DNA of 64,000 nucleotides from Sulfuricystis multivorans (GTDB taxonomy: Bacteria; Pseudomonadota; Gammaproteobacteria; Burkholderiales; Rhodocyclaceae): positions 1,426,001-1,490,000 of the forward strand of contig NZ_AP018718.1 of assembly GCF_003966565.1 (NCBI RefSeq), written 5' to 3'. Every line of letters begins with the position of its first letter. Position 1 is the stretch's first letter. Under the pieces are notes generated by a model that ran no database searches, had not been told where the DNA came from, and saw nothing but the letters and a program-made list of their open reading frames with translations. A program made the translations under genes and the position numbers. This document shows positions 1 to 64,000 of the stretch, piece by piece.

Positions 1-260
1 TCCTCGAATTGCCCGAGCCCGGCCGAAAGGTCGAGGCCGGCAAGGAATGCGCGGTGGTCGAATCGGTGAAGGCCGCGTCCGACATCTACGCTCCAGTGGC
101 GGGCGAAGTGGTGGCGCGCAACGATGCCATCGTCGATGCGCCGGAGAAAGTGAATCAAGACCCTTACGGCAGCTGGCTGTTCAAGATCAAGCCCACCGAT
201 CCGTCCGCTTTCGACGGCCTGCTCGATGCCACTGCCTACGCCCAGGTGGCCGCCGAATGA
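1..260 (+). CDS. gcvH: Glycine cleavage system H protein, C-terminal part (cut by window edge)
   Basis: H protein carries the aminomethyl intermediate of the glycine cleavage system on a lipoyl-lysine and shuttles it between P, T and L proteins. About 85 residues are visible in the frame starting at base 3, ending at a TGA at 258-260. The lipoylation site is the Lys of ESVKAASD, in the usual hairpin context, and the tail [12 protein letters not shown] is typical of the family. The 5' end, start codon and RBS lie outside the window. The stop overlaps the gcvP start (ATGA), so the two are translationally coupled; gcvT is probably further upstream (inference). Confidence 0.95.
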
Positions 261-3061
261 CGCTGGAAGAACTCGAAGGGCGCGACGAGTTCGTCGCACG
301 CCACATCGGCCCATCATTGGCCGAGCAAGCCGCGATGTGCGCCGTCATCGGTGTCAAGGATCGCGCCGAGCTGATCGATCAGACGGTACCTTCCGGCATC
401 CGCTTGCCCGATGCTCTGCTGCTTCCGGAACCGATGAATGAGCACGCCGCGCTGGCGAAACTCAAAGCCATCGCCGCGAAGAACCAGATCAAGAAATCCT
501 TCATCGGGCTGGGCTATTACGGCACCTACACCCCGCCGGTGATCCAACGCAACGTCCTCGAAAACCCCGGCTGGTACACCGCCTACACGCCCTATCAGGC
601 CGAGATCGCGCAGGGGCGTCTGGAAGCGCTGCTCAATTTCCAGCAGATGGTGATCGATCTGACTGGCCTGCCGATCGCCAATGCGTCAATGCTGGATGAA
701 GCGACTGCCGCCGCCGAGGCGATGGCGATGGCGCGCCGCACGAGCAAGGCACAGAGCAACGCCTTCTTCGTCGATGAGGACGTCTTTCCGCAGACCCTCG
801 ACGTGGTGCGCACCCGCGCCGCAGGGTTCGGCTTCGAACTGATCGTCGGGCCGGCGCAAGCGGCCGCGGATCACGAAGTCTTCGGCGCGCTGCTGCAAAC
901 GCCGAACGCGAAGGGCGAACTGAAAGACTTCACTGCGCTGATCACCGCCTTGCAGGCAAAGCAGGCGATCGTCGCCATCGGCTGCGATCTGATGGCGCTG
1001 GTGCTGACCAAACCGCCCGGCGAGATGGGCGCCGACATCGCCCTCGGCTCCAGTCAGCGTTTCGGCATTCCGATGGGCTACGGCGGCCCGCATGCCGCCT
1101 TCTTCGCCTGCCGGGACGAGCACAAGCGCCAGCTGCCCGGCCGCATCATCGGCGTCTCGAAAGATGCGCGTGGCAAGATCGCACTGCGCATGGCGCTGCA
1201 GACGCGCGAGCAGCACATCCGCCGCGAGAAGGCCACCTCGAACATTTGCACCTCCCAAGTGCTGCTCGCCAACATGGCCGGCCTGTATGCCGTCTGGCAC
1301 GGCCCGGCAGGTTTGCAACGCATCGCCCGGCGCATCCATCGGCTGACCTGCCTGCTGGCGAAAGCGCTCGGCATCGAGGGCGCTTTCTTCGACACACTCG
1401 TCGCCAAAGTCGGCGCCGACGGGACGGCACGACTGAAAGATTCCCCCTTCAATGTCCGCCACATCGATGACGAGACCATCGGCATCAGTCTCGACGAGAC
1501 CACGACGCGCGAGGATGTCGCCGCGCTGGCGCAACTGCTCGGCAAGAGCATCGACTTTGCCGCCGAGGTGCCCGCGGCGATTCCGGAAAACCTGTGCCGC
1601 GGCTCGGCCTTTCTCACGCATCCGGTGTTCAATCGCCATCACACCGAGCATGCGATGCTGCGTTACCTCAAGTCGCTGCAGAACAAAGACCTCGCGCTCG
1701 ATCATGCGATGATCCCGCTGGGCAGCTGCACGATGAAACTCAACGCCGCCGCCGAGATGATGCCGGTCTCCTGGCCGGAGTTTTCCGCCTTGCATCCTTT
1801 CGCGCCTGCCAAACAGGCCGCCGGCTACGGCGAGATGATCGCTGAGCTCTCAAACTGGCTCGCCACGATCACCGGCTTCGATGCCTTATGCATGCAGCCG
1901 AACTCCGGCGCGCAGGGCGAATACGCCGGTCTCGTCACGATCCGCCGCTATCAGCAGGCGCAGGGGCAAGCCAAGCGCGATGTCTGCCTGATTCCGAAAT
2001 CCGCACATGGCACCAACCCGGCTTCGGCGCATATGGCGGGCCTGTCGGTCGTGGTCGTCGAATGCGATGCCCAGGGCAATGTCGATCTCGCCGATCTGAA
2101 AGCCAAGGCCGCGCAATACGCCGACCGGCTTGCCTGCCTGATGCTCACTTACCCCTCGACGCACGGCGTATTCGAAGAAGCGGTGCGCGAGATGTGCGCG
2201 ATCATCCATGCCCACGGCGGACAGGTCTATATGGACGGCGCCAACCTCAATGCTCAGGTGGGTCTCACCTCCCCTGGGCACATCGGCGCCGACGTCGCGC
2301 ACATCAACCTGCACAAGACTTTCGCGATCCCGCACGGCGGCGGCGGCCCCGGCATGGGGCCGATCGGTCTGAAAGCCCATTTGGCGCCCTATGCGCCCGG
2401 CCACGTCTTTGCGGCCGAGCGCGTCGGCAGTCACGGCGCGGTGAGCGCCGCCCCCTACGGCTCGGCCTCGATCCTGCCGATCTCGTGGATGTACATCGCG
2501 ATGATGGGCAGCACGGGCCTGAGAGAGGCCACCGAAGTGGCGATCCTCAATGCCAACTACATCGCCACGCGGCTCAAAGACCACTACCCGGTGCTCTACA
2601 CCGGCAGCCACGGTCGCGTCGCCCACGAGTGCATCCTCGACGTGCGTGCCATCAAGGCGGCCACCGGCATCAGCGAGATCGACATCGCGAAAAGGCTGAT
2701 GGACTATGGCTTCCATGCGCCGACGGTGAGCTTCCCGGTGGCCGGCACACTGATGGTCGAACCCACCGAATCGGAAAACAAGGCGGAACTGGATCGCTTC
2801 TGCGAAGCGATGATTTCGATCCGCGACGAAATTCGCGCCATCGAGGATGGGCGCTGGTCGCGCGACGACAATCCGTTGAAAAACGCGCCACATACCCAGA
2901 CCGACCTCGTCGGAAAGTGGCACCGGCCCTATTCGCGCGAAACGGCGGTGTTTCCGCTGCCCTGGGTTGCCAGCAACAAATTCTGGCCATCGGTCAATCG
3001 TATCGACGACGTCTGGGGCGACCGCAATCTGGTCTGCACTTTGCCTGCCGGGGACGACTGA
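257..3061 (+). CDS. gcvP: Glycine dehydrogenase (decarboxylating), P protein
   Basis: PLP enzyme that decarboxylates glycine and passes the aminomethyl group to lipoyl-GcvH. It is 934 residues long, the usual size for the single-chain alpha/beta-fused form. The N-terminal half begins [20 protein letters not shown], typical of the family. The PLP-binding Lys lies in NLHKTF at about residue 687, followed by a Gly-rich [10 protein letters not shown] loop. The ATG was chosen because it overlaps the gcvH stop by 4 bp (ATGA); in-frame codons further upstream would run inside gcvH. Its TGA shares one base with the next ATG, so at least four genes form one operon. No lesion was seen. Confidence 0.98.
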
Positions 3062-3588
3062 TGCCGATCTACCGCATCGGCGCCAAGACGCCACAGATCG
3101 ACCCGACCGCCTGGATCGCACCGAATGCCACCGTGATCGGCGATGTGCGGCTCGCGGCCCATACCAGCGTCTGGTGGAACTGCGTGCTGCGCGGCGACAA
3201 CGACCCGATCACCGTCGGCGAAAACAGCAACGTCCAGGATGGCTCGATCCTGCACACCGATGACGGCATTCCACTGACCATCGGCCGCAACGTCACGGTG
3301 GGGCACATGGTCATGCTGCATGGCTGCACGATCGGCGACGGCACGCTGATCGGCATGGGCGCGATCGTGCTCAACAGCGTCGTGATCGGCAAGAACTGCC
3401 TGATCGGCGCCGGCACGCTGATCCCCGAAGGCAAGGTGATCCCGGACGATTCGCTGGTCGTCGGCTCGCCCGGCCGCGTCGTGCATGAACTGACCGAAAA
3501 GCATCGGGCGCGCATCGCCGATTCGGCGCAGCATTACGTCGTCACTGCCGACAACTATCGACGTTTTCTGGAGGAAATCTCACGATGA
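3061..3588 (+). CDS. Gamma-carbonic anhydrase-like hexapeptide-repeat protein (YrdA/PaaY type)
   Basis: A 175-residue left-handed beta-helix protein of the gamma-carbonic anhydrase group. Hexapeptide-like repeats run from about residue 15 to 130 (for example APNATVIGDV and GENSNVQDGS). His residues expected to bind metal are in ILHTDDG and in GHMVMLHGC. Close relatives act as carbonic anhydrase-like or thioesterase-like proteins, so the exact reaction cannot be read from the sequence. The ATG overlaps the gcvP stop by one base (TGATG) and the next gene overlaps its own stop, placing it in the gcv operon. CO2 release by GcvP gives a possible reason for this linkage (inference). Confidence 0.9.
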   Translation: MPIYRIGAKTPQIDPTAWIAPNATVIGDVRLAAHTSVWWNCVLRGDNDPITVGENSNVQDGSILHTDDGIPLTIGRNVTVGHMVMLHGCTIGDGTLIGMGAIVLNSVVIGKNCLIGAGTLIPEGKVIPDDSLVVGSPGRVVHELTEKHRARIADSAQHYVVTADNYRRFLEEISR

Positions 3589-4286
3589 GACCAGTCATCC
3601 TTCTGCTCGCCTTTCTTGCCCAGCCGATCCTGCCGCTATGGGCGGCCACTCCGGTGGCAAAGCCCGCCGGTACCGTGATCGACTTCCGCATCGAAGTGCA
3701 CAAGAGCCTGCCGAACGATCTGGGCAGCGCGATGGCCTATCTCGAGATGCAAGGCGCTGATGCCGCGGAAGTCGCCGGCAAGGTGAAAGCGATGCTTGCC
3801 GAAGCCATGAGTCTGGCGAAGTCCCAGCCGGGCATCACCGTCAAGAGCGGCAACACGCATACCTGGCCGGTCTATGGCAAGAGCGGGGAGAGCGTCGACC
3901 ACTGGCGAATGCGCTCGGAACTCCTGATCGAAAGCCGCGATCCGGCGGCGCTGGCCTCAGCGCTCGGCGCCCTGCAAAACCTGCTGGCGATCGGCGCCGT
4001 CCAGTTCGCGCCGGCGCCCGAGACGCGTCGCAAGGCCGAGAACGATGCCGCGCTGGAAGCAATCGCCGCCTTTCGCGCCCAGGCCGCCCGCATCGCCGCG
4101 ACGCTCAAGAAGCCCTACCGGATCCGTCAGATCAGCATCGTCAATGGCAGCGAGCGCGCCCCGAGCCCTCGGTCAGCCGCCCGGACGAAGGCACTTGCGG
4201 CGAGCGATGCCGCCCCACTACCGCTGGAAGCCGGCGAAGCGCAGCTGACGGTGATGGCCAGCGGCAAGATCGAGCTGCTGGACTGA
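3585..4286 (+). CDS. SIMPL-domain (DUF541) periplasmic protein
   Basis: A 233-residue protein with an N-terminal signal peptide (hydrophobic segment at residues 4-20, likely cleavage after LWAA) and a SIMPL/DUF541-type body. The family is exported and poorly understood. The start overlaps the previous stop (ATGA). This is the intact copy: bases 3662-3806 recur exactly at 5928-6072 as part of a tandem duplication, and a more diverged, broken C-terminal part occurs at 6673-6842. The C-terminus ends in KIELLD in both the intact copy and the remnant. Confidence 0.75.
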   Translation: MRPVILLLAFLAQPILPLWAATPVAKPAGTVIDFRIEVHKSLPNDLGSAMAYLEMQGADAAEVAGKVKAMLAEAMSLAKSQPGITVKSGNTHTWPVYGKSGESVDHWRMRSELLIESRDPAALASALGALQNLLAIGAVQFAPAPETRRKAENDAALEAIAAFRAQAARIAATLKKPYRIRQISIVNGSERAPSPRSAARTKALAASDAAPLPLEAGEAQLTVMASGKIELLD

Positions 4287-4290
4287 TGCG

Positions 4291-4314
4291 GTGCCGTTTC
4301 GCCAGCGCCGAGTT
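4291..4314 (+). repeat. Dispersed 24-bp repeat, intergenic copy
   Basis: Copy of a short repeat with core CGCCAGCGCCGA, here between the convergent ends of the SIMPL gene and ftsB. The core is preceded by GTGCCGTTT. Other copies are at about 11676, 16448 (reverse), 20903, 21448, 24856, 40563, 45062, 50379, 50432 and 54878. No coding function here. Confidence 0.6.
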
Positions 4315-4593
4315 TCATGGCTTCTTCTGCGGCGTCTGCACGAAGATCTCGCCATCCTTGACGAGGCCGAGATCAAAGCGGGCACGCTCCTCGATCGCCT
4401 CGAGGCCTGACTTCAGATCGCGCACTTCGGCATCCAGCGCCGCATTGCGCGCTTCGAGGCGCTGATTCGTCTCACGCTGCGCGGCGACCTGCCGTTCCAG
4501 ATCCCAGATTCGGAGCAGGCCACCCTTGCCCAGCCACAGCGGGTACTGCAACAGGATCAGCAGGGCGACCAACACCCAGGTCGGCCATTTCAT
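4315..4593 (-). CDS. ftsB: Cell division protein FtsB, first (duplicate) copy
   Basis: 92-residue bitopic division protein: a short cytoplasmic N-terminus, one membrane helix at about residues 6-21, then a coiled coil (about residues 29-68) that binds FtsL and FtsQ. Size and layout match FtsB. A second copy lies at 7929-8207. The two proteins differ at only a few positions near the C-terminus ([10 protein letters not shown] here, [10 protein letters not shown] there). This copy lies downstream of an eno lacking its 5' end, so its transcription is uncertain: the native promoter now serves the other copy. It could still be made if read-through or a promoter within the truncated eno exists (inference). 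Confidence 0.9.
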
Positions 4594-4760
4594 GACCCGC
4601 CCCCCTTCGCCCCCCTCGCGGGGGGTTCCAGACAGGCTCGCTGCGCTCGCGAAAATGAGGGACGCTCCGTCGCCAGCGCAGCGCGGTTTGCGGCTTCGCC
4701 GCGTGCCGCTTTTCCTTGGGGCGGCCCAGCGGAAAAGCTGCGCTGCTTCACGCCAACCGA

Positions 4761-6002
<1,242 letters not shown>

Positions 6003-6077
6003 CTATCTCGAGATGCAAGGCGCTGATGCCGCGGAAGTCGCCGGCAAGGTGAAAGCGATGCTTGCCGAAGCCTTGAA

Positions 6078-6309
6078 CCTAAAAACCACAGTTGACCGTT
6101 CCTCAAGGTGAAAATGCCTTCGGAAATCATAGGTTGCCTTACCTTCACCGCTCACCGAAAAGGTGACCCCGCTACGCATCCGCTGGCACACCCCGGCGGG
6201 CGCTTGGCTTTGTTGCTCCTCCTTGCAGGCATGAGCTTGCGGCGTCGTCGCGTCGCGCAATCCGCCCGCCGGGACGTACCATCGGGCGCGTCCAACTGAG
6301 GTTTTTAGG
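6078..6309. mobile_element. 232-bp MITE-like element, copy 1 (family R1)
   Basis: Ends are imperfect inverted repeats of about 18 bp: left CCTAAAAACCACAGTTGA, right end reads CCTAAAAACCTCAGTTGG on the other strand. A direct repeat TTGAA flanks it (6073-6077 and 6310-6314), as expected for a 5-bp target duplication. The second copy at 44022-44253 has exactly the same length and its own target duplication, ATGAT. No transposase fits in 232 bp, so movement would need an enzyme in trans. Both copies keep a small open frame containing AHPGGRLALLLLLAGMSL, whose coding status is unknown. Confidence 0.85.
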
Positions 6310-6312
6310 TTG

Positions 6313-6672
6313 AACCCAGATTGCCCATCAGGGAAACGCTGAATAAGTTGCTGCGCGGGCGCATCGCCGCGTTGCGCGGTGTTGGCTTCGGCCGCTTCGC
6401 TTAACCTCGGCAAAGCCGAGGTTAGCCTTCGCCGCAACTTCGTTGTCTCTCCCTCGCCTAACTCCATGTTATGTCTCGGTCGCTGCGCACCAAACGCCTT
6501 GCGCTGCATCCCGCTCGCGGCCTTCTTCAGCGTTTCCTTAGACCGGACGAGGAGCATTATGAGGAGTTCGAAATCGGGTTCATATGCCCTACGTGGCGGC
6601 TTCCGGCCTGCGGGCGGCTGCGCCCGCGCTCGGCGACGGAATCCGCTCACGTTCCAATGGACAATCTTGGTT
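6313..6672. repeat. Inverted-repeat element, copy 1 (family R2)
   Basis: Bounded by AACCCAGATTGCCCAT on the left and, inverted, by AATGGACAATCTTGGTT on the right (6656-6672). The same ends bound a 447-bp element at 43969-44415, and the 3' parts of both carry a related GCCCTACGNGGCGG...CTGCGGGCGGC stretch. A third, unrelated inverted-repeat unit (R3) sits inside. Flanking GAAGCCTTG / GAAGCTTG may be an imperfect target duplication. No transposase is encoded. Confidence 0.7.
6333..6543. repeat. Inverted-repeat element, copy 1 (family R3), nested in R2
   Basis: About 210 bp bounded by GGGAAACGCTGAATAAG and, inverted, CTTCTTCAGCGTTTCC. It contains a perfect 9-bp stem-loop (AACCTCGGC-AAA-GCCGAGGTT, 6402-6423) and a 31-base stretch at 6471-6501 that recurs exactly at 38424-38454, inside another inverted-repeat unit next to acpP. 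Short open frames across it look accidental. Confidence 0.7.
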
Positions 6673-6978
6673 GAAGCTTGCCAAGGCCCAGCCGGGCATC
6701 ACGACCAAGAGCGGTAACACGCATACCTAGCCGGTCTTCGCCAAGGACGGACAAAACATCGCGATGCCACCCCGCTGCCGCTGGAAGCCGGCGAATCTCT
6801 GCTGACGACGATCGTCAGCGGCAAAATCGAGCTGCTGGACTGATGCGACCATGATCTCCATCTGTGTCATTTTGACTTTCCAGAGACTCGGTCAGATTGT
6901 CGATTTTTCTTACACACCATTTGGCCCAAAAGTGGATGTATTTCATCAACAAATTGATATTGAATGATTTTTTAACGC

Positions 6979-6993
6979 TGGCATGCATTATGC
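6979..6993 (+). promoter_or_regulatory. Candidate sigma-54 (RpoN) promoter for the PEP-CTERM gene
   Basis: The sequence TGGCATGCATTATGC matches the -24/-12 consensus TGGCAC-N5-TTGC with the invariant GG and GC 10 bp apart and two mismatches. It lies in AT-rich DNA 52 bp upstream of the ATG, predicting transcription from about 7004. PEP-CTERM genes are often controlled by the PrsK/PrsR system with RpoN, which fits. The region 6843-7045 holds no gene; no clear sigma-70 promoter was seen. Confidence 0.6.
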
Positions 6994-7045
6994 TTAATGC
7001 TTACTGTAGTTCATACTTAGGTCACTTTTAAAGAAGGAGAGTGTT

Positions 7046-7861
7046 ATGTTTTTACAAAAATCCAAAATTACTGCATTGGGAGTTGCATTGATCCTTGGCG
7101 TCGCCGTTAACGCGGCCAATGCAGCACCTGTCATCTATAACCTATCACTTACCAATATCACTACATTTGATAATGTAATCACGGGCACAGGCTCATCCGT
7201 TCTGACGACCCAAGTCATTTTGGGACAAAGCACTTACAATTACACTGATCAAAATGGCAATCCGGCGACCGTGACGATCACCCGTCCAAACAGCTCTACA
7301 CAGTTGGGAGCAAATATTGCTAGCTATTCGTCTGGATCAAAGTCCCTTTCCGGTGCCGCCTGGCAAATCAACCCGGGCTTGTCTTCAGGAGAGCCGATCC
7401 CAGGTATGTATTCTGGGCTGAGCTTCACTTTCAGCTCGCCAGTGAATGCCTTCGGATTCGAAATCGGAGATTGGGCAACATGCTGTACAGGCAACACACG
7501 GCCAGCCTCGATTCAATCGACCTACGGCGTGCCGGCACTGGGTTCTGGTTTGTGGATCGCCTTTGATGGCGGAGCAGCCACTCTGCCAGCCAATGCCTTA
7601 ACTGATACGGACAATCCGGGCTATTTTGAAAGCTTCTCTTACACCAATTTCATTGGCGCGATCGATTCGTCCGGCTTCTTCTCGCAAGTCACATTCTGGG
7701 GTGACGGTTTTGGCGAATACTTGGTCGCGGGAGGCACGCTACGGTTTGCGTCCGTTCCCCAAGGATCAGTGGGTAACAATGTTCCAGAGCCGGCCACTGT
7801 TGCACTAATGGGTCTTGGCTTGGCTGGTCTGGCATCGCTGCGTCGGCGCAAGCTTAATTAA
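7046..7861 (+). CDS. PEP-CTERM sorting domain-containing exported protein
   Basis: 271-residue secreted protein. Signal peptide at residues 1-26 (MFLQKSKITALGVAL..., cleavage near ANA-AP). The C-terminus is a textbook PEP-CTERM tag: VPEPATVALMGLGLAGL followed by the basic SLRRRKLN, recognised by an exosortase that transfers the protein to the cell surface or matrix. The body is rich in Ser, Thr, Asn and Gly, with a beta-sandwich-like look and one CC pair (ATCCTG); its function is not recognised. The RBS AAGGAGAG precedes the ATG. GC content is visibly lower than in neighbouring genes and it sits within a duplicated, rearranged segment, so it was probably acquired there. No exosortase gene is in this window. 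Confidence 0.92.
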   Translation: MFLQKSKITALGVALILGVAVNAANAAPVIYNLSLTNITTFDNVITGTGSSVLTTQVILGQSTYNYTDQNGNPATVTITRPNSSTQLGANIASYSSGSKSLSGAAWQINPGLSSGEPIPGMYSGLSFTFSSPVNAFGFEIGDWATCCTGNTRPASIQSTYGVPALGSGLWIAFDGGAATLPANALTDTDNPGYFESFSYTNFIGAIDSSGFFSQVTFWGDGFGEYLVAGGTLRFASVPQGSVGNNVPEPATVALMGLGLAGLASLRRRKLN

Positions 7862-7884
7862 GCTCGAGGATTCGTCCAAGATAA

Positions 7885-7913
7885 CCCGACGCAGCGATGT
7901 GTCGGGCTTTTTT
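7885..7913 (+). terminator. Rho-independent terminator after the PEP-CTERM gene
   Basis: Stem CCCGAC / GTCGGG with a 10-base loop followed by CTTTTTT. It lies 23 bp past the stop codon. Confidence 0.75.
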
Positions 7914-7928
7914 ACATCTTGACGCAGA

Positions 7929-8207
7929 TCACGGCTTCTTCTGCGGCGTCTGCACGAAGATCTCGCCTTCCTTGACGAGGCCGAGTTCATAGCGGGCACG
8001 CTCCTCGATCGCCTCGAGGCCTGACTTCAGATCGCGCACTTCGGCATCCAGCGCCGCATTGCGCGCTTCGAGGCGCTGATTCGTCTCACGCTGCGCGGCG
8101 ACCTGCCGCTCCAGATCCCAGATCCGGAGCAGGCCACCCTTGCCAAGCCACAGCGGGTACTGCAACAGGATCAGCAGGGCGACCAACACCCAGGTCGGCC
8201 ATTTCAT
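7929..8207 (-). CDS. ftsB: Cell division protein FtsB, second copy (downstream of intact eno)
   Basis: 92 residues; membrane helix at about residues 6-21 and coiled coil after it, as in the other copy at 4315-4593. This copy follows the complete eno, the conserved betaproteobacterial eno-ftsB order, so it is likely the ancestral, expressed gene. The gap to eno is enlarged here by an extra 167-bp repeat unit. FtsB links FtsL and FtsQ in the divisome at the inner membrane. Confidence 0.93.
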
Positions 8208-8524
8208 GACCCGCCCCCCTTCGCCCCCCTCGCGGGGGGTTCCAGACAGGCTCGCTGCGCTCGCGAAAATGAGGGGCGCTCCGTCGCCAGCGCAGCGCGG
8301 TTTGCGGCTTCGCCGCGTGCCGCTTTTCCTTGGGACGGCCCGGCGGAAAAGCTGCGCGTCACTTTCACGACCATGACCCGCCCCCCTTCGCCCCCCTCGC
8401 GGGGGGTTCCAGACAGGCTCGCTGCGCTCGCGAAAATGAGGGGCGCTCCGTCGCCAGCGCAGCGCGGTTTGCGGCTTCGCCGCGTGCCGCTTTTCCTTGG
8501 GGCGGCCCGGCGGAAAAGCTGCGC
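8205..8524. repeat. 167-bp direct repeat in the ftsB-eno gap
   Basis: The segment beginning CATGACCCGCCCCCC occurs twice, at 8205 and 8372, offset 167 bp, and is alike over about 150 bp with one or two differences. The first ftsB-eno gap (4591-4745) has only one unit. Each unit holds a strong hairpin (CCCCCC-TCGC-GGGGGG). The repeat lies in the transcribed leader between eno and ftsB and lengthens it. Confidence 0.85.
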
Positions 8525-8541
8525 TGCTTCACGCCAACCGA

Positions 8542-9846
<1,305 letters not shown>

Positions 9847-9853
9847 TCAAGAT

Positions 9854-10147
9854 TCAAACCGCGAGATCGGCGAACGCCAGCGTCGCGATCTCGTTCCATT
9901 GGGCGACCACCGGCAGATGCGCCGGATGGTCGAAATACGCATGCAAGTCCGCTTCACACTCGAACGTGGCGATCAGTCCGTAATCCCAGGCCTCGGCATC
10001 GGGCGTCAGATTCACGCCATGTTGCCAGGAACGGATGACAGAAATCTTGCCGGGCAGCGCCGCCATCGCCGCCTGCACCGCGGCAAAACGCGGGTCGCTT
10101 GGCGCGATGCCGGGCTTGAGCTTGAACAGCACGAGATGCGTGATCAT
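9854..10147 (-). CDS. Dabb family (stress-responsive A/B barrel) protein
   Basis: 97-residue single-domain protein with the Dabb fold signature: N-terminal [13 protein letters not shown], central [15 protein letters not shown], and C-terminal [13 protein letters not shown]. The family forms dimeric ferredoxin-like barrels of mostly unknown function. The ATG overlaps the kdsA stop (ATGA), so it is co-translated with kdsA and precedes eno. No catalytic role is assigned. Confidence 0.85.
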
Positions 10148-10980
10148 GCCCACTCCCGGAAACCATGCCGTTTGACGACGGCATCGAGCTCGACGAGCTC
10201 GGCGAGCAGCGCTTCCATCTGCATCAGCGGCCAGCTGTTCGGCCCGTCGGAAAGCGCCTTGGCCGGCTCGGGATGCGTTTCCATGAACAGCCCGGCCACA
10301 CCGACCGCCACCGCCGCACGCGCCAAGACCGGCACGAATTCGCGCTGACCGCCGGAACTCGTCCCTTGGCCACCCGGCAGCTGCACCGAATGCGTCGCAT
10401 CGAACACCACCGGGCAGCCCGTTTCGCGCATGATCGCCAAGGAGCGCATGTCGGCGACGAGATTGTTGTAACCGAAGCTGACACCGCGCTCGCAGACCAT
10501 GATCGTATCCGCCCCGCCGTTGGCCTCCTTCGCCTTGGCGACCACCTGCTTCATGTCGCCAGGCGCTAGGAACTGGCCCTTCTTGATATTCACCGGCTTG
10601 CCGCTCGCCGCGACGGCCTGAATGAAATCGGTCTGGCGGCACAGGAAAGCCGGGGTTTGCAAGACATCGACGACGGCGGCGACCGGCGCCACCTCGGCCT
10701 CGGTGTGCACATCGGTGAGCACCGGCACCCCGAGCTCGCGTCGCACGCGGTTTAGCCACTCCAAGCCCTTTGCTATGCCGGGACCACGCGGCGATTGGCC
10801 CGAGCTGCGGTTGGCCTTGTCGTAGGAGGCCTTGAAGATGTAAGGCACGCCGAGCTTGGCCGTCACCTCTTTCATGTGGCCGGCGACGTCGAGGCACAGC
10901 TGTTCCGATTCCGCCGTGCACGGGCCGGCGATCAAAAACAGCGGCTGATCGAGGCCGACGTCGAAAGCGCACAATTTCAC
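10144..10980 (-). CDS. kdsA: 2-dehydro-3-deoxyphosphooctonate aldolase (KDO-8-P synthase)
   Basis: Condenses arabinose-5-phosphate with PEP to KDO-8-phosphate for lipopolysaccharide core. 278 residues with the family motifs [21 protein letters not shown] and [11 protein letters not shown]. The start is taken as GTG at 10980 ([14 protein letters not shown]) because GGGAGG lies 8 bp before it. This GTG overlaps the stop of the upstream HEPN gene (GTGA), so kdsA translation is coupled to that accessory gene. In many relatives pyrG directly precedes kdsA. Confidence 0.96.
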
Positions 10981-11356
10981 TGCAAGACCTCCCTGGCCCA
11001 GACCCAAGCCGTCTCAACTGCGCTTAAAGCTTCATCGAGCCCAACTTCCGGTGCGATCACACCGAGATAGCGAAACTCGACCGCGTATGGGCCCAAACGA
11101 GCCATCAGGTCGCGTGGCACTGGAACTTGCAGATCATTCTCCACAACCAGGTCGAAAAGGGCGAGAAGATCGTGGGTGCGGGGAAACACAACGCCTTTTG
11201 TCACGAGCACCGCCTTGAGCAATTTTTCCATGGCCTGCTGCGCATGAAAGAGGGTCGTCTCAACCGGCGCTTCTGGATCGCGCGCAAGAATCCGCAAGGC
11301 CTTGTCATCGCGCTGCGCAGCTGCCAAAAGGGCTTTGGCTTGTTCTTCATGCGGAC

Positions 11357-11360
<4 letters not shown>
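10977..11360 (-). CDS. HEPN-domain protein, probable toxin of a HEPN/MNT pair
   Basis: 127 residues, helical, with typical HEPN features: [14 protein letters not shown] near residue 40 and the [10 protein letters not shown] motif near residue 60. HEPN proteins paired with MNT nucleotidyltransferases are known as a toxin-antitoxin class in which the HEPN RNase is held in check by AMPylation. A full RX4-6H active site was not evident, so activity is uncertain. The ATG overlaps the MNT stop (ATGA); its own stop overlaps the kdsA GTG. An earlier in-frame start exists but would sit inside the MNT gene. Confidence 0.85.
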
Positions 11361-13334
<1,974 letters not shown>

Positions 13335-13898
13335 TCAAAACCCGCGGCTGCGAATCTCCGGCCAGGCCTTGCCGAGGTAATAGCCCATCGACCACAGCGT
13401 GAGCAGCGCGGCAAGCCAGATCAGCGCCTCGCCAATCGCCGCAATGGGAATGCCGGGCAGCGGGTCGTAATAGAGCAGCATCGGGATCGCGAGCATCTGC
13501 GCGGTGGTCTTGAGCTTGCCGACGAACGAGACCGCGACACTCCTGGCCGCGCCCAGATGCGCCATCCATTCGCGCAAAGCGGAAATCGCGATCTCACGGC
13601 CGATGATGACGATCGCGACCAACGCATCGGCGCGCCCGAGCTGCACCAGCACGACGAGCGCCGCGGCAACCATCAATTTATCGGCCACCGGATCGAGAAA
13701 CGCACCAAAAGCGGAAGTCTGACCGAGCTTTCTGGCCAGCCAGCCATCGAACCAGTCGGTCACCGCCGCAATGGTGAATGCGACCGTGGCGATGAGATTC
13801 TGCTCGTAAAGCGGTAGCGGCAGATAAAACGCGCCGACGACGAGCGGAATCAGCACGATGCGTGCCCAGGTGAGAAGATTGGGCAAATTGAGCGGCAT
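13335..13898 (-). CDS. pgsA: CDP-diacylglycerol-glycerol-3-phosphate 3-phosphatidyltransferase
   Basis: Makes phosphatidylglycerophosphate, the first step to phosphatidylglycerol and cardiolipin, in the inner membrane. 187 residues with the CDP-alcohol phosphotransferase motif D-x2-D-G-x2-A-R...G-x3-D-x3-D, seen as DWFDGWLARKLGQTSAFGAF followed by LDPVADK, and several membrane helices. The start MPLNLPNLLTWARI was chosen over an ATG seven codons earlier, which would overlap the VapC-like gene; AAGG lies upstream. Its partner in the conserved uvrC-pgsA order is separated from it here by a toxin-antitoxin pair. Confidence 0.95.
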   Translation of the reverse strand: MPLNLPNLLTWARIVLIPLVVGAFYLPLPLYEQNLIATVAFTIAAVTDWFDGWLARKLGQTSAFGAFLDPVADKLMVAAALVVLVQLGRADALVAIVIIGREIAISALREWMAHLGAARSVAVSFVGKLKTTAQMLAIPMLLYYDPLPGIPIAAIGEALIWLAALLTLWSMGYYLGKAWPEIRSRGF

Positions 13899-13900
13899 GT

Positions 13901-14323
13901 TCAGCGCCTTGCGAGCCAAAGGCGTGGGGTGAGCGCTGCGACGACGGGCGCGGCACGCTCGATCATTTCGTCATCCAAGCTCACGAGCGGCTCGCACCGC
14001 AAGGCGGCCAGCGCGACATAGACGGCATCCCCACCCCGCAGGCGCAGCTCGGCCGCCAGACGTGCCGCTTCGTTGGCCAGCGTCACATCGATGGCTACCC
14101 CATTGACCCATGTTTTGGCTGCAATCGTGTCAACGACCTTCTGCCCCTGGGCGGCATCCTGACAGCGCCGCGCCACCGCGCCGGCAATTTCCGCCCACGC
14201 CAGCAAGGGCACGGTCGCGATGCTCTGCTCCAGCACGAGCCGATGGAGGAAATCGAGACAATCGCGGTGGCGCGGCTCGTCTTGCAGCACGCTGGCGATC
14301 CACACCGAAGCATCGACGATCAT
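13901..14323 (-). CDS. PIN-domain ribonuclease, VapC-like toxin
   Basis: 140 residues with the PIN-domain plan: MIVDASVWIASVL at the N-terminus (first acidic residue D4), a central Glu in LLAWAEIAGAVARR, and C-terminal RGGDAVYVALAAL plus SLDDEMIERA, supplying the other acidic residues. VapC toxins cleave RNA. The ATG shares one base with the stop of the upstream ribbon-helix-helix gene (TGATG), typical of vapBC. It ends 2 bp before the pgsA ATG. Confidence 0.9.
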   Translation of the reverse strand: MIVDASVWIASVLQDEPRHRDCLDFLHRLVLEQSIATVPLLAWAEIAGAVARRCQDAAQGQKVVDTIAAKTWVNGVAIDVTLANEAARLAAELRLRGGDAVYVALAALRCEPLVSLDDEMIERAAPVVAALTPRLWLARR

Positions 14324-14604
14324 CAGTCGAAATCCCGGCGTGCCTCGCGTAACGCTGCCACGGCATCCTGCGGCCCCTGCCAGCGCGGCGCAACCTCGGC
14401 CGCCAGTCGTTCGAGTTCGGCGACGAAAGCTTCGGCCTCTTTTCGCCGCGATGTCTCATCCATGTCTTTGATGGCCGACGCCCCTGCCCCCACTTCACGT
14501 TGCAGCAGATTCGTCAGCCAATCCTTGACGCTCTGCCCCTTCAAAGCCGCAGTCGCCTTGACCTGTCGATACAAATCGTCGGGCAGTTCCAGTGTGGTTT
14601 TCAT
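14323..14604 (-). CDS. Ribbon-helix-helix antitoxin, VapB-like
   Basis: 93 residues. The N-terminal MKTTLELPDDLYRQVKATAA is a ribbon-helix-helix DNA-binding segment; the acidic, Glu- and Trp-containing C-terminus would wrap the toxin. The start MKTT was chosen over an ATG four codons upstream because it matches the usual onset of the beta strand. Upstream is the end of the uvrC region's opposite neighbour gap (14605-14649), which holds AT-rich ATAAATATGGATTTATGG, a possible promoter/operator for autoregulation. Confidence 0.85.
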   Translation of the reverse strand: MKTTLELPDDLYRQVKATAALKGQSVKDWLTNLLQREVGAGASAIKDMDETSRRKEAEAFVAELERLAAEVAPRWQGPQDAVAALREARRDFD

Positions 14605-14649
14605 GCCAAGTCCCATAAATATGGATTTATGGCCAATGCTAGACAGGGT

Positions 14650-16440
14650 TCAAGCCGAATGCAAGCTGCGGTAGATGTTTTCCGCCAGATGCCGGCTGAT
14701 GCCGGGCACCCGGCACAGATCCTCGACCGTGGCTGCTTTCACTCCCTCCAGTCCGCCGAAATGGGCGAGCAAGCTGCGCCGGCGAGCCGGACCGATGCCG
14801 GCCACCTCTTCCAACGCCGAACGCCCGCGCGCCTTGGCGCGCCGCGCGCGATGGCCGACGATCGCGAAGCGATGCGCCTCGTCGCGAATCTCCAGGATCA
14901 GATGGAAGCCGGCGTCGTCAACGCCCAATTCTAGCGGCTGCTTGCGCCCATGCACGAACAAGGTTTCCAGGCCGGACTTGCGTCCCTCGCCCTTGGCAAT
15001 GCCGACGCTTAGGATGTCGGAAAGTCCCAGCTCGGCGAACACCTCGCGCGCCACGGCGTGCTGGCCCTTGCCGCCGTCGATCAAGACCAAATCGGGACGT
15101 GCCGTCTCGGAGCCGCCGAGTTTCTCGTAGCGCCGCTTGAGCGCCTGGCGCATCGCCGCGTAATCGTCGCCCGGCGTGACGCCGGCAATGTTGAAGCGGC
15201 GATATTCGCTTTTTTTCATCGCGCCATCGACGCAGACGACGCAGGAAGCCACCGTGCCCTCGCCCATCGTATGACTGATGTCGAAGCACTCGATGCGGCG
15301 CGGCGCCTCGGGCAAATCGAGCGCGGCGCGCAAGGCTTCCAGCCGCTCGGCGGCGCGGCCGCGGCTTTGCCGGCGCATCGCCAGCGCAAGACGCGCATTG
15401 TTCCTCGCCATCTCGAGCCAAGCGCGCTCCATCGCGTTCTTCGCCGTACCGATGGCAAGCCCCGCCGGCGCTTCTTCCAACGGCCACGGCTCGACGATCA
15501 ACCGCGGCGGCGCAGTATGGTCGGCATAGTGCTGTTCGAGGAAGGCGATCAGCCCCTCTGCGGCAGCTGCCTCACCCTCCATCTGCGGAAAATACGCCCG
15601 ATCGCCCAGATGCAGCCCGCCGCGCACCATCGCCAGATTGACGCACAGCTCGCCGTGCTCGCTCACCGCGACGACGATATCGACATCGAGCGCCTTCGTC
15701 GCGCTCACATACTGGCGATGCAGCACCGCCTGCAAGGCGCGAATCTGGTCGCGCAAGACGGCCGCCTGCTCGAAGCGCAATGCCGCGGCGGCATCTTCCA
15801 TCTGCTGGGTGAGCCGCTCGATCACCTCGCCATGCCGCCCCTTCAGGAAAGCCTCGGCCAAGCGCACATCCTCGGCATAGTCCTCGGCCGAGACGAGCCC
15901 CACACACGGCGCCTTGCAGCGACCGATTTGATACAACAGACACGGCCGGGAACGGTGCGCGAACACCGCCTCCTCGCAGGTGCGCAAGCGGAAGGTCTTC
16001 TGGATCAACTGAATCGCCTCACGCACCGCCAGACTGCTGGGATAAGGCCCGAAATAGCGCGATTTCTTCTCGAAAGCGCCACGATGATAGAAAAGGCGCG
16101 GGAACATGCCGCCGGAAAGCCCAATGTAGGCATAAGACTTGTCATCGCGGAACAGGATGTTGTATTTCGGCTTGAGCGTCTTGATCAGCGTATTTTCGAG
16201 GATCAACGCCTCGGCCTCGGAGCGCGTCGCAGTCGTCTCGACCCCGACGACCTGCTGCAGCATCAGCCTGATGCGCGGGCTGTGATCGCTCTTCTGGAAA
16301 TAGCTCGAAACCCGCTTCTTCAGGTTTTTCGCCTTGCCGACGTAGAGCACCGCGCCGTCGCGCGCGAGCATCCGATACACCCCCGGCGCTTCGGTCAGGG
16401 TAGCAAGAAAAGTTTTGGGGTCGAAAACGAAATCGTTCAT
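14650..16440 (-). CDS. uvrC: UvrABC system protein C (excinuclease subunit)
   Basis: Makes both incisions in nucleotide excision repair. 596 residues: GIY-YIG nuclease domain at the N-terminus (APGVYRMLARDGAVLYVGKA), a Cys-containing linker (FAHRSRPCLLYQIGRCKAPC), the UVR helix pair near residue 200, an RNase H-like C-terminal nuclease (DLVLIDGGKGQ), and helix-hairpin-helix motifs at the end (EEVAGIGPARRRSLLAHFGG). Start MNDFVFDPKTFLATL is canonical. It lies immediately downstream of the broken integron integrase. Confidence 0.97.
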   Translation of the reverse strand: MNDFVFDPKTFLATLTEAPGVYRMLARDGAVLYVGKAKNLKKRVSSYFQKSDHSPRIRLMLQQVVGVETTATRSEAEALILENTLIKTLKPKYNILFRDDKSYAYIGLSGGMFPRLFYHRGAFEKKSRYFGPYPSSLAVREAIQLIQKTFRLRTCEEAVFAHRSRPCLLYQIGRCKAPCVGLVSAEDYAEDVRLAEAFLKGRHGEVIERLTQQMEDAAAALRFEQAAVLRDQIRALQAVLHRQYVSATKALDVDIVVAVSEHGELCVNLAMVRGGLHLGDRAYFPQMEGEAAAAEGLIAFLEQHYADHTAPPRLIVEPWPLEEAPAGLAIGTAKNAMERAWLEMARNNARLALAMRRQSRGRAAERLEALRAALDLPEAPRRIECFDISHTMGEGTVASCVVCVDGAMKKSEYRRFNIAGVTPGDDYAAMRQALKRRYEKLGGSETARPDLVLIDGGKGQHAVAREVFAELGLSDILSVGIAKGEGRKSGLETLFVHGRKQPLELGVDDAGFHLILEIRDEAHRFAIVGHRARRAKARGRSALEEVAGIGPARRRSLLAHFGGLEGVKAATVEDLCRVPGISRHLAENIYRSLHSA

Positions 16441-16471
16441 CGTAAAAAATCGGCGCTGGCGAAACGGCAGC

Positions 16472-17029
16472 TCAGAACCGATCCAGCGGGCTCAGAACCC
16501 TGCGCCCGCCGCGATCGAGCACGTGGGTGTAGATCATCGTCGTGCGCACATCGCTGTGACCCAGAAGCTCCTGCACCGTGCGGATGTCATGGCCGGATTC
16601 GAGCAGATGCGTGGCAAAGGAATGACGCAGCGTGTGGGGTGTGGCACAGCTTGGCCAGCCGTGCGGCCACCACCGCCTTCTTCATCGCCCGCTGCAGGAG
16701 ATTCTCATCGATGTGATGCCGGCGAAGAACGCCACTGCGTGGATCAACCGAGTGCGATCCCGAGCAGAACACATACTGCCAGCCCCATGCGCTGGCCGCA
16801 AGCGGATATTTCCTTGCCAGCCTACCCCCAGCTCGCGCGGGTAGCACTTGCCAAGCAAGAGGATGAAGCGCCGTATCCAATGCGCATATTGATTTTCCGT
16901 GCGGATCGAGTAATGTTTCATCCGCAGCCGTGCCCGCACCTGGTCGAGCAGTTTCGGCGGCCTGGGGGCGTCGGGCGAAGCGGTAGGTGTGATATCTGGA
17001 GAAGGCATAGACGAAGCCATACGATTCAA
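16472..17029 (-). pseudogene. Integron integrase (IntI-type tyrosine recombinase), deleted and frameshifted
   Basis: Three blocks in three frames resemble one integrase. (1) From 17029: PPKLLDQVRARLRMKHYSIR, the N-terminal SAM-like domain. (2) Near 16820-16650: KYP..ASAWGWQYVF and SVDPRSGVLRRHHIDEN, the insertion characteristic of integron integrases. (3) From about 16650 to the stop at 16472: [38 protein letters not shown], with catalytic Arg, His and Tyr. About 130 central residues are missing between blocks 1 and 2, and a small frameshift lies near 16645. It cannot be functional. Confidence 0.88.
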
Positions 17030-17097
17030 TCGGTTGCTTTGGTTTCGGCTTAGTAGACATTCCGACCATAGGATTTATACACCTTTTTCTGTGTTCA

Positions 17098-17110
17098 CTA
17101 GACGTTATGT
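17098..17110. other. Candidate attI/cassette boundary
   Basis: ACTAGACGTTATG lies between the integrase start and the first cassette gene. GTTATGT at 17104-17110 fits five or six of the seven GTTRRRY core-site positions, and the first cassette gene begins 19 bp later, the usual spacing. This is inferred from position; the attI integrase sites were not resolved. Confidence 0.4.
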
Positions 17111-17128
17111 TCTTTCTGGAGTTGAAGC

Positions 17129-17827
17129 GTGAGAGGTAATGTCATCTCCTACATTGAAATGTGCCAGAAAGAGGGCACGAGTTTGCAACGAGGGATGAAT
17201 TTTCGCCTGAGGGGACGTCACTCAGTCATTCTTATGTCCGTTCGTCCTAATTCCCCGTATCGAGACGAGGTTCAGGATGACGGCGCTGTACTGATATACG
17301 AAGGGCATGATGAGCCAAAACGAAAAGGCATTTCTGACCCAAAATCTCTCGATCAACCAGAGCGGCAACCTGGAGGCACTCTTACTGAGAACGGTAAGTT
17401 TCACCGAGCCGCACAACTGTTCAAAGCAGGAAAAAAAGGGCCTGATATTGTTCAGGTATACGAAAAGATCAAAGCCGGTATTTGGACCGACAACGGATTC
17501 TTCCATCTCGTCGATTCTTGGATCGAGAACGACGGCATTAGGAACGTTTTCAAATTCAAACTCGTGGCTGTAGAAGGCGTATCTGACGAATCAGCACCAG
17601 AAGATGATGTCAATCGTCTGGTTGAGCCTAGTCGCATTATCCCAACTAACGTAAAGCTTGAAGTATGGGCTCGCGACGGTGGCAAATGCGTGATGTGCGG
17701 AGCAACCGATGAACTGCACTTTGATCACATCCTCCCCTTCTCGAAGGGTGGCACATCGCTGAAAGCTGAGAATATCCAGCTACTCTGTGCACGCCATAAT
17801 CTAAGAAAAAGTGCGAAGATTGAATGA
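17129..17827 (+). CDS. SRA/YDG-like plus HNH endonuclease (integron cassette gene)
   Basis: 232 residues. The N-terminal part (about 27-155) resembles SRA/YDG modified-base-binding domains: GRHSVILMSVRPNSPYRD, GAVLIYEGHDEP, GIWTDNGFFHLVDSW and NVFKFKLV. The C-terminal HNH domain (about 175-230) has VWARDGGKCVMCGATDELH, FDHILPFSKGGTS and NIQLLCARHNLRKS, with Cys pairs and the catalytic His. Such fusions are known as type IV-like restriction enzymes acting on modified DNA; this role is inferred here. The GTG start has GGAG 8 bp upstream. Its stop is followed at once by half an attC. Base composition is lower in GC than the flanking core genes. Confidence 0.82.
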   Translation: MRGNVISYIEMCQKEGTSLQRGMNFRLRGRHSVILMSVRPNSPYRDEVQDDGAVLIYEGHDEPKRKGISDPKSLDQPERQPGGTLTENGKFHRAAQLFKAGKKGPDIVQVYEKIKAGIWTDNGFFHLVDSWIENDGIRNVFKFKLVAVEGVSDESAPEDDVNRLVEPSRIIPTNVKLEVWARDGGKCVMCGATDELHFDHILPFSKGGTSLKAENIQLLCARHNLRKSAKIE

Positions 17828-17834
17828 AAAACGA

Positions 17835-17879
17835 ACATAACAGGTCGTTCCAGCGGACCGACAAAAAGCTATGTTTTTT
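17835..17879 (+). other. attC site, left half only (cut by IS256-type insertion)
   Basis: ACATAAC (R''-like, 6 of 7) is followed by AGGTCGTTCCAGCGGACCGA, the usual left arm of attC sites, starting 8 bp after the HNH stop. The expected right arm with GTTRRRY is absent; the IS element begins at 17880. Confidence 0.65.
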
Positions 17880-19306
17880 GGAGCCTATCCAGAATTTTGT
17901 GTGTGAGGCATACCATGAGACCTGAAAGGAGGCGGTATGCCGAGCATCAAGAAGACGAAAGTAGCGCCGGTGGTTGAGGCGCCGTATCAAATCAAGCGGG
18001 AAGTGCTGGAGGAACTGATCCCTGGGCCGATGACGGCCGAAGGCGTCGAGTCGATCTTCCGGCAAATCAAGAAAGCGCTGCTGGAACGGGCGCTGAACGC
18101 CGAACTGACCCATCATCTGGGCTACGCCAAGGGCGAAGCGCCCACGGAAGCCGGCAACCACCGCAACGGCAGCAGTCCCAAGACCGTGCTGACCGATGAC
18201 GGGCCGCTGACACTGGATATTCCCCGCGACCGGATGGGCAGTTTCGAGCCGCAAATCATCGGCAAGCACGAACGGCGCTTCACCGGCTTCGACGACAAGA
18301 TCGTTTCCATGGACGCCCGAGGCATGAGCGTACGCGAGATTCAGGGGCATCTGCTGGAAATGTACGCCGTCGAAGTCTCGCCCCAGTTCATCTCCGACGT
18401 CACCGACGCAGTGATGGCTGAGGTGACGCAATGGCAGAACCGGCCGCTTGAGCCGATGTATCCGGTGGTGTTCTTCGATTGCCTGCGCGTCAAGATTCGC
18501 GATGAGGGCACGGTCAGGAACAAAGCGGTCTATCTGGCCCTGGGCGTGCTGCCCGACGGTAGCCGCGATGTGCTCGGGCTGTGGATCGAGCAGACGGAAG
18601 GCGCCAAGTTCTGGCTCAAAGTCTTCAACGAATTGCGTAACCGGGGCGTGCAGGACATCCTGATTGCCGTGGTCGATGGTTTGAAGGGGTTCCCGGAGTC
18701 CATCGAAACGGCGTTTCCGCGGGCGACGGTGCAAACCTGCATCGTGCATCTGATCCGCAATTCGCTCGACGATGTCAGCTGGACGATCCGCAAGGTGGTG
18801 GCCGCGCCCTGCGCCCGGTCTATACGGCACCGACCGAAGCGGCAGCCCGCGAAGCGTTGGCCGCCTTCGAGAATGGCGAATGGGGCCAGAAGCATCCGAC
18901 CATCGCGGCCGCCTGGCACCGCAACTGGGAGCGGGTGATCCCGTTCTTCGCCTTCCCGCTGGACATCCCCGCGTGATCTACACGACGAACGCCATCGAAA
19001 GCCTGCATATGCGCCTGCGCAAGATCATCAAGACCCGCGGCCACTTTCCCAGCGACGAGGCCGCAATCAAGCTACTCTGGCTGGCGTTGCGCAACATCAC
19101 GGCCGACTGGGGCAAGGCCGCCAAGGAATGGAAGGCCGCGATGAATCAATTCGCCATCTTCTATGCCGAACGCTTTACCGAGGCCCGGGGATAGAATGAC
19201 CACCGACTTTCCCACCGCGCCGCTCGCCCCAGGCCATACAAGGGCCGGCGGCGGCACCGTGGAAAAGTCCCTCTCCGCCTCACACACAAAATTTCTGATA
19301 CGCCCC
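17880..19306 (+). mobile_element. IS256-family insertion sequence
   Basis: About 1.43 kb with imperfect terminal inverted repeats of ~30 bp sharing ATTTTGTGTGTGAGGC; the left end reads GGAGCCTATCCAGA and the right, inverted, GGGGCGTATCAGAA. It holds one transposase gene broken by frameshifts. No direct repeat was found at the two ends: the left side is attC DNA and the right side is an IS5-type remnant, so a deletion or recombination has removed one flank. Confidence 0.85.
17937..19194 (+). pseudogene. IS256-family transposase, two frameshifts
   Basis: The reading frame runs MPSIKKTKVAPVVEAPYQ to about residue 280 and includes AELTHHLGYAKGEA, the first catalytic Asp in FFDCLRVKIRDEG and the second in VVDGLKGFPESI. 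At about 18800 the frame shifts (continuing RPVYTAPTEAAAREALAAF, then AFPLDIP) and shifts again near 18970 to VIYTTNAIESLHMRLRKI, which contains the catalytic Glu. Restored length would be about 400-420 residues, normal for the family. RBS AAAGGAGG precedes the ATG. The enzyme is presumably inactive unless the shifts are sequencing errors. Confidence 0.88.
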
Positions 19307-19690
19307 ACGGCCGGCCAATGTTCCCGATAGTGATGCAGTTCCCAACCTCCTGCATGGCAACGAAACCCGCTGCTACGGTGACAGTGCCTACCGGGGCAAG
19401 GCGCGGCGAGAGCGTCTGAAAGAAATCGCCCCCGCGCCAAGGACTTCACCAACAAGCGGGCGTACCGCAATGCGCCTCTGTCCGATGCCGACAAGGAGAC
19501 GAACCGGCGCAAGTCCAGCATCCGTGCCAAGGTCGAGCATCCCTTCCTGATCCTCAAACGCTTGTGGGGCTTCGCCAAGGTCCGCTATCGCGGCCTGGCG
19601 AAGAATGCCAACCGCGCCTTCGCCCTGCTGGCCGCGATCAATCTGCTCAAGCACGGCAGACCCCTGACAGGAGAGGTGCGTCCGGCATGA
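19307..19690 (+). pseudogene. IS5-type transposase remnant, 5'-truncated and frameshifted
   Basis: Encodes the C-terminal part of an IS5-group DDE transposase: HGNETRCYGDSAYRGKARRE with the second Asp, then after a frameshift near 19435 AKDFTNKRAYRNAPLSDADK and SIRAKVEHPFLILKRLWGF with the catalytic Glu. It ends at TGA 19688-19690. The 5' half is missing where the IS256-type element begins. The following ~100 bp up to 19791 contains no recognised inverted-repeat end or gene. Confidence 0.85.
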
Positions 19691-19791
19691 GCCCAATACC
19701 GGGGAATACACCCAGCTTCCATCTCCCAGAGAGCCTTTCCACGATGAAATGTGGTCGCGTTTCGCCATTTCGTCTCAATTCACCACCGTCA

Positions 19792-20301
19792 ATGAAAATC
19801 TCGGCGGCTTGTTCAGTGTTTCCTAAGCTGAATCTGTTGTTACTGATCTCTTTACTCAGCGTACCAGCTGCGTCCTTCGCAGGATGGTTTGGCCCAAGCA
19901 ATTACGATGAGTGCATTTTGGAATCGATGAAAGGGGTTACCAGCGATGTGGCCGCAAGAATGGTTGCGCGTTCATGCCGGGAGAAATTCCCAGACAAGCC
20001 AAAGGCTCAACCGAGATCACGCGAGTTGAATTCTTCTGAGTTGGACCAGATCACAGGACGGGCAGGGATTTCTTTTGGCGATTACTTCGGCGGAACTCTA
20101 TACAACGGCAATGGCGGTATAACTATTTCGCAAATTACTGTTGTTGCAACAACGAAAGAAGGGAAGAAAGATGTTTCTCGAACATACGTTACTGATGTAA
20201 GCATCCCGCCCCAAACTACAGCCGATTTCCATTTCATCATTGTCAAAGGGGACGAGGGGTCAGATTATTCGTGGGGTATCGTAGCTGGGCGTGGATACTA
20301 G
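19792..20301 (+). CDS. Small exported protein of unknown function (integron cassette gene)
   Basis: 169 residues with a signal peptide (LNLLLLISLLSVPAASFAG, cleavage near SFA-G). The mature part has YDECILESMKGVTSDVAA and ARSCREKF with two Cys, then a beta-rich C-terminal half (ISQITVVATTKEGKK, SIPPQTTADFHFII). I do not recognise a function. The start at ATG 19792 was chosen because it places the hydrophobic segment correctly; an in-frame ATG at 19744 would add 16 residues. It is followed 4 bp after its stop by an attC, so it is a gene cassette. Codon use is less GC-rich than in the core genes. Confidence 0.7.
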   Translation: MKISAACSVFPKLNLLLLISLLSVPAASFAGWFGPSNYDECILESMKGVTSDVAARMVARSCREKFPDKPKAQPRSRELNSSELDQITGRAGISFGDYFGGTLYNGNGGITISQITVVATTKEGKKDVSRTYVTDVSIPPQTTADFHFIIVKGDEGSDYSWGIVAGRGY

Positions 20302-20305
20302 TTCT

Positions 20306-20376
20306 CTAAAACTTCGATCAAGCAGGACGCTCCGCCGAAAAGCACGGCTCCGTGCCCCTTACCTTCAACGTTGGCC
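20306..20376 (+). other. attC recombination site
   Basis: 71 bp from CTAAAAC (R''-like) to GTTGGCC (R', 6 of 7 of GTTRRRY). Between them are the arms TTCGATCAAGCAGGACGC and CCCCTTACCTTCAAC around a CGGCTCCGTG-type loop, the usual layout of attC. It separates the exported-protein cassette from the hicAB cassette. Confidence 0.75.
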
Positions 20377-20406
20377 CCATGAGAAGGGCCATGGCATACT
20401 TGGCGC

Positions 20407-20595
20407 ATGAAAGTTACCGACGTTTTGGAGCTTCTACGTAAAGATGGCTGGGAGCTGGTTGCAATCAGAGGTAGCTATCGTCAGTTCAAACATTCCACGA
20501 AGCCTGGGCGCGTAACTGTAGCCGGAAAACCAAGCGCTGATTTGGCAGCGGGAACACTCAACAGCATTCTCAAACAAGCGTCTTTGAAAGGTTGA
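20407..20595 (+). CDS. hicA: HicA-like mRNA interferase (toxin), with altered catalytic His
   Basis: 62 residues with the double-stranded-RNA-binding-like HicA fold: MKVTDVLELLRKDGWELV, then GSYRQFKHSTKPGRVTV, and GTLNSILKQASL. In most relatives the segment reads GSHxQ, where the His is the catalytic residue of the RNase; here it is Tyr. The downstream His in FKH remains. The toxin may therefore be weakened or dead (inference). It lies 30 bp after an attC and 4 bp before hicB. Confidence 0.88.
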   Translation: MKVTDVLELLRKDGWELVAIRGSYRQFKHSTKPGRVTVAGKPSADLAAGTLNSILKQASLKG

Positions 20596-20599
20596 TCTT

Positions 20600-20854
20600 A
20601 TGCGTTATGCCATCGTTATTGAAAAGGCCGGTAGCAATTATTCCGGGTATTCTCCCGATTTGCCTGGCTGTGTGGCGACCGGCACTTCCATCGAGGAAGC
20701 GGAAACCGAGCTTCTCGCTGCAATCCAGTTTCATCTTGAAGGTCTACGCGAAGACGGGTTGGCTCCTCCGCCAGCACAAAGCATCGTCGAGTATATGTTT
20801 GTTCCGGACCAACCCAGCGCTCCAGTGGACGCGCCGCAAGCGGCGCGCCCCTGA
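20600..20854 (+). CDS. hicB: HicB-like antitoxin
   Basis: 84 residues with the HicB partial RNase H-like fold: MRYAIVIEKAGSNYSGYSPD, LPGCVATGTSIEEAE, IQFHLEGLREDGLAPPPAQS. There is no C-terminal ribbon-helix-helix or helix-turn-helix DNA-binding domain, so it is the short form. The last residues, DQPSAPVDAPQAARP, are encoded by the attC that ends the cassette, a common feature of cassette genes. Confidence 0.9.
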   Translation: MRYAIVIEKAGSNYSGYSPDLPGCVATGTSIEEAETELLAAIQFHLEGLREDGLAPPPAQSIVEYMFVPDQPSAPVDAPQAARP

Positions 20855-20869
20855 GCTTCGACGTTAGAC
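20807..20869 (+). other. attC recombination site ending the hicAB cassette
   Basis: 63 bp from GACCAAC (R''-like) to a perfect R' GTTAGAC. The centre is a strong hairpin (GGACGCGCCGC-AAGC-GGCGCGCCC) between arms CCAGCGCTCCAG and CTGAGCTTCG. It overlaps the 3' end of hicB. It is the last recognisable element of the cassette array. Confidence 0.85.
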
Positions 20870-20902
20870 GGTTTGGCCCGAGGACATGTTTTGCGCTCTT
20901 CC

Positions 20903-20926
20903 GTGCCGTCTCGCCAGCGCCGACTT
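20903..20926 (+). repeat. Dispersed 24-bp repeat, intergenic copy
   Basis: Exact match over CCGTCTCGCCAGCGCCGA to copies in pyrG and fabH. It lies just after the last attC and before earP, in a 139-bp gap (20870-21008) that otherwise shows no gene. Confidence 0.7.
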
Positions 20927-21008
20927 CCGCGCTCCGGTCGAGCGTTGGGTTTTGCTTTTCCTCTGGTCTTCGTCGCTAGCGTCGTCCTGCTGAACGAATC
21001 CCCTTCCC

Positions 21009-22034
21009 ATGCCGTCGATCCGCTGCGACCTCTTCTGCCGTGTCATCGACAACCTCGGTGATGCGGGTGTGAGCTGGCGCCTTGCGCGGCAGCTGGCGGT
21101 CGAGTTTGGTTGGCGGGTGCGGCTTTTCATCGATGATCCGGCGCCGATCGGTCTGCTTGCGCCCGGACAGTCGGTCGTCGAGGTGCGGCGCTGGCTGGAA
21201 GATTTTTCGGGCGTCGCAGCGGCGGATGTCGTCATCGAAACCTTCGCCTGTGACCTTCCGCCCGCCTATGTCGCGGCGATGCGCTCGCGCGCGCGGCCGC
21301 CGGTGTGGATCAACCTCGAATATCTGTCGGCGGAGAACTGGGTGGTCGGCTGTCACGGCCTGCCCTCGCCGCAGCAGGGCTTGTCGAAGTTCTTTTTCTT
21401 TCCCGGCTTCGTGCCGGGCACCGGCGGGTTGTTGAAGGAACGCGACTATGCCGCTCCACCAGCGCCGAGTTTCGACGGGCCGCTAAAAGTCTCGCTGTTC
21501 TGTTACGAAAATCCGCAGCTGCCGGCGCTGCTGGAAGTCTGGCGCGACGGGGAGCAGCCCATCTTCTGCCATGTCTGCGCGGGACTGCCGCGCCAGCAGG
21601 TGGAAGCCTGGCTCGGCGCGCCCTTCCCGGTCGGGGCGAAGGTCGAGTGCGGCAGTTTGATCCTCACTGCCCTGCCTTTTCTGCCGCAGACCGAGTACGA
21701 CGCGCTACTGGGGCGTTGTCAGCTCAATTTCGTGCGTGGCGAGGATTCCTTCGTGCGCGCCCAGTGGGCCGAGCGGCCCTTCGTCTGGCAGGCCTACCGC
21801 CAAGCCGAGGACGCGCATCTGGCCAAGCTCGATGCTTTTTTGAGGCTCTATACCGACGATGCGGCAACACATGCCTTTTTCCGCGCCTGGAACGGCGGGG
21901 GCGATCTCGACTGGCCAGCCTTCGCAAGGCGCCTGCCATATCTTGCCGCCCAGGCGCCGGGCTGGGCCAAGCGGATCGCCGCCCAGGGCGATCTGGCGAC
22001 GAATCTGGTCAAGTTCTGCCTGGCTCGGCTATAA
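21009..22034 (+). CDS. earP: EF-P arginine-32 rhamnosyltransferase
   Basis: 341-residue GT-B-type glycosyltransferase that moves rhamnose from dTDP-L-rhamnose to Arg32 of EF-P. Typical features are the N-terminal [19 protein letters not shown] with the catalytic-region Asp, GLLKERDY, and near the C-terminus [20 protein letters not shown]. It is 34 bp upstream of efp, the known genomic pairing. It begins just after the integron array, so the array lies between uvrC and earP. dTDP-rhamnose synthesis genes are not in the window. Confidence 0.95.
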
Positions 22035-22035
22035 T
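22007..22035 (+). promoter_or_regulatory. Candidate sigma-70 promoter for efp
   Basis: A perfect TATAAT at 22030-22035 lies within the last codons of earP, with a weak -35 (TGGTCA) about 18 bp upstream. It would start transcription at about 22042, giving efp a short leader and expression independent of earP. Confidence 0.5.
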
Positions 22036-22068
22036 GCTCGGATTTCTTTCTCCCTTCGGGCAACGTTT

Positions 22069-22629
22069 ATGAAAACCGCACAGGAACTGCGCACCGGCAA
22101 CGTCATCATGGTCGATGGCCAGCCGCTCGTGATCCAGAAACACGAATACAACAAGTCCGGCCGCAACGCCGCGGTCGTCAAGTTCAAGTTCAAGAACCTG
22201 CTCACCGGCGCCCCGTCGGAGGCCGTCTATAAAGCCGATGAAAAGTTCGAGCAGATCATTCCCGAACGCAAGGAATGCACCTATTCCTACTATGCCGATC
22301 CGATGTATGTCTTCATGGACGCCGAGTACAACCAGTACGAAGTCGAAGCCGAGAACATGCAGGACGCCATTCCCTATCTCGAAGACGGCATGCAGGTCGA
22401 GGTGGTGTTCTATGAAGGCAAGGCGATCTCGGTCGAGTTGCCGAACTCGGTGGTGCGCGAAGTCGAATATACCGAGCCAGCCGTCAAGGGCGACACTTCC
22501 GGCAAGGTGATGAAGCCGGCGCGCATCAAGCCTTCTGGTCTGGAAGTGATGGTGCCGATCTTCGTCGAAATCGGCGACAAGATCGAAATCGACACCCGCA
22601 GCGGCGAATACAAGAGCCGCGTCAAGTAA
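22069..22629 (+). CDS. efp: Translation elongation factor P, Arg32 type
   Basis: 186 residues; relieves ribosome stalling at polyproline. The N-terminal KOW-like domain has NKSGRNAAV, with Arg exactly at position 32, the residue rhamnosylated by EarP. Two OB domains follow, ending [12 protein letters not shown]. Start [14 protein letters not shown] is canonical. A strong terminator follows. The long Pro/Ala-rich tail of RNase E in this window is one likely client (inference). Confidence 0.98.
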
Positions 22630-22649
22630 GCGCGCAGATCAACCGAACG

Positions 22650-22680
22650 AAAAAGGGACGGTCGCGGCCGTCCCTTTTTT
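22650..22680. terminator. Rho-independent terminator between efp and the Cys-rich protein gene
   Basis: GGGACGG / CCGTCCC stem with a 6-base loop, T-run on the right and A-run on the left, so it can act for both convergent genes. The minus-strand stop at 22679 overlaps it. Confidence 0.85.
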
Positions 22681-23167
22681 ACTTCACCATCATCTCGACC
22701 ACCCAGCGTGTCACGCTAGCGGTGGCATGAGCGCATTTGTTGCCGCGGGCTTCCGAAAAGGCCTGGTATTCCTCGGCCTTCCACATGTCGTAAGTGCGAC
22801 CGGTGAATTGCTGCTGCAGTTCGGCACAGGTCACACCGCCGAATTCGGCGCGGAAGCGCTCGACGAGTTCCTTGCATTTCCTGAAGTTGTTGATGTAGCG
22901 CCCCTTGTCGAGTTTGTCGCGGTCGCGACCGTATTTCGCCGACAGGGCGACCAGCCCGCCGCTCAGCGCTCCACAAGCGCCCGCGCCCATCAGCGCGCCA
23001 CCTCCCGACAGGCCGTGAACAGCCTTGATCGTCGCGTCGTCGATGCCTCCCACCGTCTCCTGAAGAGTCGCCAGCACACACTGCGGACAACAGCCATAGT
23101 CCAGCTCGTATTGCAGCGCCTTGGCGTAGGCCTGTTCGGCGAGGGTCGATTTTTCGTCCGCACTCAT
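22679..23167 (-). CDS. C_GCAxxG_C_C family protein
   Basis: 162 residues with the family's Cys pattern: YGCCPQCV near residue 23, AGACGALSGG near residue 60, FRKCKELVERF and GGVTCAELQ. The conserved Cys and Gly residues suggest redox or metal binding; no reaction is known. Start MSADEKS is preceded by GGAG 5 bp upstream; an earlier in-frame start would enter the promoter region. It follows nagZ on the same strand after an 80-bp gap. Confidence 0.8.
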   Translation of the reverse strand: MSADEKSTLAEQAYAKALQYELDYGCCPQCVLATLQETVGGIDDATIKAVHGLSGGGALMGAGACGALSGGLVALSAKYGRDRDKLDKGRYINNFRKCKELVERFRAEFGGVTCAELQQQFTGRTYDMWKAEEYQAFSEARGNKCAHATASVTRWVVEMMVK

Positions 23168-23247
23168 TTCATTTCTCCATATCATGGAATGCTTATATTC
23201 TGAATGATTCAGGCGGCACAGATGTTGACCCATCTCAACAAAAGCGT

Positions 23248-24294
23248 TCAAGCCTTGCCTGGTGCGGGTAAATCGCCGGTGAGCCTGCGCACGACCTGGC
23301 GGCCGGCCTGCCACAGCATCGATTCCGCCAGCTCCCCCCAGGACAACGCAGGCCGGGTCGGCAGAAGCCGAGCAATGCGCACGGCGCGTTGGGCATCGGC
23401 TCGGGCTTGCCAGCGCGTGAGCACCTCTTCCACCGCTTCAGGGGCATTGCAGACGAGCAACATGTCGCAGCCGGCCATCCAGGCGGCCTCGACGCGCGCG
23501 ACGATGTCGCCGGCGACACTCGCCCCGGCCATCGACAGATCGTCGCTGAAAATCGCCCCGTCGAAGCCAAATTCCCTGCGCAACTTGCCGATCCAAAGCG
23601 GCGAGAATCCCGCCGGCCGTTCATCGATCCGGGGGTAGATCACATGCGCCGGCATCACCGCATCGAGTTGCGCATGAGCGATCAGGTGGCGATAGGGCTG
23701 CAAATCCTCGGCCATCTCTTCGAGACGACGCCCATCGACGGGAAGCGCGACATGCGAGTCGGCTTCCACCCAGCCGTGGCCGGGGAAATGCTTGCCACAG
23801 CAGGCCATGCCGGCCTCTTTCATCCCACGGATCAGCCCGCCGGCGAGCTCGCTCACGGCCTTGGGGTCGCGGTGAAAGGCGCGGTCGCCAATCACGCTGC
23901 TCACGCCATAGTCGAGATCGAGCACCGGGGTGAATGACAAATCGACGCCACAGGCGCGCAGCTCAGCGGCAAGCACGAAGCCGAGCATGCGCGCCGTCTC
24001 CACGCTGGCCTGCGGCGCTTTATCCCACCACTGACCGAGCCGGCGCATCGCCGGAATCGCGGTAAAACCCTCGCGGCAGCGCTGCACGCGGCCGCCTTCG
24101 TGATCGATGGCAATCAGCAGCCGCGGAGTGCGCAGGTCGTGAATCTCGGCACATAGCGCGGCAAGCTGCTCGGGATCGCGATAGTTGCGCGCGAACAGAA
24201 TCACGCCGCCGACGAGCGGATGGCGCAATCGCTCGCGCTCTGCGTCCGTCAGCGCGGGGCCATTGATATCGATCATCAATGGGCCGTGGCTCAT
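23248..24294 (-). CDS. nagZ: Beta-N-acetylhexosaminidase
   Basis: Cytoplasmic enzyme of muropeptide recycling that removes GlcNAc from anhydromuropeptides. 348 residues, GH3 catalytic domain only. Motifs: LLIAIDHEGGRVQR, the NagZ loop CGKHFPGHGWVEADSH with the catalytic His, and the nucleophile Asp in AIFSDDLSM. The ATG overlaps the acpS stop (ATGA). Confidence 0.95.
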   Translation of the reverse strand: MSHGPLMIDINGPALTDAERERLRHPLVGGVILFARNYRDPEQLAALCAEIHDLRTPRLLIAIDHEGGRVQRCREGFTAIPAMRRLGQWWDKAPQASVETARMLGFVLAAELRACGVDLSFTPVLDLDYGVSSVIGDRAFHRDPKAVSELAGGLIRGMKEAGMACCGKHFPGHGWVEADSHVALPVDGRRLEEMAEDLQPYRHLIAHAQLDAVMPAHVIYPRIDERPAGFSPLWIGKLRREFGFDGAIFSDDLSMAGASVAGDIVARVEAAWMAGCDMLLVCNAPEAVEEVLTRWQARADAQRAVRIARLLPTRPALSWGELAESMLWQAGRQVVRRLTGDLPAPGKA

Positions 24295-24668
24295 TGGCGC
24301 TCCACGATGACGAAGGCCAGCGCGTACTCCATCTCGTCGGCCAGCGAAAGATGACAGAGCAGACCCCTCGCCGCCAGCCAACTCGCGAGCTCGGCGGCAA
24401 AGGCAAAGGAGGGTTTGCCGAGCGCATCATGAGTTACGGCGATCGCGGTGAGCAGCACCGGCGCCCGGATGCCAGTGCCGAGCGCCTTGGCCAAGGCTTC
24501 CTTGGCGGCGAAGCGCTTGGCGAGTAACCGAGCCGGATCGAGACTCATGCGGCATTCGCCGCGCTCATCCGGCGCGAGCAGCTTCGCCAACGCTCGCTCA
24601 CCATGACGCTGCCAGAGCGCTTGCATACGCGCGATGGCGACGAGATCGGTGCCGATGCCGTGGATCAC
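24291..24668 (-). CDS. acpS: Holo-[acyl-carrier-protein] synthase
   Basis: Transfers 4'-phosphopantetheine from CoA to Ser of acyl carrier protein (AcpP at 38491 is a likely substrate). 125 residues with [14 protein letters not shown] and [15 protein letters not shown], which hold the Asp and Glu that bind Mg2+. The start is GTG at 24668, overlapping the pdxJ stop (GTGA). Confidence 0.95.
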
Positions 24669-25414
24669 TGCGCGGCTGCCTCGCGCATCAGGGCCTTCAT
24701 TTCCCGCACCGCCTCGCGCAAGCCCACGAAGACGGCACGGCTAACGATGCTGTGGCCGATGTGCAATTCGCTGATGCCAGGCAGCGCCGCGACCGGCTGC
24801 ACATTGGCATAGGTGAGCGCGTGCCCGGCGTTGAAGCGCAGTCCGAGATCGAGCAGTGCCGCGCCGCCAGCGCCGACTTTCGCCAGTTCGGCCTGAGCGT
24901 TGGGGCTTGCCATGTCGCGCCCATGCTGGTGAAAGGCATGCGCATAGGGGCCGGTGTGGATTTCGCCAGCCTGTGCGCCGACGCGCCCGGCGGCCTCGAC
25001 CTGACGCAAATCGGCGTCGATGAACAGGCTCACATAGACGCCGGCATCATTGAGACGTGCGACGACTTCTTTGAGTCTCGCCTCTTGCCCGGCCACATCG
25101 AGCCCCCCCTCAGTGGTGATCTCATGACGCCCCTCGGGCACCAGCGTGGCCATCTCGGGCTTGAGGCGGCAGGCGATGGCGATCATTTCGTCGGTCGCCG
25201 CCATTTCGAGGTTCAGTTTCACCGCGACGGTCTGGCGCAACAGCTCGACATCGCGGTCGATGATGTGGCGCCGATCCTCGCGCAAATGCACGGTGATGCA
25301 GTCGGCGCCGCCCAGCTGCGCTTCGAACGCCGCAGCGACGGGGTCGGGCTCATAAGTGCGGCGCGCCTGGCGCAGCGTCGCCACATGGTCGATGTTCACA
25401 CCCAAATGAATCAT
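24665..25414 (-). CDS. pdxJ: Pyridoxine 5'-phosphate synthase
   Basis: Makes pyridoxine phosphate from 1-deoxyxylulose-5-phosphate and 3-amino-2-oxopropyl phosphate. 249 residues, TIM barrel: [31 protein letters not shown], and [12 protein letters not shown]. Start MIHLGVN was preferred (GGAGAG upstream) over an upstream in-frame start. Residues [10 protein letters not shown] are encoded by an imperfect copy of the dispersed 24-bp repeat (24856-24880). Confidence 0.95.
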
Positions 25415-25428
25415 GTTCTCTCCACTAC

Positions 25429-26142
25429 TCAAATGTCTTGCAAATCGATGAACACCCGCCGCGTCTGCAACGGCTGGCCTTCCAGATAATGCGCCAACAG
25501 CGTGCGCATCAGTGGCTTGGCCTCGGCCAGGGTGCGCGGATCGGCGTAATTATCCTCCGCGAGATCGAGCAAGGTCTGGCCGGAAACGCAAGGCCCGCTG
25601 CCAGCTTCTTCCGCCGGCAGCGCGCCGCGCTCGACCTGATAGCGATAGCTGCGCCGCGGCTCGATCGGCTGGCCCTGCGCATCGTGTTCCAACCGCAAGC
25701 CATAGCCGAGCTCGCGCAGCAGGATTTTCTCGAAGCGGCGCGCGGCGGCCTCGATCGTGCCGCGCGCCAGATCCCCCAGCGCGCTGCCATAGGCATCGAA
25801 CAGCGCCACATGAGGATCTTCACGCGGCAACAGTTTCATCAACAGCTCGTTCAGATAATAGCCGACCAGGAGCCCAGAGCCGACGAGCAGCGGCAAGCCG
25901 CCCAGCCATTCGGCCCTGGCCAGCGTCTTCACTTCGCCGCCGCCGAACCAGGCAAGTTCGAGCGGCTGGAAGGCATGCAGCACGCCGCGCAGTGCCGAGC
26001 GCGGCCGGCGCGCCCCGCGCGCGAGCAATGCGAGACGGCCATGTTCGCGCGCGAAGATCTCGAGAATCAGGCTGGTTTCGCTGAATGGGTAACTATGCAG
26101 CAGAAAGGCAGCCGCACCGTCAATGCGTTGCTTGCCGGTCAT
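25429..26142 (-). CDS. recO: DNA repair protein RecO
   Basis: Helps RecR load RecA at gaps coated with SSB. 237 residues; N-terminal OB fold ([37 protein letters not shown]) and a helical C-terminal domain. The zinc-binding Cys cluster found in some RecO proteins is reduced: only one Cys is seen near residue 187. The ATG shares a base with the era stop (TGATG). Confidence 0.93.
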
Positions 26143-27035
26143 CACTCATAGCCGAGACTCTTCAGGGCGCGCTCATCAATGGTCCAGCCACTCTTCACCT
26201 TCACCCAAGTTTCCAGCCAGACCTTGCCGCCGAAGAGTTTTTCCATGTCATGGCGCGCAGCGCTGGCGATGCGCTTTAGCCGTTCGCCTTTCTTGCCGAT
26301 GACGATCGCCTTGTGCGCTTCCTTGTCGACGATCACCGCGGCATGGATACGCCGCAGCTGGCCCTCTTGCTCGAATTTCTCGATCTCGACGGTGAGGCCA
26401 TAGGGCAGCTCGTCGCCCAAATTGCGGAACAGCTTCTCGCGCAACAGCTCCGCGGCGAGGAAGCGCTCGGAACGATCGGTGAGCTCGTCCGGCGCGAAGA
26501 TCGGCGGTGCTTCCGGCAAATGTCGGCCGGCGACATCGAGCAGCGTATCGAGGTTTTCGTCCTTCTCGGCGCTCACCGGTACGATGTCGGCGAAAGCGTA
26601 TTCCTTCGCCAACAGCGCGATCAAGGGCAGCAGCGCTTTCTTGTCGGCCAACCGATCGATCTTGTTGATCACCAGCACGATCGGCTTGGCCGCCGGCAGG
26701 CGTGCGAGTACCGCGCGATCCTCATCGCGCCAGCGCCGCGCATCGATCACGAACAGAATCACATCGACGTCGTCGAGCGCCGCATTCACGGCGCGGTTCA
26801 TCGCCCGGTTCAATGCCGTGCGGTATTCGGTCTGGAAGCCCGGTGTATCGACGAAGACATACTGGCGCGTTTCAGTCGTCAAGATGCCGTGGATACGGTG
26901 GCGCGTGGTCTGCGCCTTGCTGGAAGTGATGCTGAGCTTCGCGCCCACCAGATGGTTCATCAACGTCGATTTGCCGACGTTCGGACAACCGACGATCGCC
27001 AGGTAGCCGGCGCGGAAAGAATCCATTTCGTTCAT
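26142..27035 (-). CDS. era: GTPase Era
   Basis: Ribosome-assembly GTPase that binds the 3' end of 16S rRNA. 297 residues: G1 [12 protein letters not shown]3 VDTPGF, G4 VINKIDR, then a C-terminal KH domain with [17 protein letters not shown]. Start MNEMDSF overlaps the rnc stop (ATGA). Confidence 0.97.
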
Positions 27036-27700
27036 GCGCCGCTCAGCTTGTCCAGGGCCGCCTGCGCCGCTTCCTGCTCGGCGGCGCGCCGGCTCGCGCC
27101 CCGGCCGGTGACGCGGATATCGAGGGCAGGAATGTTGCAGGCGACCACGAACTCCTGGGCATGGGCGCTGCCGAGCGTTTCGAGCAATTGGTATTGCGGT
27201 AGCGGCAGACGCCGCCCCTGCAGCCATTCCTGTAAAGCCGTCTTGGCGTCCTTGCCAGCGCTGCGAGGGTCGAGGCGCTCGATGCGCTCCCGGTAGAGAC
27301 GCTCGATCGTCGCCAGCGCCGAATCGAAGCCGGCGTCGAGGAGAATAGCGCCGAAGATCGCCTCCAGCGCGTCGGCCAGGATCGAAGGGCGTCGAAAGCC
27401 GCCGCTTTTCAGCTCGCCCTCACCCAGGCGCAACGCATCGCCCAAACCCAGGCTGGTAGCGATTTCCGCCAGTGTTTCCTGACGCACCAGGCTGGCACGC
27501 AGCCGGGAAAGCTCGCCCTCCTTGAGCGTGGGAAACTTGCGGAACAGCAACATCGCGACTGCGCAATTGAGCACGCTGTCGCCGAGGAATTCGAAGCGTT
27601 CGTTGTGCGGCGAGGAATGGCTGCGGTGCGTCAGCGCCTGGCGCAGCAGCTCGGGTTTGGCAAAGCGGTGGCCAAGCGCCTGTTCGAGCCGCACGCTCAA
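27032..27700 (-). CDS. rnc: Ribonuclease III
   Basis: Cleaves double-stranded RNA, including rRNA precursors. 222 residues: nuclease domain with [16 protein letters not shown] and [15 protein letters not shown], then a double-stranded RNA-binding domain ending [18 protein letters not shown]. The start is read as TTG at 27700 ([13 protein letters not shown]) with AAGGAG 6 bp upstream; it begins 2 bp after the DUF4845 stop. Confidence 0.95.
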
Positions 27701-27702
27701 GC

Positions 27703-28059
27703 CTACTCCTTCGAGGAACCGGAAAAATCGAGCAGCAGGCTGACGTTGGCGAACAGCGGAATGCGCTTTTCGTAAGCGAACGAGACGACGATCTGACCTG
27801 CTTCCTTGGTGATGTCGAGATCGGCGCCGGTGATTGCCGAGATGTAGTCCACGTTGGCCTGCCGGTCGAAAGCTTCGCGGATTTGCCGGACACTCGTCTC
27901 GGGGCCGGCCGCCTGGGTCACCTTCTTGATCGAAGCGACCACCTGCCGATATTCGATGTATTCCGGGACGACCTTCATGCCCAGCAGGGCGAGGAGCGCA
28001 ACGACGAACGCAGCGAACAGCAGGCCGGAAAGTGACATACCACGGTGCTTGTAGTTCAT
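27703..28059 (-). CDS. DUF4845 membrane-anchored protein
   Basis: 118 residues with a short basic N-terminus, one membrane helix (about residues 8-28, [20 protein letters not shown]) and a periplasmic or cytoplasmic alpha/beta tail. It sits between lepB and rnc, the standard place for DUF4845 in betaproteobacteria. Function unknown; a pseudopilin-like N-terminus is suggested only by length and layout. Confidence 0.85.
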
Positions 28060-28081
28060 TCTCCCTCCTCACCAGGCAACA

Positions 28082-28870
28082 TCAGCGGAAACCGCCGATA
28101 CGCTTCAGATCGCCGAAATTGAACCAGATGTAGAACGCCTTGCCGACCAGGTTCTCGTCGGGCACGAAGCCCCATACCCGACTGTCCTGAGAATTGTCGC
28201 GGTTGTCGCCCATGACGAAGTAATGGCCGGGCGGCACTTCGCAGACAAAGCCCTCGGTATTGTAGAGGCATTTGTCACGGTGGGGAAACTGCATGACATG
28301 CGGCACGAAAGCCGGCGCATCGTTCTCGATCAGGATCATATGCTCCCGGTTGCCGAGCCGTTCTTCATAAAGCGGCGTATAGAACAGGCGTTCCGCGTCG
28401 AAATAATCGCCGGCGCGGCGCACTTCGACCGGCTGGCCGTTGATGGTCAGGCGCTTGTTCTGATAGGCCACCTTGTCGCCGGGAAGTCCCACGACGCGCT
28501 TGATGTAATCGAGCGAAGGATCGGGCGGGTAGCGGAACACCACGACATCGCCACGCTCGGGCTGGCCGATATCGACGATTTTCTTGTTCACCACTGGCAG
28601 GCGGATGCCATAGGCAAACTTGTTGACGGCGATGAAGTCGCCGACCAGCAAGGTCGGAATCATCGAGCCGGAAGGAATCTTGAACGGCTCGACGAGAAAT
28701 GAGCGCAGCAGGAACACCACCAGGATGACCGGGAAAAAACTGGCACCGTATTCGACCCACAGCGGCTCCTTGGCATCGGGCGCGCGCCGCTTGCGGAAAT
28801 GGATGCGATCGAGCGCCCAGAGCACACCGCTGGCGACCAGAAGAATGAAAAGGATCAAGGCGAAGTTCAT
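28082..28870 (-). CDS. lepB: Signal peptidase I
   Basis: Inner-membrane protease that removes signal peptides from exported proteins. 262 residues: two N-terminal membrane segments, catalytic Ser in FKIPSGSMIPTLL, general-base Lys in DYIKRVVGLPGD, and box E MGDNRDNSQDSR. The gene is between lepA and DUF4845, the conserved order. Confidence 0.97.
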   Translation of the reverse strand: MNFALILFILLVASGVLWALDRIHFRKRRAPDAKEPLWVEYGASFFPVILVVFLLRSFLVEPFKIPSGSMIPTLLVGDFIAVNKFAYGIRLPVVNKKIVDIGQPERGDVVVFRYPPDPSLDYIKRVVGLPGDKVAYQNKRLTINGQPVEVRRAGDYFDAERLFYTPLYEERLGNREHMILIENDAPAFVPHVMQFPHRDKCLYNTEGFVCEVPPGHYFVMGDNRDNSQDSRVWGFVPDENLVGKAFYIWFNFGDLKRIGGFR

Positions 28871-28885
28871 GGCGCTCCCGACTGG

Positions 28886-30679
28886 TTATTTTTCGTCGAC
28901 GCGCAGCACGGCCAGGAAGGCTTCCTGGGGAATTTCCACGCTGCCGACCTGTTTCATGCGCTTCTTGCCGGCTTTCTGCTTTTCCAGCAGCTTCTTCTTG
29001 CGCGTGATGTCGCCGCCGTAGCATTTCGCCAGCACGTCTTTACGCAGCGCCTTGACGTTTTCGCGCGCGATGATCGTCGAGCCGATCGCCGCCTGGATGG
29101 CGACGTCGTACATCTGGCGCGGGATCAGGCCGCGCATCTTGGCCGCCAGCTCACGGCCGCGATACTGGGCATTGGCGCGATGGACGATCACCGACAGAGC
29201 ATCGACGCGGTCGCCGTTGATCAGGATGTCGAGCTTGACGACGTCGGCGGCGCGGTATTCCTTGAATTCGTAGTCGAGCGAGGCATAGCCGCGCGAGACC
29301 GATTTGAGCCTATCGAAAAAATCGAACACCACCTCGGCCAATGGCATCTCGTAGGTGACGTGGACCTGGCGGCCGTGGAAGCGCATATCGACCTGCGTGC
29401 CGCGCTTTGCTTCGCACAAGGTGATCACCGCGCCGAGATAGTCCTGCGGCACGAAGATCTGCGTCGTGATGATCGGCTCGCGGATCTCCTCGATCTTCTG
29501 CAGTTCCGGGAGTTTGGACGGATTTTCGACGAAAATCTCGGAACCGTCGCGCAGCTTGACCTGATAGACGACGGTCGGCGCCGTCGTGATGAGATCCTGA
29601 TCGAACTCGCGCTCCAGCCGCTCCTGGACGATCTCCATGTGCAACAGGCCCAGGAAGCCGCAGCGGAAACCGAAACCGAGCGCCTGCGAGACTTCCGGCT
29701 CGAACTGCAGCGAGGCGTCGTTGAGCTGCAGTTTTTCCAGCGCCTCGCGCAAGGAATCGTACTGGTTCGCCTCGACTGGATAGAGGCCGGCGAAGACCTG
29801 CGGCTTGACCTCCTTGAAGCCAGGCAAGGGTTCGGCCGCCGGGCGCTCGGCGAGCGTCACCGTATCGCCTACCTTGGCGGCCTTCAATTCTTTGATCCCG
29901 GAAATGATGAAGCCAACCTCGCCGGCAGAAAGCTGCTCGCGCGTCTGCGACTTGGGCGTAAACACCCCGACCTGTTCGCACAGATGCACCGCCCCCGTCG
30001 ACATCAGGCGAATCTTGTCCTTGGCTTTCAGGCTGCCATCGACGACGCGCACCAGCATCACGACGCCGACATAGTTGTCGAACCAGGAATCGATGATCAG
30101 CGCCTTCAAAGGGGCGGTCGGGTCGCCCTTAGGGGGCGACACACGATTGATCACCGCTTCGAGGATGTCGTCGATGCCCATGCCGGTCTTGGCCGAACAA
30201 GGAATCGCATCAGTCGCGTCGATACCGATCACTTCCTCGATCTCGGCGCGCGCATTGTCGGGATCGGCCTGCGGCAGATCCATTTTGTTGAGAACCGGCA
30301 CGACCTCGACGCCGAGCTCGATCGCCGTGTAGCAATTCGCCACGGTCTGCGCTTCGACGCCTTGCGAGGCATCGACGACGAGGAGCGCACCTTCGCAGGC
30401 CGAGAGGCTACGCGAGACCTCGTAGGAAAAGTCGACATGCCCCGGGGTATCGATCAGGTTGAGGTTGTAGCGTCGGCCATCCTTGGCCTGATACCACAAC
30501 GCCGCCGTCTGCGCCTTGATGGTGATGCCCCGCTCGCGCTCGATGTCCATCGAATCGAGCACCTGCTCCGACATTTCGCGCTCGGAGAGACCGCCGCAGC
30601 GCTGGATGATACGGTCGGCGAGGGTGGACTTGCCGTGATCGATATGGGCGATGATCGAAAAATTGCGGATGTGATCCAT
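28886..30679 (-). CDS. lepA: Elongation factor 4 (LepA)
   Basis: Ribosome-associated GTPase. 597 residues: G1 [15 protein letters not shown]2 region [10 protein letters not shown]3 DTPGHVDF, G4 LNKMDLP, and the LepA-specific C-terminal domain ending in [18 protein letters not shown]. Start [14 protein letters not shown] is canonical. It follows the glutaredoxin-like gene by 45 bp. Confidence 0.98.
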
Positions 30680-30724
30680 GAAAAAAAGCGCCGCACGGCG
30701 CCTTCGAGAAAATCGCCGCGGATT

Positions 30725-30952
30725 TTATCGCGAAAGGGCCGCCCGCAGTGCCACCAGATCGAGGAAAAAGTGGCAAATTTCCGTCTCGCCCAACATCAAG
30801 ACGGGAATGCGCGACCCGAAGCGATCGCGCCAGGCCGGATCGTCATCGATATTACGCACTTCGATTGCGCAACCATGCTCACTGCGAAAATCCTCCAGCA
30901 CGGCGAGCATGTCTGCGCACAGATGGCAACCGGGTCTGCCGTAGAGCGTCAG
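30725..30952 (-). CDS. Glutaredoxin-family (DUF836-like) thiol protein, unusual start
   Basis: About 75 residues with a thioredoxin-like fold: LTLYGRPGCHLCADM carries the CHLC redox pair, followed by FGSRIPVLMLGETEI with the cis-Pro. It lies directly after mucD. In its frame, after an upstream TGA, there is no ATG, GTG or TTG before the CxxC; candidates are CTG at 30952 or ATA at 30961 (which overlaps the mucD stop as ATAA). The first ATG falls after the CxxC and would remove the active site. I chose the CTG; the true start is unknown. Confidence 0.7.
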   Translation of the reverse strand: MTLYGRPGCHLCADMLAVLEDFRSEHGCAIEVRNIDDDPAWRDRFGSRIPVLMLGETEICHFFLDLVALRAALSR

Positions 30953-30953
30953 T

Positions 30954-32384
30954 TTATTTATCCTGCGCCCCCTTGATCGTCACGAAGGTCTGGCTGTCGC
31001 CGCGCTTGACGAGCAGCGTGACGACGGCCTCCTTGTCGAGCTTCGCCAGCAGGCTGTTGAACTGCTCCATGGAACGGATCTCCGTCTGCACACCTTTCTG
31101 GATCAAGGCCAGGATCACGTCACCGGGACGCAGGTCGTTGCGCGAGCCGTTCTTCACGTCCTCGACGATCAAGCCATGACGAATGCCCAGCTGGCGCTTC
31201 TGTTCCGCGGTCGGTTCGGAGAGCACCAGACCGAGCCGGTTCGCAGGCTGAGCCTCGGCCGGCTTGCCGCGGCGTGCAAGGCGCGCCACCGGTTCGTCGG
31301 GCATTTCTCCGACCGTCACGGTCAACTCTTTGGTCCTGCCGCCACGCCAGACCTGCACGCTGGCACGGGTGCCCGGCTTGGTATTGCCGACGATGCGCGG
31401 CAGGTCGGAGGATTGTGCCACCGGCTTGTCGTTGAAGCGCAGGATCACGTCGCCGGCCTCGATGCCTGCCTTGTCGGCGGGACTGCCTTTTTCGACCGAG
31501 GCGACCAGCGCACCCTGGGGCTTCGCAAGCCCGAACGAATCGGCGAGCTCCTTCGTCACCTCCTGGATCGCGACACCGATGCGACCTCGATGCACCTTGC
31601 CGGAAGCGCGCAGCTGGGCCTGCACCTCCATCGCGACATCGATCGGGATCGCGAACGAAATCCCCTGGTAGCCGCCAGAACGGCTGTAGATCTGCGAGTT
31701 GATGCCGACCACCTCGCCGTTCATGTTGAACAGCGGGCCACCGGAATTGCCGGGGTTGATCGCCACATCGGTCTGAATGAACGGCACGTAATTTTCGGAA
31801 GGCAGCGAACGTCCTTTGGCGCTGACGATTCCCGCCGTCACGCTATTTTCGAAACCGAACGGCGAACCGATCGCCACCACCCATTCGCCGACACGCAACT
31901 TGCTCGGATCACCGAGCGTCACTACCGGCAGGTTGCGCGCCTCGATCTTGATCAGAGCAACGTCGGTACGCTTGTCCGCACCGATGACTTTTGCCTTGAA
32001 TTCGCGCTTGTCGGTCAGCTTGACGATCACTTCGTCGGCACCCTCGACGACGTGGGCATTGGTCAGGATGTAGCCGTCGGCGCTGATGATGAAACCGGAA
32101 CCGAGGGAGCGGTTCTCGAATTCGAATTCGCGCGGCGCCCCGGGAATGCGGGGGAACATGTGCGGCGCGAAACGGCGGAAGAACTCGAAGGCCGGGTCGT
32201 CCTCGTCGAACGGCAGGCCGCCGAAGCGCTGACCGCGCACCACCTGGGTCGCGCTGATGTTGACGACGGCAACTCCCTGCTTCTCCGCCAGATCGGCGAA
32301 ATCGGGCAATTGGGCTTGCGCCTTGAGCAGGAAGAGCGCCAAACCGAGGGCCAAAAGACAATGTTTCATCCACTGTTTCAGCAT
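30954..32384 (-). CDS. mucD: Periplasmic serine protease, DegP/MucD type
   Basis: Envelope quality-control protease/chaperone. 476 residues: signal peptide (LALGLALFLLKAQA-Q), trypsin-like domain with His in TNAHVVEG, Asp in KRTDVALIK and Ser in NPGNSGGPLF, then two PDZ domains (about 265-350 and 385-470). It is the last large gene of the rpoE operon, and its ATG overlaps the rseC stop by 7 bp. Confidence 0.96.
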   Translation of the reverse strand: MLKQWMKHCLLALGLALFLLKAQAQLPDFADLAEKQGVAVVNISATQVVRGQRFGGLPFDEDDPAFEFFRRFAPHMFPRIPGAPREFEFENRSLGSGFIISADGYILTNAHVVEGADEVIVKLTDKREFKAKVIGADKRTDVALIKIEARNLPVVTLGDPSKLRVGEWVVAIGSPFGFENSVTAGIVSAKGRSLPSENYVPFIQTDVAINPGNSGGPLFNMNGEVVGINSQIYSRSGGYQGISFAIPIDVAMEVQAQLRASGKVHRGRIGVAIQEVTKELADSFGLAKPQGALVASVEKGSPADKAGIEAGDVILRFNDKPVAQSSDLPRIVGNTKPGTRASVQVWRGGRTKELTVTVGEMPDEPVARLARRGKPAEAQPANRLGLVLSEPTAEQKRQLGIRHGLIVEDVKNGSRNDLRPGDVILALIQKGVQTEIRSMEQFNSLLAKLDKEAVVTLLVKRGDSQTFVTIKGAQDK

Positions 32385-32860
32385 GATTCACGATCCTTGA
32401 AGAAAACCACTGGAGGCGTTTTGAATTCCAACGACAGAATTGGTTCCCGGCGCCGCGCTTCAAGTCCCCACCAGCGCAGCCCAACGATTCCCGCCATGAG
32501 GCCAAGCAGCATGCCGATGAGCGCCGCCGGCTCGCTGCCGGTGAGCGCGGTGGCCAGCAAGGCGCCGCCCAGGGCCAGCAGCAGGGGGATGCCATAGGCC
32601 AGCCACACGGCGCGCAGCACCATCCCGTCGGCGGCACGGATGACGACCGCATCGCCGGGGCGAGCGCCGATCGTGTTCGGCAGACGGATCAAGAGCAGTT
32701 TCCCGCCCTTGCCGCCCGCCGCATCGAGAACATTGCCCGGCGTGCAGCTTGGGCAGCTGCCCGCCTGAGCGCAGCCACCGCAGGCATTGCCAGGGCCGGT
32801 CGTCTCGACCCAGGCATCGCGGCCTTCGAGCCGCACGACGATCCCATCGGTCCGATTCAT
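32378..32860 (-). CDS. rseC: RseC/MucC-like SoxR-reducing family membrane protein
   Basis: 160 residues; N-terminal Cys cluster ACGGCAQAGSCPSC (four Cys) that may bind a metal or cluster, then two membrane helices (about 80-100 and 107-127). RseC modulates the sigma-E pathway, and the family is also linked to SoxR reduction. Start MNRTDGIVVRLEG overlaps the rseB stop (ATGA). Confidence 0.9.
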   Translation of the reverse strand: MNRTDGIVVRLEGRDAWVETTGPGNACGGCAQAGSCPSCTPGNVLDAAGGKGGKLLLIRLPNTIGARPGDAVVIRAADGMVLRAVWLAYGIPLLLALGGALLATALTGSEPAALIGMLLGLMAGIVGLRWWGLEARRREPILSLEFKTPPVVFFKDRESC

Positions 32861-33852
32861 TGGCCGCGCACCTCGATCCCTGCCGCGAAATGCCGGATCG
32901 CCACCGGCGGCAGGTCGCCCATCACGACGATTTGATGCCCATCGAGGACGCGTTTCGCGACACTCATCGCTCCCATGGTGCGGAAACTTTCTTCACCACG
33001 GTCCCGGGGCGAAGACAGGGGTGAAATGAAGACCGAAAAAGCGGCGAGACCGTCCGAAAATACCCAATGGAGCATCGCGGCATCCTTGCCTTCGTTGCCG
33101 AACGCCCGCCGCAACGCGGTCAGCTTGCGAAAGCCAGGCAGTTCATTGCGGAAGACCCAGGGAACGTCATCGTGCAAGTCGCTCAGGCGAGCCTGACGGA
33201 TGCGCCAGCTTTCTTTCGCAGCAGCCTTGTATTTCGGTTCGAGCACTTCCGGCGGGATCGATTCGCCGATGCGCAGATCGGTAAATGCCATCGACTCGAG
33301 CACGCTACCCTGCGCATCGACGATGTCTGCCCGCAGCAGCAGGCCGGACGCCGCATCCACCCAAAGGCGATGGCCATAACGCCAGGTGTCGCGTGGCTCG
33401 AGACGGATCGTCTGACAGTCGAACCCGGCCACACGCTCGCTGCCGCCGGTGCGAATCAGATAATGGTCGTGCAGATCACCCAGTCCGCTGGCCAGCAAGG
33501 CCGGAAAACTGCGGCGCACACTGCGCTGCTCGATGATGACCAGCCGGTTTTCCGGCAGATAGCAGCTCACCTCGTCATCCTGACGGACCACTTCGCGCGG
33601 ACTGCCGTCGAGCACCTCGAGCCTTTCGCTCTGCCGGCCCTGGCTGGCCAAATGGGCGATGCGCGAAGTCTCGCTGCGATTGCCGCTGCGATAGACGAAA
33701 GTGCCCGTATAGCTCAGCGTCTCGGCCGCCATCGAGATGCGCTGCAACCACTGCAAGCCTTCGCTCTGGATCGCTATCGTCTGTCCCCAGGCCAGAGGGC
33801 TCAGGCCGCCGGCCGCCACCCAGAGACAGCACAAGAGGGTGACGCGCCTCAT
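32857..33852 (-). CDS. rseB: Sigma-E factor regulatory protein RseB/MucB
   Basis: Periplasmic sensor that binds RseA and shields it from cleavage, responding to lipopolysaccharide or lipoprotein signals. 331 residues: signal peptide (LLCCLWVAAGGLSPLAWG), N-terminal LolA-like domain (LSYTGTFVYRSGNRSETSRI) and a C-terminal domain. The ATG overlaps the rseA stop (ATGA). Confidence 0.94.
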   Translation of the reverse strand: MRRVTLLCCLWVAAGGLSPLAWGQTIAIQSEGLQWLQRISMAAETLSYTGTFVYRSGNRSETSRIAHLASQGRQSERLEVLDGSPREVVRQDDEVSCYLPENRLVIIEQRSVRRSFPALLASGLGDLHDHYLIRTGGSERVAGFDCQTIRLEPRDTWRYGHRLWVDAASGLLLRADIVDAQGSVLESMAFTDLRIGESIPPEVLEPKYKAAAKESWRIRQARLSDLHDDVPWVFRNELPGFRKLTALRRAFGNEGKDAAMLHWVFSDGLAAFSVFISPLSSPRDRGEESFRTMGAMSVAKRVLDGHQIVVMGDLPPVAIRHFAAGIEVRGQ

Positions 33853-34388
33853 GGATGTGTCGCGGTCAGGACCACGCTTCGGATCTGCCGGGCCGGTTCG
33901 GCCAAACGGACCGTCGCCGCCTGGGCCTGATGCGCCAGCAGGTATTCCTGCATCTCAGAGGCAGTGGCAGGCACGGCATTCACCAACGTCGCCGTTGGCG
34001 GAATCATGGCGGGCCCGCCGGGCGCCGCTGCAAGCTGAGCGCTGCCGCCCCCTGGTTGCAAAGTGCCGGTCAAGGCGACCCAACCGACCACGGCCACACC
34101 CGCCACCGAGGCGGCCAAGGCCAGCAGCGGGTGAGGTCGCCGCCGGCGCTCGTGCAGGTTGCGCGGAGCCAGTATCACGGGCTCCTCAGCAAGCCGCGCC
34201 ATCACGGCTTCGGTCACATTCAACCGAGGAGCCGACTCGCCGCGCAGACTCTCGCCGATGAGCAAATAATCACGCCACCTCTGCATATCGTCCAGGCTCG
34301 CCCGGATCGCCGCCTGCTCTTCGTGCGCCTCGACCTCGCCATCGAGCAGGGCGGAAATTTGCATCGCACGTTGCGTATCGATATCCAT
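33849..34388 (-). CDS. rseA: Anti-sigma-E factor RseA/MucA
   Basis: 179 residues: cytoplasmic N-terminal domain that holds sigma-E (MQISALLDGEVEAHEEQAA), one membrane helix (LLALAASVAGVAVVGWVAL) and a periplasmic tail. ATG at 34388 was chosen because GGAG lies 7 bp upstream; a GTG five codons earlier abuts the rpoE stop. Confidence 0.93.
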   Translation of the reverse strand: MDIDTQRAMQISALLDGEVEAHEEQAAIRASLDDMQRWRDYLLIGESLRGESAPRLNVTEAVMARLAEEPVILAPRNLHERRRRPHPLLALAASVAGVAVVGWVALTGTLQPGGGSAQLAAAPGGPAMIPPTATLVNAVPATASEMQEYLLAHQAQAATVRLAEPARQIRSVVLTATHP

Positions 34389-34403
34389 AGGTTTCTCCAT
34401 CAC

Positions 34404-35003
34404 CTACCAGCGCCGATGCGGCGCGGTATCCAGCAAGGGGCGCAGACGCGCGGCGATCGCCTCGCGGGCGCGGAAGATGCGCGAGCGCACCGTACCGATC
34501 GGACAGTTCATCACTTCGGCAATTTCCTCATACGATAGTCCTTCGATTTCGCGCAGGCCGATCGCCACGCGCAAATCTTCGGGCAGAGCTTCCATTGCCG
34601 CATGCACCGCAGCGCCGATCTGCCGGGACATCAGCACGCCTTCGGGCGTCGTCTCGTCGCGCAGCAGCACCGAGTCCTCGATGCCTTCGCTTTCCTCGTC
34701 GCCGACCTCGCTCATCGATGGCATGCGTCGACCATGCGCCATCAGCCAGTTTTTCGCGGTATTCACACCGATGCGATACAACCAGGTGTAGAACGCGCTC
34801 TCGCCACGAAAGTTCGGCAACGCCCGGTAGGCCTTGATGAAGGCTTCCTGGACGACGTCCTCGGCTTCGGCCGGATCGCGCACCAGCCGCATCACGAGCC
34901 TCATCAGCTTGCGCTGGTATTTGGCCACCAGAAGGCCGAAGGCTTCCCGGTCGCCGTTTTGCACCCGTTCGACGAGCAGAGAATCGGCTTCGCGCTCTCC
35001 CAT
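34404..35003 (-). CDS. rpoE: RNA polymerase sigma factor RpoE (sigma-24, ECF)
   Basis: 199 residues. Region 2: [20 protein letters not shown]; region 4: [20 protein letters not shown]. It directs the envelope-stress regulon and heads the operon rpoE-rseA-rseB-rseC-mucD. No confident sigma-E autoregulatory promoter was found in the 139-bp gap shared with nadB. Confidence 0.97.
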
Positions 35004-35116
35004 GCGGTGGCAACACTGTCGAAGAAATTGGACGCATCAGTATAACCACCTCGAACCGTTTCATCCCATTACAGCACCAGTTCCAGAGACCAACGCCGAG
35101 CGGATAAAGTTCCTTC

Positions 35117-35139
35117 GCCGGCGTGATATAGTCGCCGGC
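35117..35139. promoter_or_regulatory. Inverted repeat just before nadB
   Basis: GCCGGCG and CGCCGGC are separated by TGATATAGT, which includes a -10-like element. The arm ends 3 bp before the nadB ATG, so it could be an operator or a translation-blocking hairpin. No matching regulator is identified. Confidence 0.4.
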
Positions 35140-35142
35140 ACC

Positions 35143-36729
35143 ATGGCCAAACAGGGTTATCTGCGCGAATTCGACGTCATCGTGATCGGCAGCGGACTGG
35201 CCGGATTGTCGGTTGCGCTGCGGCTCGCCGATACGCACCGCATCGCGCTCGTCACCAAGCGACTGATCGACGATACCGCGACGAACTACGCCCAAGGCGG
35301 CATCGCCGCGGTGCTCGATGACGCGGATTCGATCGAATCCCATATCCAGGACACCTTCGTCGCCGGCGCCGGCCTGTGCGATCCGGTCGCCACCCGCTTC
35401 GTCATCGAGCATGGTCGCGCCGCGATCGACTGGCTGATCGAGCAGGGCGTGCCTTTCACGCGTGACGCTTCCGGCTATCACCTGACACGCGAAGGCGGCC
35501 ACAGCACGCGGCGCGTGATCCACGTCGCCGATGCGACCGGTGCCTCCGTGCAGCACACCCTGAGTGCGAAAATCCGCGCCCACCCGAACATCACCGTACT
35601 GGAACGCCATATCGCGGTCGACCTGATCACCGGCCGCAAGCTCGGTTATCAAACGCAACGCTGCTGGGGCGCCTACGTCCTCGACATCGACAATGAACAC
35701 ATGGTGACACTGGCCGCCCAGAATACGGTGATCGCCTGCGGCGGCGCCGGCAAGGCCTATCTGTTCACCAGCAACCCGGACACCTCGACCGGGGATGGCA
35801 TCGCGATGGCCTGGCGTGCCGGCTGCCGCGTCGCGAACATGGAGTTCATCCAGTTCCATCCCACCTGCCTCTACCACCCGCGTGCCAAATCCTTCCTGAT
35901 CACCGAGGCGATGCGTGGCGAAGGCGGCATCCTGCGCCTGCCCGACGGCACCCGCTTCATGACCGAACACGATCCCCGTCTCGAATTGGCGCCCCGCGAC
36001 ATCGTCGCCCGCGCGATCGACTACGAGATGAAGAAACGCGGCCTCGACTGCGTCTACCTCGACATGACGCACAAGGACGAAGCCTTCCTGCGCGAGCACT
36101 TTCCGAACATCTACGCGCGCTGCCTCGAGCTGGGCATCGACATCGCCAAGGAGCCGATCCCGGTGGTGCCCGCCGCGCATTACACCTGCGGCGGCATCGT
36201 CGTCGACCTGGCGGCGCGCACCGACATTGCGGGACTCTACGCGCTGGGCGAGGCTTCCTGCACGGGCTTACATGGCGCGAACCGTCTAGCGAGCAACTCG
36301 CTGCTCGAATGCCTCGTCTATGGCGAATCGGCCGCCCACGACATCCGCGCGCAAAAACGCGTGAAAGTGCCTCGCCTACCTCGCTGGGACGAATCGCGCG
36401 TCACCGATGCCGACGAGGAAGTGGTGATCGCCCACAACTGGGACGAGCTGCGCCGCTTCATGTGGGATTACGTCGGCATCGTACGCACCACCAAACGGCT
36501 GGAACGCGCCCGCCACCGCATCCGTCTGCTGGAGCGGGAAATCGACGAGTTCTATGCGAATTTCCGCGTCAGCAACGATTTGCTCGAGCTCAGGAATCTG
36601 GTGCTCACCGCGCACCTGATCGTCGCCTGCGCGCTGCGGCGCAAGGAAAGCCGCGGCCTACACTACAGCCGCGATTATCCAAACCTGTTGCCGAAGGCGC
36701 GCAACACCGTTCTCACGCCGCGTCCCTGA
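35143..36729 (+). CDS. nadB: L-aspartate oxidase
   Basis: FAD enzyme that oxidises aspartate to iminoaspartate, the first step of NAD synthesis. 528 residues: dinucleotide-binding [36 protein letters not shown], the substrate-loop [12 protein letters not shown], and [15 protein letters not shown], plus the helical C-terminal domain. ATG at 35143 gives the expected N-terminus [16 protein letters not shown]. Its 3' end overlaps the convergent YgfX-like gene by 17 bp. Confidence 0.97.
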
Positions 36730-37030
36730 AAAGCGCGGGGCGCGCCCGCCAGCGCAACCAGACGCGCAGCCGTCGATGCACATCGTGGCCCGTCGCTCGA
36801 GGCGGCACGACCAGTGTCTCGCACCGCCCGCCCTGGCGCAGGCGCAGGATCACCAAGCCCGTAAACATCGTCGTCGCGGCATCGAGCACGGCCTCCCCGC
36901 ATGCCCCAGAGCGACGCTCGATACCCAAACGGCCATCCGCGCCGAGGAGCAGCGCATCGATGTCGCCCCGGCAGAGTAGGCGCGCCAGCCAGTATTGGCG
37001 GCGGATCTCGATGCGCAAAGGCAAACGCAC
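36713..37030 (-). CDS. YgfX-like small protein
   Basis: 105 residues; the pattern of a hydrophobic N-terminal half and a C-terminal [11 protein letters not shown] matches YgfX/CptA-like proteins that often lie beside nadB and the fab cluster. It likely starts at GTG 37030 ([14 protein letters not shown]); no ATG fits. It follows fabF by 33 bp. Membrane segments are weak here, so the assignment rests partly on gene position. Confidence 0.6.
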
Positions 37031-37063
37031 CGTCAGCGTCGGCGGCCAAAGAGCGAGACCGCG

Positions 37064-38296
37064 TCACACCCGCTTGAAGGCGAGTGTTCCATTGGTACCG
37101 CCGAAACCAAAGTTGTTCTTGATCGCGACGTCGATCTTCAGGTCACGCGCGGCATTCGCGCAATAGTCGAGGTCGCACTCCGGATCCTGCGCAAAGATGT
37201 TGATCGTCGGTGGCGACACCTGGTGATGCACGGCCAGCGCGGTGAGCACCGACTCGAGCCCGCCAGCGCCGCCCAACAGGTGGCCGGTCATCGACTTGGT
37301 GGAATTGACGACGAGCTTCTTCGCGTGGGCACCGAACGCAAGCTTGATCGCCTCGGTCTCGTTCTTGTCGCCCAGCGGCGTCGAGGTGCCGTGGGCATTG
37401 ATGTACTGCACTTCGTCCGGATTGATGCCGGCATCCTTGAGGGCATTCAGCATGCTGCGCCGCGGCCCGTCGGTATCCGGCGCCGTCATGTGATAGGCGT
37501 CGCCGCTCATGCCGAAGCCGGCGAGTTCGCAGTAAATGTGCGCGCCGCGTTTTTTCGCATGTTCGTATTCTTCGAGCACCATCACCCCGGCGCCCTCGCC
37601 AAGCACGAAACCGTCGCGATCCTTGTCCCAAGGACGGCTCGCCGTCGCCGGATCGTCGTTGCGTGTGGACAGCGCCTGGGCGGCGGCGAAACCGCCGACC
37701 GCCAATGGCGTGATGGTCGATTCCGCACCGCCGCAGACCATCGCGTCGGCATCGCCATACTGGATCATCCGGAAACTGGTGCCGATCGCATGCAAGCCGG
37801 TCGTGCAGGCCGTCACTACGGCGAGGTTCGGCCCTTTGAGGCCGAGCATGATCGACAGGTTGCCGGAGATCATGTTGATGATCGTGCCGGGGATGAAGAA
37901 CGGCGAGATCTTGCGCGGGCCGCTGGCGAGGTAATCGTTGTGCGTGTCCTCGATCATCGGCAGGCCGCCGATGCCGGAGCCGATGTTCACACCGATACGA
38001 TCGGCATTGTGCTCCGTGACCACCAGGCCGGAGTCGCGGAAAGCCTGAATTCCCGCCGCCATGCCGTAATGGATGAAGACATCCATGCGCCTGGCCTCCT
38101 TCGGCGACAGGTAGTCGGTGACATTGAAGCCCTTCACCTCGCCAGCGATGCGCGCCTTGAGGGCGGAGGCATCGAAGCGGGTGATCGGGCCGATGCCGCT
38201 GGTTCCGGCAAGGATGGCGTTCCAACCGTCAGGGACGTTGTTGCCGACCGGCGAGACGAGTCCCAGACCGGTCACGACGACACGGCGACGCGACAA
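37064..38296 (-). CDS. fabF: 3-oxoacyl-[acyl-carrier-protein] synthase II
   Basis: Elongating condensing enzyme of fatty-acid synthesis. 410 residues with the Cys-His-His triad: VVTACTTGLHAIG, NAHGTSTPLGDKNE and KSMTGHLLGGAGG. Start MSRRRVVVTGLGLVSPVG is canonical. It is separated from acpP by the 149-bp R3 inverted-repeat unit. Confidence 0.98.
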   Translation of the reverse strand: MSRRRVVVTGLGLVSPVGNNVPDGWNAILAGTSGIGPITRFDASALKARIAGEVKGFNVTDYLSPKEARRMDVFIHYGMAAGIQAFRDSGLVVTEHNADRIGVNIGSGIGGLPMIEDTHNDYLASGPRKISPFFIPGTIINMISGNLSIMLGLKGPNLAVVTACTTGLHAIGTSFRMIQYGDADAMVCGGAESTITPLAVGGFAAAQALSTRNDDPATASRPWDKDRDGFVLGEGAGVMVLEEYEHAKKRGAHIYCELAGFGMSGDAYHMTAPDTDGPRRSMLNALKDAGINPDEVQYINAHGTSTPLGDKNETEAIKLAFGAHAKKLVVNSTKSMTGHLLGGAGGLESVLTALAVHHQVSPPTINIFAQDPECDLDYCANAARDLKIDVAIKNNFGFGGTNGTLAFKRV

Positions 38297-38344
38297 GGCA
38301 TTCTCCTGGAGGCTGCAAAGGTGGTGCGGGAAAGTCCCGCGGCT

Positions 38345-38493
38345 TAACAGGCCGTTTAAAAACTACTGCGGTAGGCCATCTGCGGCGTTGCGCGGTGCTC
38401 GCTCCCTCGCCTATCTTATTGATATGTCTCGGTCGCTGCGCACCAAACGCCTTGTATCTGGCCATCCTCGTGACGTTTTTCAACGACCTGTTA
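38345..38493. repeat. Inverted-repeat element, copy 2 (family R3), between fabF and acpP
   Basis: 149 bp. Left end TAACAGGCCGTTTAAAAAC; right end, inverted, TAACAGGTCGTTGAAAAAC; two mismatches. It contains the 31-base stretch shared with 6471-6501 (38424-38454). Its right end includes the acpP stop codon (TAA). In RNA it could fold into a long hairpin between two co-transcribed genes. Confidence 0.8.
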
Positions 38494-38730
38494 CTGCTTC
38501 AGATGGTTCTTGACGTAGTCGATCGCCTGCTGGACCGTGGTGATCTTTTCGGCTTCCTCGTCGGGGATCTCGCACTCGAACTCCTCCTCGAGGGCCATCA
38601 CCAGTTCGACCGTGTCAAGCGAATCGGCGCCTAGATCATCGACGAAGGAGGACTCGTTCTTGATGTCGGCCTCGTTCACACCGAGCTGTTCGGCGACGAT
38701 TTTCTTGACACGTTGTTCGATGTTGTCCAT
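38491..38730 (-). CDS. acpP: Acyl carrier protein
   Basis: 79-residue acidic carrier. The phosphopantetheine Ser is in [18 protein letters not shown] at residue 37. Start [12 protein letters not shown] is standard, with GGGAAGGAG upstream. Its stop codon forms part of the adjacent R3 inverted repeat. Confidence 0.99.
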
Positions 38731-38808
38731 TGTGATTGCTCCTTCCCTGTGAAGGCGGGTGTTGAGAACCCGCGTAGTTTAGCAAAAAGGTGTTCTTCCT
38801 ACTTCGCA

Positions 38809-39561
38809 TCAAACCATGTACATGCCGCCGTTGACATGCAGCATGGCGCCGGTGATGTAGGCGGCCTCCGGTCCGGCCAAAAAGGCGACGGCATTGGCGA
38901 TGTCCTCGGCCTGGCCGAGGCGGCCGAGCGGAATCTTCTGGATCAACGCATTACGCTGCTCTTCGGAGAGCGCGCGCGTCATCGCCGTGTCGATGAAACC
39001 GGGCGCGACGCAGTTGACCGTGATGTTGCGGCTGCCGACTTCCTGCGCCAAAGAGCGCGACAGGCCGGCGACACCGGCTTTGGAGGCCGCATAGTTGATT
39101 TGGCCGGGGTTGCCGGAGGCGGCGACGACCGAGGAGATGTTGATGATGCGTCCGCAACGCGCCTTCATCATGCCGCGTAACACCAGCTTGGAGAGGCGAA
39201 ACACCGACTTCAGGTTGGTGTCGATCACCGCGTCCCACTCCTCTTCCTTCATGCGCATCGCCAGATTGTCGCGCGTGATGCCGGCATTGTTGACCAGGAT
39301 CGTCACGGCACCGAAGCGCCTTTCGACTTCGCCGATCACCGCTTCGCAGGCGGCGCCGTCGGTGACGTCGAGCACGGCGCCCCAGCCGGTAATGCCGGCA
39401 GCATCGAGCGCTTTTTGGATCTCCTGGGCGGCGGCTTCATTGATGTCGGCGCCGACGACGGTCGCGCCGCGGCGGCCCAGCGCCTGCACGATCGCCGCGC
39501 CAATGCCGCGCGCCGCGCCAGTCACGAAAGCAATCTGTCCTTGCAAAGCATCATCTTGCAT
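38809..39561 (-). CDS. fabG: 3-oxoacyl-[acyl-carrier-protein] reductase
   Basis: NADPH-dependent reductase, 250 residues, short-chain dehydrogenase fold: VTGAARGIGAAIVQALG, LVNNAGITRDNLAMRM, catalytic SSVVAASGNPGQINYAASK. ATG at 39561 (MQDDALQG) has AAAGGA about 8 bp upstream; an ATG three codons earlier overlaps the fabD stop and cannot be excluded. Confidence 0.97.
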   Translation of the reverse strand: MQDDALQGQIAFVTGAARGIGAAIVQALGRRGATVVGADINEAAAQEIQKALDAAGITGWGAVLDVTDGAACEAVIGEVERRFGAVTILVNNAGITRDNLAMRMKEEEWDAVIDTNLKSVFRLSKLVLRGMMKARCGRIINISSVVAASGNPGQINYAASKAGVAGLSRSLAQEVGSRNITVNCVAPGFIDTAMTRALSEEQRNALIQKIPLGRLGQAEDIANAVAFLAGPEAAYITGAMLHVNGGMYMV

Positions 39562-39566
39562 GATGA

Positions 39567-40496
39567 TCATCCTTTCACGAGTACGAGGGTAGATTCCAGC
39601 GCGGCCAGGTCGTTGAGGGCGCCGCCGGCGAGTTCTGCGCAGCGTTTGGTCAGGCCGGCAAGCACCTTGCCCGGGCCGCATTCGAAGACATGGCTGATGC
39701 CGGCGGCCTGCATCGCGCGCAGGGTTTCGACCCAACGCACCGGGGAAGCCGCCTGACGCACCAGCGCGTCACGGATCGCGGCGGGATCGTTTACTACTGC
39801 GACATCGACGTTGTTGATCACCGGGATCGTTGGCGGACGCAACTCGATGTGCGCCAGCGCATCACGCAGGCGTTCGGCCGCCGGCTGCATCAGCGCACAG
39901 TGGAACGGCGCCGAGACGGGGAGCATCACCGCGCGCTTGGCACCGGCCGTCTTGCAGGCATCGATGGCGCGTTCGACCGCGGCCTTATGACCCGCGATCA
40001 CGGTCTGCTCGGGGGAGTTGAAATTGACCGCCTCGACGATTTCGCCATGGGCGCTCGCTGCACAGGCGGCCTGCACCTTGTCGGCCTCGAGGCCGAGGAT
40101 CGCCGCCATCGCCCCCGTGCCAGCCGGCACGGCCTCCTGCATCGCCTTGGCGCGCAGCTCGACGAGCGGCACGGCAGTGGCGAGATCGAGCACACCGGCG
40201 GCGACCAGCGCCGCATATTCGCCCAGACTGTGGCCGGCGAGCAGCGCCGGGTCCGGCCCACCTTTCTCACGCCACAATCGCCAGACGGCAATGTCGGCGG
40301 TCAGCATCAGCGGCTGGGTATTGACGGTCTGCGCAAGCTGCTCGGCCGGGCCTGCCGTGACCAGTTGCCACAGATCGCGGCCGAGCGCGCTCGAGGCTTC
40401 GTCGAAAGTGGCGCGGATCACCGGACTGTCGCCGTAGGCGGCCATCATGCCGAGCGACTGGGAGCCCTGGCCGGGCATCACGAATGCAAATTTCAT
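39567..40496 (-). CDS. fabD: Malonyl CoA-acyl carrier protein transacylase
   Basis: 309 residues. Active-site Ser in [12 protein letters not shown], His in [11 protein letters not shown], and N-terminal [13 protein letters not shown]. It loads malonyl groups on AcpP for elongation. It is 10 bp downstream of fabH. Confidence 0.98.
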
Positions 40497-40506
40497 GAAT
40501 GGTATC

Positions 40507-41475
40507 TCACAGGGTCATCAGGACGGCGCCCCAGGTGAAACCGCCGCCAACGCCTTCCAGCAGTGCCGTCTCGCCAGCGCCGAGTTTGCCGCTGCGCACC
40601 GCTTCGTCGAGCGCCAGCGGAATCGAGGCGGCCGAGGTGTTGCCATGCCGATCGACGGTGACGACGATACGCTCCGGCGGCAGATGGAGCTTCTTCGCCG
40701 TGGCCTGCATGATACGGATGTTCGCCTGATGCGGGATCAGCCAATCGACGTCCGCCGCCGTCTTGCCGGCAGTGGCGAGCACTTCTTCCGCGACCTCGGC
40801 GAGCACCTTGACGGCGAATTTGAACACCGCCTGCCCGTCCATGCGCAAGAAGGGATCGCCGATCGGTTCGCCGCCGGAAAGATGACCGGCGACTTGCAGG
40901 ATTTTGCCGTAGCGGCCATCCGCGTGCAACGCGGTCGCCAGGATGCCGGGACGCTCGCTCGCTTCGATCACGACGGCGCCGGCACCATCACCGAACAGCA
41001 CGCAGGTGCCGCGATCCTTCCAGTCGAGGATGCGCGAGAAGGTTTCGGCGCCGACGACCAGCGCGCGCCGGTGCGACCCCGAACGGATGAACTTGTCGGC
41101 GACGGCGAGCGCATAGATGAAGCCGCCGCACACCGCCTGCAGATCGAAGGCCGGGGCGCCGTTGGTCATCCCCAGCTTGTCCTGCAGAATGGTCGCGGTG
41201 CTCGGGAAGACGTAGTCCGGCGTCGAGGTCGCGACGATGACGAGATCGATGTCGTTCGCTTGGCAGCTCGCCGCCTCCAGCGCGCGTTGCGAGGCGACGA
41301 GCGCCAGATCGCTGGCGGCCACGTCCGGGGACGCCAGATGGCGCACGCGGATGCCGGTGCGCTCGACGATCCAGGCGTCAGACGAATCGAGGCCGTGGGC
41401 ATGGATCAGCGACGTGTTATCGACGGGTGCGCCGGGTAGATAACCGCCGGTGCCGATGATACGGGAATGGACCAT
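40507..41475 (-). CDS. fabH: 3-oxoacyl-[acyl-carrier-protein] synthase III
   Basis: Starts fatty-acid synthesis by condensing acetyl-CoA with malonyl-ACP. 322 residues with the triad Cys in [12 protein letters not shown], His in [11 protein letters not shown] and Asn in [11 protein letters not shown]. Residues KLGAGETAL, near the C-terminus, are encoded by an exact copy of the dispersed 24-bp repeat. Confidence 0.98.
40563..40586 (+). repeat. Dispersed 24-bp repeat inside fabH
   Basis: Exact match over CCGTCTCGCCAGCGCCGA to copies at 11676 and 20903. Read antisense it encodes KLGAGETAL of FabH, in a region where other FabH proteins vary; protein length is unchanged. Confidence 0.7.
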
Positions 41476-41484
41476 CCTTCACTT

Positions 41485-42510
41485 TCAATCACAAAGTGTC
41501 GGCGCAATGGGCACCGACGCCATGCGCGCCGCGATCTTTTCGGGCAACTTCTGGCGCGCCGCCTCCGCCGCCTGTTGGAGGGCATGGCGGAAGGCAAAGC
41601 CGTCCGCCGAGCCGTGACTCTTGACCACCACCCCCTTCAGACCGAGCAGGCTGGCGCCATTGTAACGGCGCGGATCGACCCGTGTCTTGAACGCCTTGAG
41701 CACGGGCAGCGCCGCAAGACCCGCGAGCCGGGTGAGTGGATTGCGGGCGAACTCCTCGCGCAGGAAGGTGCTGATCATGCGCGCCAGCCCCTCCGAGGTC
41801 TTCAGCGCCACATTGCCGACGAAGCCGTCGCAGACGATCACGTCGGCCGCGCCCATGTAGATGCCATCGCCTTCGACGTTGCCGATGAAGTTGAGGCCGC
41901 TTTCCTTGAGTAGCTCGGCGGCACGCTTGACGGTCTCGTTGCCCTTGATGTCCTCCTCGCCGATGTTGAGCAGGCCGACCGTGGGTCGCTCCTTGTGTTC
42001 GAGCGCGGCGGCGAGCATCGCCCCCATGATGCCGAACTGGAGCAGATGTTCCGGTTCGCAATCGACGTTGGCGCCGAGATCGAGCACATAGCTGTGGCCG
42101 CGCAGCGTCGGCAGCGCAGTGGCGATCGCCGGCCGGTCGATGCCCGGCAGGGTCTTGAGCACGAAACGCGACACGGCCATCAGCGCGCCGGTGTTGCCGG
42201 CCGAGACGGCGCCATCGGCACGACCTTCCTTGACGAGGTCGGCCATCACACGCAGCGAGGAATCCTTCTTCACGCGCAACGCGGTGGCCACCGGGTCGTG
42301 CATGTCGACGACCTCGCTCGCATGCTGAATGGACCAGCGCCCGGCGAGCGCTTCCTCGGTATGTCTGAGCAAGGGTGTGAGAGCGCTTTCGCGGCCGACG
42401 AGGATCGCCGCGCAAGCGTGATCATGACGCAGGAATTCGAGCACGGCCGGGACGGTCACGGCAGGTCCATGATCGCCCCCCATGCAATCCACTGCCAAGG
42501 TGATCGTCAT
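41485..42510 (-). CDS. plsX: Phosphate acyltransferase PlsX
   Basis: Makes acyl-phosphate from acyl-ACP for phospholipid synthesis. 341 residues: N-terminal [39 protein letters not shown] and [16 protein letters not shown]. It lies between rpmF and fabH, the conserved order. Confidence 0.97.
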
Positions 42511-42575
42511 TCAGTCCCCCACTGAATGAAACGGCCGGACGCCCCAACGTCCGGCCGTCAGGCGATGCGCGCGAT

Positions 42576-42755
42576 TCACTCGCTGCGGGTTTTGATGACC
42601 TTCTTGCCGCGATAAACGCCCGAGGGTGAGATGTGATGGCGCAGATGCACCTCGCCGGTGGTCGGCTCGATCGCCAGCGGCGGTGCGGACAGGAAATCGT
42701 GCGAACGATGCATGCCGCGTTTGGACGGGGACTTCTTGTTCTGCTGAACAGCCAT
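42576..42755 (-). CDS. rpmF: 50S ribosomal protein L32
   Basis: 59 residues, [20 protein letters not shown] at the N-terminus and [20 protein letters not shown] at the end. No zinc-binding Cys pairs are present, so it is the zinc-independent form. GGAG lies shortly before the ATG. It follows the YceD gene by 18 bp, the usual pairing. Confidence 0.95.
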
Positions 42756-42773
42756 GATGACTCCTTTTTCGAC

Positions 42774-43304
42774 TCAATGTTGCTTCAAACCCGCCAGCAC
42801 CGCGAACGGCGACGGCGCCCTGTCTTCTTCCGGTGCAGCCCCGACGGCCAGGGGCGGCACGCAATCCGCATGACGCGGCACGATCGGCAACGCCAGCAGC
42901 ACTTCCTCTTCGACCAGGGCCAGGAGCGACAACGCCGGACTGGCCTCGATCGCATCCCAGGCGTCGCTTTCCAGATCCTCTTCCGGCCAGTCGGCGCCCG
43001 ACGGCACGAGCAGCAAGTGGCTGTCGATCGCACAGTCGACTTCGACGGCCGCCAGACAGCGCTGACACTGCAACTGCACCCGGCCCGTCACGGTCAGCCG
43101 CAACCCAGGCCGCGACTCACCCGCACAGTCGAGACGGCAGCCTTCCAGCACGCAGGCAAGCCAACCCTCCTGGCTCGTCACGACGTCTGCCAGCCGCGGC
43201 AACTGCGCCAAGGCAAGCCTTCCTGCGATCTGGCCGCCTTCCTCGGCAAAACGCAGGCTGTCGATGACCGCCGTGGCGAAATCGGGTTCTTCCTGACACG
43301 ACAT
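42774..43304 (-). CDS. YceD/DUF177 family protein
   Basis: 176 residues. The family is linked to rRNA (23S) accumulation and nearly always precedes rpmF, as here. The CxxC-containing strand [15 protein letters not shown] at mid-protein and acidic C-terminal half are typical. The start was placed at MSCQEEPDF; an ATG seven codons upstream is possible, and the RBS is weak in either case. Confidence 0.88.
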
Positions 43305-43385
43305 AAAGGGCGCGAATGCTATCATGCCCGCCCTTCCCAGTCAAAGGCCATCGGCCGAAAAAACCTGCAAAAACATTCCACAACC

Positions 43386-43970
43386 ATGAACTTCCCGCGC
43401 CTCGTCCTCGCCTCGACCTCGCCTTACCGTCGCGAACTGCTGGGCCGCCTGCACCTACCTTTCGAAACCTGCTCGCCTGAAACCGACGAAACTCCGCTAC
43501 CCGGCGAAGCGCCGGCGGCGACCGCACAGCGGCTTTCGCTCGCCAAGGCCCAGGCGGTCGTCGAGCGTTATCCGGATGCGCTGATCATCGGCTCGGATCA
43601 GGTCGCCTACTGCGGCGACCAGCGTTTCGGCAAGCCCGGCAGCCGAGACAACGCACGCCGCCAACTGCGCGAGCTCTCCGGCAAGACGGCGATTTTCCAT
43701 ACCGGCCTGTGCCTGCTCAACAGTGCGAGCGGCCGTCACCACTTGCGCGGAGTTGCCACCGAAGTGCGCTTTCGCGAGCTCTCGGATGCAGAAATCGAGC
43801 GTTACCTCGACAAGGAAGATGCCCTGAACTGTTCCGGCAGCGCGCGCGCCGAGGGCCTGGGCATCAGCCTGCTCGAATGGATGAAGAGCGACGATCCGAC
43901 GGCGCTCATCGGCTTACCGCTGATCGCACTTTGCGAGATGCTGCGCGCCGAGGGGCTCGAACTGCCTTAA
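43386..43970 (+). CDS. maf: Maf-like nucleoside triphosphate pyrophosphatase (YceF type)
   Basis: 194 residues; hydrolyses non-canonical or modified NTPs such as m7GTP. Motifs: [14 protein letters not shown] at the N-terminus, [12 protein letters not shown], and the catalytic-region IIGSDQVAY. It is divergent from yceD with 81 bp between them. The stop codon is immediately overlapped by the R2 inverted repeat. Confidence 0.92.
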
Positions 43971-44415
43971 ACCCAGATTGTCCATTAGACCGGGCTGATT
44001 TGCATGAGCATTTGATATGATCCTAAAAATCCCAGTTGATCGCTCCTCAAGGCAAAAATGTCTTCGGAAATCAGCAGTTATCTCGCTTTCGCTGCTCACC
44101 AAAAAGGTGAGCCCGCTACGCACCCCCTGGCGCACCCCGGCGGGCGCCTGGCTTTGTTGCTCCTCCTTGCAGGCATGAGCCTGCTGCGTCGTCGCGTCGC
44201 GCCATGCACCCGCCGGGACGCACCATCGGGCGCGTCCAACTGAGGTTTTTAGGATGATTATTTTATTGCCCTACGCGGCGGTTTTCATGCTGCGGGCGGC
44301 ATCTTTGCGCCCCCGCTCCTCGCCAATAGGCCCCGCTATTGGCTCGTCGCGGTAACGCAAACCTGCTCGCCCTCGCTTTTGATACCCGCTCGCGTTCCAA
44401 TGGACAATCTGGGTT
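43969..44415. repeat. Inverted-repeat element, copy 2 (family R2), containing R1
   Basis: Left end AAACCCAGATTGTCCATT (overlapping the maf stop), right end AATGGACAATCTGGGTT inverted (44399-44415). A 232-bp R1 element sits inside it. The right end supplies the ATG and first codons of the next gene. The ends match those at 6313 and 6672. Confidence 0.8.
44022..44253. mobile_element. 232-bp MITE-like element, copy 2 (family R1)
   Basis: Inverted ends CCTAAAAATCCCAGTTGA and, from the right, CCTAAAAACCTCAGTTGG. Direct repeats ATGAT flank it at 44017-44021 and 44254-44258. Same length as the copy at 6078-6309 and about 85-90% alike by eye. Its insertion point is within the R2 element, so it arrived after R2 here. 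Confidence 0.88.
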
Positions 44416-45131
44416 ACGGCACGCTCTATCTGCTGCCCACCCGCCTGGGCGAAGTGCCCTGGCCGGCCGTGCTGCCCGCTGGCACCCGCGAGATCGCGTG
44501 CCGGCTGTGTCATTTCGTCGTCGAAAACGCCAAGAGCGCGCGCGCCGCATTGAAATGGCTCGACCATCCCGGCCCGCTGCACAAACTCGCCATCGAGGAA
44601 TTGCCCGCATCCCCTGCGCCGGCCGATCTCGATCGCCTGCTGGCCCCGCTGCTGGCCGGCCAGGACATGGGGGTGATGTCGGAGGCCGGCTGTCCCGGCG
44701 TGGCCGATCCCGGCGCCCTGCTCGTCCGGCGCGCCCACGAACTGGGCATCCCCGTGCGGCCGCTCGTCGGTCCCTCGTCGCTGCTGCTGGCGCTGATGGC
44801 CTCGGGACTCGAAGGCCAGCGCTTCGCCTTTCACGGCTATCTGCCACGACGCGAGCCCGAGCGCTCGCAGCACATCGCCGAGCTGGAACGGGAATCGCGG
44901 CAAAAACGGCAGACACAGCTCTTCATCGAGACGCCCTACCGCAACGCGGCCCTGCTCGAAGCGCTGATCACCACCTGCCGGGCGGACACATTGCTGTGCC
45001 TGGCTTGCGATCTGACGCTGCCGACCGAACAGATCGTGACGCGCCGCATCATCGAGTGGCGGTGCCGGCCTGACAGCGCCGACTCTTACGCCAAGCGGCC
45101 GACGGTGTTTCTGCTGCTCAGCGCAGCGTGA
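44400..45131 (+). CDS. SAM-dependent methyltransferase, tetrapyrrole-methylase/RsmI-like
   Basis: 243 residues. Motifs: GTLYLLPTRLG at the N-terminus, GQDMGVMSEAGCPGVADPG for SAM binding, VRPLVGPSSLLLALMASG, and QLFIETPYRNAALLEAL. It belongs with the short RsmI relatives; the substrate (16S rRNA C1402 ribose or another) is not certain. The ATG at 44400 lies in the right end of the R2 repeat, which adds MDNLGY before the usual start region. The 3' end overlaps sppA (convergent) by 14 bp. An imperfect 24-bp dispersed repeat encodes RPDSADSYA near the end. Confidence 0.88.
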   Translation: MDNLGYGTLYLLPTRLGEVPWPAVLPAGTREIACRLCHFVVENAKSARAALKWLDHPGPLHKLAIEELPASPAPADLDRLLAPLLAGQDMGVMSEAGCPGVADPGALLVRRAHELGIPVRPLVGPSSLLLALMASGLEGQRFAFHGYLPRREPERSQHIAELERESRQKRQTQLFIETPYRNAALLEALITTCRADTLLCLACDLTLPTEQIVTRRIIEWRCRPDSADSYAKRPTVFLLLSAA

Positions 45132-46068
45132 AACGCGCCAGCGCAGCACCGAACGCCGCCGCGGCATCCGCTCCGAAACGGCGCGCGAATTTCTCGGCGA
45201 AATTCGGCTCGACCGTGTAGTCGCGGATGTCCTCGGCCTTGAGCACGTCGCGGGCGACCGATTCGACCGTGCCGAAACCGTCGGCCAGCCCCAGCTCGAC
45301 GCTCTCGGCGCCCGTCCACATCAGCCCGGAAAACATCTCGGGCGTCTCCTTGAGCCGATCGCCGCGGCCCTTCTTCACCTCGGCGATGAACTGCCGGTGG
45401 ATTTCGTCGAGCATCTTTTGCGCATGCGCCTTGTGAAGCTCATTCTGCGGCGAGAAAGGATCGAGGAAGCCTTTGTTCTCGCCGGCGGTCATCAGCCGCC
45501 GCTCGATGCCGAGCTTCTCCATCGCGCCGGTGAAGCCGAAGCCGTCCATCAACACGCCGATCGAGCCGACGATGCTCGCCTTGTCGACGAAGATCTTGTC
45601 GGCGGCCGCGGCGACGTAATAACCGCCCGAGGCACAGACATCCTCGACGACGGCATAAAGCGGCTTATCGGGGTGCTTGCTGCGCAGACGGCGAATCTCG
45701 TCGGCGATGATGCCGGCCTGCACCGGGCTGCCGCCTGGGCTGTTGATGCGCAGCACCACGCCCACCGCACCACGATCGTCGAAAGCCGCCTGCAAAGCGC
45801 TCAAGACGTCGTCGGCATTCACATCCCCTTTGGCCTGGATCACGCCCTGCAGGTCGATCAATGCGGTATGGCGCGCCGCCTTCTCTGGGCTGATGGCACT
45901 CCAGTCGATCACCACGGCGAGCAGGATGCCCAAATAGGCAAAGCCGAGCAGCTTGAAGAAAATTCCCCAGCGCCGCGCGCGCCGCTGTTCGGCCACGGCG
46001 GCCAGCGCCACTTTTTCGAGCACCTTGCGTTCCCAGTTCCCGTCTTCCGCCACGTCACCCTCGTTCAT
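45118..46068 (-). CDS. sppA: Signal peptide peptidase SppA-like, S49 family
   Basis: 316 residues, the short single-domain form. One membrane anchor at about residues 35-54 (GIFFKLLGFAYLGILLAVVI), then the protease domain: LRINSPGGSPVQAG, catalytic Ser in EDVCASGGYYVAAAADKI, and SIVGSIGVLMDGFGF. It degrades cleaved signal peptides in the membrane. Start MNEGDVAED overlaps the HAD gene stop (ATGA). Confidence 0.93.
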   Translation of the reverse strand: MNEGDVAEDGNWERKVLEKVALAAVAEQRRARRWGIFFKLLGFAYLGILLAVVIDWSAISPEKAARHTALIDLQGVIQAKGDVNADDVLSALQAAFDDRGAVGVVLRINSPGGSPVQAGIIADEIRRLRSKHPDKPLYAVVEDVCASGGYYVAAAADKIFVDKASIVGSIGVLMDGFGFTGAMEKLGIERRLMTAGENKGFLDPFSPQNELHKAHAQKMLDEIHRQFIAEVKKGRGDRLKETPEMFSGLMWTGAESVELGLADGFGTVESVARDVLKAEDIRDYTVEPNFAEKFARRFGADAAAAFGAALARFTLR

Positions 46069-46724
46069 CTTGCATCCGCCAGCCACTTCGCCAGCGCAGC
46101 GATCGAATCGGCACAGTATAACGGCCCGGCGTCCTCCAAGTCTGCGCGCGCATGTGCGCCATAAGTCACCGCGACGGCGGCGGTGCCGGCATTGGCGGCC
46201 ATCATCAGGTCGTGCGTCGTGTCGCCGATCATCAGCGTCTGCGCTGGCTCGACGGCAAACTCTTCCATCAGCTCCAAGAGCATCTGCGGATGGGGTTTCG
46301 AATGACACTCATCGGCACAGCGCGTGGCATGGAAAAAGCCGTCGAGGCCGGTCTGGGCGAGCGCACGGTCGAGGCCGAGGCGAGATTTTCCGGTCGCCAC
46401 TGCGAGTCGATAGCCCCGCTCGGCAAGGTCTTGAACGAAATCGGCCGCGCCGGGAAACAGCGTGAGCTCGTGATCGCGCGACAGGTAATGGTGACGGTAG
46501 CGCGCCACCAGCTCGGGATAGTGCGCTTCGGGCAGATCGGGCAGGGCATGGCGCAAGGCTTCGTTGAGCCCCAGACCGATGATGTGGCGCGCGCGCTCGA
46601 TAGGCGGCGGCGCCAGGCCCAGATCGCGCGCCGCAGCCTGCACGCTGGCGACGATCAGCGCCGCCGAATCCATCAGCGTGCCATCCCAATCAAAGACGAT
46701 CAACTCGAAGCGTTGCTGCATCAT
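46065..46724 (-). CDS. HAD-family hydrolase, phosphoglycolate-phosphatase-like
   Basis: 219 residues with all HAD motifs: I FDWDGTLMDSAAL, II VATGKSR, III SKPHPQM (Lys), IV MIGDTTHDL. The cap domain is of the Gph type. Substrate unknown; phosphoglycolate is a likely guess. Start MMQQRFELIVFDW gives 35 bp overlap with the end of rluC. Confidence 0.88.
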   Translation of the reverse strand: MMQQRFELIVFDWDGTLMDSAALIVASVQAAARDLGLAPPPIERARHIIGLGLNEALRHALPDLPEAHYPELVARYRHHYLSRDHELTLFPGAADFVQDLAERGYRLAVATGKSRLGLDRALAQTGLDGFFHATRCADECHSKPHPQMLLELMEEFAVEPAQTLMIGDTTHDLMMAANAGTAAVAVTYGAHARADLEDAGPLYCADSIAALAKWLADAR

Positions 46725-47658
46725 CGCCGCCAATCCGTTTCATGAAGTTTTCCAGTTCCGCTGGCAAGGGCGAGGCCAGCGCCAGCATCTCGCCGCTTTG
46801 CGGGTGAGGCAACCGCAAGCTGGCCGCATGCAGGAACATGCGTTTCAAGCCATGCTTTTGCAAGGTCTTGTTGAGCGCGAAATCGCCATATTTTTCATCG
46901 CCCGCGATCGGAAAGCCCAGATGCGCGAGATGGACGCGGATCTGATGAGTGCGACCACTCTTCAGCTCCACCTCGAGCAGGCTGAATTCACCCAGGGGTG
47001 TTTGCCATTGCTGGAGCAGACGCACGATCGAATGTGCCGGCTTGCCTGCCTCATCCACGCGCACGCGCCGCTCGCCTTCCCCCGTCAGATACTTGTGCAA
47101 TGGCAGCCTGACGTTGCGCAGTTTGTCGCGCCAATGACCTTTCACGAGCGCCAGATAGCGCTTCTCGATCCCCCCTTCCCGGAACAGGTCATGCAGTCTC
47201 ATAAGCGCCTTGCGCTTCTTGCCGATTACCAAGAGACCCGAGGTTTCACGGTCGAGGCGATGCGCGAGCTCGAGAAACCTCGCTTGCGGCCGCGCGCGGC
47301 GCAGCTGCTCGATGACGCCGAAATCGACGCCGCTGCCGCCATGCACGGCGACTCCCGCCGGCTTGTCGATGACGAGCAGCGCGTCATCCTCGTAGACGAC
47401 CACGAACTCCCGGCCCGGAGTGGGTCGATCGCTGCGGGGTTCCGGGACGCGCAGCGGCGGCACGCGGATCACGTCGCCCGGCACCAGACGTCGTTCGGCG
47501 CCAACCCGCCCCTTATTCACCCGCACCTCGCCGCTCCTGAGAATGCGATAGATGTGGCTCTTGGGCACTCCCTTGAAGGTCTTGAGCAGAAAATTGTCGA
47601 TGCGCTGCCCGGCGGCATCCTCATCGACTTGAAGGAATGTGACGGATTCTTTACCCAA
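46690..47658 (-). CDS. rluC: 23S rRNA pseudouridine synthase RluC-like
   Basis: 322 residues: N-terminal S4 domain (GQRIDNFLLKTFKGVPKSHI) and RluA-type catalytic domain with the Asp in LAHRLDRETSGLLVIGK, then KSGRTHQIRVHLAHLG. Start MGKESVTFLQVDEDAAG. It diverges from rne; the two share the upstream region with the rne promoter. Confidence 0.93.
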   Translation of the reverse strand: MGKESVTFLQVDEDAAGQRIDNFLLKTFKGVPKSHIYRILRSGEVRVNKGRVGAERRLVPGDVIRVPPLRVPEPRSDRPTPGREFVVVYEDDALLVIDKPAGVAVHGGSGVDFGVIEQLRRARPQARFLELAHRLDRETSGLLVIGKKRKALMRLHDLFREGGIEKRYLALVKGHWRDKLRNVRLPLHKYLTGEGERRVRVDEAGKPAHSIVRLLQQWQTPLGEFSLLEVELKSGRTHQIRVHLAHLGFPIAGDEKYGDFALNKTLQKHGLKRMFLHAASLRLPHPQSGEMLALASPLPAELENFMKRIGGDDAATLRVDRL

Positions 47659-47679
47659 CTCGTTCTTTCACAATATAAT
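47651..47679 (+). promoter_or_regulatory. Promoter of rne
   Basis: A perfect -10 TATAAT (47674-47679) and a weak -35 TTACCC (47651-47656) separated by 17 bp, pointing toward rne. It overlaps the first codons of rluC on the other strand. It predicts transcription from about 47686. Confidence 0.65.
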
Positions 47680-47685
47680 GCGCGT

Positions 47686-48120
47686 GCTTAGCCATCCGCG
47701 GATGACGTGCCCGGCGACACGAAGCGGTTCCGGGGCGCCTTTCGCCGATGTTGCCGGCAGCCAGGCCGCCCGCCATTCTACGGGGCCCGCCTGCCGTCAT
47801 GGGGTATGACGCCTCCGCCTTCCAGGCCGCACGACGCACGTTACCGTCCGGCTGGCGCCGGAATCCCGTTCTGCCTTGCTGGCCCAGGTGAAGTCGCTCA
47901 CCGCAAGTTGCGACCCGTAACGATATCTTTCGCGTACAGACAGGCTTCGATATGCGCGGCCGGCTTTCACCGGCCAGCCGCGCGATCCGACAAACCCACG
48001 ACCCATTTGCCCATCCCACACCCCTCGATCCCGATGGTGTCGAACCCGCAAATCCGTTAGAAAACGCCACCTTCGTGGCGCGATTTGTCGTGCCTGCCTG
48101 CGCGCCGAGCAGGAGCACAG
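47686..48120 (+). promoter_or_regulatory. Long 5' leader of rne
   Basis: About 435 bases between the promoter and the rne ATG without a convincing gene. It is GC-rich and can fold extensively. In gammaproteobacteria the rne leader lets RNase E regulate its own mRNA; a similar role is likely here but the known hairpins were not matched. Nothing else was seen in the stretch. Confidence 0.5.
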
Positions 48121-50787
48121 ATGAAACGCATGTTGTTCAATGCGACGCAGGCCGAGGAACTCCGCGTCGCGATCGTCGATGGTCAGAAGCTGATCGACCT
48201 CGACATCGAATCGGCCACCAAGGAGCAAAGAAAGAGCAACATCTACAAGGCGGTGATCACCCGCATCGAGCCCAGCCTCGAAGCCGCCTTCGTCGATTAC
48301 GGCGCCGAACGCCACGGCTTTCTGCCGTTCAAGGAGGTCGCCAGAAGCTACTATCAGTCCGGCCTCGAACCCGGTCGCGCGCGCATCCAGGATGCCCTCA
48401 AGGTCGGCCAGGAACTGATCGTCCAGGTCGAAAAGGACGAGCGCGGCAACAAGGGCGCCGCGCTGACCACCTACATTTCGCTCGCCGGCCGCTATCTGGT
48501 GCTGATGCCGAACAACCCGCGCGGCGGCGGCGTCTCGCGCCGCATCGAGGGTGAGGAACGTCAAGAACTGCGCGAGGTGATGGATCAGCTCGAAGTGCCG
48601 CCCGGCATGAGCCTGATCGCCCGCACCGCCGGCATCGGCCGCAGCGTCGAGGAGCTGCAATGGGACCTCAACTACCTGTTGCAGCTGTGGCGCGCGATCG
48701 AGGGCGCGGCCCAGGCGCAGTCCGGCGCCTTTTTGATCTATCAGGAATCGAGCCTGGTGATCCGTGCGATTCGCGATTATTTCCAGCCGGACATCGGCGA
48801 GATCCTGATCGACACCGACGACATCTTCGAACAGGCCCAGCAGTTCATGGCCCACGTGATGCCGGCCAACGTCAATCGGGTCAAACGCTATCGCGACGAC
48901 GTGCCGCTGTTTTCGCGCTTCCAGATCGAGCACCAGATCGAAACTGCCTACTCGCGGCAGGTCACCCTCCCTTCCGGCGGCGCGGTGGTGATCGACCACA
49001 CCGAGGCGCTGGTGGCGATCGATGTCAACTCCGGGCGTGCCACCAAGGGCGCCGACATCGAGGAAACCGCGCTCAAGACCAACCTCGAAGCGGCGGACGA
49101 AATTGCCCGTCAATTGCGTTTGCGCGACCTGGGGGGGCTCATCGTCATCGACTTCATCGACATGGAATCACCCAAAAGCCAGCGCGAAGTCGAAAATCGC
49201 CTGCGCGAAGCGCTGCATTACGACCGCGCCCGGGTGCAGATCGGCAAGATCTCGCGCTTTGGCCTGCTGGAACTTTCCCGCCAGCGGCTGCGTCCGGCGC
49301 TGGCCGAGACCAGCTACATCACCTGCCCGCGCTGCACCGGCACCGGCCATATCCGCTCGACCGAATCGGCCGCGCTGCACATCCTGCGCATCCTCGAAGA
49401 GGAAGCGATGAAGGAAAACACCGGCGCACTGCACGTGCAGGTGCCGGTCGATGTCGCCACCTACCTGTTGAACGAGAAGCGTCCGGACATCGCCCGCATC
49501 GAGCTGCGGCATCACGTCAACCTGATCATCATCCCGAATCGCTACATCGAGACGCCGCACTACGAGATCGTCCGTCTGCGCCACGACCAGCTCAACCTGG
49601 AAGGCATCAGCCAGCCGAGCTATGAAATGGCTCTGAAGCCGGCGGAAGAAGCTGCGACGCAAGCCGCCCAGACAGAAGCCAAAGCGCCGCGCCCCGAAGC
49701 GGCAGTGAAGGGCATCACCCCCGAACAGCCGGCCCCGACCGTCGCGCCGAAATCCACCGAGCCGGCAACGCCGAAGCCTGGGTTCTTTGCCCGCATCCTG
49801 TCTTGGCTTACCGGCGGCAAGAAGGAAGAGCCTGCCGTCGAGGAGGCACCGAAGAAATCCGCGGCCGCCGGCCGACGCGAACGCAGCGAGGGCGTCGAAC
49901 GTGGCGGCCGCACGCGCCGCGAAGGACGTGAGAGCCGCGAGCGCAACGAGAAGGGTGATCGCCGCGAAGCGCGGGAAGGCCGTCAAAACCGTGCCGAGCA
50001 AGGCGAGCGCAAGGAACGTCCCGGGGGCGCGAAGGAAGCGCGCGAAGCGCGTCCGAATCGTCAGAAAGCCGTGGCAGCCGAACAGCAGGAGGCACCGCCT
50101 GCCGCCCTTGCCGTCGCCCCCAATGAAGGCAGCGCAGCCGAGGGTACAGGTGGCCGGCGTCGCGGCCGGCGCGGCGGACGCAATCGCGGCGAACGCCAGC
50201 TCGAGGAAGTCGCCGCCGCCGTCGCGGCAGTCTCTGCGCCGCCAGAAGAGGCCGCCCCCATCCCCGACACCGCCCCGCTGATGGCGGCCACTGGGCCGAC
50301 CGCAGCCCCGGAATTGCTGACGGAGACCCACGCTGCTGGCAGCGCCGCGCCGGTCGCCGCGAGCGCGCCCGGGGGGGGTGCCGTCCCGCCAGCGCCGACT
50401 TCTGGAGGCAAGGCGCCCGGCGGGACGTCCTCCATTCCGCCAGCGCCGACTTCGACTCCTGCCGAACCGACTACCGACGCACCCTTGGCTGTGACGGAGC
50501 CAGTCGCGCTTCCTCCGGCGGAATCTCAGCCACCGCTTGCTGCGCCACTGGGCGTGGCGCCTGCTCCGGAAACGCACACCCAGGCGGATGTGTCTGCAGC
50601 AGCGCCGATCACCGTCGATCTCGCGGCCGAACTGGCGAAAGCCGGTCTGCAGCTGGTCGAAACGACGAAGCGCCCCACTGCTGCGCCGGTCGAGCCGCCC
50701 GTGCAACCGCTTGGCCGCAAGCCCAAACCGGCGCCGTTGCTCAGCGACGAACCGCTGGTGATGGTGGAAACCCGGAAACCGGAATAG
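48121..50787 (+). CDS. rne: Ribonuclease E
   Basis: 888 residues. Catalytic half: [20 protein letters not shown], an S1 domain (about 35-120), the DNase I-like segment [17 protein letters not shown] with catalytic Asp, LIVIDFIDM, and the Zn-link [11 protein letters not shown] that holds the tetramer. The C-terminal half (about 515-888) is low-complexity: an Arg/Glu-rich RNA-binding stretch ([13 protein letters not shown]..., [19 protein letters not shown] type) and Ala/Pro repeats as degradosome scaffold. Two copies of the dispersed repeat lie in that tail. It has its own promoter and a terminator after it. Confidence 0.96.
50379..50455 (+). repeat. Two copies of the dispersed 24-bp repeat within rne
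   Basis: CCGTCCCGCCAGCGCCGACT at about 50381 and CATTCCGCCAGCGCCGACTT at about 50433 encode PPAPTS twice in the disordered tail of RNase E, with GGCGCCCGGCGGGACGTCC in between, a stretch similar to one at 62909-62926. Confidence 0.6.
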
Positions 50788-50792
50788 CCGTG

Positions 50793-50820
50793 GAAACGTC
50801 CGCGCGAAGCGGGCGTTTTC
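50793..50820. terminator. Hairpin terminator after rne
   Basis: GAAACGTCCGC and GCGGGCGTTTTC pair around GCGAA, ending in a short T-run. It lies 5 bp past the rne stop and reaches the stop of the convergent phosphatase gene. Confidence 0.65.
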
Positions 50821-51292
50821 ACTTCTGCGGGGCGAGCCGGCTCAACAACCCGTCGGCCGCCGCCTCGACCAAATCGAGGACGATTTCGAAGCCTTCCAGT
50901 CCGCCGTAGTAGGGGTCGGGTACTTCATCGAAGCCCCTCTCCGGCGCGAATTCGAGAAACAGGCCGAGCTTGCCGTGATGCTCATCCGGGCAGATCTCAC
51001 GCAACAGCGTGAGGTTGTCGCGATCCATCGCCAGGATGCGGTCGAAGCGCACGAAATCGGACTCATTGACCTGACGCGCGCGCAAGCTCGATAGATCGTA
51101 GCCGCGTCTCTTCGCCGCTTCCTGCGCACGGCGATCGGGCGGATTGCCGACGTGATAGCCATGGGTGCCGGCCGAATCGAACTCGAAAAAGCCGTGTAAT
51201 CCGCGCCGCCTGGCCAACTCGCGCGCCACGCCCTCGGCAGTGGGCGAGCGGCAGATATTGCCCATGCAGACGAACAAGATACGTTGTCGCAT
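50819..51292 (-). CDS. Low-molecular-weight protein-tyrosine phosphatase
   Basis: 157 residues with the P-loop FVCMGNICRSPTAEG (CX5R) at the N-terminus and the general-acid Asp in FDEVPDPYYGG. Such enzymes act on tyrosine kinases of capsule/exopolysaccharide export or have housekeeping roles; the partner is not in the window. It lies 4 bp after the ybaB stop, where recR is often found. Confidence 0.94.
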   Translation of the reverse strand: MRQRILFVCMGNICRSPTAEGVARELARRRGLHGFFEFDSAGTHGYHVGNPPDRRAQEAAKRRGYDLSSLRARQVNESDFVRFDRILAMDRDNLTLLREICPDEHHGKLGLFLEFAPERGFDEVPDPYYGGLEGFEIVLDLVEAAADGLLSRLAPQK

Positions 51293-51296
51293 CGGT

Positions 51297-51623
51297 TCAA
51301 AACGGCAGTTTCATCCCGGGCGGCAGCGGCAGACCGGCGGTCAGTGCCCCCATGCGCTCCTGGACCGTCGCTTCGACGCGCCGGTTGGCATCGTTGAGCG
51401 CAGCGGCGATCAGGTCTTCGAGCATCTCCTTGTCGTCCATCACCGACGGATCGATGATGACGCGTTTCACATCATGCTTGCAGGTCATGACGATCTTCAC
51501 GGCGCCGGCGCCGGACTGGCCCTCCACTTCGAGATTGGCCAGCTCTTCTTGCGCCTTCTGCATGTTTTCCTGCATCTTCTGCGCCTGTTTCATCAGGTTG
51601 GCAATACCGCCTTTGTTCAGCAT
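51297..51623 (-). CDS. ybaB: YbaB/EbfC nucleoid-associated protein
   Basis: 108 residues: helical N-terminus [19 protein letters not shown], then the ITVTMT-like strand segment [19 protein letters not shown]. It binds DNA as a dimer. It follows dnaX by 11 bp, as in most bacteria. Confidence 0.95.
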
Positions 51624-51634
51624 GTCGTGTTCCT

Positions 51635-53215
51635 CTAGAGGGGTTTGATGGTGGATTCGTCGATGCTCGCGTCGAACAGGTCGCAGACCTCGCGCACGAA
51701 GGGATCATTCTCGATCGCGGCGATCGCCTGATCCTGCCGCTCGCGCTTGAGCTGGTCGGCTCGTGCTTTCGGTGTAGCACCATTCGGTGCGCCAAGCTGG
51801 ATTTCGAGCCGCAAGGGCTCCCCGAAATGTTTCGCCAGCTCGGCGCGCAGCTTGTCCTGATGCATTTGCAGGAAGCGGTGGGCCGGATCGAGGCGTAGCA
51901 CGATCTTCTGGCCGTCACAATCGACCAGCTCGCAATGCTGGGCGAGCTGGCGCGCCATGCCGGTGAGCGTATTGCCCTCGACCAGCGTATGCCAGTCATC
52001 TGGCGCTGCCGCAACCGGCCCGGCCGAGGAGGAAAGCGACGGCGCTTCGGGAGCTACGGCGGGTGCCACTGCGGCCGCGGTGGCCGTCTGGGTCATTGGA
52101 GCAACCGCCGTGCGCGCAGGCTTTTCGTCACCACCGCCTGGCCGGAAGGCATGCAGCCGCAGCAGGGTCATCGTGAAGCCGGCCGCCTCGTCGGGGGCCA
52201 GCGCCAGTTCGTCGCGCCCGTGGGTGACGATCTGGTAACAGAGCTGGAGGAATTCGGCATCGAGACGTTCGGCATACGGCGTCAGCCGCGCACGCTCGGT
52301 ATCGTCGAGGATCGCCTCGGGTGCGAACTGCAGGAGCGCGATGCGATGAAACAAGGTCGCCAGCTCCTGCAACGCCGCTTCGAAATTCAGGCTGCGCTCT
52401 TCCATCGTCCTGGCCACCGCCAGCATCGCCTGGATGTCGCCGGCTGCGAGTCCGTCGAGCAATGCGAACAGGTAATCGTCAGCGACGGTGCCGAGCATCG
52501 CCCGCACGCCCTCCTCCTCGACGCGTCCGGCGCCGTGGGCGATCGCCTGGTCGAGCAGCGAGAGCGCATCGCGCATCGAACCGGCGGCGGCTTTGGCCAG
52601 ATGTCTGAGTGCTGGCGCCTCGAAATGGATGCCTTCGGCCGTCAGCACCCGCGCCAGATGATCGACGATCGCGGCCTGCGGCATCTGCTTGAGGTTGAAT
52701 TGCAGACACCGGCTCAATACCGTGACGGGAATCTTTTGCGGATCGGTGGTGGCGAGGATGAACTTGACGTGCTCCGGCGGCTCTTCGAGGGTCTTGAGCA
52801 TCGCGTTGAAGGCATGGCCCGAGAGCTGGTGCACTTCGTCGATCATATAGACCTTGTAGCGGCCGGCATTCGGCGCATAGGCGGCCTTCTCCAAGAGCGC
52901 CGCCATGTCCTCGACGCCGCGGTTCGAGGCGGCATCCATTTCGACGTAGTCGATGAAGCGCCCGGCATCGATCTCGCGACAGGGCGTGCATTCGCCGCAG
53001 GGCGTGGCAGTGACGCCTTTCTCGCAGTTGAGCGCCTTGGCCATGATGCGCGCGATCGTCGTCTTGCCGACGCCGCGCGTGCCGGTGAAGAGATAGGCGT
53101 GATGAAGCCGCTGCTGTTCGAGCGCGTGCCTGAGCGAGCGCACGACGTGCTCTTGGCCAACCAGCGTGTCGAAGGATTTCGGGCGCCACTTGCGGGCAAG
53201 AACCTGGTAGCTCAT
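51635..53215 (-). CDS. dnaX: DNA polymerase III subunits gamma/tau
   Basis: 526 residues. AAA+ clamp-loader motor: Walker [18 protein letters not shown], zinc Cys set around CGECTPC, Walker [10 protein letters not shown], sensor [10 protein letters not shown]. The C-terminal tau part binds DnaB and the alpha subunit. No A6-type slippery sequence for a gamma product was seen. Start [16 protein letters not shown] is canonical. Confidence 0.97.
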
Positions 53216-53235
53216 GCCCGCGATTCTACCTGCGG

Positions 53236-53748
53236 TCAGCCCTGCGGGGGCGCCATGCGGCCGTGACGTCCGCCCATCGGCCCTTTGCCCATCCGCGCGG
53301 CCTCACGGTCCGCGATCGCCTTCTGTTCAGGGGTGAGCGCCTCATAGAGGCGGTTGAAGCTCTGATGCACCTCCTTCATCGCGGCCAGTCTTTCTTCCAT
53401 CAGGGCCTCGCGCTTGGCCATGCGTTCCGGCGCGGTGAGCTTGGTGTCAGCAACCAGCGCGCGCATCTCGTTGATGCCCTTGCCCGCCTCGGCCTGCACT
53501 TTCTCGGCAAAGGCGTTCCACAACGCTTCCTGCTCGGGGGTGATCTTGAGGTGGTATTTCTGGTAGTCGAGACGTTCCTTGACGCGCGCGGCGGGATCGA
53601 AGCGCATCGCGGCCGGGCGACCCATCTTGCCCATCGGCCCCATGCCATCCTCTCCGGACATCATGCCCAGGCCGGGCTGGGCGAAGGCGGCCGTGCCGAG
53701 GCCGGCGGCGAGAACGAGACCGAGGAAATATTGCTGTGTGCGTTTCAT
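53236..53748 (-). CDS. LTXXQ-motif (Spy/CpxP-like) periplasmic protein
   Basis: 170 residues: signal peptide (YFLGLVLAAGLGTAAFA-Q), Met/Gly-rich segment, then two LTPEQ-type motifs (KITPEQEALW and ALTPEQKAIAD). The family includes Spy and CpxP, chaperones or regulators of envelope stress, and metal-response proteins; the His/Met-rich ends suggest metal contact (inference). AAGGAGAG lies before the ATG. It is immediately upstream of dnaX. Confidence 0.85.
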   Translation of the reverse strand: MKRTQQYFLGLVLAAGLGTAAFAQPGLGMMSGEDGMGPMGKMGRPAAMRFDPAARVKERLDYQKYHLKITPEQEALWNAFAEKVQAEAGKGINEMRALVADTKLTAPERMAKREALMEERLAAMKEVHQSFNRLYEALTPEQKAIADREAARMGKGPMGGRHGRMAPPQG

Positions 53749-53843
53749 ATGACTCTCCTTGTGAATGAAGTTTGCGAGGAGAGATTGAGCGCCCCAAAGG
53801 TAAGCAGACTATGAGCGCTTTGTAACGAAACGTGAGGAAAGGT

Positions 53844-53939
<96 letters not shown>

Positions 53940-53949
53940 ACGACGCAGT

Positions 53950-54816
53950 TTAGCAGCTTTCGCGTTCCAGCCAATCACGCACGATGGCCACTTGCGCATC
54001 GTCCAGGAACATCGGCGCGTGGCCGACGTCCGGAATCTCGACACTTTCCGCCTTCGGGCCGCGGCTGCGCATCGCCGCCACCGTTTCCCGCGCGAGCAGA
54101 TCGGACTGCGCACCGCGGATCACCAGCGTCGGGCAGCGGATCGCGTCATACAGCGGCCACAGGTCGATGTCCTGCCCATCGCGCGCGGCTTGCGCGTAGG
54201 GCACGGCGATGCCCGGGTCGTAACGCAGCTGGAAACGGCCGTTCGGGGCGGCCTCGATGACGTGCTGGGTCAGATGTCGCCATTGCGCATCGGTGAGCTG
54301 GCCAAACGGCGCGGCGATCGTGCGGATGTAGGCCTCGGCTTCCTGCGGCGAAGCGAAATCCGGCGGCGTGGCGAGATATTCGCCGATGCGCTGCAAGGCG
54401 GCGGCGGGGATCAGCGGCCCGACGTCGTTGAGGATCAGGCGGGCGATCGGCGTGCCGGGTTGCGCCGCCAGCGCCATGCCGATGATGCCACCCATCGAGG
54501 TGCCGAGCCAATCGACCCGCTCGACATCGAGCCGGGCGATCAGCGCGACCATGTCCTGGGCATATTGGGGAATCGTGTAGTGGTGCGGATCGCGCAGCCA
54601 GTCGCTGCCGCCGCGCCCGACCACGTCGGGGCAGACGACGCGATAGCGGTCGGCGAGCCGCTCGGCGAGGAAATCGAAATCACGCCCGCAGCGCGTCAGG
54701 CCATGCACGCAGATGAGCACGCGCGGATTGGCCGCATCTCCCCATTCGACATAGGCCATCTTGTGGAACCCGGCGGGGCTCAAGCATTGGACGAATTTCT
54801 GGCGCATCACGGTCAT
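53950..54816 (-). CDS. Alpha/beta-fold hydrolase
   Basis: 288 residues with the canonical fold: oxyanion-loop HGLTRCGRDF, nucleophile elbow GTSMGGIIGMAL (Ser), Asp in LVIRGAQSDLL and His in DVGHAPMFL. Substrate unknown. The ATG overlaps the comEC stop (ATGA), suggesting co-translation, though no link to DNA uptake is known. Confidence 0.85.
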   Translation of the reverse strand: MTVMRQKFVQCLSPAGFHKMAYVEWGDAANPRVLICVHGLTRCGRDFDFLAERLADRYRVVCPDVVGRGGSDWLRDPHHYTIPQYAQDMVALIARLDVERVDWLGTSMGGIIGMALAAQPGTPIARLILNDVGPLIPAAALQRIGEYLATPPDFASPQEAEAYIRTIAAPFGQLTDAQWRHLTQHVIEAAPNGRFQLRYDPGIAVPYAQAARDGQDIDLWPLYDAIRCPTLVIRGAQSDLLARETVAAMRSRGPKAESVEIPDVGHAPMFLDDAQVAIVRDWLERESC

Positions 54817-57098
54817 TCCCTGGCAGTGAAAGCCGTATTGTGCCAGTAGCGACGGCTGGCTTCGCGCTCGTTCGCGTATGCCGTCCCGCCAGCGCCGATT
54901 TGGAAAGTGACGGCGCCATCGCGGTCGGTGCGATGGATGTTGGCATCGGCATAGCGCGCCAGCACGGACGGGTAGGGATGGCCGAAGCGGTTGCGGTAGC
55001 CGACCGGAAAGATGACGTCCCGCGCCGCCACCGCCGCGACGAACGCCGGCGACGACGTCTTCTTGCCGCCATGATGGGGCGCGACGAGGATGTCGGCGTG
55101 TGCCGCATCGCGATGGCGGGCGAGGAACTCGGCCTCCGCCCGGCCTTCGAGATCGCCGGGGATCAACGCGCTGCCGTGCGGCGATTCGATCTTCAGCGCA
55201 CAGGAGAGCGCATTGCTGGGCCGCGGGCCATCATAGTCCGCGGCCTGCGGGTGCAACACGCGAAAGCGTATCCCATCCCATTCCCAGCCCTGACCATCGA
55301 CACAGCGCCGTTCGACGGTTGCCACCGGCAGCGCCGCGAGCAGCGAATCGGCGCCGCCGGCATGATCGCGGTCGGCATGGCTGACGATCAGACGATCGAG
55401 CCTGGCTACTCCGATCGCGCGCAGATAGGGCACGACGATGCGGCTACCGGCATCGCTTTGGGCATTGAAGGCAGGCCCTACATCGAACAGCAGATCGTGC
55501 GTGGCGGTCTGCACATGCACCGCCTGTCCCTGGCCGACATCGAGCACCCTGAGCATGAATTCGCCCGGCGCCGGTCGTTCCGGCCGCAAGGCGAACAACG
55601 GCAGGAACAGCACAGCGCCTGCCCAGCGCGCCGGAAAGCCGCGCGGCAGCAGCAGCCAGACGGCGCCCACGACGGCGACCGGCACCGCCCAGGCCGGCGG
55701 CGCATGCTGCTGCCAGAGCGCGCCCGGCAATCCGGCGAGCCACTGGAGAAAATCCATCAACGGCACGAGCAGCAGATGGGCCAGTTGCAGCGCCCAGTCG
55801 AAGCCTGGCAGGCTGCCGAGCAAGGCGAGCGGCGTGACGGCAAGGCTGACGAGCGGGATCGCCAACGCATTGGCGAACGGCGAAACCAGCGAAAACTGTT
55901 GAAACAGCGCCAACAGCAGCGGAATGAGGCCCAGCGTGATCGCCCATTGTGCGCGCAACCATTCGATCAGCCAATGCCGTTGGCCGAGCCGGCCGGCGCT
56001 GATGAAGAACAGCAGCGCCACCGCGCCGAAGGATAGCCAGAAGCCGGCAGAGAGCACCGCCCAGGGATCGAGCAGCAGCACCAGCAACAACGCGGCGCCG
56101 AGCACCGTCTGCGCCGCGAGGTTGCGCCCGGAGAGCAACGCGGCGACGACGACGCCGAGCATGTAGAGCGTGCGCTGCGCCGGCACTGCGAAACCGGCGA
56201 GCAACGCATAGGCAAGCGCGCCGAGGAAGGCCGCCAGCGCCGCGGCCTTTTGTGCCGGCCAAACCAGCGGCAGCCGTGGCTGGCGCCGCCACAGCATCGA
56301 GACGAGCCACGCCACGAGGCCGCCGACCATCGTCACATGCAGGCCGGAGATCGACATCAGGTGCGTGATGCCGGTCGCCGCGAACAGCCGCCACAGCTGC
56401 GGCGCGATCGACTGCTGGTCGCCGATCGCCAGCGCCGTCAGCACGCCCGCGTAAGGCGCTTCCGGCAAGGCGCGCTGGATGCGCGCGCGCACCGCTTCAC
56501 GCAGCCGCTCGATGGTCCAGCCGGCCGGCGCAAGCCGCTGGTTGGTGTCCGATTTGCGCACATAGCCGGTGGCGCGAATGCCGCGTTCGAACAGCCAGCC
56601 TTCGTAATCCAAACCGTGGGGATTCAGATTGCCATGCGGGCGTTTCAACCGCACCACGAGCCGCCAGCGCTCGCCGGCATGCGGCAAACTGAGCGCACCG
56701 CCGGCCTCCTCATCCTCCTCCTCCTGGCGCTCATCGAGATGCCCATACCAGGAAAGCAGGAGCTTCGAGGGCACCGGCGCATTCGCCGCCTGCGCTGCGA
56801 AGACGAAGCGCACGCCGCGCTCGAAGCCTTGCGGCAATCCGGCCACGATGCCCGTGATCTCGATGTCACGCCCTTCCCATTGCGTCGGCAGTTCATCATT
56901 CATGCGCCAGTGGGCAAATGCGCCGGCCCAAGTGATGCCGAGTAGCACAGCGCCGAATACCGTCAAGCCCGGCCTGCGCGACACCAGCAGCGCCGCGCCG
57001 CCCAGCCCGAGCGCGGCGAGCAAACTCGGCGCTGGCAGGACGGCACACTGCTGCAGCAGCCACACGCCCAGCGCGAAGGCCAGCACCCGCCAAGGCAT
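54813..57098 (-). CDS. comEC: ComEC/Rec2 DNA-uptake channel protein
   Basis: 761 residues: N-terminal hydrophobic and OB-like (DUF4131) part, a multi-helix Competence domain (ATGITHLMSISGLHVTMVGG), and a C-terminal metallo-beta-lactamase-like domain with SHADRDHAGGADS and VAPHHGG. It passes single-stranded DNA through the inner membrane in transformation. MPWRVLAFALGVW was taken as start; upstream in-frame codons would run through the divergent DUF2062 gene. Residues QIGAGGTAYANE are encoded by an imperfect copy of the dispersed repeat (54878-54901). Confidence 0.93.
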   Translation of the reverse strand: MPWRVLAFALGVWLLQQCAVLPAPSLLAALGLGGAALLVSRRPGLTVFGAVLLGITWAGAFAHWRMNDELPTQWEGRDIEITGIVAGLPQGFERGVRFVFAAQAANAPVPSKLLLSWYGHLDERQEEEDEEAGGALSLPHAGERWRLVVRLKRPHGNLNPHGLDYEGWLFERGIRATGYVRKSDTNQRLAPAGWTIERLREAVRARIQRALPEAPYAGVLTALAIGDQQSIAPQLWRLFAATGITHLMSISGLHVTMVGGLVAWLVSMLWRRQPRLPLVWPAQKAAALAAFLGALAYALLAGFAVPAQRTLYMLGVVVAALLSGRNLAAQTVLGAALLLVLLLDPWAVLSAGFWLSFGAVALLFFISAGRLGQRHWLIEWLRAQWAITLGLIPLLLALFQQFSLVSPFANALAIPLVSLAVTPLALLGSLPGFDWALQLAHLLLVPLMDFLQWLAGLPGALWQQHAPPAWAVPVAVVGAVWLLLPRGFPARWAGAVLFLPLFALRPERPAPGEFMLRVLDVGQGQAVHVQTATHDLLFDVGPAFNAQSDAGSRIVVPYLRAIGVARLDRLIVSHADRDHAGGADSLLAALPVATVERRCVDGQGWEWDGIRFRVLHPQAADYDGPRPSNALSCALKIESPHGSALIPGDLEGRAEAEFLARHRDAAHADILVAPHHGGKKTSSPAFVAAVAARDVIFPVGYRNRFGHPYPSVLARYADANIHRTDRDGAVTFQIGAGGTAYANEREASRRYWHNTAFTARE

Positions 57099-57110
57099 TA
57101 GAATGACTCC

Positions 57111-57683
57111 ATGAAGCACTGGCTGCGCAAGCACATGCCGGATGCCGCGGCGGTGAAGGAAAACCGCTGGCTGTACCCGTTCCGCAATACGCTGCTGCAC
57201 CCGCGGTTATGGCACTTAAACCGCCATTCCGCCGCCGGCGCGGTCGCCGCTGGGCTGTTCTGCGGCCTGATTCCCGGGCCGTTCCAGATGCTCGGCGCGG
57301 CTGTCTGCGCCGTGATCTTTCGCATCAACCTGCCGCTGGCACTCCTGACCACGCTCTACACCAATCCGCTCACGATCGTGCCGCTCTACATCGTCGCCTT
57401 CGCGCTCGGCGAGGAAATGTTCTCGCTGCTGGGCCATCCGCGACGTGCGTTCGTCGCCCCGCCGGACTTCGGCGACCCGGGCAGCGAGACGCTGATCAGC
57501 TGGGTCGGCGCGCTGATCGACTGGATGATCCAGCTCGGTGCGCCGCTGGCGGTCGGCCTCGTCCTGCTCGCCACGCTGCTCGCGCTCATTGGCTATTTCG
57601 GCGTGCGCATCGGTTGGCGCATCTGGCTAGTGCGCGCCTGGCGCCGGCGAAGAAAGCGGCGCAAGGCGTCCATCGCGCAGTAA
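57111..57683 (+). CDS. DUF2062 membrane protein
   Basis: 190 residues with several hydrophobic segments ([57 protein letters not shown]) and a very basic C-terminus. The YTNPLT motif is a hallmark of DUF2062. Function unknown. It diverges from comEC with only 12 bp between start codons. Its 3' end overlaps lolD by 57 bp. Confidence 0.88.
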
Positions 57684-58331
57684 CAACTGGCGCTGGCAGG
57701 CTGAGGCCAGCGTCATATCGTGCGTGACGATGACGAGGCTGGTGCCATGCGCGGCATTCAGGCGCAACATCAACGCGAACACCTCGTCGGCGGTATGGCG
57801 ATCGAGATTGCCGGTCGGCTCGTCGGCCAGCACGCAAGCCGGCTGCGTCACCAGCGCGCGCGCGAGCGCCGCGCGCTGACGCTCGCCGCCGGAAAGCTCG
57901 CCCGGCCGATGCGTAAGCCTGGCCCCCAGCCCCACCTCGGCGAGGATCCCGGCTGCCTGCCGCTCGGCTTGCGTCTTCGCCATGCGCCGGATCAGCAAGG
58001 GCATCGCGACGTTCTCCAGCGCGGTGAATTCCGCCAGCAGATGGTGGAACTGATAGACGAAGCCGAGTGATTCGTTTCTCAGCCGGCCCCGTTCGGACTC
58101 CGCTACCGTGGCGAGATCGCGGCCCATCAGATGCACGGAACCGGAGGTCGGTGTGTCGAGCCCGCCCAACAGATGCAGCAGCGTGCTCTTGCCCGAGCCG
58201 GAAGCGCCCACGATCGCCACCGTCTCGCCGCGCTCGACGGCGAGCTCCACGCCCGTCAGCACGCGTACCTCCTCCGCGCCTTGGCGGAACACCTTGGTCA
58301 AGCCTGCGCAGGAGAGCACCGCCTCACTCAT
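57627..58331 (-). CDS. lolD: Lipoprotein-releasing ABC transporter ATPase LolD
   Basis: 234 residues: Walker [14 protein letters not shown], signature [16 protein letters not shown], Walker [12 protein letters not shown]. With LolC/E it extracts outer-membrane lipoproteins from the inner membrane. It overlaps the lolC stop by 8 bp (start 58331, stop of lolC at 58324). Confidence 0.95.
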
Positions 58332-59574
58332 AGCGCAGCGCCTCGGCAGGGTTGACGCGCGCAGCGCGCCAGCTCGGATAGAGGGTGGCCAGCACGGTGA
58401 GAGCGAACGACGTGGCGCTGATGATGCCGACATCCGACCAATGCAGATCGGAGGGCAGATCGGAGATGTAATAGACATCCTTGGCGAGGAACTGGATACC
58501 CAGCAGCCGCTCGAGGAAGGGCACGACGGTTTCGACATTGAGCGCGAGCGCGACCCCGCCGGCCACCCCCAACAGCAGGCCGATCGCGCCGATCAAGGTG
58601 CCCTGGATGACGAAGATCGCCATGACGCTGCCGGGGCTGGCGCCCAGCGTGCGCAAAATCGCGATGTCGGCACGCTTGTCCTGCACGGTCATCACCAAAG
58701 TGGAGACGATGTTGAAGGCCGCCACCGCGACGATCAACAGCAGGATCAGGAACATCATGTTCTTCTCGATCTGCACCGCGCGGAAGAAATTGGCGTGGCT
58801 TTTCGTCCAGTCGACGAGCCGCAAGCCCGGCGGCAGGCTCTCCGCCAGCTCGCGCACCACCTGCGGCGCCGCGAACAAGTCATCGAGCTTCAGACGCACG
58901 CCGGAGACGGCATCATTCATCTGGTAGAGCTTCTGCGCATCTTCGAGATGCAGCAGGGCAAGACCGCTATCGTATTCGAACATGCCAACCTCGAAGATGC
59001 CGACGACGGTGAATTGCTTCATGCGCGGCAGCACCGCAGCGGGCGTCACCATGCCCTGTGGCGCGATCAGCGTCACCTTGTCGCCGGGATAGGCGCGCAG
59101 CGCATAGGCGATCTCGCTGCCGAGCACGATGCCGAATTCGCCCGGTTGCAGAGCCTCCAGCCGGCCGGCCTTCATGTGGCGCGCAAAATCGGCCACCTTC
59201 TCCTCTTCGCCCGGCAAAATGCCGCGTACCACCACCCCTTTCACCTGCCCGGCGAGCGACAGCATCGCCTGCTGCTGGACATAAGGCGCGGCGGCGAGGA
59301 CACGACGATGCCCGCCGACCTTCTCGACGATGGCTGGCCAGCCAGCAAGCTCTCCCTCGTCGCCCATCACCTGCACGTGTGAAGCGACGCCGAGGATGCG
59401 CGTTCTGAGCTCCTTCTGGAAGCCATTCATCACCGACAGCACGACGATCAGCGCCGCCACGCCCAAGCCGAGGCCGAGCATGGAAATCAGCGAGATGAAG
59501 GAGATGAAGCGGTTGCCGCCGCCCGGCTTTCTTGCCGCCGTATAGCGCAGCCCGATGAGGGTTTCGAAGGTCAT
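58324..59574 (-). CDS. lolC: Lipoprotein-releasing ABC transporter permease LolC/LolE
   Basis: 416 residues: four membrane helices (about 22-48, 270-295, 315-340, 380-400) around a large periplasmic MacB-like domain. N-terminal [20 protein letters not shown] and C-terminal [18 protein letters not shown] are typical. As only one permease is present here, it may act as a homodimer (LolF type), which is inferred. Confidence 0.94.
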
Positions 59575-59704
59575 TAGCGTGAAATATGATCAGCCATGCC
59601 CTCGACGTTCGCCACTCGACCGGCAATCAACGATCGCGGCGATAGCCGCGCACAAAGTCTCCCCGCCGTAGGGGTAGGCCTTGTGCCTACACGTCGTCTC
59701 GCCC

Positions 59705-59800
59705 ATAGGGCGGGCACAAGACCCACACATAGGGCGGGCACAAAACCCACACATAGGGCGGGCACAAAACCCACACATAGGGCGGGCACAAGACCCGCCC
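59705..59800. repeat. Tandem array, four 24-bp units
   Basis: ATAGGGCGGGCACAARACCC followed by ACAC is repeated at 59705, 59729, 59753 and 59777; the last unit ends in GCCC. The surrounding gap 59575-59884 also has related single sequences (GTAGGGGTAGGCC...). An antisense frame of repeated CVGFVPAL is an artefact of the repeat. No gene was found in the gap. Confidence 0.9.
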
Positions 59801-59884
59801 CTACAGGGCGTGGGTGGGTGTTTATTTTTGCGCAAGGGTATTTCATCCTCTGCGGGTGGGTGTTGCGATCATGCGCGTTAGAGC

Positions 59885-59900
59885 GGCATGTTAACATGCC
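59885..59900. promoter_or_regulatory. Perfect 16-bp palindrome before the phosphomutase-like gene
   Basis: GGCATGTTAACATGCC is a perfect palindrome ending 2 bp before the chosen ATG. It could be an operator or occlude the ribosome site. It contains an in-frame ATG at 59888, so a start there is also possible. Confidence 0.45.
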
Positions 59901-59902
59901 TC

Positions 59903-60877
59903 ATGCACCTGACTTTGCTGGTCTTTGGCCTACTGCTGCCGGAGGCGATCCTCGAACCTACCGTTTACGATCTGCATGCGCCGGCGCTGTCGAAATTGCT
60001 CGGCCGCGGCAGGAGGCGCACATTGCCGGACGATGCCCTGGCACACCTGTTCGGCCTCGATTCTCTGCCTGCTGCCGCATTGCGCAGACTCGGCGCCGGC
60101 AAAGCGGCACCCGACGAATGGCTCTGCCTCGATCCGGTGCGCTGGCAGGTCGGCGCGCGCGGCGTAACCCTCGACGATCCGGCGCGGCTGGCGCTGAACG
60201 AGGAGGAAAGCGCGGCGCTGCTCGAAGCCGTCCAGCCGCTCTTTGCCGACTGGGGGGAGCTTTCCGCCTCTGCGCCCGGCCATTGGGAACTGCATTTGAC
60301 TCGGCCGCTTTCGCTGCAGACGGTGCCGCTGCCCGCCGCGATCCATCAGCCGATCGACCCGGACCTGCCCGGCGGCAACGATGGCCTGACCTGGCGGCGG
60401 CGCATCGCCGAGGCGCAGACGATCCTCTTCGCCCATCCGGTCAACCGTCGGCGCGAGGAGGCCAACCTGCCGACGGCCAACAGCCTGTGGCCATGGGGAC
60501 AAGGCCGGCTGCCGGAATCGCCGCCCACCGGCTTCTCGGCCGTCTGCAGCGACGATCCCGTGGTCATTGGCCTCTGTCGGCATGCGGGCATCGCCCGTCG
60601 GCAGGTGCCCGAACGCTTCGATCCGGGCGAAGGAAACATACTCGTCACGCTCGATAGCCTTGCTCATCCGGCGCGCAGCCTCGATGCCCTGCGCTGGCGC
60701 GAGGCGCTTACGAGGCTCGAACGCGACTGGCTGGCGCCCGCCCTCGAGTACTGTGCGGAGCTGATCGTGATCGGCACCCGTCTTACGCAGGCGCCGGCAG
60801 CGGTAGCCTATGAATGGCGGCGGCGCGACCACTGGCGCTTGTGGCGCAGCTTGCCCGCCTTGACGGAGCTGAAATGA
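59903..60877 (+). CDS. Phosphoglycerate-mutase-like protein upstream of recJ
   Basis: 324 residues: MHLTLLVFGLLLPEA at the start, then ALSKLLGRGRRRTL, PDEWLCLDPVRWQVGARGV and NILVTLDSLAHPARSLDA. This family is often annotated as a cofactor-independent phosphoglycerate mutase relative, but the metal-binding Asp/His set of true mutases is not clearly complete, so activity is doubtful. The stop overlaps the recJ ATG (ATGA), a conserved pairing in betaproteobacteria. Confidence 0.65.
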   Translation: MHLTLLVFGLLLPEAILEPTVYDLHAPALSKLLGRGRRRTLPDDALAHLFGLDSLPAAALRRLGAGKAAPDEWLCLDPVRWQVGARGVTLDDPARLALNEEESAALLEAVQPLFADWGELSASAPGHWELHLTRPLSLQTVPLPAAIHQPIDPDLPGGNDGLTWRRRIAEAQTILFAHPVNRRREEANLPTANSLWPWGQGRLPESPPTGFSAVCSDDPVVIGLCRHAGIARRQVPERFDPGEGNILVTLDSLAHPARSLDALRWREALTRLERDWLAPALEYCAELIVIGTRLTQAPAAVAYEWRRRDHWRLWRSLPALTELK

Positions 60878-62565
60878 CGCGCATCACGATCCGCCCCGTC
60901 CCGCAACGTGCCCGGCTGATGTTGGAGCAGTCGGGCGTACATCCGCTACTGGCACGCCTTTACGCCGCGCGCGGCATCACTACCAGCGACGAGCTCGACA
61001 TTCGGCTGGCGGCGCTCACGCCGCCCGACAGCATGAAAGGGATCGACGCTGCTGCCAGGCTGCTTTCCGACGCCATCACAAAGGGCAAAAAGATCCTCAT
61101 CGTCGCCGACTATGACTGCGATGGCGCCACCGCCTGTGCGGTGGGCATGCGCGCCTTGCGGGCGATGGGTGGCACGGTCGATTACCTGGTGCCCAACCGC
61201 TTCGAGACCGGCTATGGCCTCTCCCCCGAAGTCGCACGGCTGGCCGCGGCGCGGCGTCCCGATGTGCTCGTCACGGTCGACAATGGCATCGCCAGCGTCG
61301 AAGGCATAGCCGAGGCGAAGCGCCTGGGCATGACGGTGATCGTCACCGACCATCATCTGCCAGGCCCCGAACTGCCCGCCGCCGACGCGATCGTCGATCC
61401 AAACCAGCCGGGCTGCCCTTTCCCGAGCAAGGCGATGGCCGGCGTCGGCGTGATGTTCTACGTGATGCTGGCGCTGCGTGCGGAACTCAGACGGCGCGGC
61501 AGTTTCAATGCACGACGGGAACCCATTCTCGCCGAGCTGCTCGACCTCGTCGCGCTCGGCACGGTCGCCGACGTGGTGCCGCTCGACCGCAACAACCGCA
61601 TCCTCGTCGCTCAAGGCCTCGCGCGCATCCGCCAGCGTCGCATGACGCTGGGCATCGCCGCGCTGCTCTCGGTCGCCGGACGCGATCCGGGGCGCGCCGG
61701 CAGCTTCGATCTCGGTTTTTCCGTCGGGCCGCGCCTGAATGCCGCGGGACGGCTCGCCGACATGAGCCTCGGCATCGAATGCCTCATCACCGATGATCCG
61801 GGCCGGGCGCTCAACATCGCGCAGGAACTCGATGCGATCAACCACGAGCGCCGCACCATCGAGGCCGACATGCACGATGACGCCGCGCTGCAGCTCGAAG
61901 ACCTCGACGTCGCCCAGCGCGCCAGCATCATCCTGTTCGATCCGAGCTGGCACCAGGGTGTGATCGGCATCCTCGCCGGCCGCATCAAGGAAAGACTGCA
62001 CCGGCCGACCTTCGTCTTCGCGCGAGGAGAGGATGGCGAGCTGAAAGGCTCGGGGCGCTCGATCGCCGGATTGCATCTGCGCGACGCGCTCGACCTCGTC
62101 GCCAAGCAGCGCCCCGGCCTGCTGTTGCGTTTCGGCGGTCATGCCGCCGCCGCCGGGCTGACGCTCAAAGAGAACGATCTGCCCGAATTCGAGACACTGT
62201 TCGAACGGGTGGCGCGCGCCTGGCTGTCGCCAGCGGCGCTGGCACGCACGCTGGAAACCGATGGTGCGCTCGAAGCCGCCTATTACGGCCTGCCGACCGC
62301 GCGTCTGCTGCAGGATGCCGTCTGGGGTCAGGCGTTTCCAGCCCCCCTGTTCGCCGACGAGTTCGAAGTCGTCCAGCAACGGCTGCTCAAGGACAAGCAC
62401 CTGAAGCTGATGCTCAAGAAAGGTCCCATACGCCTCGATGGTATCCGCTTCAATCATGCCGAAGGAGCCCCCGACCGCATCCGCGCCGCCTTCCGCCTCG
62501 ACATCAACGAATGGCAAGGCGAAGCGAGCGTAAAGCTGGTGTTCGAACATTTCGAACCCGCATAA
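60874..62565 (+). CDS. recJ: Single-stranded-DNA-specific exonuclease RecJ
   Basis: 563 residues; 5'-3' exonuclease in recombination and repair. DHH motifs: VADYDCDGATACAVG, VTVDNGIASVEGI, VIVTDHHLPGPELPAAD; DHHA1 motif LLRFGGHAAAAGLT. A C-terminal OB domain follows. Start MTRITIRPVPQRA overlaps the upstream stop (ATGA). Confidence 0.96.
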   Translation: MTRITIRPVPQRARLMLEQSGVHPLLARLYAARGITTSDELDIRLAALTPPDSMKGIDAAARLLSDAITKGKKILIVADYDCDGATACAVGMRALRAMGGTVDYLVPNRFETGYGLSPEVARLAAARRPDVLVTVDNGIASVEGIAEAKRLGMTVIVTDHHLPGPELPAADAIVDPNQPGCPFPSKAMAGVGVMFYVMLALRAELRRRGSFNARREPILAELLDLVALGTVADVVPLDRNNRILVAQGLARIRQRRMTLGIAALLSVAGRDPGRAGSFDLGFSVGPRLNAAGRLADMSLGIECLITDDPGRALNIAQELDAINHERRTIEADMHDDAALQLEDLDVAQRASIILFDPSWHQGVIGILAGRIKERLHRPTFVFARGEDGELKGSGRSIAGLHLRDALDLVAKQRPGLLLRFGGHAAAAGLTLKENDLPEFETLFERVARAWLSPAALARTLETDGALEAAYYGLPTARLLQDAVWGQAFPAPLFADEFEVVQQRLLKDKHLKLMLKKGPIRLDGIRFNHAEGAPDRIRAAFRLDINEWQGEASVKLVFEHFEPA

Positions 62566-62603
62566 CGGGTAATATCGAGCGACCACCCCAAACGGAGATC
62601 ACG

Positions 62604-62885
62604 ATGGAAAACGAAGGCCTCTCGAAGGAACAACGCATCCTGCGCGTGCTGCGCAAGGTGCTCGGCAACATCGTCAAGGACACCGCGCCGCGTCCCGGCC
62701 GGCCGAACCCGCTGCAGGAGAGCACGATCGAAGACATTCGCGGCCTGTTCGCGCTGATCGCCGAACGCGAACGGGAGCTGGCCAACGAAGCCGGCATGAC
62801 GGCGAAGGAGCGGCCTTATTTCAGCGACGAGCCGCAGAACACGCACACACTCAAGCTGCACCGACCAGCGAAGAAACTCAACTGA
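62604..62885 (+). CDS. Small conserved hypothetical protein after recJ
   Basis: 93 residues: LSKEQRILRVLRKVLGNIVK, IEDIRGLFALIAERERELA, ERPYFSDEPQ. Charged, probably helical and cytoplasmic, no Cys. Similar small proteins in betaproteobacteria are sometimes named segregation and condensation protein A, but it lacks the length of ScpA; I treat it as unknown. GGAG 8 bp before the ATG. Confidence 0.75.
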   Translation: MENEGLSKEQRILRVLRKVLGNIVKDTAPRPGRPNPLQESTIEDIRGLFALIAERERELANEAGMTAKERPYFSDEPQNTHTLKLHRPAKKLN

Positions 62886-62942
62886 AAATCTGCGCTGGCG
62901 GGAAATGGGACGTCCCGCCGGGCGCCGACCCGCTTCGAATGG

Positions 62943-63290
62943 TCAGCGCGCCGCGCTCGCTTGGTCGATCAATTCGGCCAGCTGTCGGCGTTCGGCGACA
63001 TCGAGCCGATCGATGTTCTTTCTCCAGCGGTAGGTCGAATAATTCGCCCGCACATACTCCCATCCGAGCGGCCCATAGGCATCGACACTGGCCTTGAGTT
63101 TCGGGACGGCCTCGACCACTCGTCTGAATTGCACCCAGCTCAAATGCTGGAGACGTCGCTCCAGAGTGCTGCTGTCACTGATGCCGTCACCCTCGGCGAG
63201 AAGCGGCGTCTGCCGCCCCTCCGTAGGAAAAGCCGCAACCGCCCAGCTCGCACCGAGCAGGAACACAGCGGCGAAACGGGTCAATGACAT
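62943..63290 (-). CDS. Small exported protein of unknown function
   Basis: 115 residues with a signal peptide (SLTRFAAVFLLGASWAVAA-F). The mature part is helical: STLERRLQHLSWVQFRRVVE, VPKLKASVDAYGPLGWEYVR, LAELIDQASAA. No known family recognised. Start MSLTR fits the signal peptide; an ATG 11 codons earlier is inside the terminator that follows the tRNA. Convergent with the small protein after recJ; the 57-bp gap contains GGGACGTCCCGCC, related to the dispersed repeat. Confidence 0.65.
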   Translation of the reverse strand: MSLTRFAAVFLLGASWAVAAFPTEGRQTPLLAEGDGISDSSTLERRLQHLSWVQFRRVVEAVPKLKASVDAYGPLGWEYVRANYSTYRWRKNIDRLDVAERRQLAELIDQASAAR

Positions 63291-63306
63291 GACGGCATCC
63301 GGAAAT

Positions 63307-63335
63307 GAAAAGGCCCAACACACCGTGCTGGGCCT
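63307..63335 (-). terminator. Terminator after tRNA-Asn
   Basis: On the minus strand GGCCCAGCAC and GTGTTGGGCC pair around GGT and are followed by TTTTC. It would end the tRNA transcript before the small exported protein gene. Confidence 0.75.
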
Positions 63336-63344
63336 CAGGCATTC

Positions 63345-63420
63345 TGGCTCCCCGACCTGGGCTCGAACCAGGGACCTACGGATTAACAGTCCGGCGCTCT
63401 ACCGACTGAGCTATCGGGGA
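63345..63420 (-). tRNA. tRNA-Asn (anticodon GTT)
   Basis: 76 bases with encoded CCA. Acceptor TCCCCGA / TCGGGGA, D-arm TAGCTCAGTCGGTAGAGC, anticodon loop CTGTTAA in GGACTGTTAATCC, T-arm with GGTTCGAGCC. All four arms pair. Confidence 0.97.
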
Positions 63421-63551
63421 ATTGCGAGCCGCGAATGATAGGGACTTCCGCAATCCACGTCAACGGCAATGAGGAGAATTTGCACGAAGACTTGCGAGCA
63501 GTCACGGTTTCATTGTTAAACTTCGCGCTTTGCCGACCGGAACAATCCAAG

Positions 63552-63977
63552 ATGGCCGAAGAAACTCTGCACAAGCAATTCCCCCCCTATACTCCCAAAA
63601 AGGGCGAGGAATACATGAATCCCAAACAGCTCGCCCACTTCAAGATGATCCTCGAATCCCTGAAGGCCGAGCTGCTGGACGACATTGAAAAAACCGTGCA
63701 TACGATGCAGGACGAGGCAACGGTGTTCGCCGACCCGAACGACCGTGCCAGTCAGGAATCGGACATCGCACTCGAACTACGCAATCGCGATCGCGAACGC
63801 AAGCTGATCAAGAAGATCGACGAATCCCTCGCGCGCATCGAAAGCGGCGAGTATGGCTACTGCGAAGCCTGTGGCGTGGAAATCGGCATCAAGCGTCTCG
63901 AAGCCCGCCCCACCGCCACCCTGTGCATCGACTGCAAGGAAATCGAGGAGCGCCGGGAAAAACAAATGGCCAAGTGA
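63552..63977 (+). CDS. dksA: RNA polymerase-binding transcription factor DksA
   Basis: 141 residues; works with ppGpp on RNA polymerase. Coiled-coil helices, the tip motif ADPNDRASQESD (Asp-x2-Asp-x-Ala), and a four-Cys zinc finger YCEACGVEIG and LCIDCKEIEE. Start MAEETLHKQFPPYTPKKGEE; a second ATG at 63615 (MNPKQLAHF) is also possible but leaves out a typical extension. Upstream gap 63421-63551 holds a possible promoter (TTGCGA, TTAAAC), not confirmed. Confidence 0.95.
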   Translation: MAEETLHKQFPPYTPKKGEEYMNPKQLAHFKMILESLKAELLDDIEKTVHTMQDEATVFADPNDRASQESDIALELRNRDRERKLIKKIDESLARIESGEYGYCEACGVEIGIKRLEARPTATLCIDCKEIEERREKQMAK

Positions 63978-64000
63978 TCGACCCCAAGTGATCGACCGTT

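Follow-up and report, generated by a model that had tools for sequence, protein, structure and literature searches.

Remains of a sedentary chromosomal integron between uvrC and earP in a Sulfuritalea-like beta-proteobacterium

Results

The locus lies in a stretch of 64 kb, which is called the window here. It is bordered on the integrase side by the host gene uvrC (14650..16440, minus strand, an ORF of 596 aa) and on the cassette side by the host gene earP (21009..22034, plus strand, an ORF of 341 aa), for which matches were found in 60 and 51 of 61 genomes, respectively, the own genome included. The interval between them, 16472-21008, was identified as a decayed chromosomal integron. It contains an integron integrase gene in three pieces, an attI site, and portions of four cassettes that share one orientation, along with two attC sites and half of a third, and the same place in sister genomes is occupied by an intact integron or by almost nothing.

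The integrase pieces are encoded on the minus strand and were compared with TIGR02249, the integron integrase model, which has a cut-off of 265 bits. The C-terminal piece (P0001, 16475..16651) matched model positions 258-314 at 16478-16648 with 111.1 bits. The middle piece (16629..16823), which is in another frame, matched positions 200-263 with 68.8 bits and carries the integron-specific patch DPRSG..RRHH; SVDPRSGVLRRHH stands in this piece. The N-terminal piece (16826..17029) matched positions 1-42 at 16826-16951 with 29 bits and was also aligned to the IntI of G017, a complete sister genome. The features of an integron-type tyrosine recombinase, including the extra patch, are thus found piece by piece, and each piece scores below 265 bits. 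Identities to the G017 IntI amount to 80% (N-terminal), 76% (middle), and 93% (C-terminal).

Several results agree with the initial annotation of an integrase with the integron-specific insertion and speak against an origin from XerC or XerD. At E values up to 0.01, two NCBIfam models matched the middle piece, both of integron integrases, and no Xer model did so. The C-terminal piece scored 113.2 bits with TIGR02249 versus 78.5 bits with XerC and 77.9 bits with XerD. In a tree of 57 of the 80 extracted integrases (L049, L090, and L091, second copies of included rows, and all from L130 on were omitted), the pieces clustered among integron integrases from this genus. The gene had also correctly been described as broken by deletion and frameshift: model positions 43-199, i.e. 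about 155 codons or about 465 bp, are missing after the N-terminal piece, and the frame changes as well. For this reason, the element is a remnant and not a working integron. A full-length, potentially active IntI is not encoded at the locus, and a search of the whole genome yielded no match above the integron integrase cut-off.

Beside intI lies a sequence recognizable as attI (17071..17107, plus strand), which is identical to that of G017 (locus L046) at 37 of 37 positions and to that of G006 at 33 of 34 positions. The identity with G017 stops at the GTTA crossover, and the cassette side diverges. A simple promoter scan at attI did not reveal a promoter-like site (Pc), but the promoter type of this lineage may differ from that of the scan.

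Because a search of 16400-21100 with Rfam gave nothing even at E 0.5, a covariance model, R1, was built from 34 candidate attC sequences of relatives, with two (L073_10339 and L074_6762) removed by eye as spurious. Only attC sites from nine other loci were used for training, and R1 recovered the arrays of G017 and G016, neither of which had been included. In the 64-kb window R1 yielded two hits only, both on the plus strand; their E values are rough, due to a short calibration. The attC of cassette 3 (20807..20869, 68.6 bits, E 5e-16) overlaps the end of hicB, retains both R boxes, and has a nearly complete hairpin in which two of the 18 pairs are non-standard. The attC of cassette 2 (20304..20376, 37.9 bits, E 8e-8) contains mismatches and has a damaged 5' R box; an initial attC heuristic had overlooked this site, and it was detected by the covariance model. 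Besides two R boxes and a hairpin, attC sites are characterized by unpaired stem bases, and both hits were obtained with a model of this kind. The same two sites were returned when R1 was applied to the whole genome, in which 150 of 2,492 first-look candidates were scored.

A third site (17835..17880, plus strand) represents the 5' half of an attC that has lost its right arm. It did not give a hit with the covariance model. However, a weight matrix of the 5' arms of relatives' attC sites scored it at 14.6, and among about 128,000 positions in the window only one ranked higher; the same matrix gave 11.3 for the 20304 site and also 11.3 for position 26607, which scored highest outside the three proposed sites. 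In addition, 18 of 19 bp match within an attC of L047 (E 0.04). Of the one half and two complete attC-like sites that had been proposed (17835, 20306, and 20807), the two complete sites were confirmed by R1, and the half site was supported by the weight matrix only.

The HNH gene, the gene for an exported protein, and hicAB are all encoded on the plus strand, in one direction as had been annotated, and point away from attI. Cassette 1 contains an open frame (17129..17827) for an HNH nuclease (PF01844, 33.6 bits) with an SRA-like N-terminal part. Of the two domains of a type IV-like SRA-HNH restriction nuclease, HNH is clear. The SRA half, which had been part of the initial annotation, gave a weak signal of 14.9 bits against a cut-off of 30.7 in the window protein but a better one in relatives, as SAD_SRA matched three of five members of the protein family (best E 5e-5). 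Four full-length relatives of this gene were compared: in L171 (74%) an attC follows immediately, and in the other three none was found nearby. With PADLOC, the HNH protein gave only weak matches to restriction enzymes and effector nucleases (best E 5e-4), and no match was obtained for the eight other ORFs submitted, of which five come from the G017 array and three from the window. The predicted structure of the HNH protein was poor (mean pLDDT 51.9) and was excluded from the evidence. Cassette 2 (19744..20301, start uncertain) encodes a probable exported small protein with an N-terminus that looks signal-like by eye and a weak match to NF041602 (25 bits, cut-off 65). Cassette 3 consists of the genes for the toxin HicA (20407..20595, PF07927, 65.1 bits) and the antitoxin HicB (20600..20854, PF15919, 41.1 bits); in a Gallionella integron, hicAB is likewise flanked by attC sites. 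The 5' part of a fourth cassette (20864..21000, plus strand, right end approximate) is truncated against earP and could be aligned with six cassettes from the array of G006, each about 313-326 bp long.

As this truncated cassette forms its end, the island reaches about 21000 and not only 20869, the right border initially assigned. Within the assigned region, 17881-19690 does not belong to a cassette and is made up of two insertion sequences, the second of them a remnant. The IS256-family element (17881..19306, plus strand) matches NF033543 in two frames, i.e. its transposase frame is broken, and a 98% identical copy is present on contig C2. In a plasmid search, all 20 records listed of 138 matched over this element. 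It is followed by an IS5-family remnant (19307..19690, plus strand), in which roughly the final third of the transposase gene survives and matches positions 180-214 and 217-284 of the 285 positions of NF033581 in two frames. The GC content is 46-49% at 17000-17999 and 48-52% at 19750-20749, compared with 60-67% in uvrC and earP. Values of about 60-64% apply to the remains of the integrase gene and to most of the insertion sequences, so that the description as an island of lower-GC accessory genes applies to the cassettes only.

Among 18 genomes of the same genus, 13 contain an integron integrase above the cut-off, and five have an empty site with a uvrC-earP spacing of about 35-91 bp, an arrangement for which the earlier interpretation had suggested a search in relatives. 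In G017, a full-length intI is found in the same place beside uvrC. This integron shares its position and attI with the window remnant, but differs by its full-length intI, five attC sites, and other cassettes. It is the intact version in this sister species that makes the wreck recognizable.

The genomes also contain a dispersed repeat of 22 bp, with hundreds of copies per genome, that resembles a DNA-uptake signal. At the locus, one copy lies between the intI stop codon and uvrC (16447..16469, minus strand) and another within the fourth cassette remnant (20904..20926, plus strand). The repeat was found at most 45 bp from the end of intI in 14 of 18 copies examined, the window included, and after 12 of 246 other genes (crude own gene calls). 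That it marks an insertion target is not regarded as demonstrated, because the intI-adjacent repeats have opposite orientations at different sites and because of its presence after those 12 other genes. In G001 and G009, the repeat occurs upstream of uvrC without an integron and hence was not brought by one.

According to the tree, three of four named host sites (uvrC-earP, a ThiF-family gene, and TauE-GidA) are each shared by different IntI lineages. The fourth site, a transglycosylase gene, also has two differing integrases, which are 89% and 68% identical to that of G017.

Discussion

The integrase pieces, attI, the attC sites, and the integron of the sister species leave little doubt that the element between uvrC and earP is what remains of a sedentary chromosomal integron. 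That unrelated accessory genes were instead brought by insertion sequences, and that chance attC-like hairpins and a fragment of a Xer-like recombinase only mimic an integron, would agree with the two insertion sequences inside and with the uneven GC content. This is nevertheless extremely improbable, considering that the integrase pieces are integron-specific, that G017 has an intact integron at this very site, and that no attC hits besides the two described (E 5e-16 and 8e-8) were obtained, either in the window or among the genome-wide candidates scored. Just as improbable is a working integron in which intI seems broken through assembly errors only. The single frame change of intI, and one or more in the transposase gene of IS256, would fit small indels and could be base errors of the assembly, but the large intI deletion, with the absence of model positions 43-199, can hardly be explained in this way, and the right half of the first attC is missing as well.

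It is less easy to dismiss, but still unlikely, that the array is mobilized in trans by an integron integrase entering from other cells. The nearly complete hairpin and both R boxes of the 20807 attC would suit such a process, as would the frequency of IntI in the genus. On the other hand, the genome itself lacks any match over the integrase cut-off, and a well-preserved right-hand attC is present only at cassette 3, whereas cassette 1 has half a site.

For the decayed integron, the following history is proposed. An ancestor would have carried intI-attI beside uvrC, and cassettes would then have been inserted at attI by IntI. Later, intI probably lost about 155 codons and its frame. The IS256-family element presumably inserted at the first attC, with loss of adjacent DNA including most of the IS5-family element, and the distal end of the array would have been cut within a cassette and joined to earP. 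The cell's own IntI should now be unable to move cassettes, and consequently the HNH nuclease, the exported protein, and hicAB would be fixed passengers. As a toxin-antitoxin pair, hicAB may help to keep the array.

Decayed integrons are already known as a kind of element. In a survey of sequences available in 2007, almost a third of the intI genes recovered were pseudogenes (Nemergut 2008, PMC2426708), a category to which the gene described here belongs. In Xanthomonas, a genus-wide integron is described at a fixed host gene, ilvD-intI, the integrase gene of which frequently carries inactivating frameshifts, stops, or large deletions, and arrays are then more stable; at one locus in X. arboricola, a divergent intI is reported next to an ilvD that is nearly identical (PMC12444791). 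The fixed host gene and the inactivation of intI by frame change and large deletion are similar here, but the hosts are uvrC and earP, the lineage is that of a Sulfuritalea-like beta-proteobacterium, and within one genus integrons are found at several host sites. A literature search by title or the start of the abstract for integrons and Sulfuritalea did not retrieve any publication about such an integron.

Rather speculatively, the genus may exchange whole integron platforms at a few fixed sites via natural transformation, steered by the 22-bp uptake-signal-like repeat, and the window integron would be one of the losers. The different IntI lineages at shared host sites and the frequent position of the repeat beside intI suggest this reading. 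A search of the literature for an uptake signal sequence in Rhodocyclaceae retrieved no paper. If the repeat is an uptake signal, it would allow the open question about the movement of sedentary platforms to be tested.

The nuclease gene and the toxin-antitoxin pair exemplify frozen cassettes. Within one environmental genus, a single integron site is found in all three states, empty, intact, and decayed, and 13 of 18 relatives have integron integrases; this group therefore allows a chromosomal integron to be traced through its arrival, use, and death.

The integrase remnant

The G000 genome comprises 2.81 Mb on three contigs, and the window (C1:1426001-1490000) contains the integron remnant (16472-21008) between uvrC (14650-16440, minus strand) and earP (21009-22034, plus strand). 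In a profile search, the integron-integrase model TIGR02249 was matched by three minus-strand pieces, covering model positions 1-42, 200-263, and 258-314. The C-terminal piece scored 113.2 bits with this model versus 78.5 with XerC and 77.9 with XerD, and the middle piece, which bears the integron patch, matched integron models only. The N-terminal, middle, and C-terminal pieces were 80%, 76%, and 93% identical, respectively, to the intact IntI of the relative G017. The intI gene has lost about 155 codons, among them the one for the box I arginine of tyrosine recombinases, and it shifts frame near 16640; it is therefore dead. The initial annotation of an integron integrase broken by deletion and frameshift was thus confirmed.

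A quick tree of 59 integrase rows included the N-terminal piece and the joined middle and C-terminal pieces as separate rows, covering 19% and 32% of the alignment columns. Together with G017, G003, and G006, both belong to a group of five rows (support 92, drawn as open), nested in a group of six that also holds G018 (support 98). This grouping and the higher TIGR02249 score of the C-terminal piece place the fragments with the integron integrases, as had been proposed.

attC sites, cassettes, and insertion sequences

The attC covariance model R1 was trained on 32 sites from nine other loci, with the window, G017, and G016 excluded. Its structure shows unpaired stem bases, which are expected of attC. 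On 17 same-genus loci outside the training set, R1 yielded 27 matches at E values up to 1, including five in G017 and 13 in G016, 12 of the latter at E below 0.001. In the window, R1 returned two matches at E up to 10, at 20304 and 20807, which are the two complete sites of the initial annotation (20306 and 20807). An unfiltered search of 16400-21100 gave these two sites and 13 other matches, none scoring above 8.2 bits. The genome search returned the same two sites; as 150 of 2,492 first-look candidates were scored, further weak sites are possible. The proposed half site at 17835 was absent from the R1 matches and was assessed separately with a 19-column weight matrix of the attC 5' arm, which ranked 20807 first, 17835 second, and 20304 next, level with the unrelated position 26607. 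This matrix overlooks some real attC sites, since 15 sites of unused arrays scored from 2.3 to 24.5.

The first cassette was described as an SRA/HNH nuclease; the HNH part held, whereas SRA gave a weak match for the window copy and stronger ones for its relatives. Full-length relatives of the HNH protein were found in 4 of 273 other genomes of a class sample, and in the closest of the four (G062, 74%) the gene is followed by an attC within 10 bp (26 bits, E 6.5e-5). The second cassette had no Pfam match over the cut-off. The third is hicAB, and a Gallionella integron carries a hicAB pair (69% and 56%) between attC matches, of which one is truncated where the locus ends. The array appears to be cut inside a fourth cassette: the 140 bp that separate the last attC from earP can be aligned with the beginning of six G006 array cassettes, each about 313-326 bp long. 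These six cassettes (L055, 2943-8447) belong to one family repeated within a single array, and each bears, near its start, the dispersed 22-bp repeat described below.

An IS256-family element (17881-19306), of which a 98% identical copy is present on contig C2, is directly followed by a remnant of an IS5-family transposase (approximately the last third, in two frames). The first attC lacks its right half and the IS5 element its left part, which points to a deletion beside the IS256 element. No target duplication around that element was seen by eye.

The uvrC-earP site in relatives

The site was surveyed in 18 same-genus relatives. The complete genome G017 has a full-length intI in the arrangement of the window, i.e. 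uvrC, intI, attI, cassettes, and earP. Its attI is identical to that of the window (17071-17107) at 37 of 37 positions, and identity stops at GTTA, the point of cassette entry. In two relatives, G017 and G016, uvrC and earP are joined by uninterrupted sequence that carries a full-length intI. Two others, G013 and G003, have integrase sequence towards uvrC and attC sites towards earP, with the latter on a different contig; the G013 intI is interrupted by the contig end, and G003 has a broken copy 1.2 kb from uvrC with 53% identity to G017 IntI. The empty site sought in relatives is present in five genomes (G007-G010, G015), with uvrC and earP about 35-91 bp apart. In five more (G001, G004, G006, G011, G014), about 0.66-2.3 kb containing no intI separate uvrC from earP, and R1 had no match in the four gaps searched (G001, G004, G011, G014). 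The remaining four (G002, G005, G012, G018) were left unclassified owing to a missing or partial gene. IntI of G016 and G017 are only 67% identical despite 85% identity of UvrC, so two integrase lineages occupy this site. Downstream of uvrC in the window, a small-gene pair (13901-14616, minus strand) resembles by eye a vapBC-type toxin-antitoxin operon.

Integrons across the genus

IntI exceeded the cut-off in 13 of 18 same-genus genomes, and therefore integrons are common in the genus. Apart from uvrC at the window site, intI neighbours are a ThiF-family gene (G006, G018, and one G012 copy by Pfam; G003 by DNA match), TauE (G002, G007, G009, and G015 by Pfam; the second G012 copy by DNA match), GidA (by Pfam; in G007 beyond TauE, in G010 at a distance of about 1 kb from intI), and a transglycosylase gene (G001 by Pfam; G011 by DNA match); a second G009 copy, located elsewhere, was left unplaced. 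The uvrC, ThiF-family, and TauE-GidA sites each hold differing IntI lineages in the tree, in which several branches are open. Another broken intI consists of two adjoining pieces in different frames (G014:C354:5249-6039).

A 22-bp repeat next to intI

The 22-bp repeat GCCGTYYCGCCAGCGCCGAYTT was counted on both strands with up to 2 mismatches (reversed-pattern control, 0-1). The G000 genome has 300 copies. Of the 18 same-genus genomes, G005 has none and the other 17 have 201-694 each. Two of the 18 same-family genomes have 498 and 690 copies; each of the remaining 16, like each of the 24 same-order genomes, has no more than five. With up to 3 mismatches, window copies are found at 16447-16469 (minus strand), 20904-20926 (plus), 11677-11699 (plus), and nine further positions.

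The repeat looks like a DNA-uptake signal; alternatively, it may be a REP-like element. Of 76 copies, 47 lie within genes and 29 between genes, the repeat occurs at kept positions inside earP and uvrC, and a ComEC-type competence gene is present. In 13 of the 17 same-genus intI copies listed, the repeat (up to 4 mismatches) starts no more than 45 bp from the last codon of the gene, and the count is 14 of 18 when the window is added (L046, L047, L049, L051, L018, L068, L019, L028, L022, L034, L044, L033, L073, and the window); these copies are related and thus not independent. It is missing near intI beside uvrC in G003, in G018, and in the first G012 and second G009 copies. By our own crude gene calls, 12 of 246 other genes have a repeat so placed.

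Relation to known integrons

Among the matches listed, titles and abstract beginnings of literature on integrons with uvrC, Rhodocyclales, or Sulfuritalea contained no description of the uvrC-earP integron. An early survey found nearly one third of its intI genes to be pseudogenes (PMC2426708), and intI inactivation and occasional replacement at one locus have been described for Xanthomonas (PMC12444791). Decayed chromosomal integrons are therefore already known as a kind, and the uvrC-earP locus is a further example.
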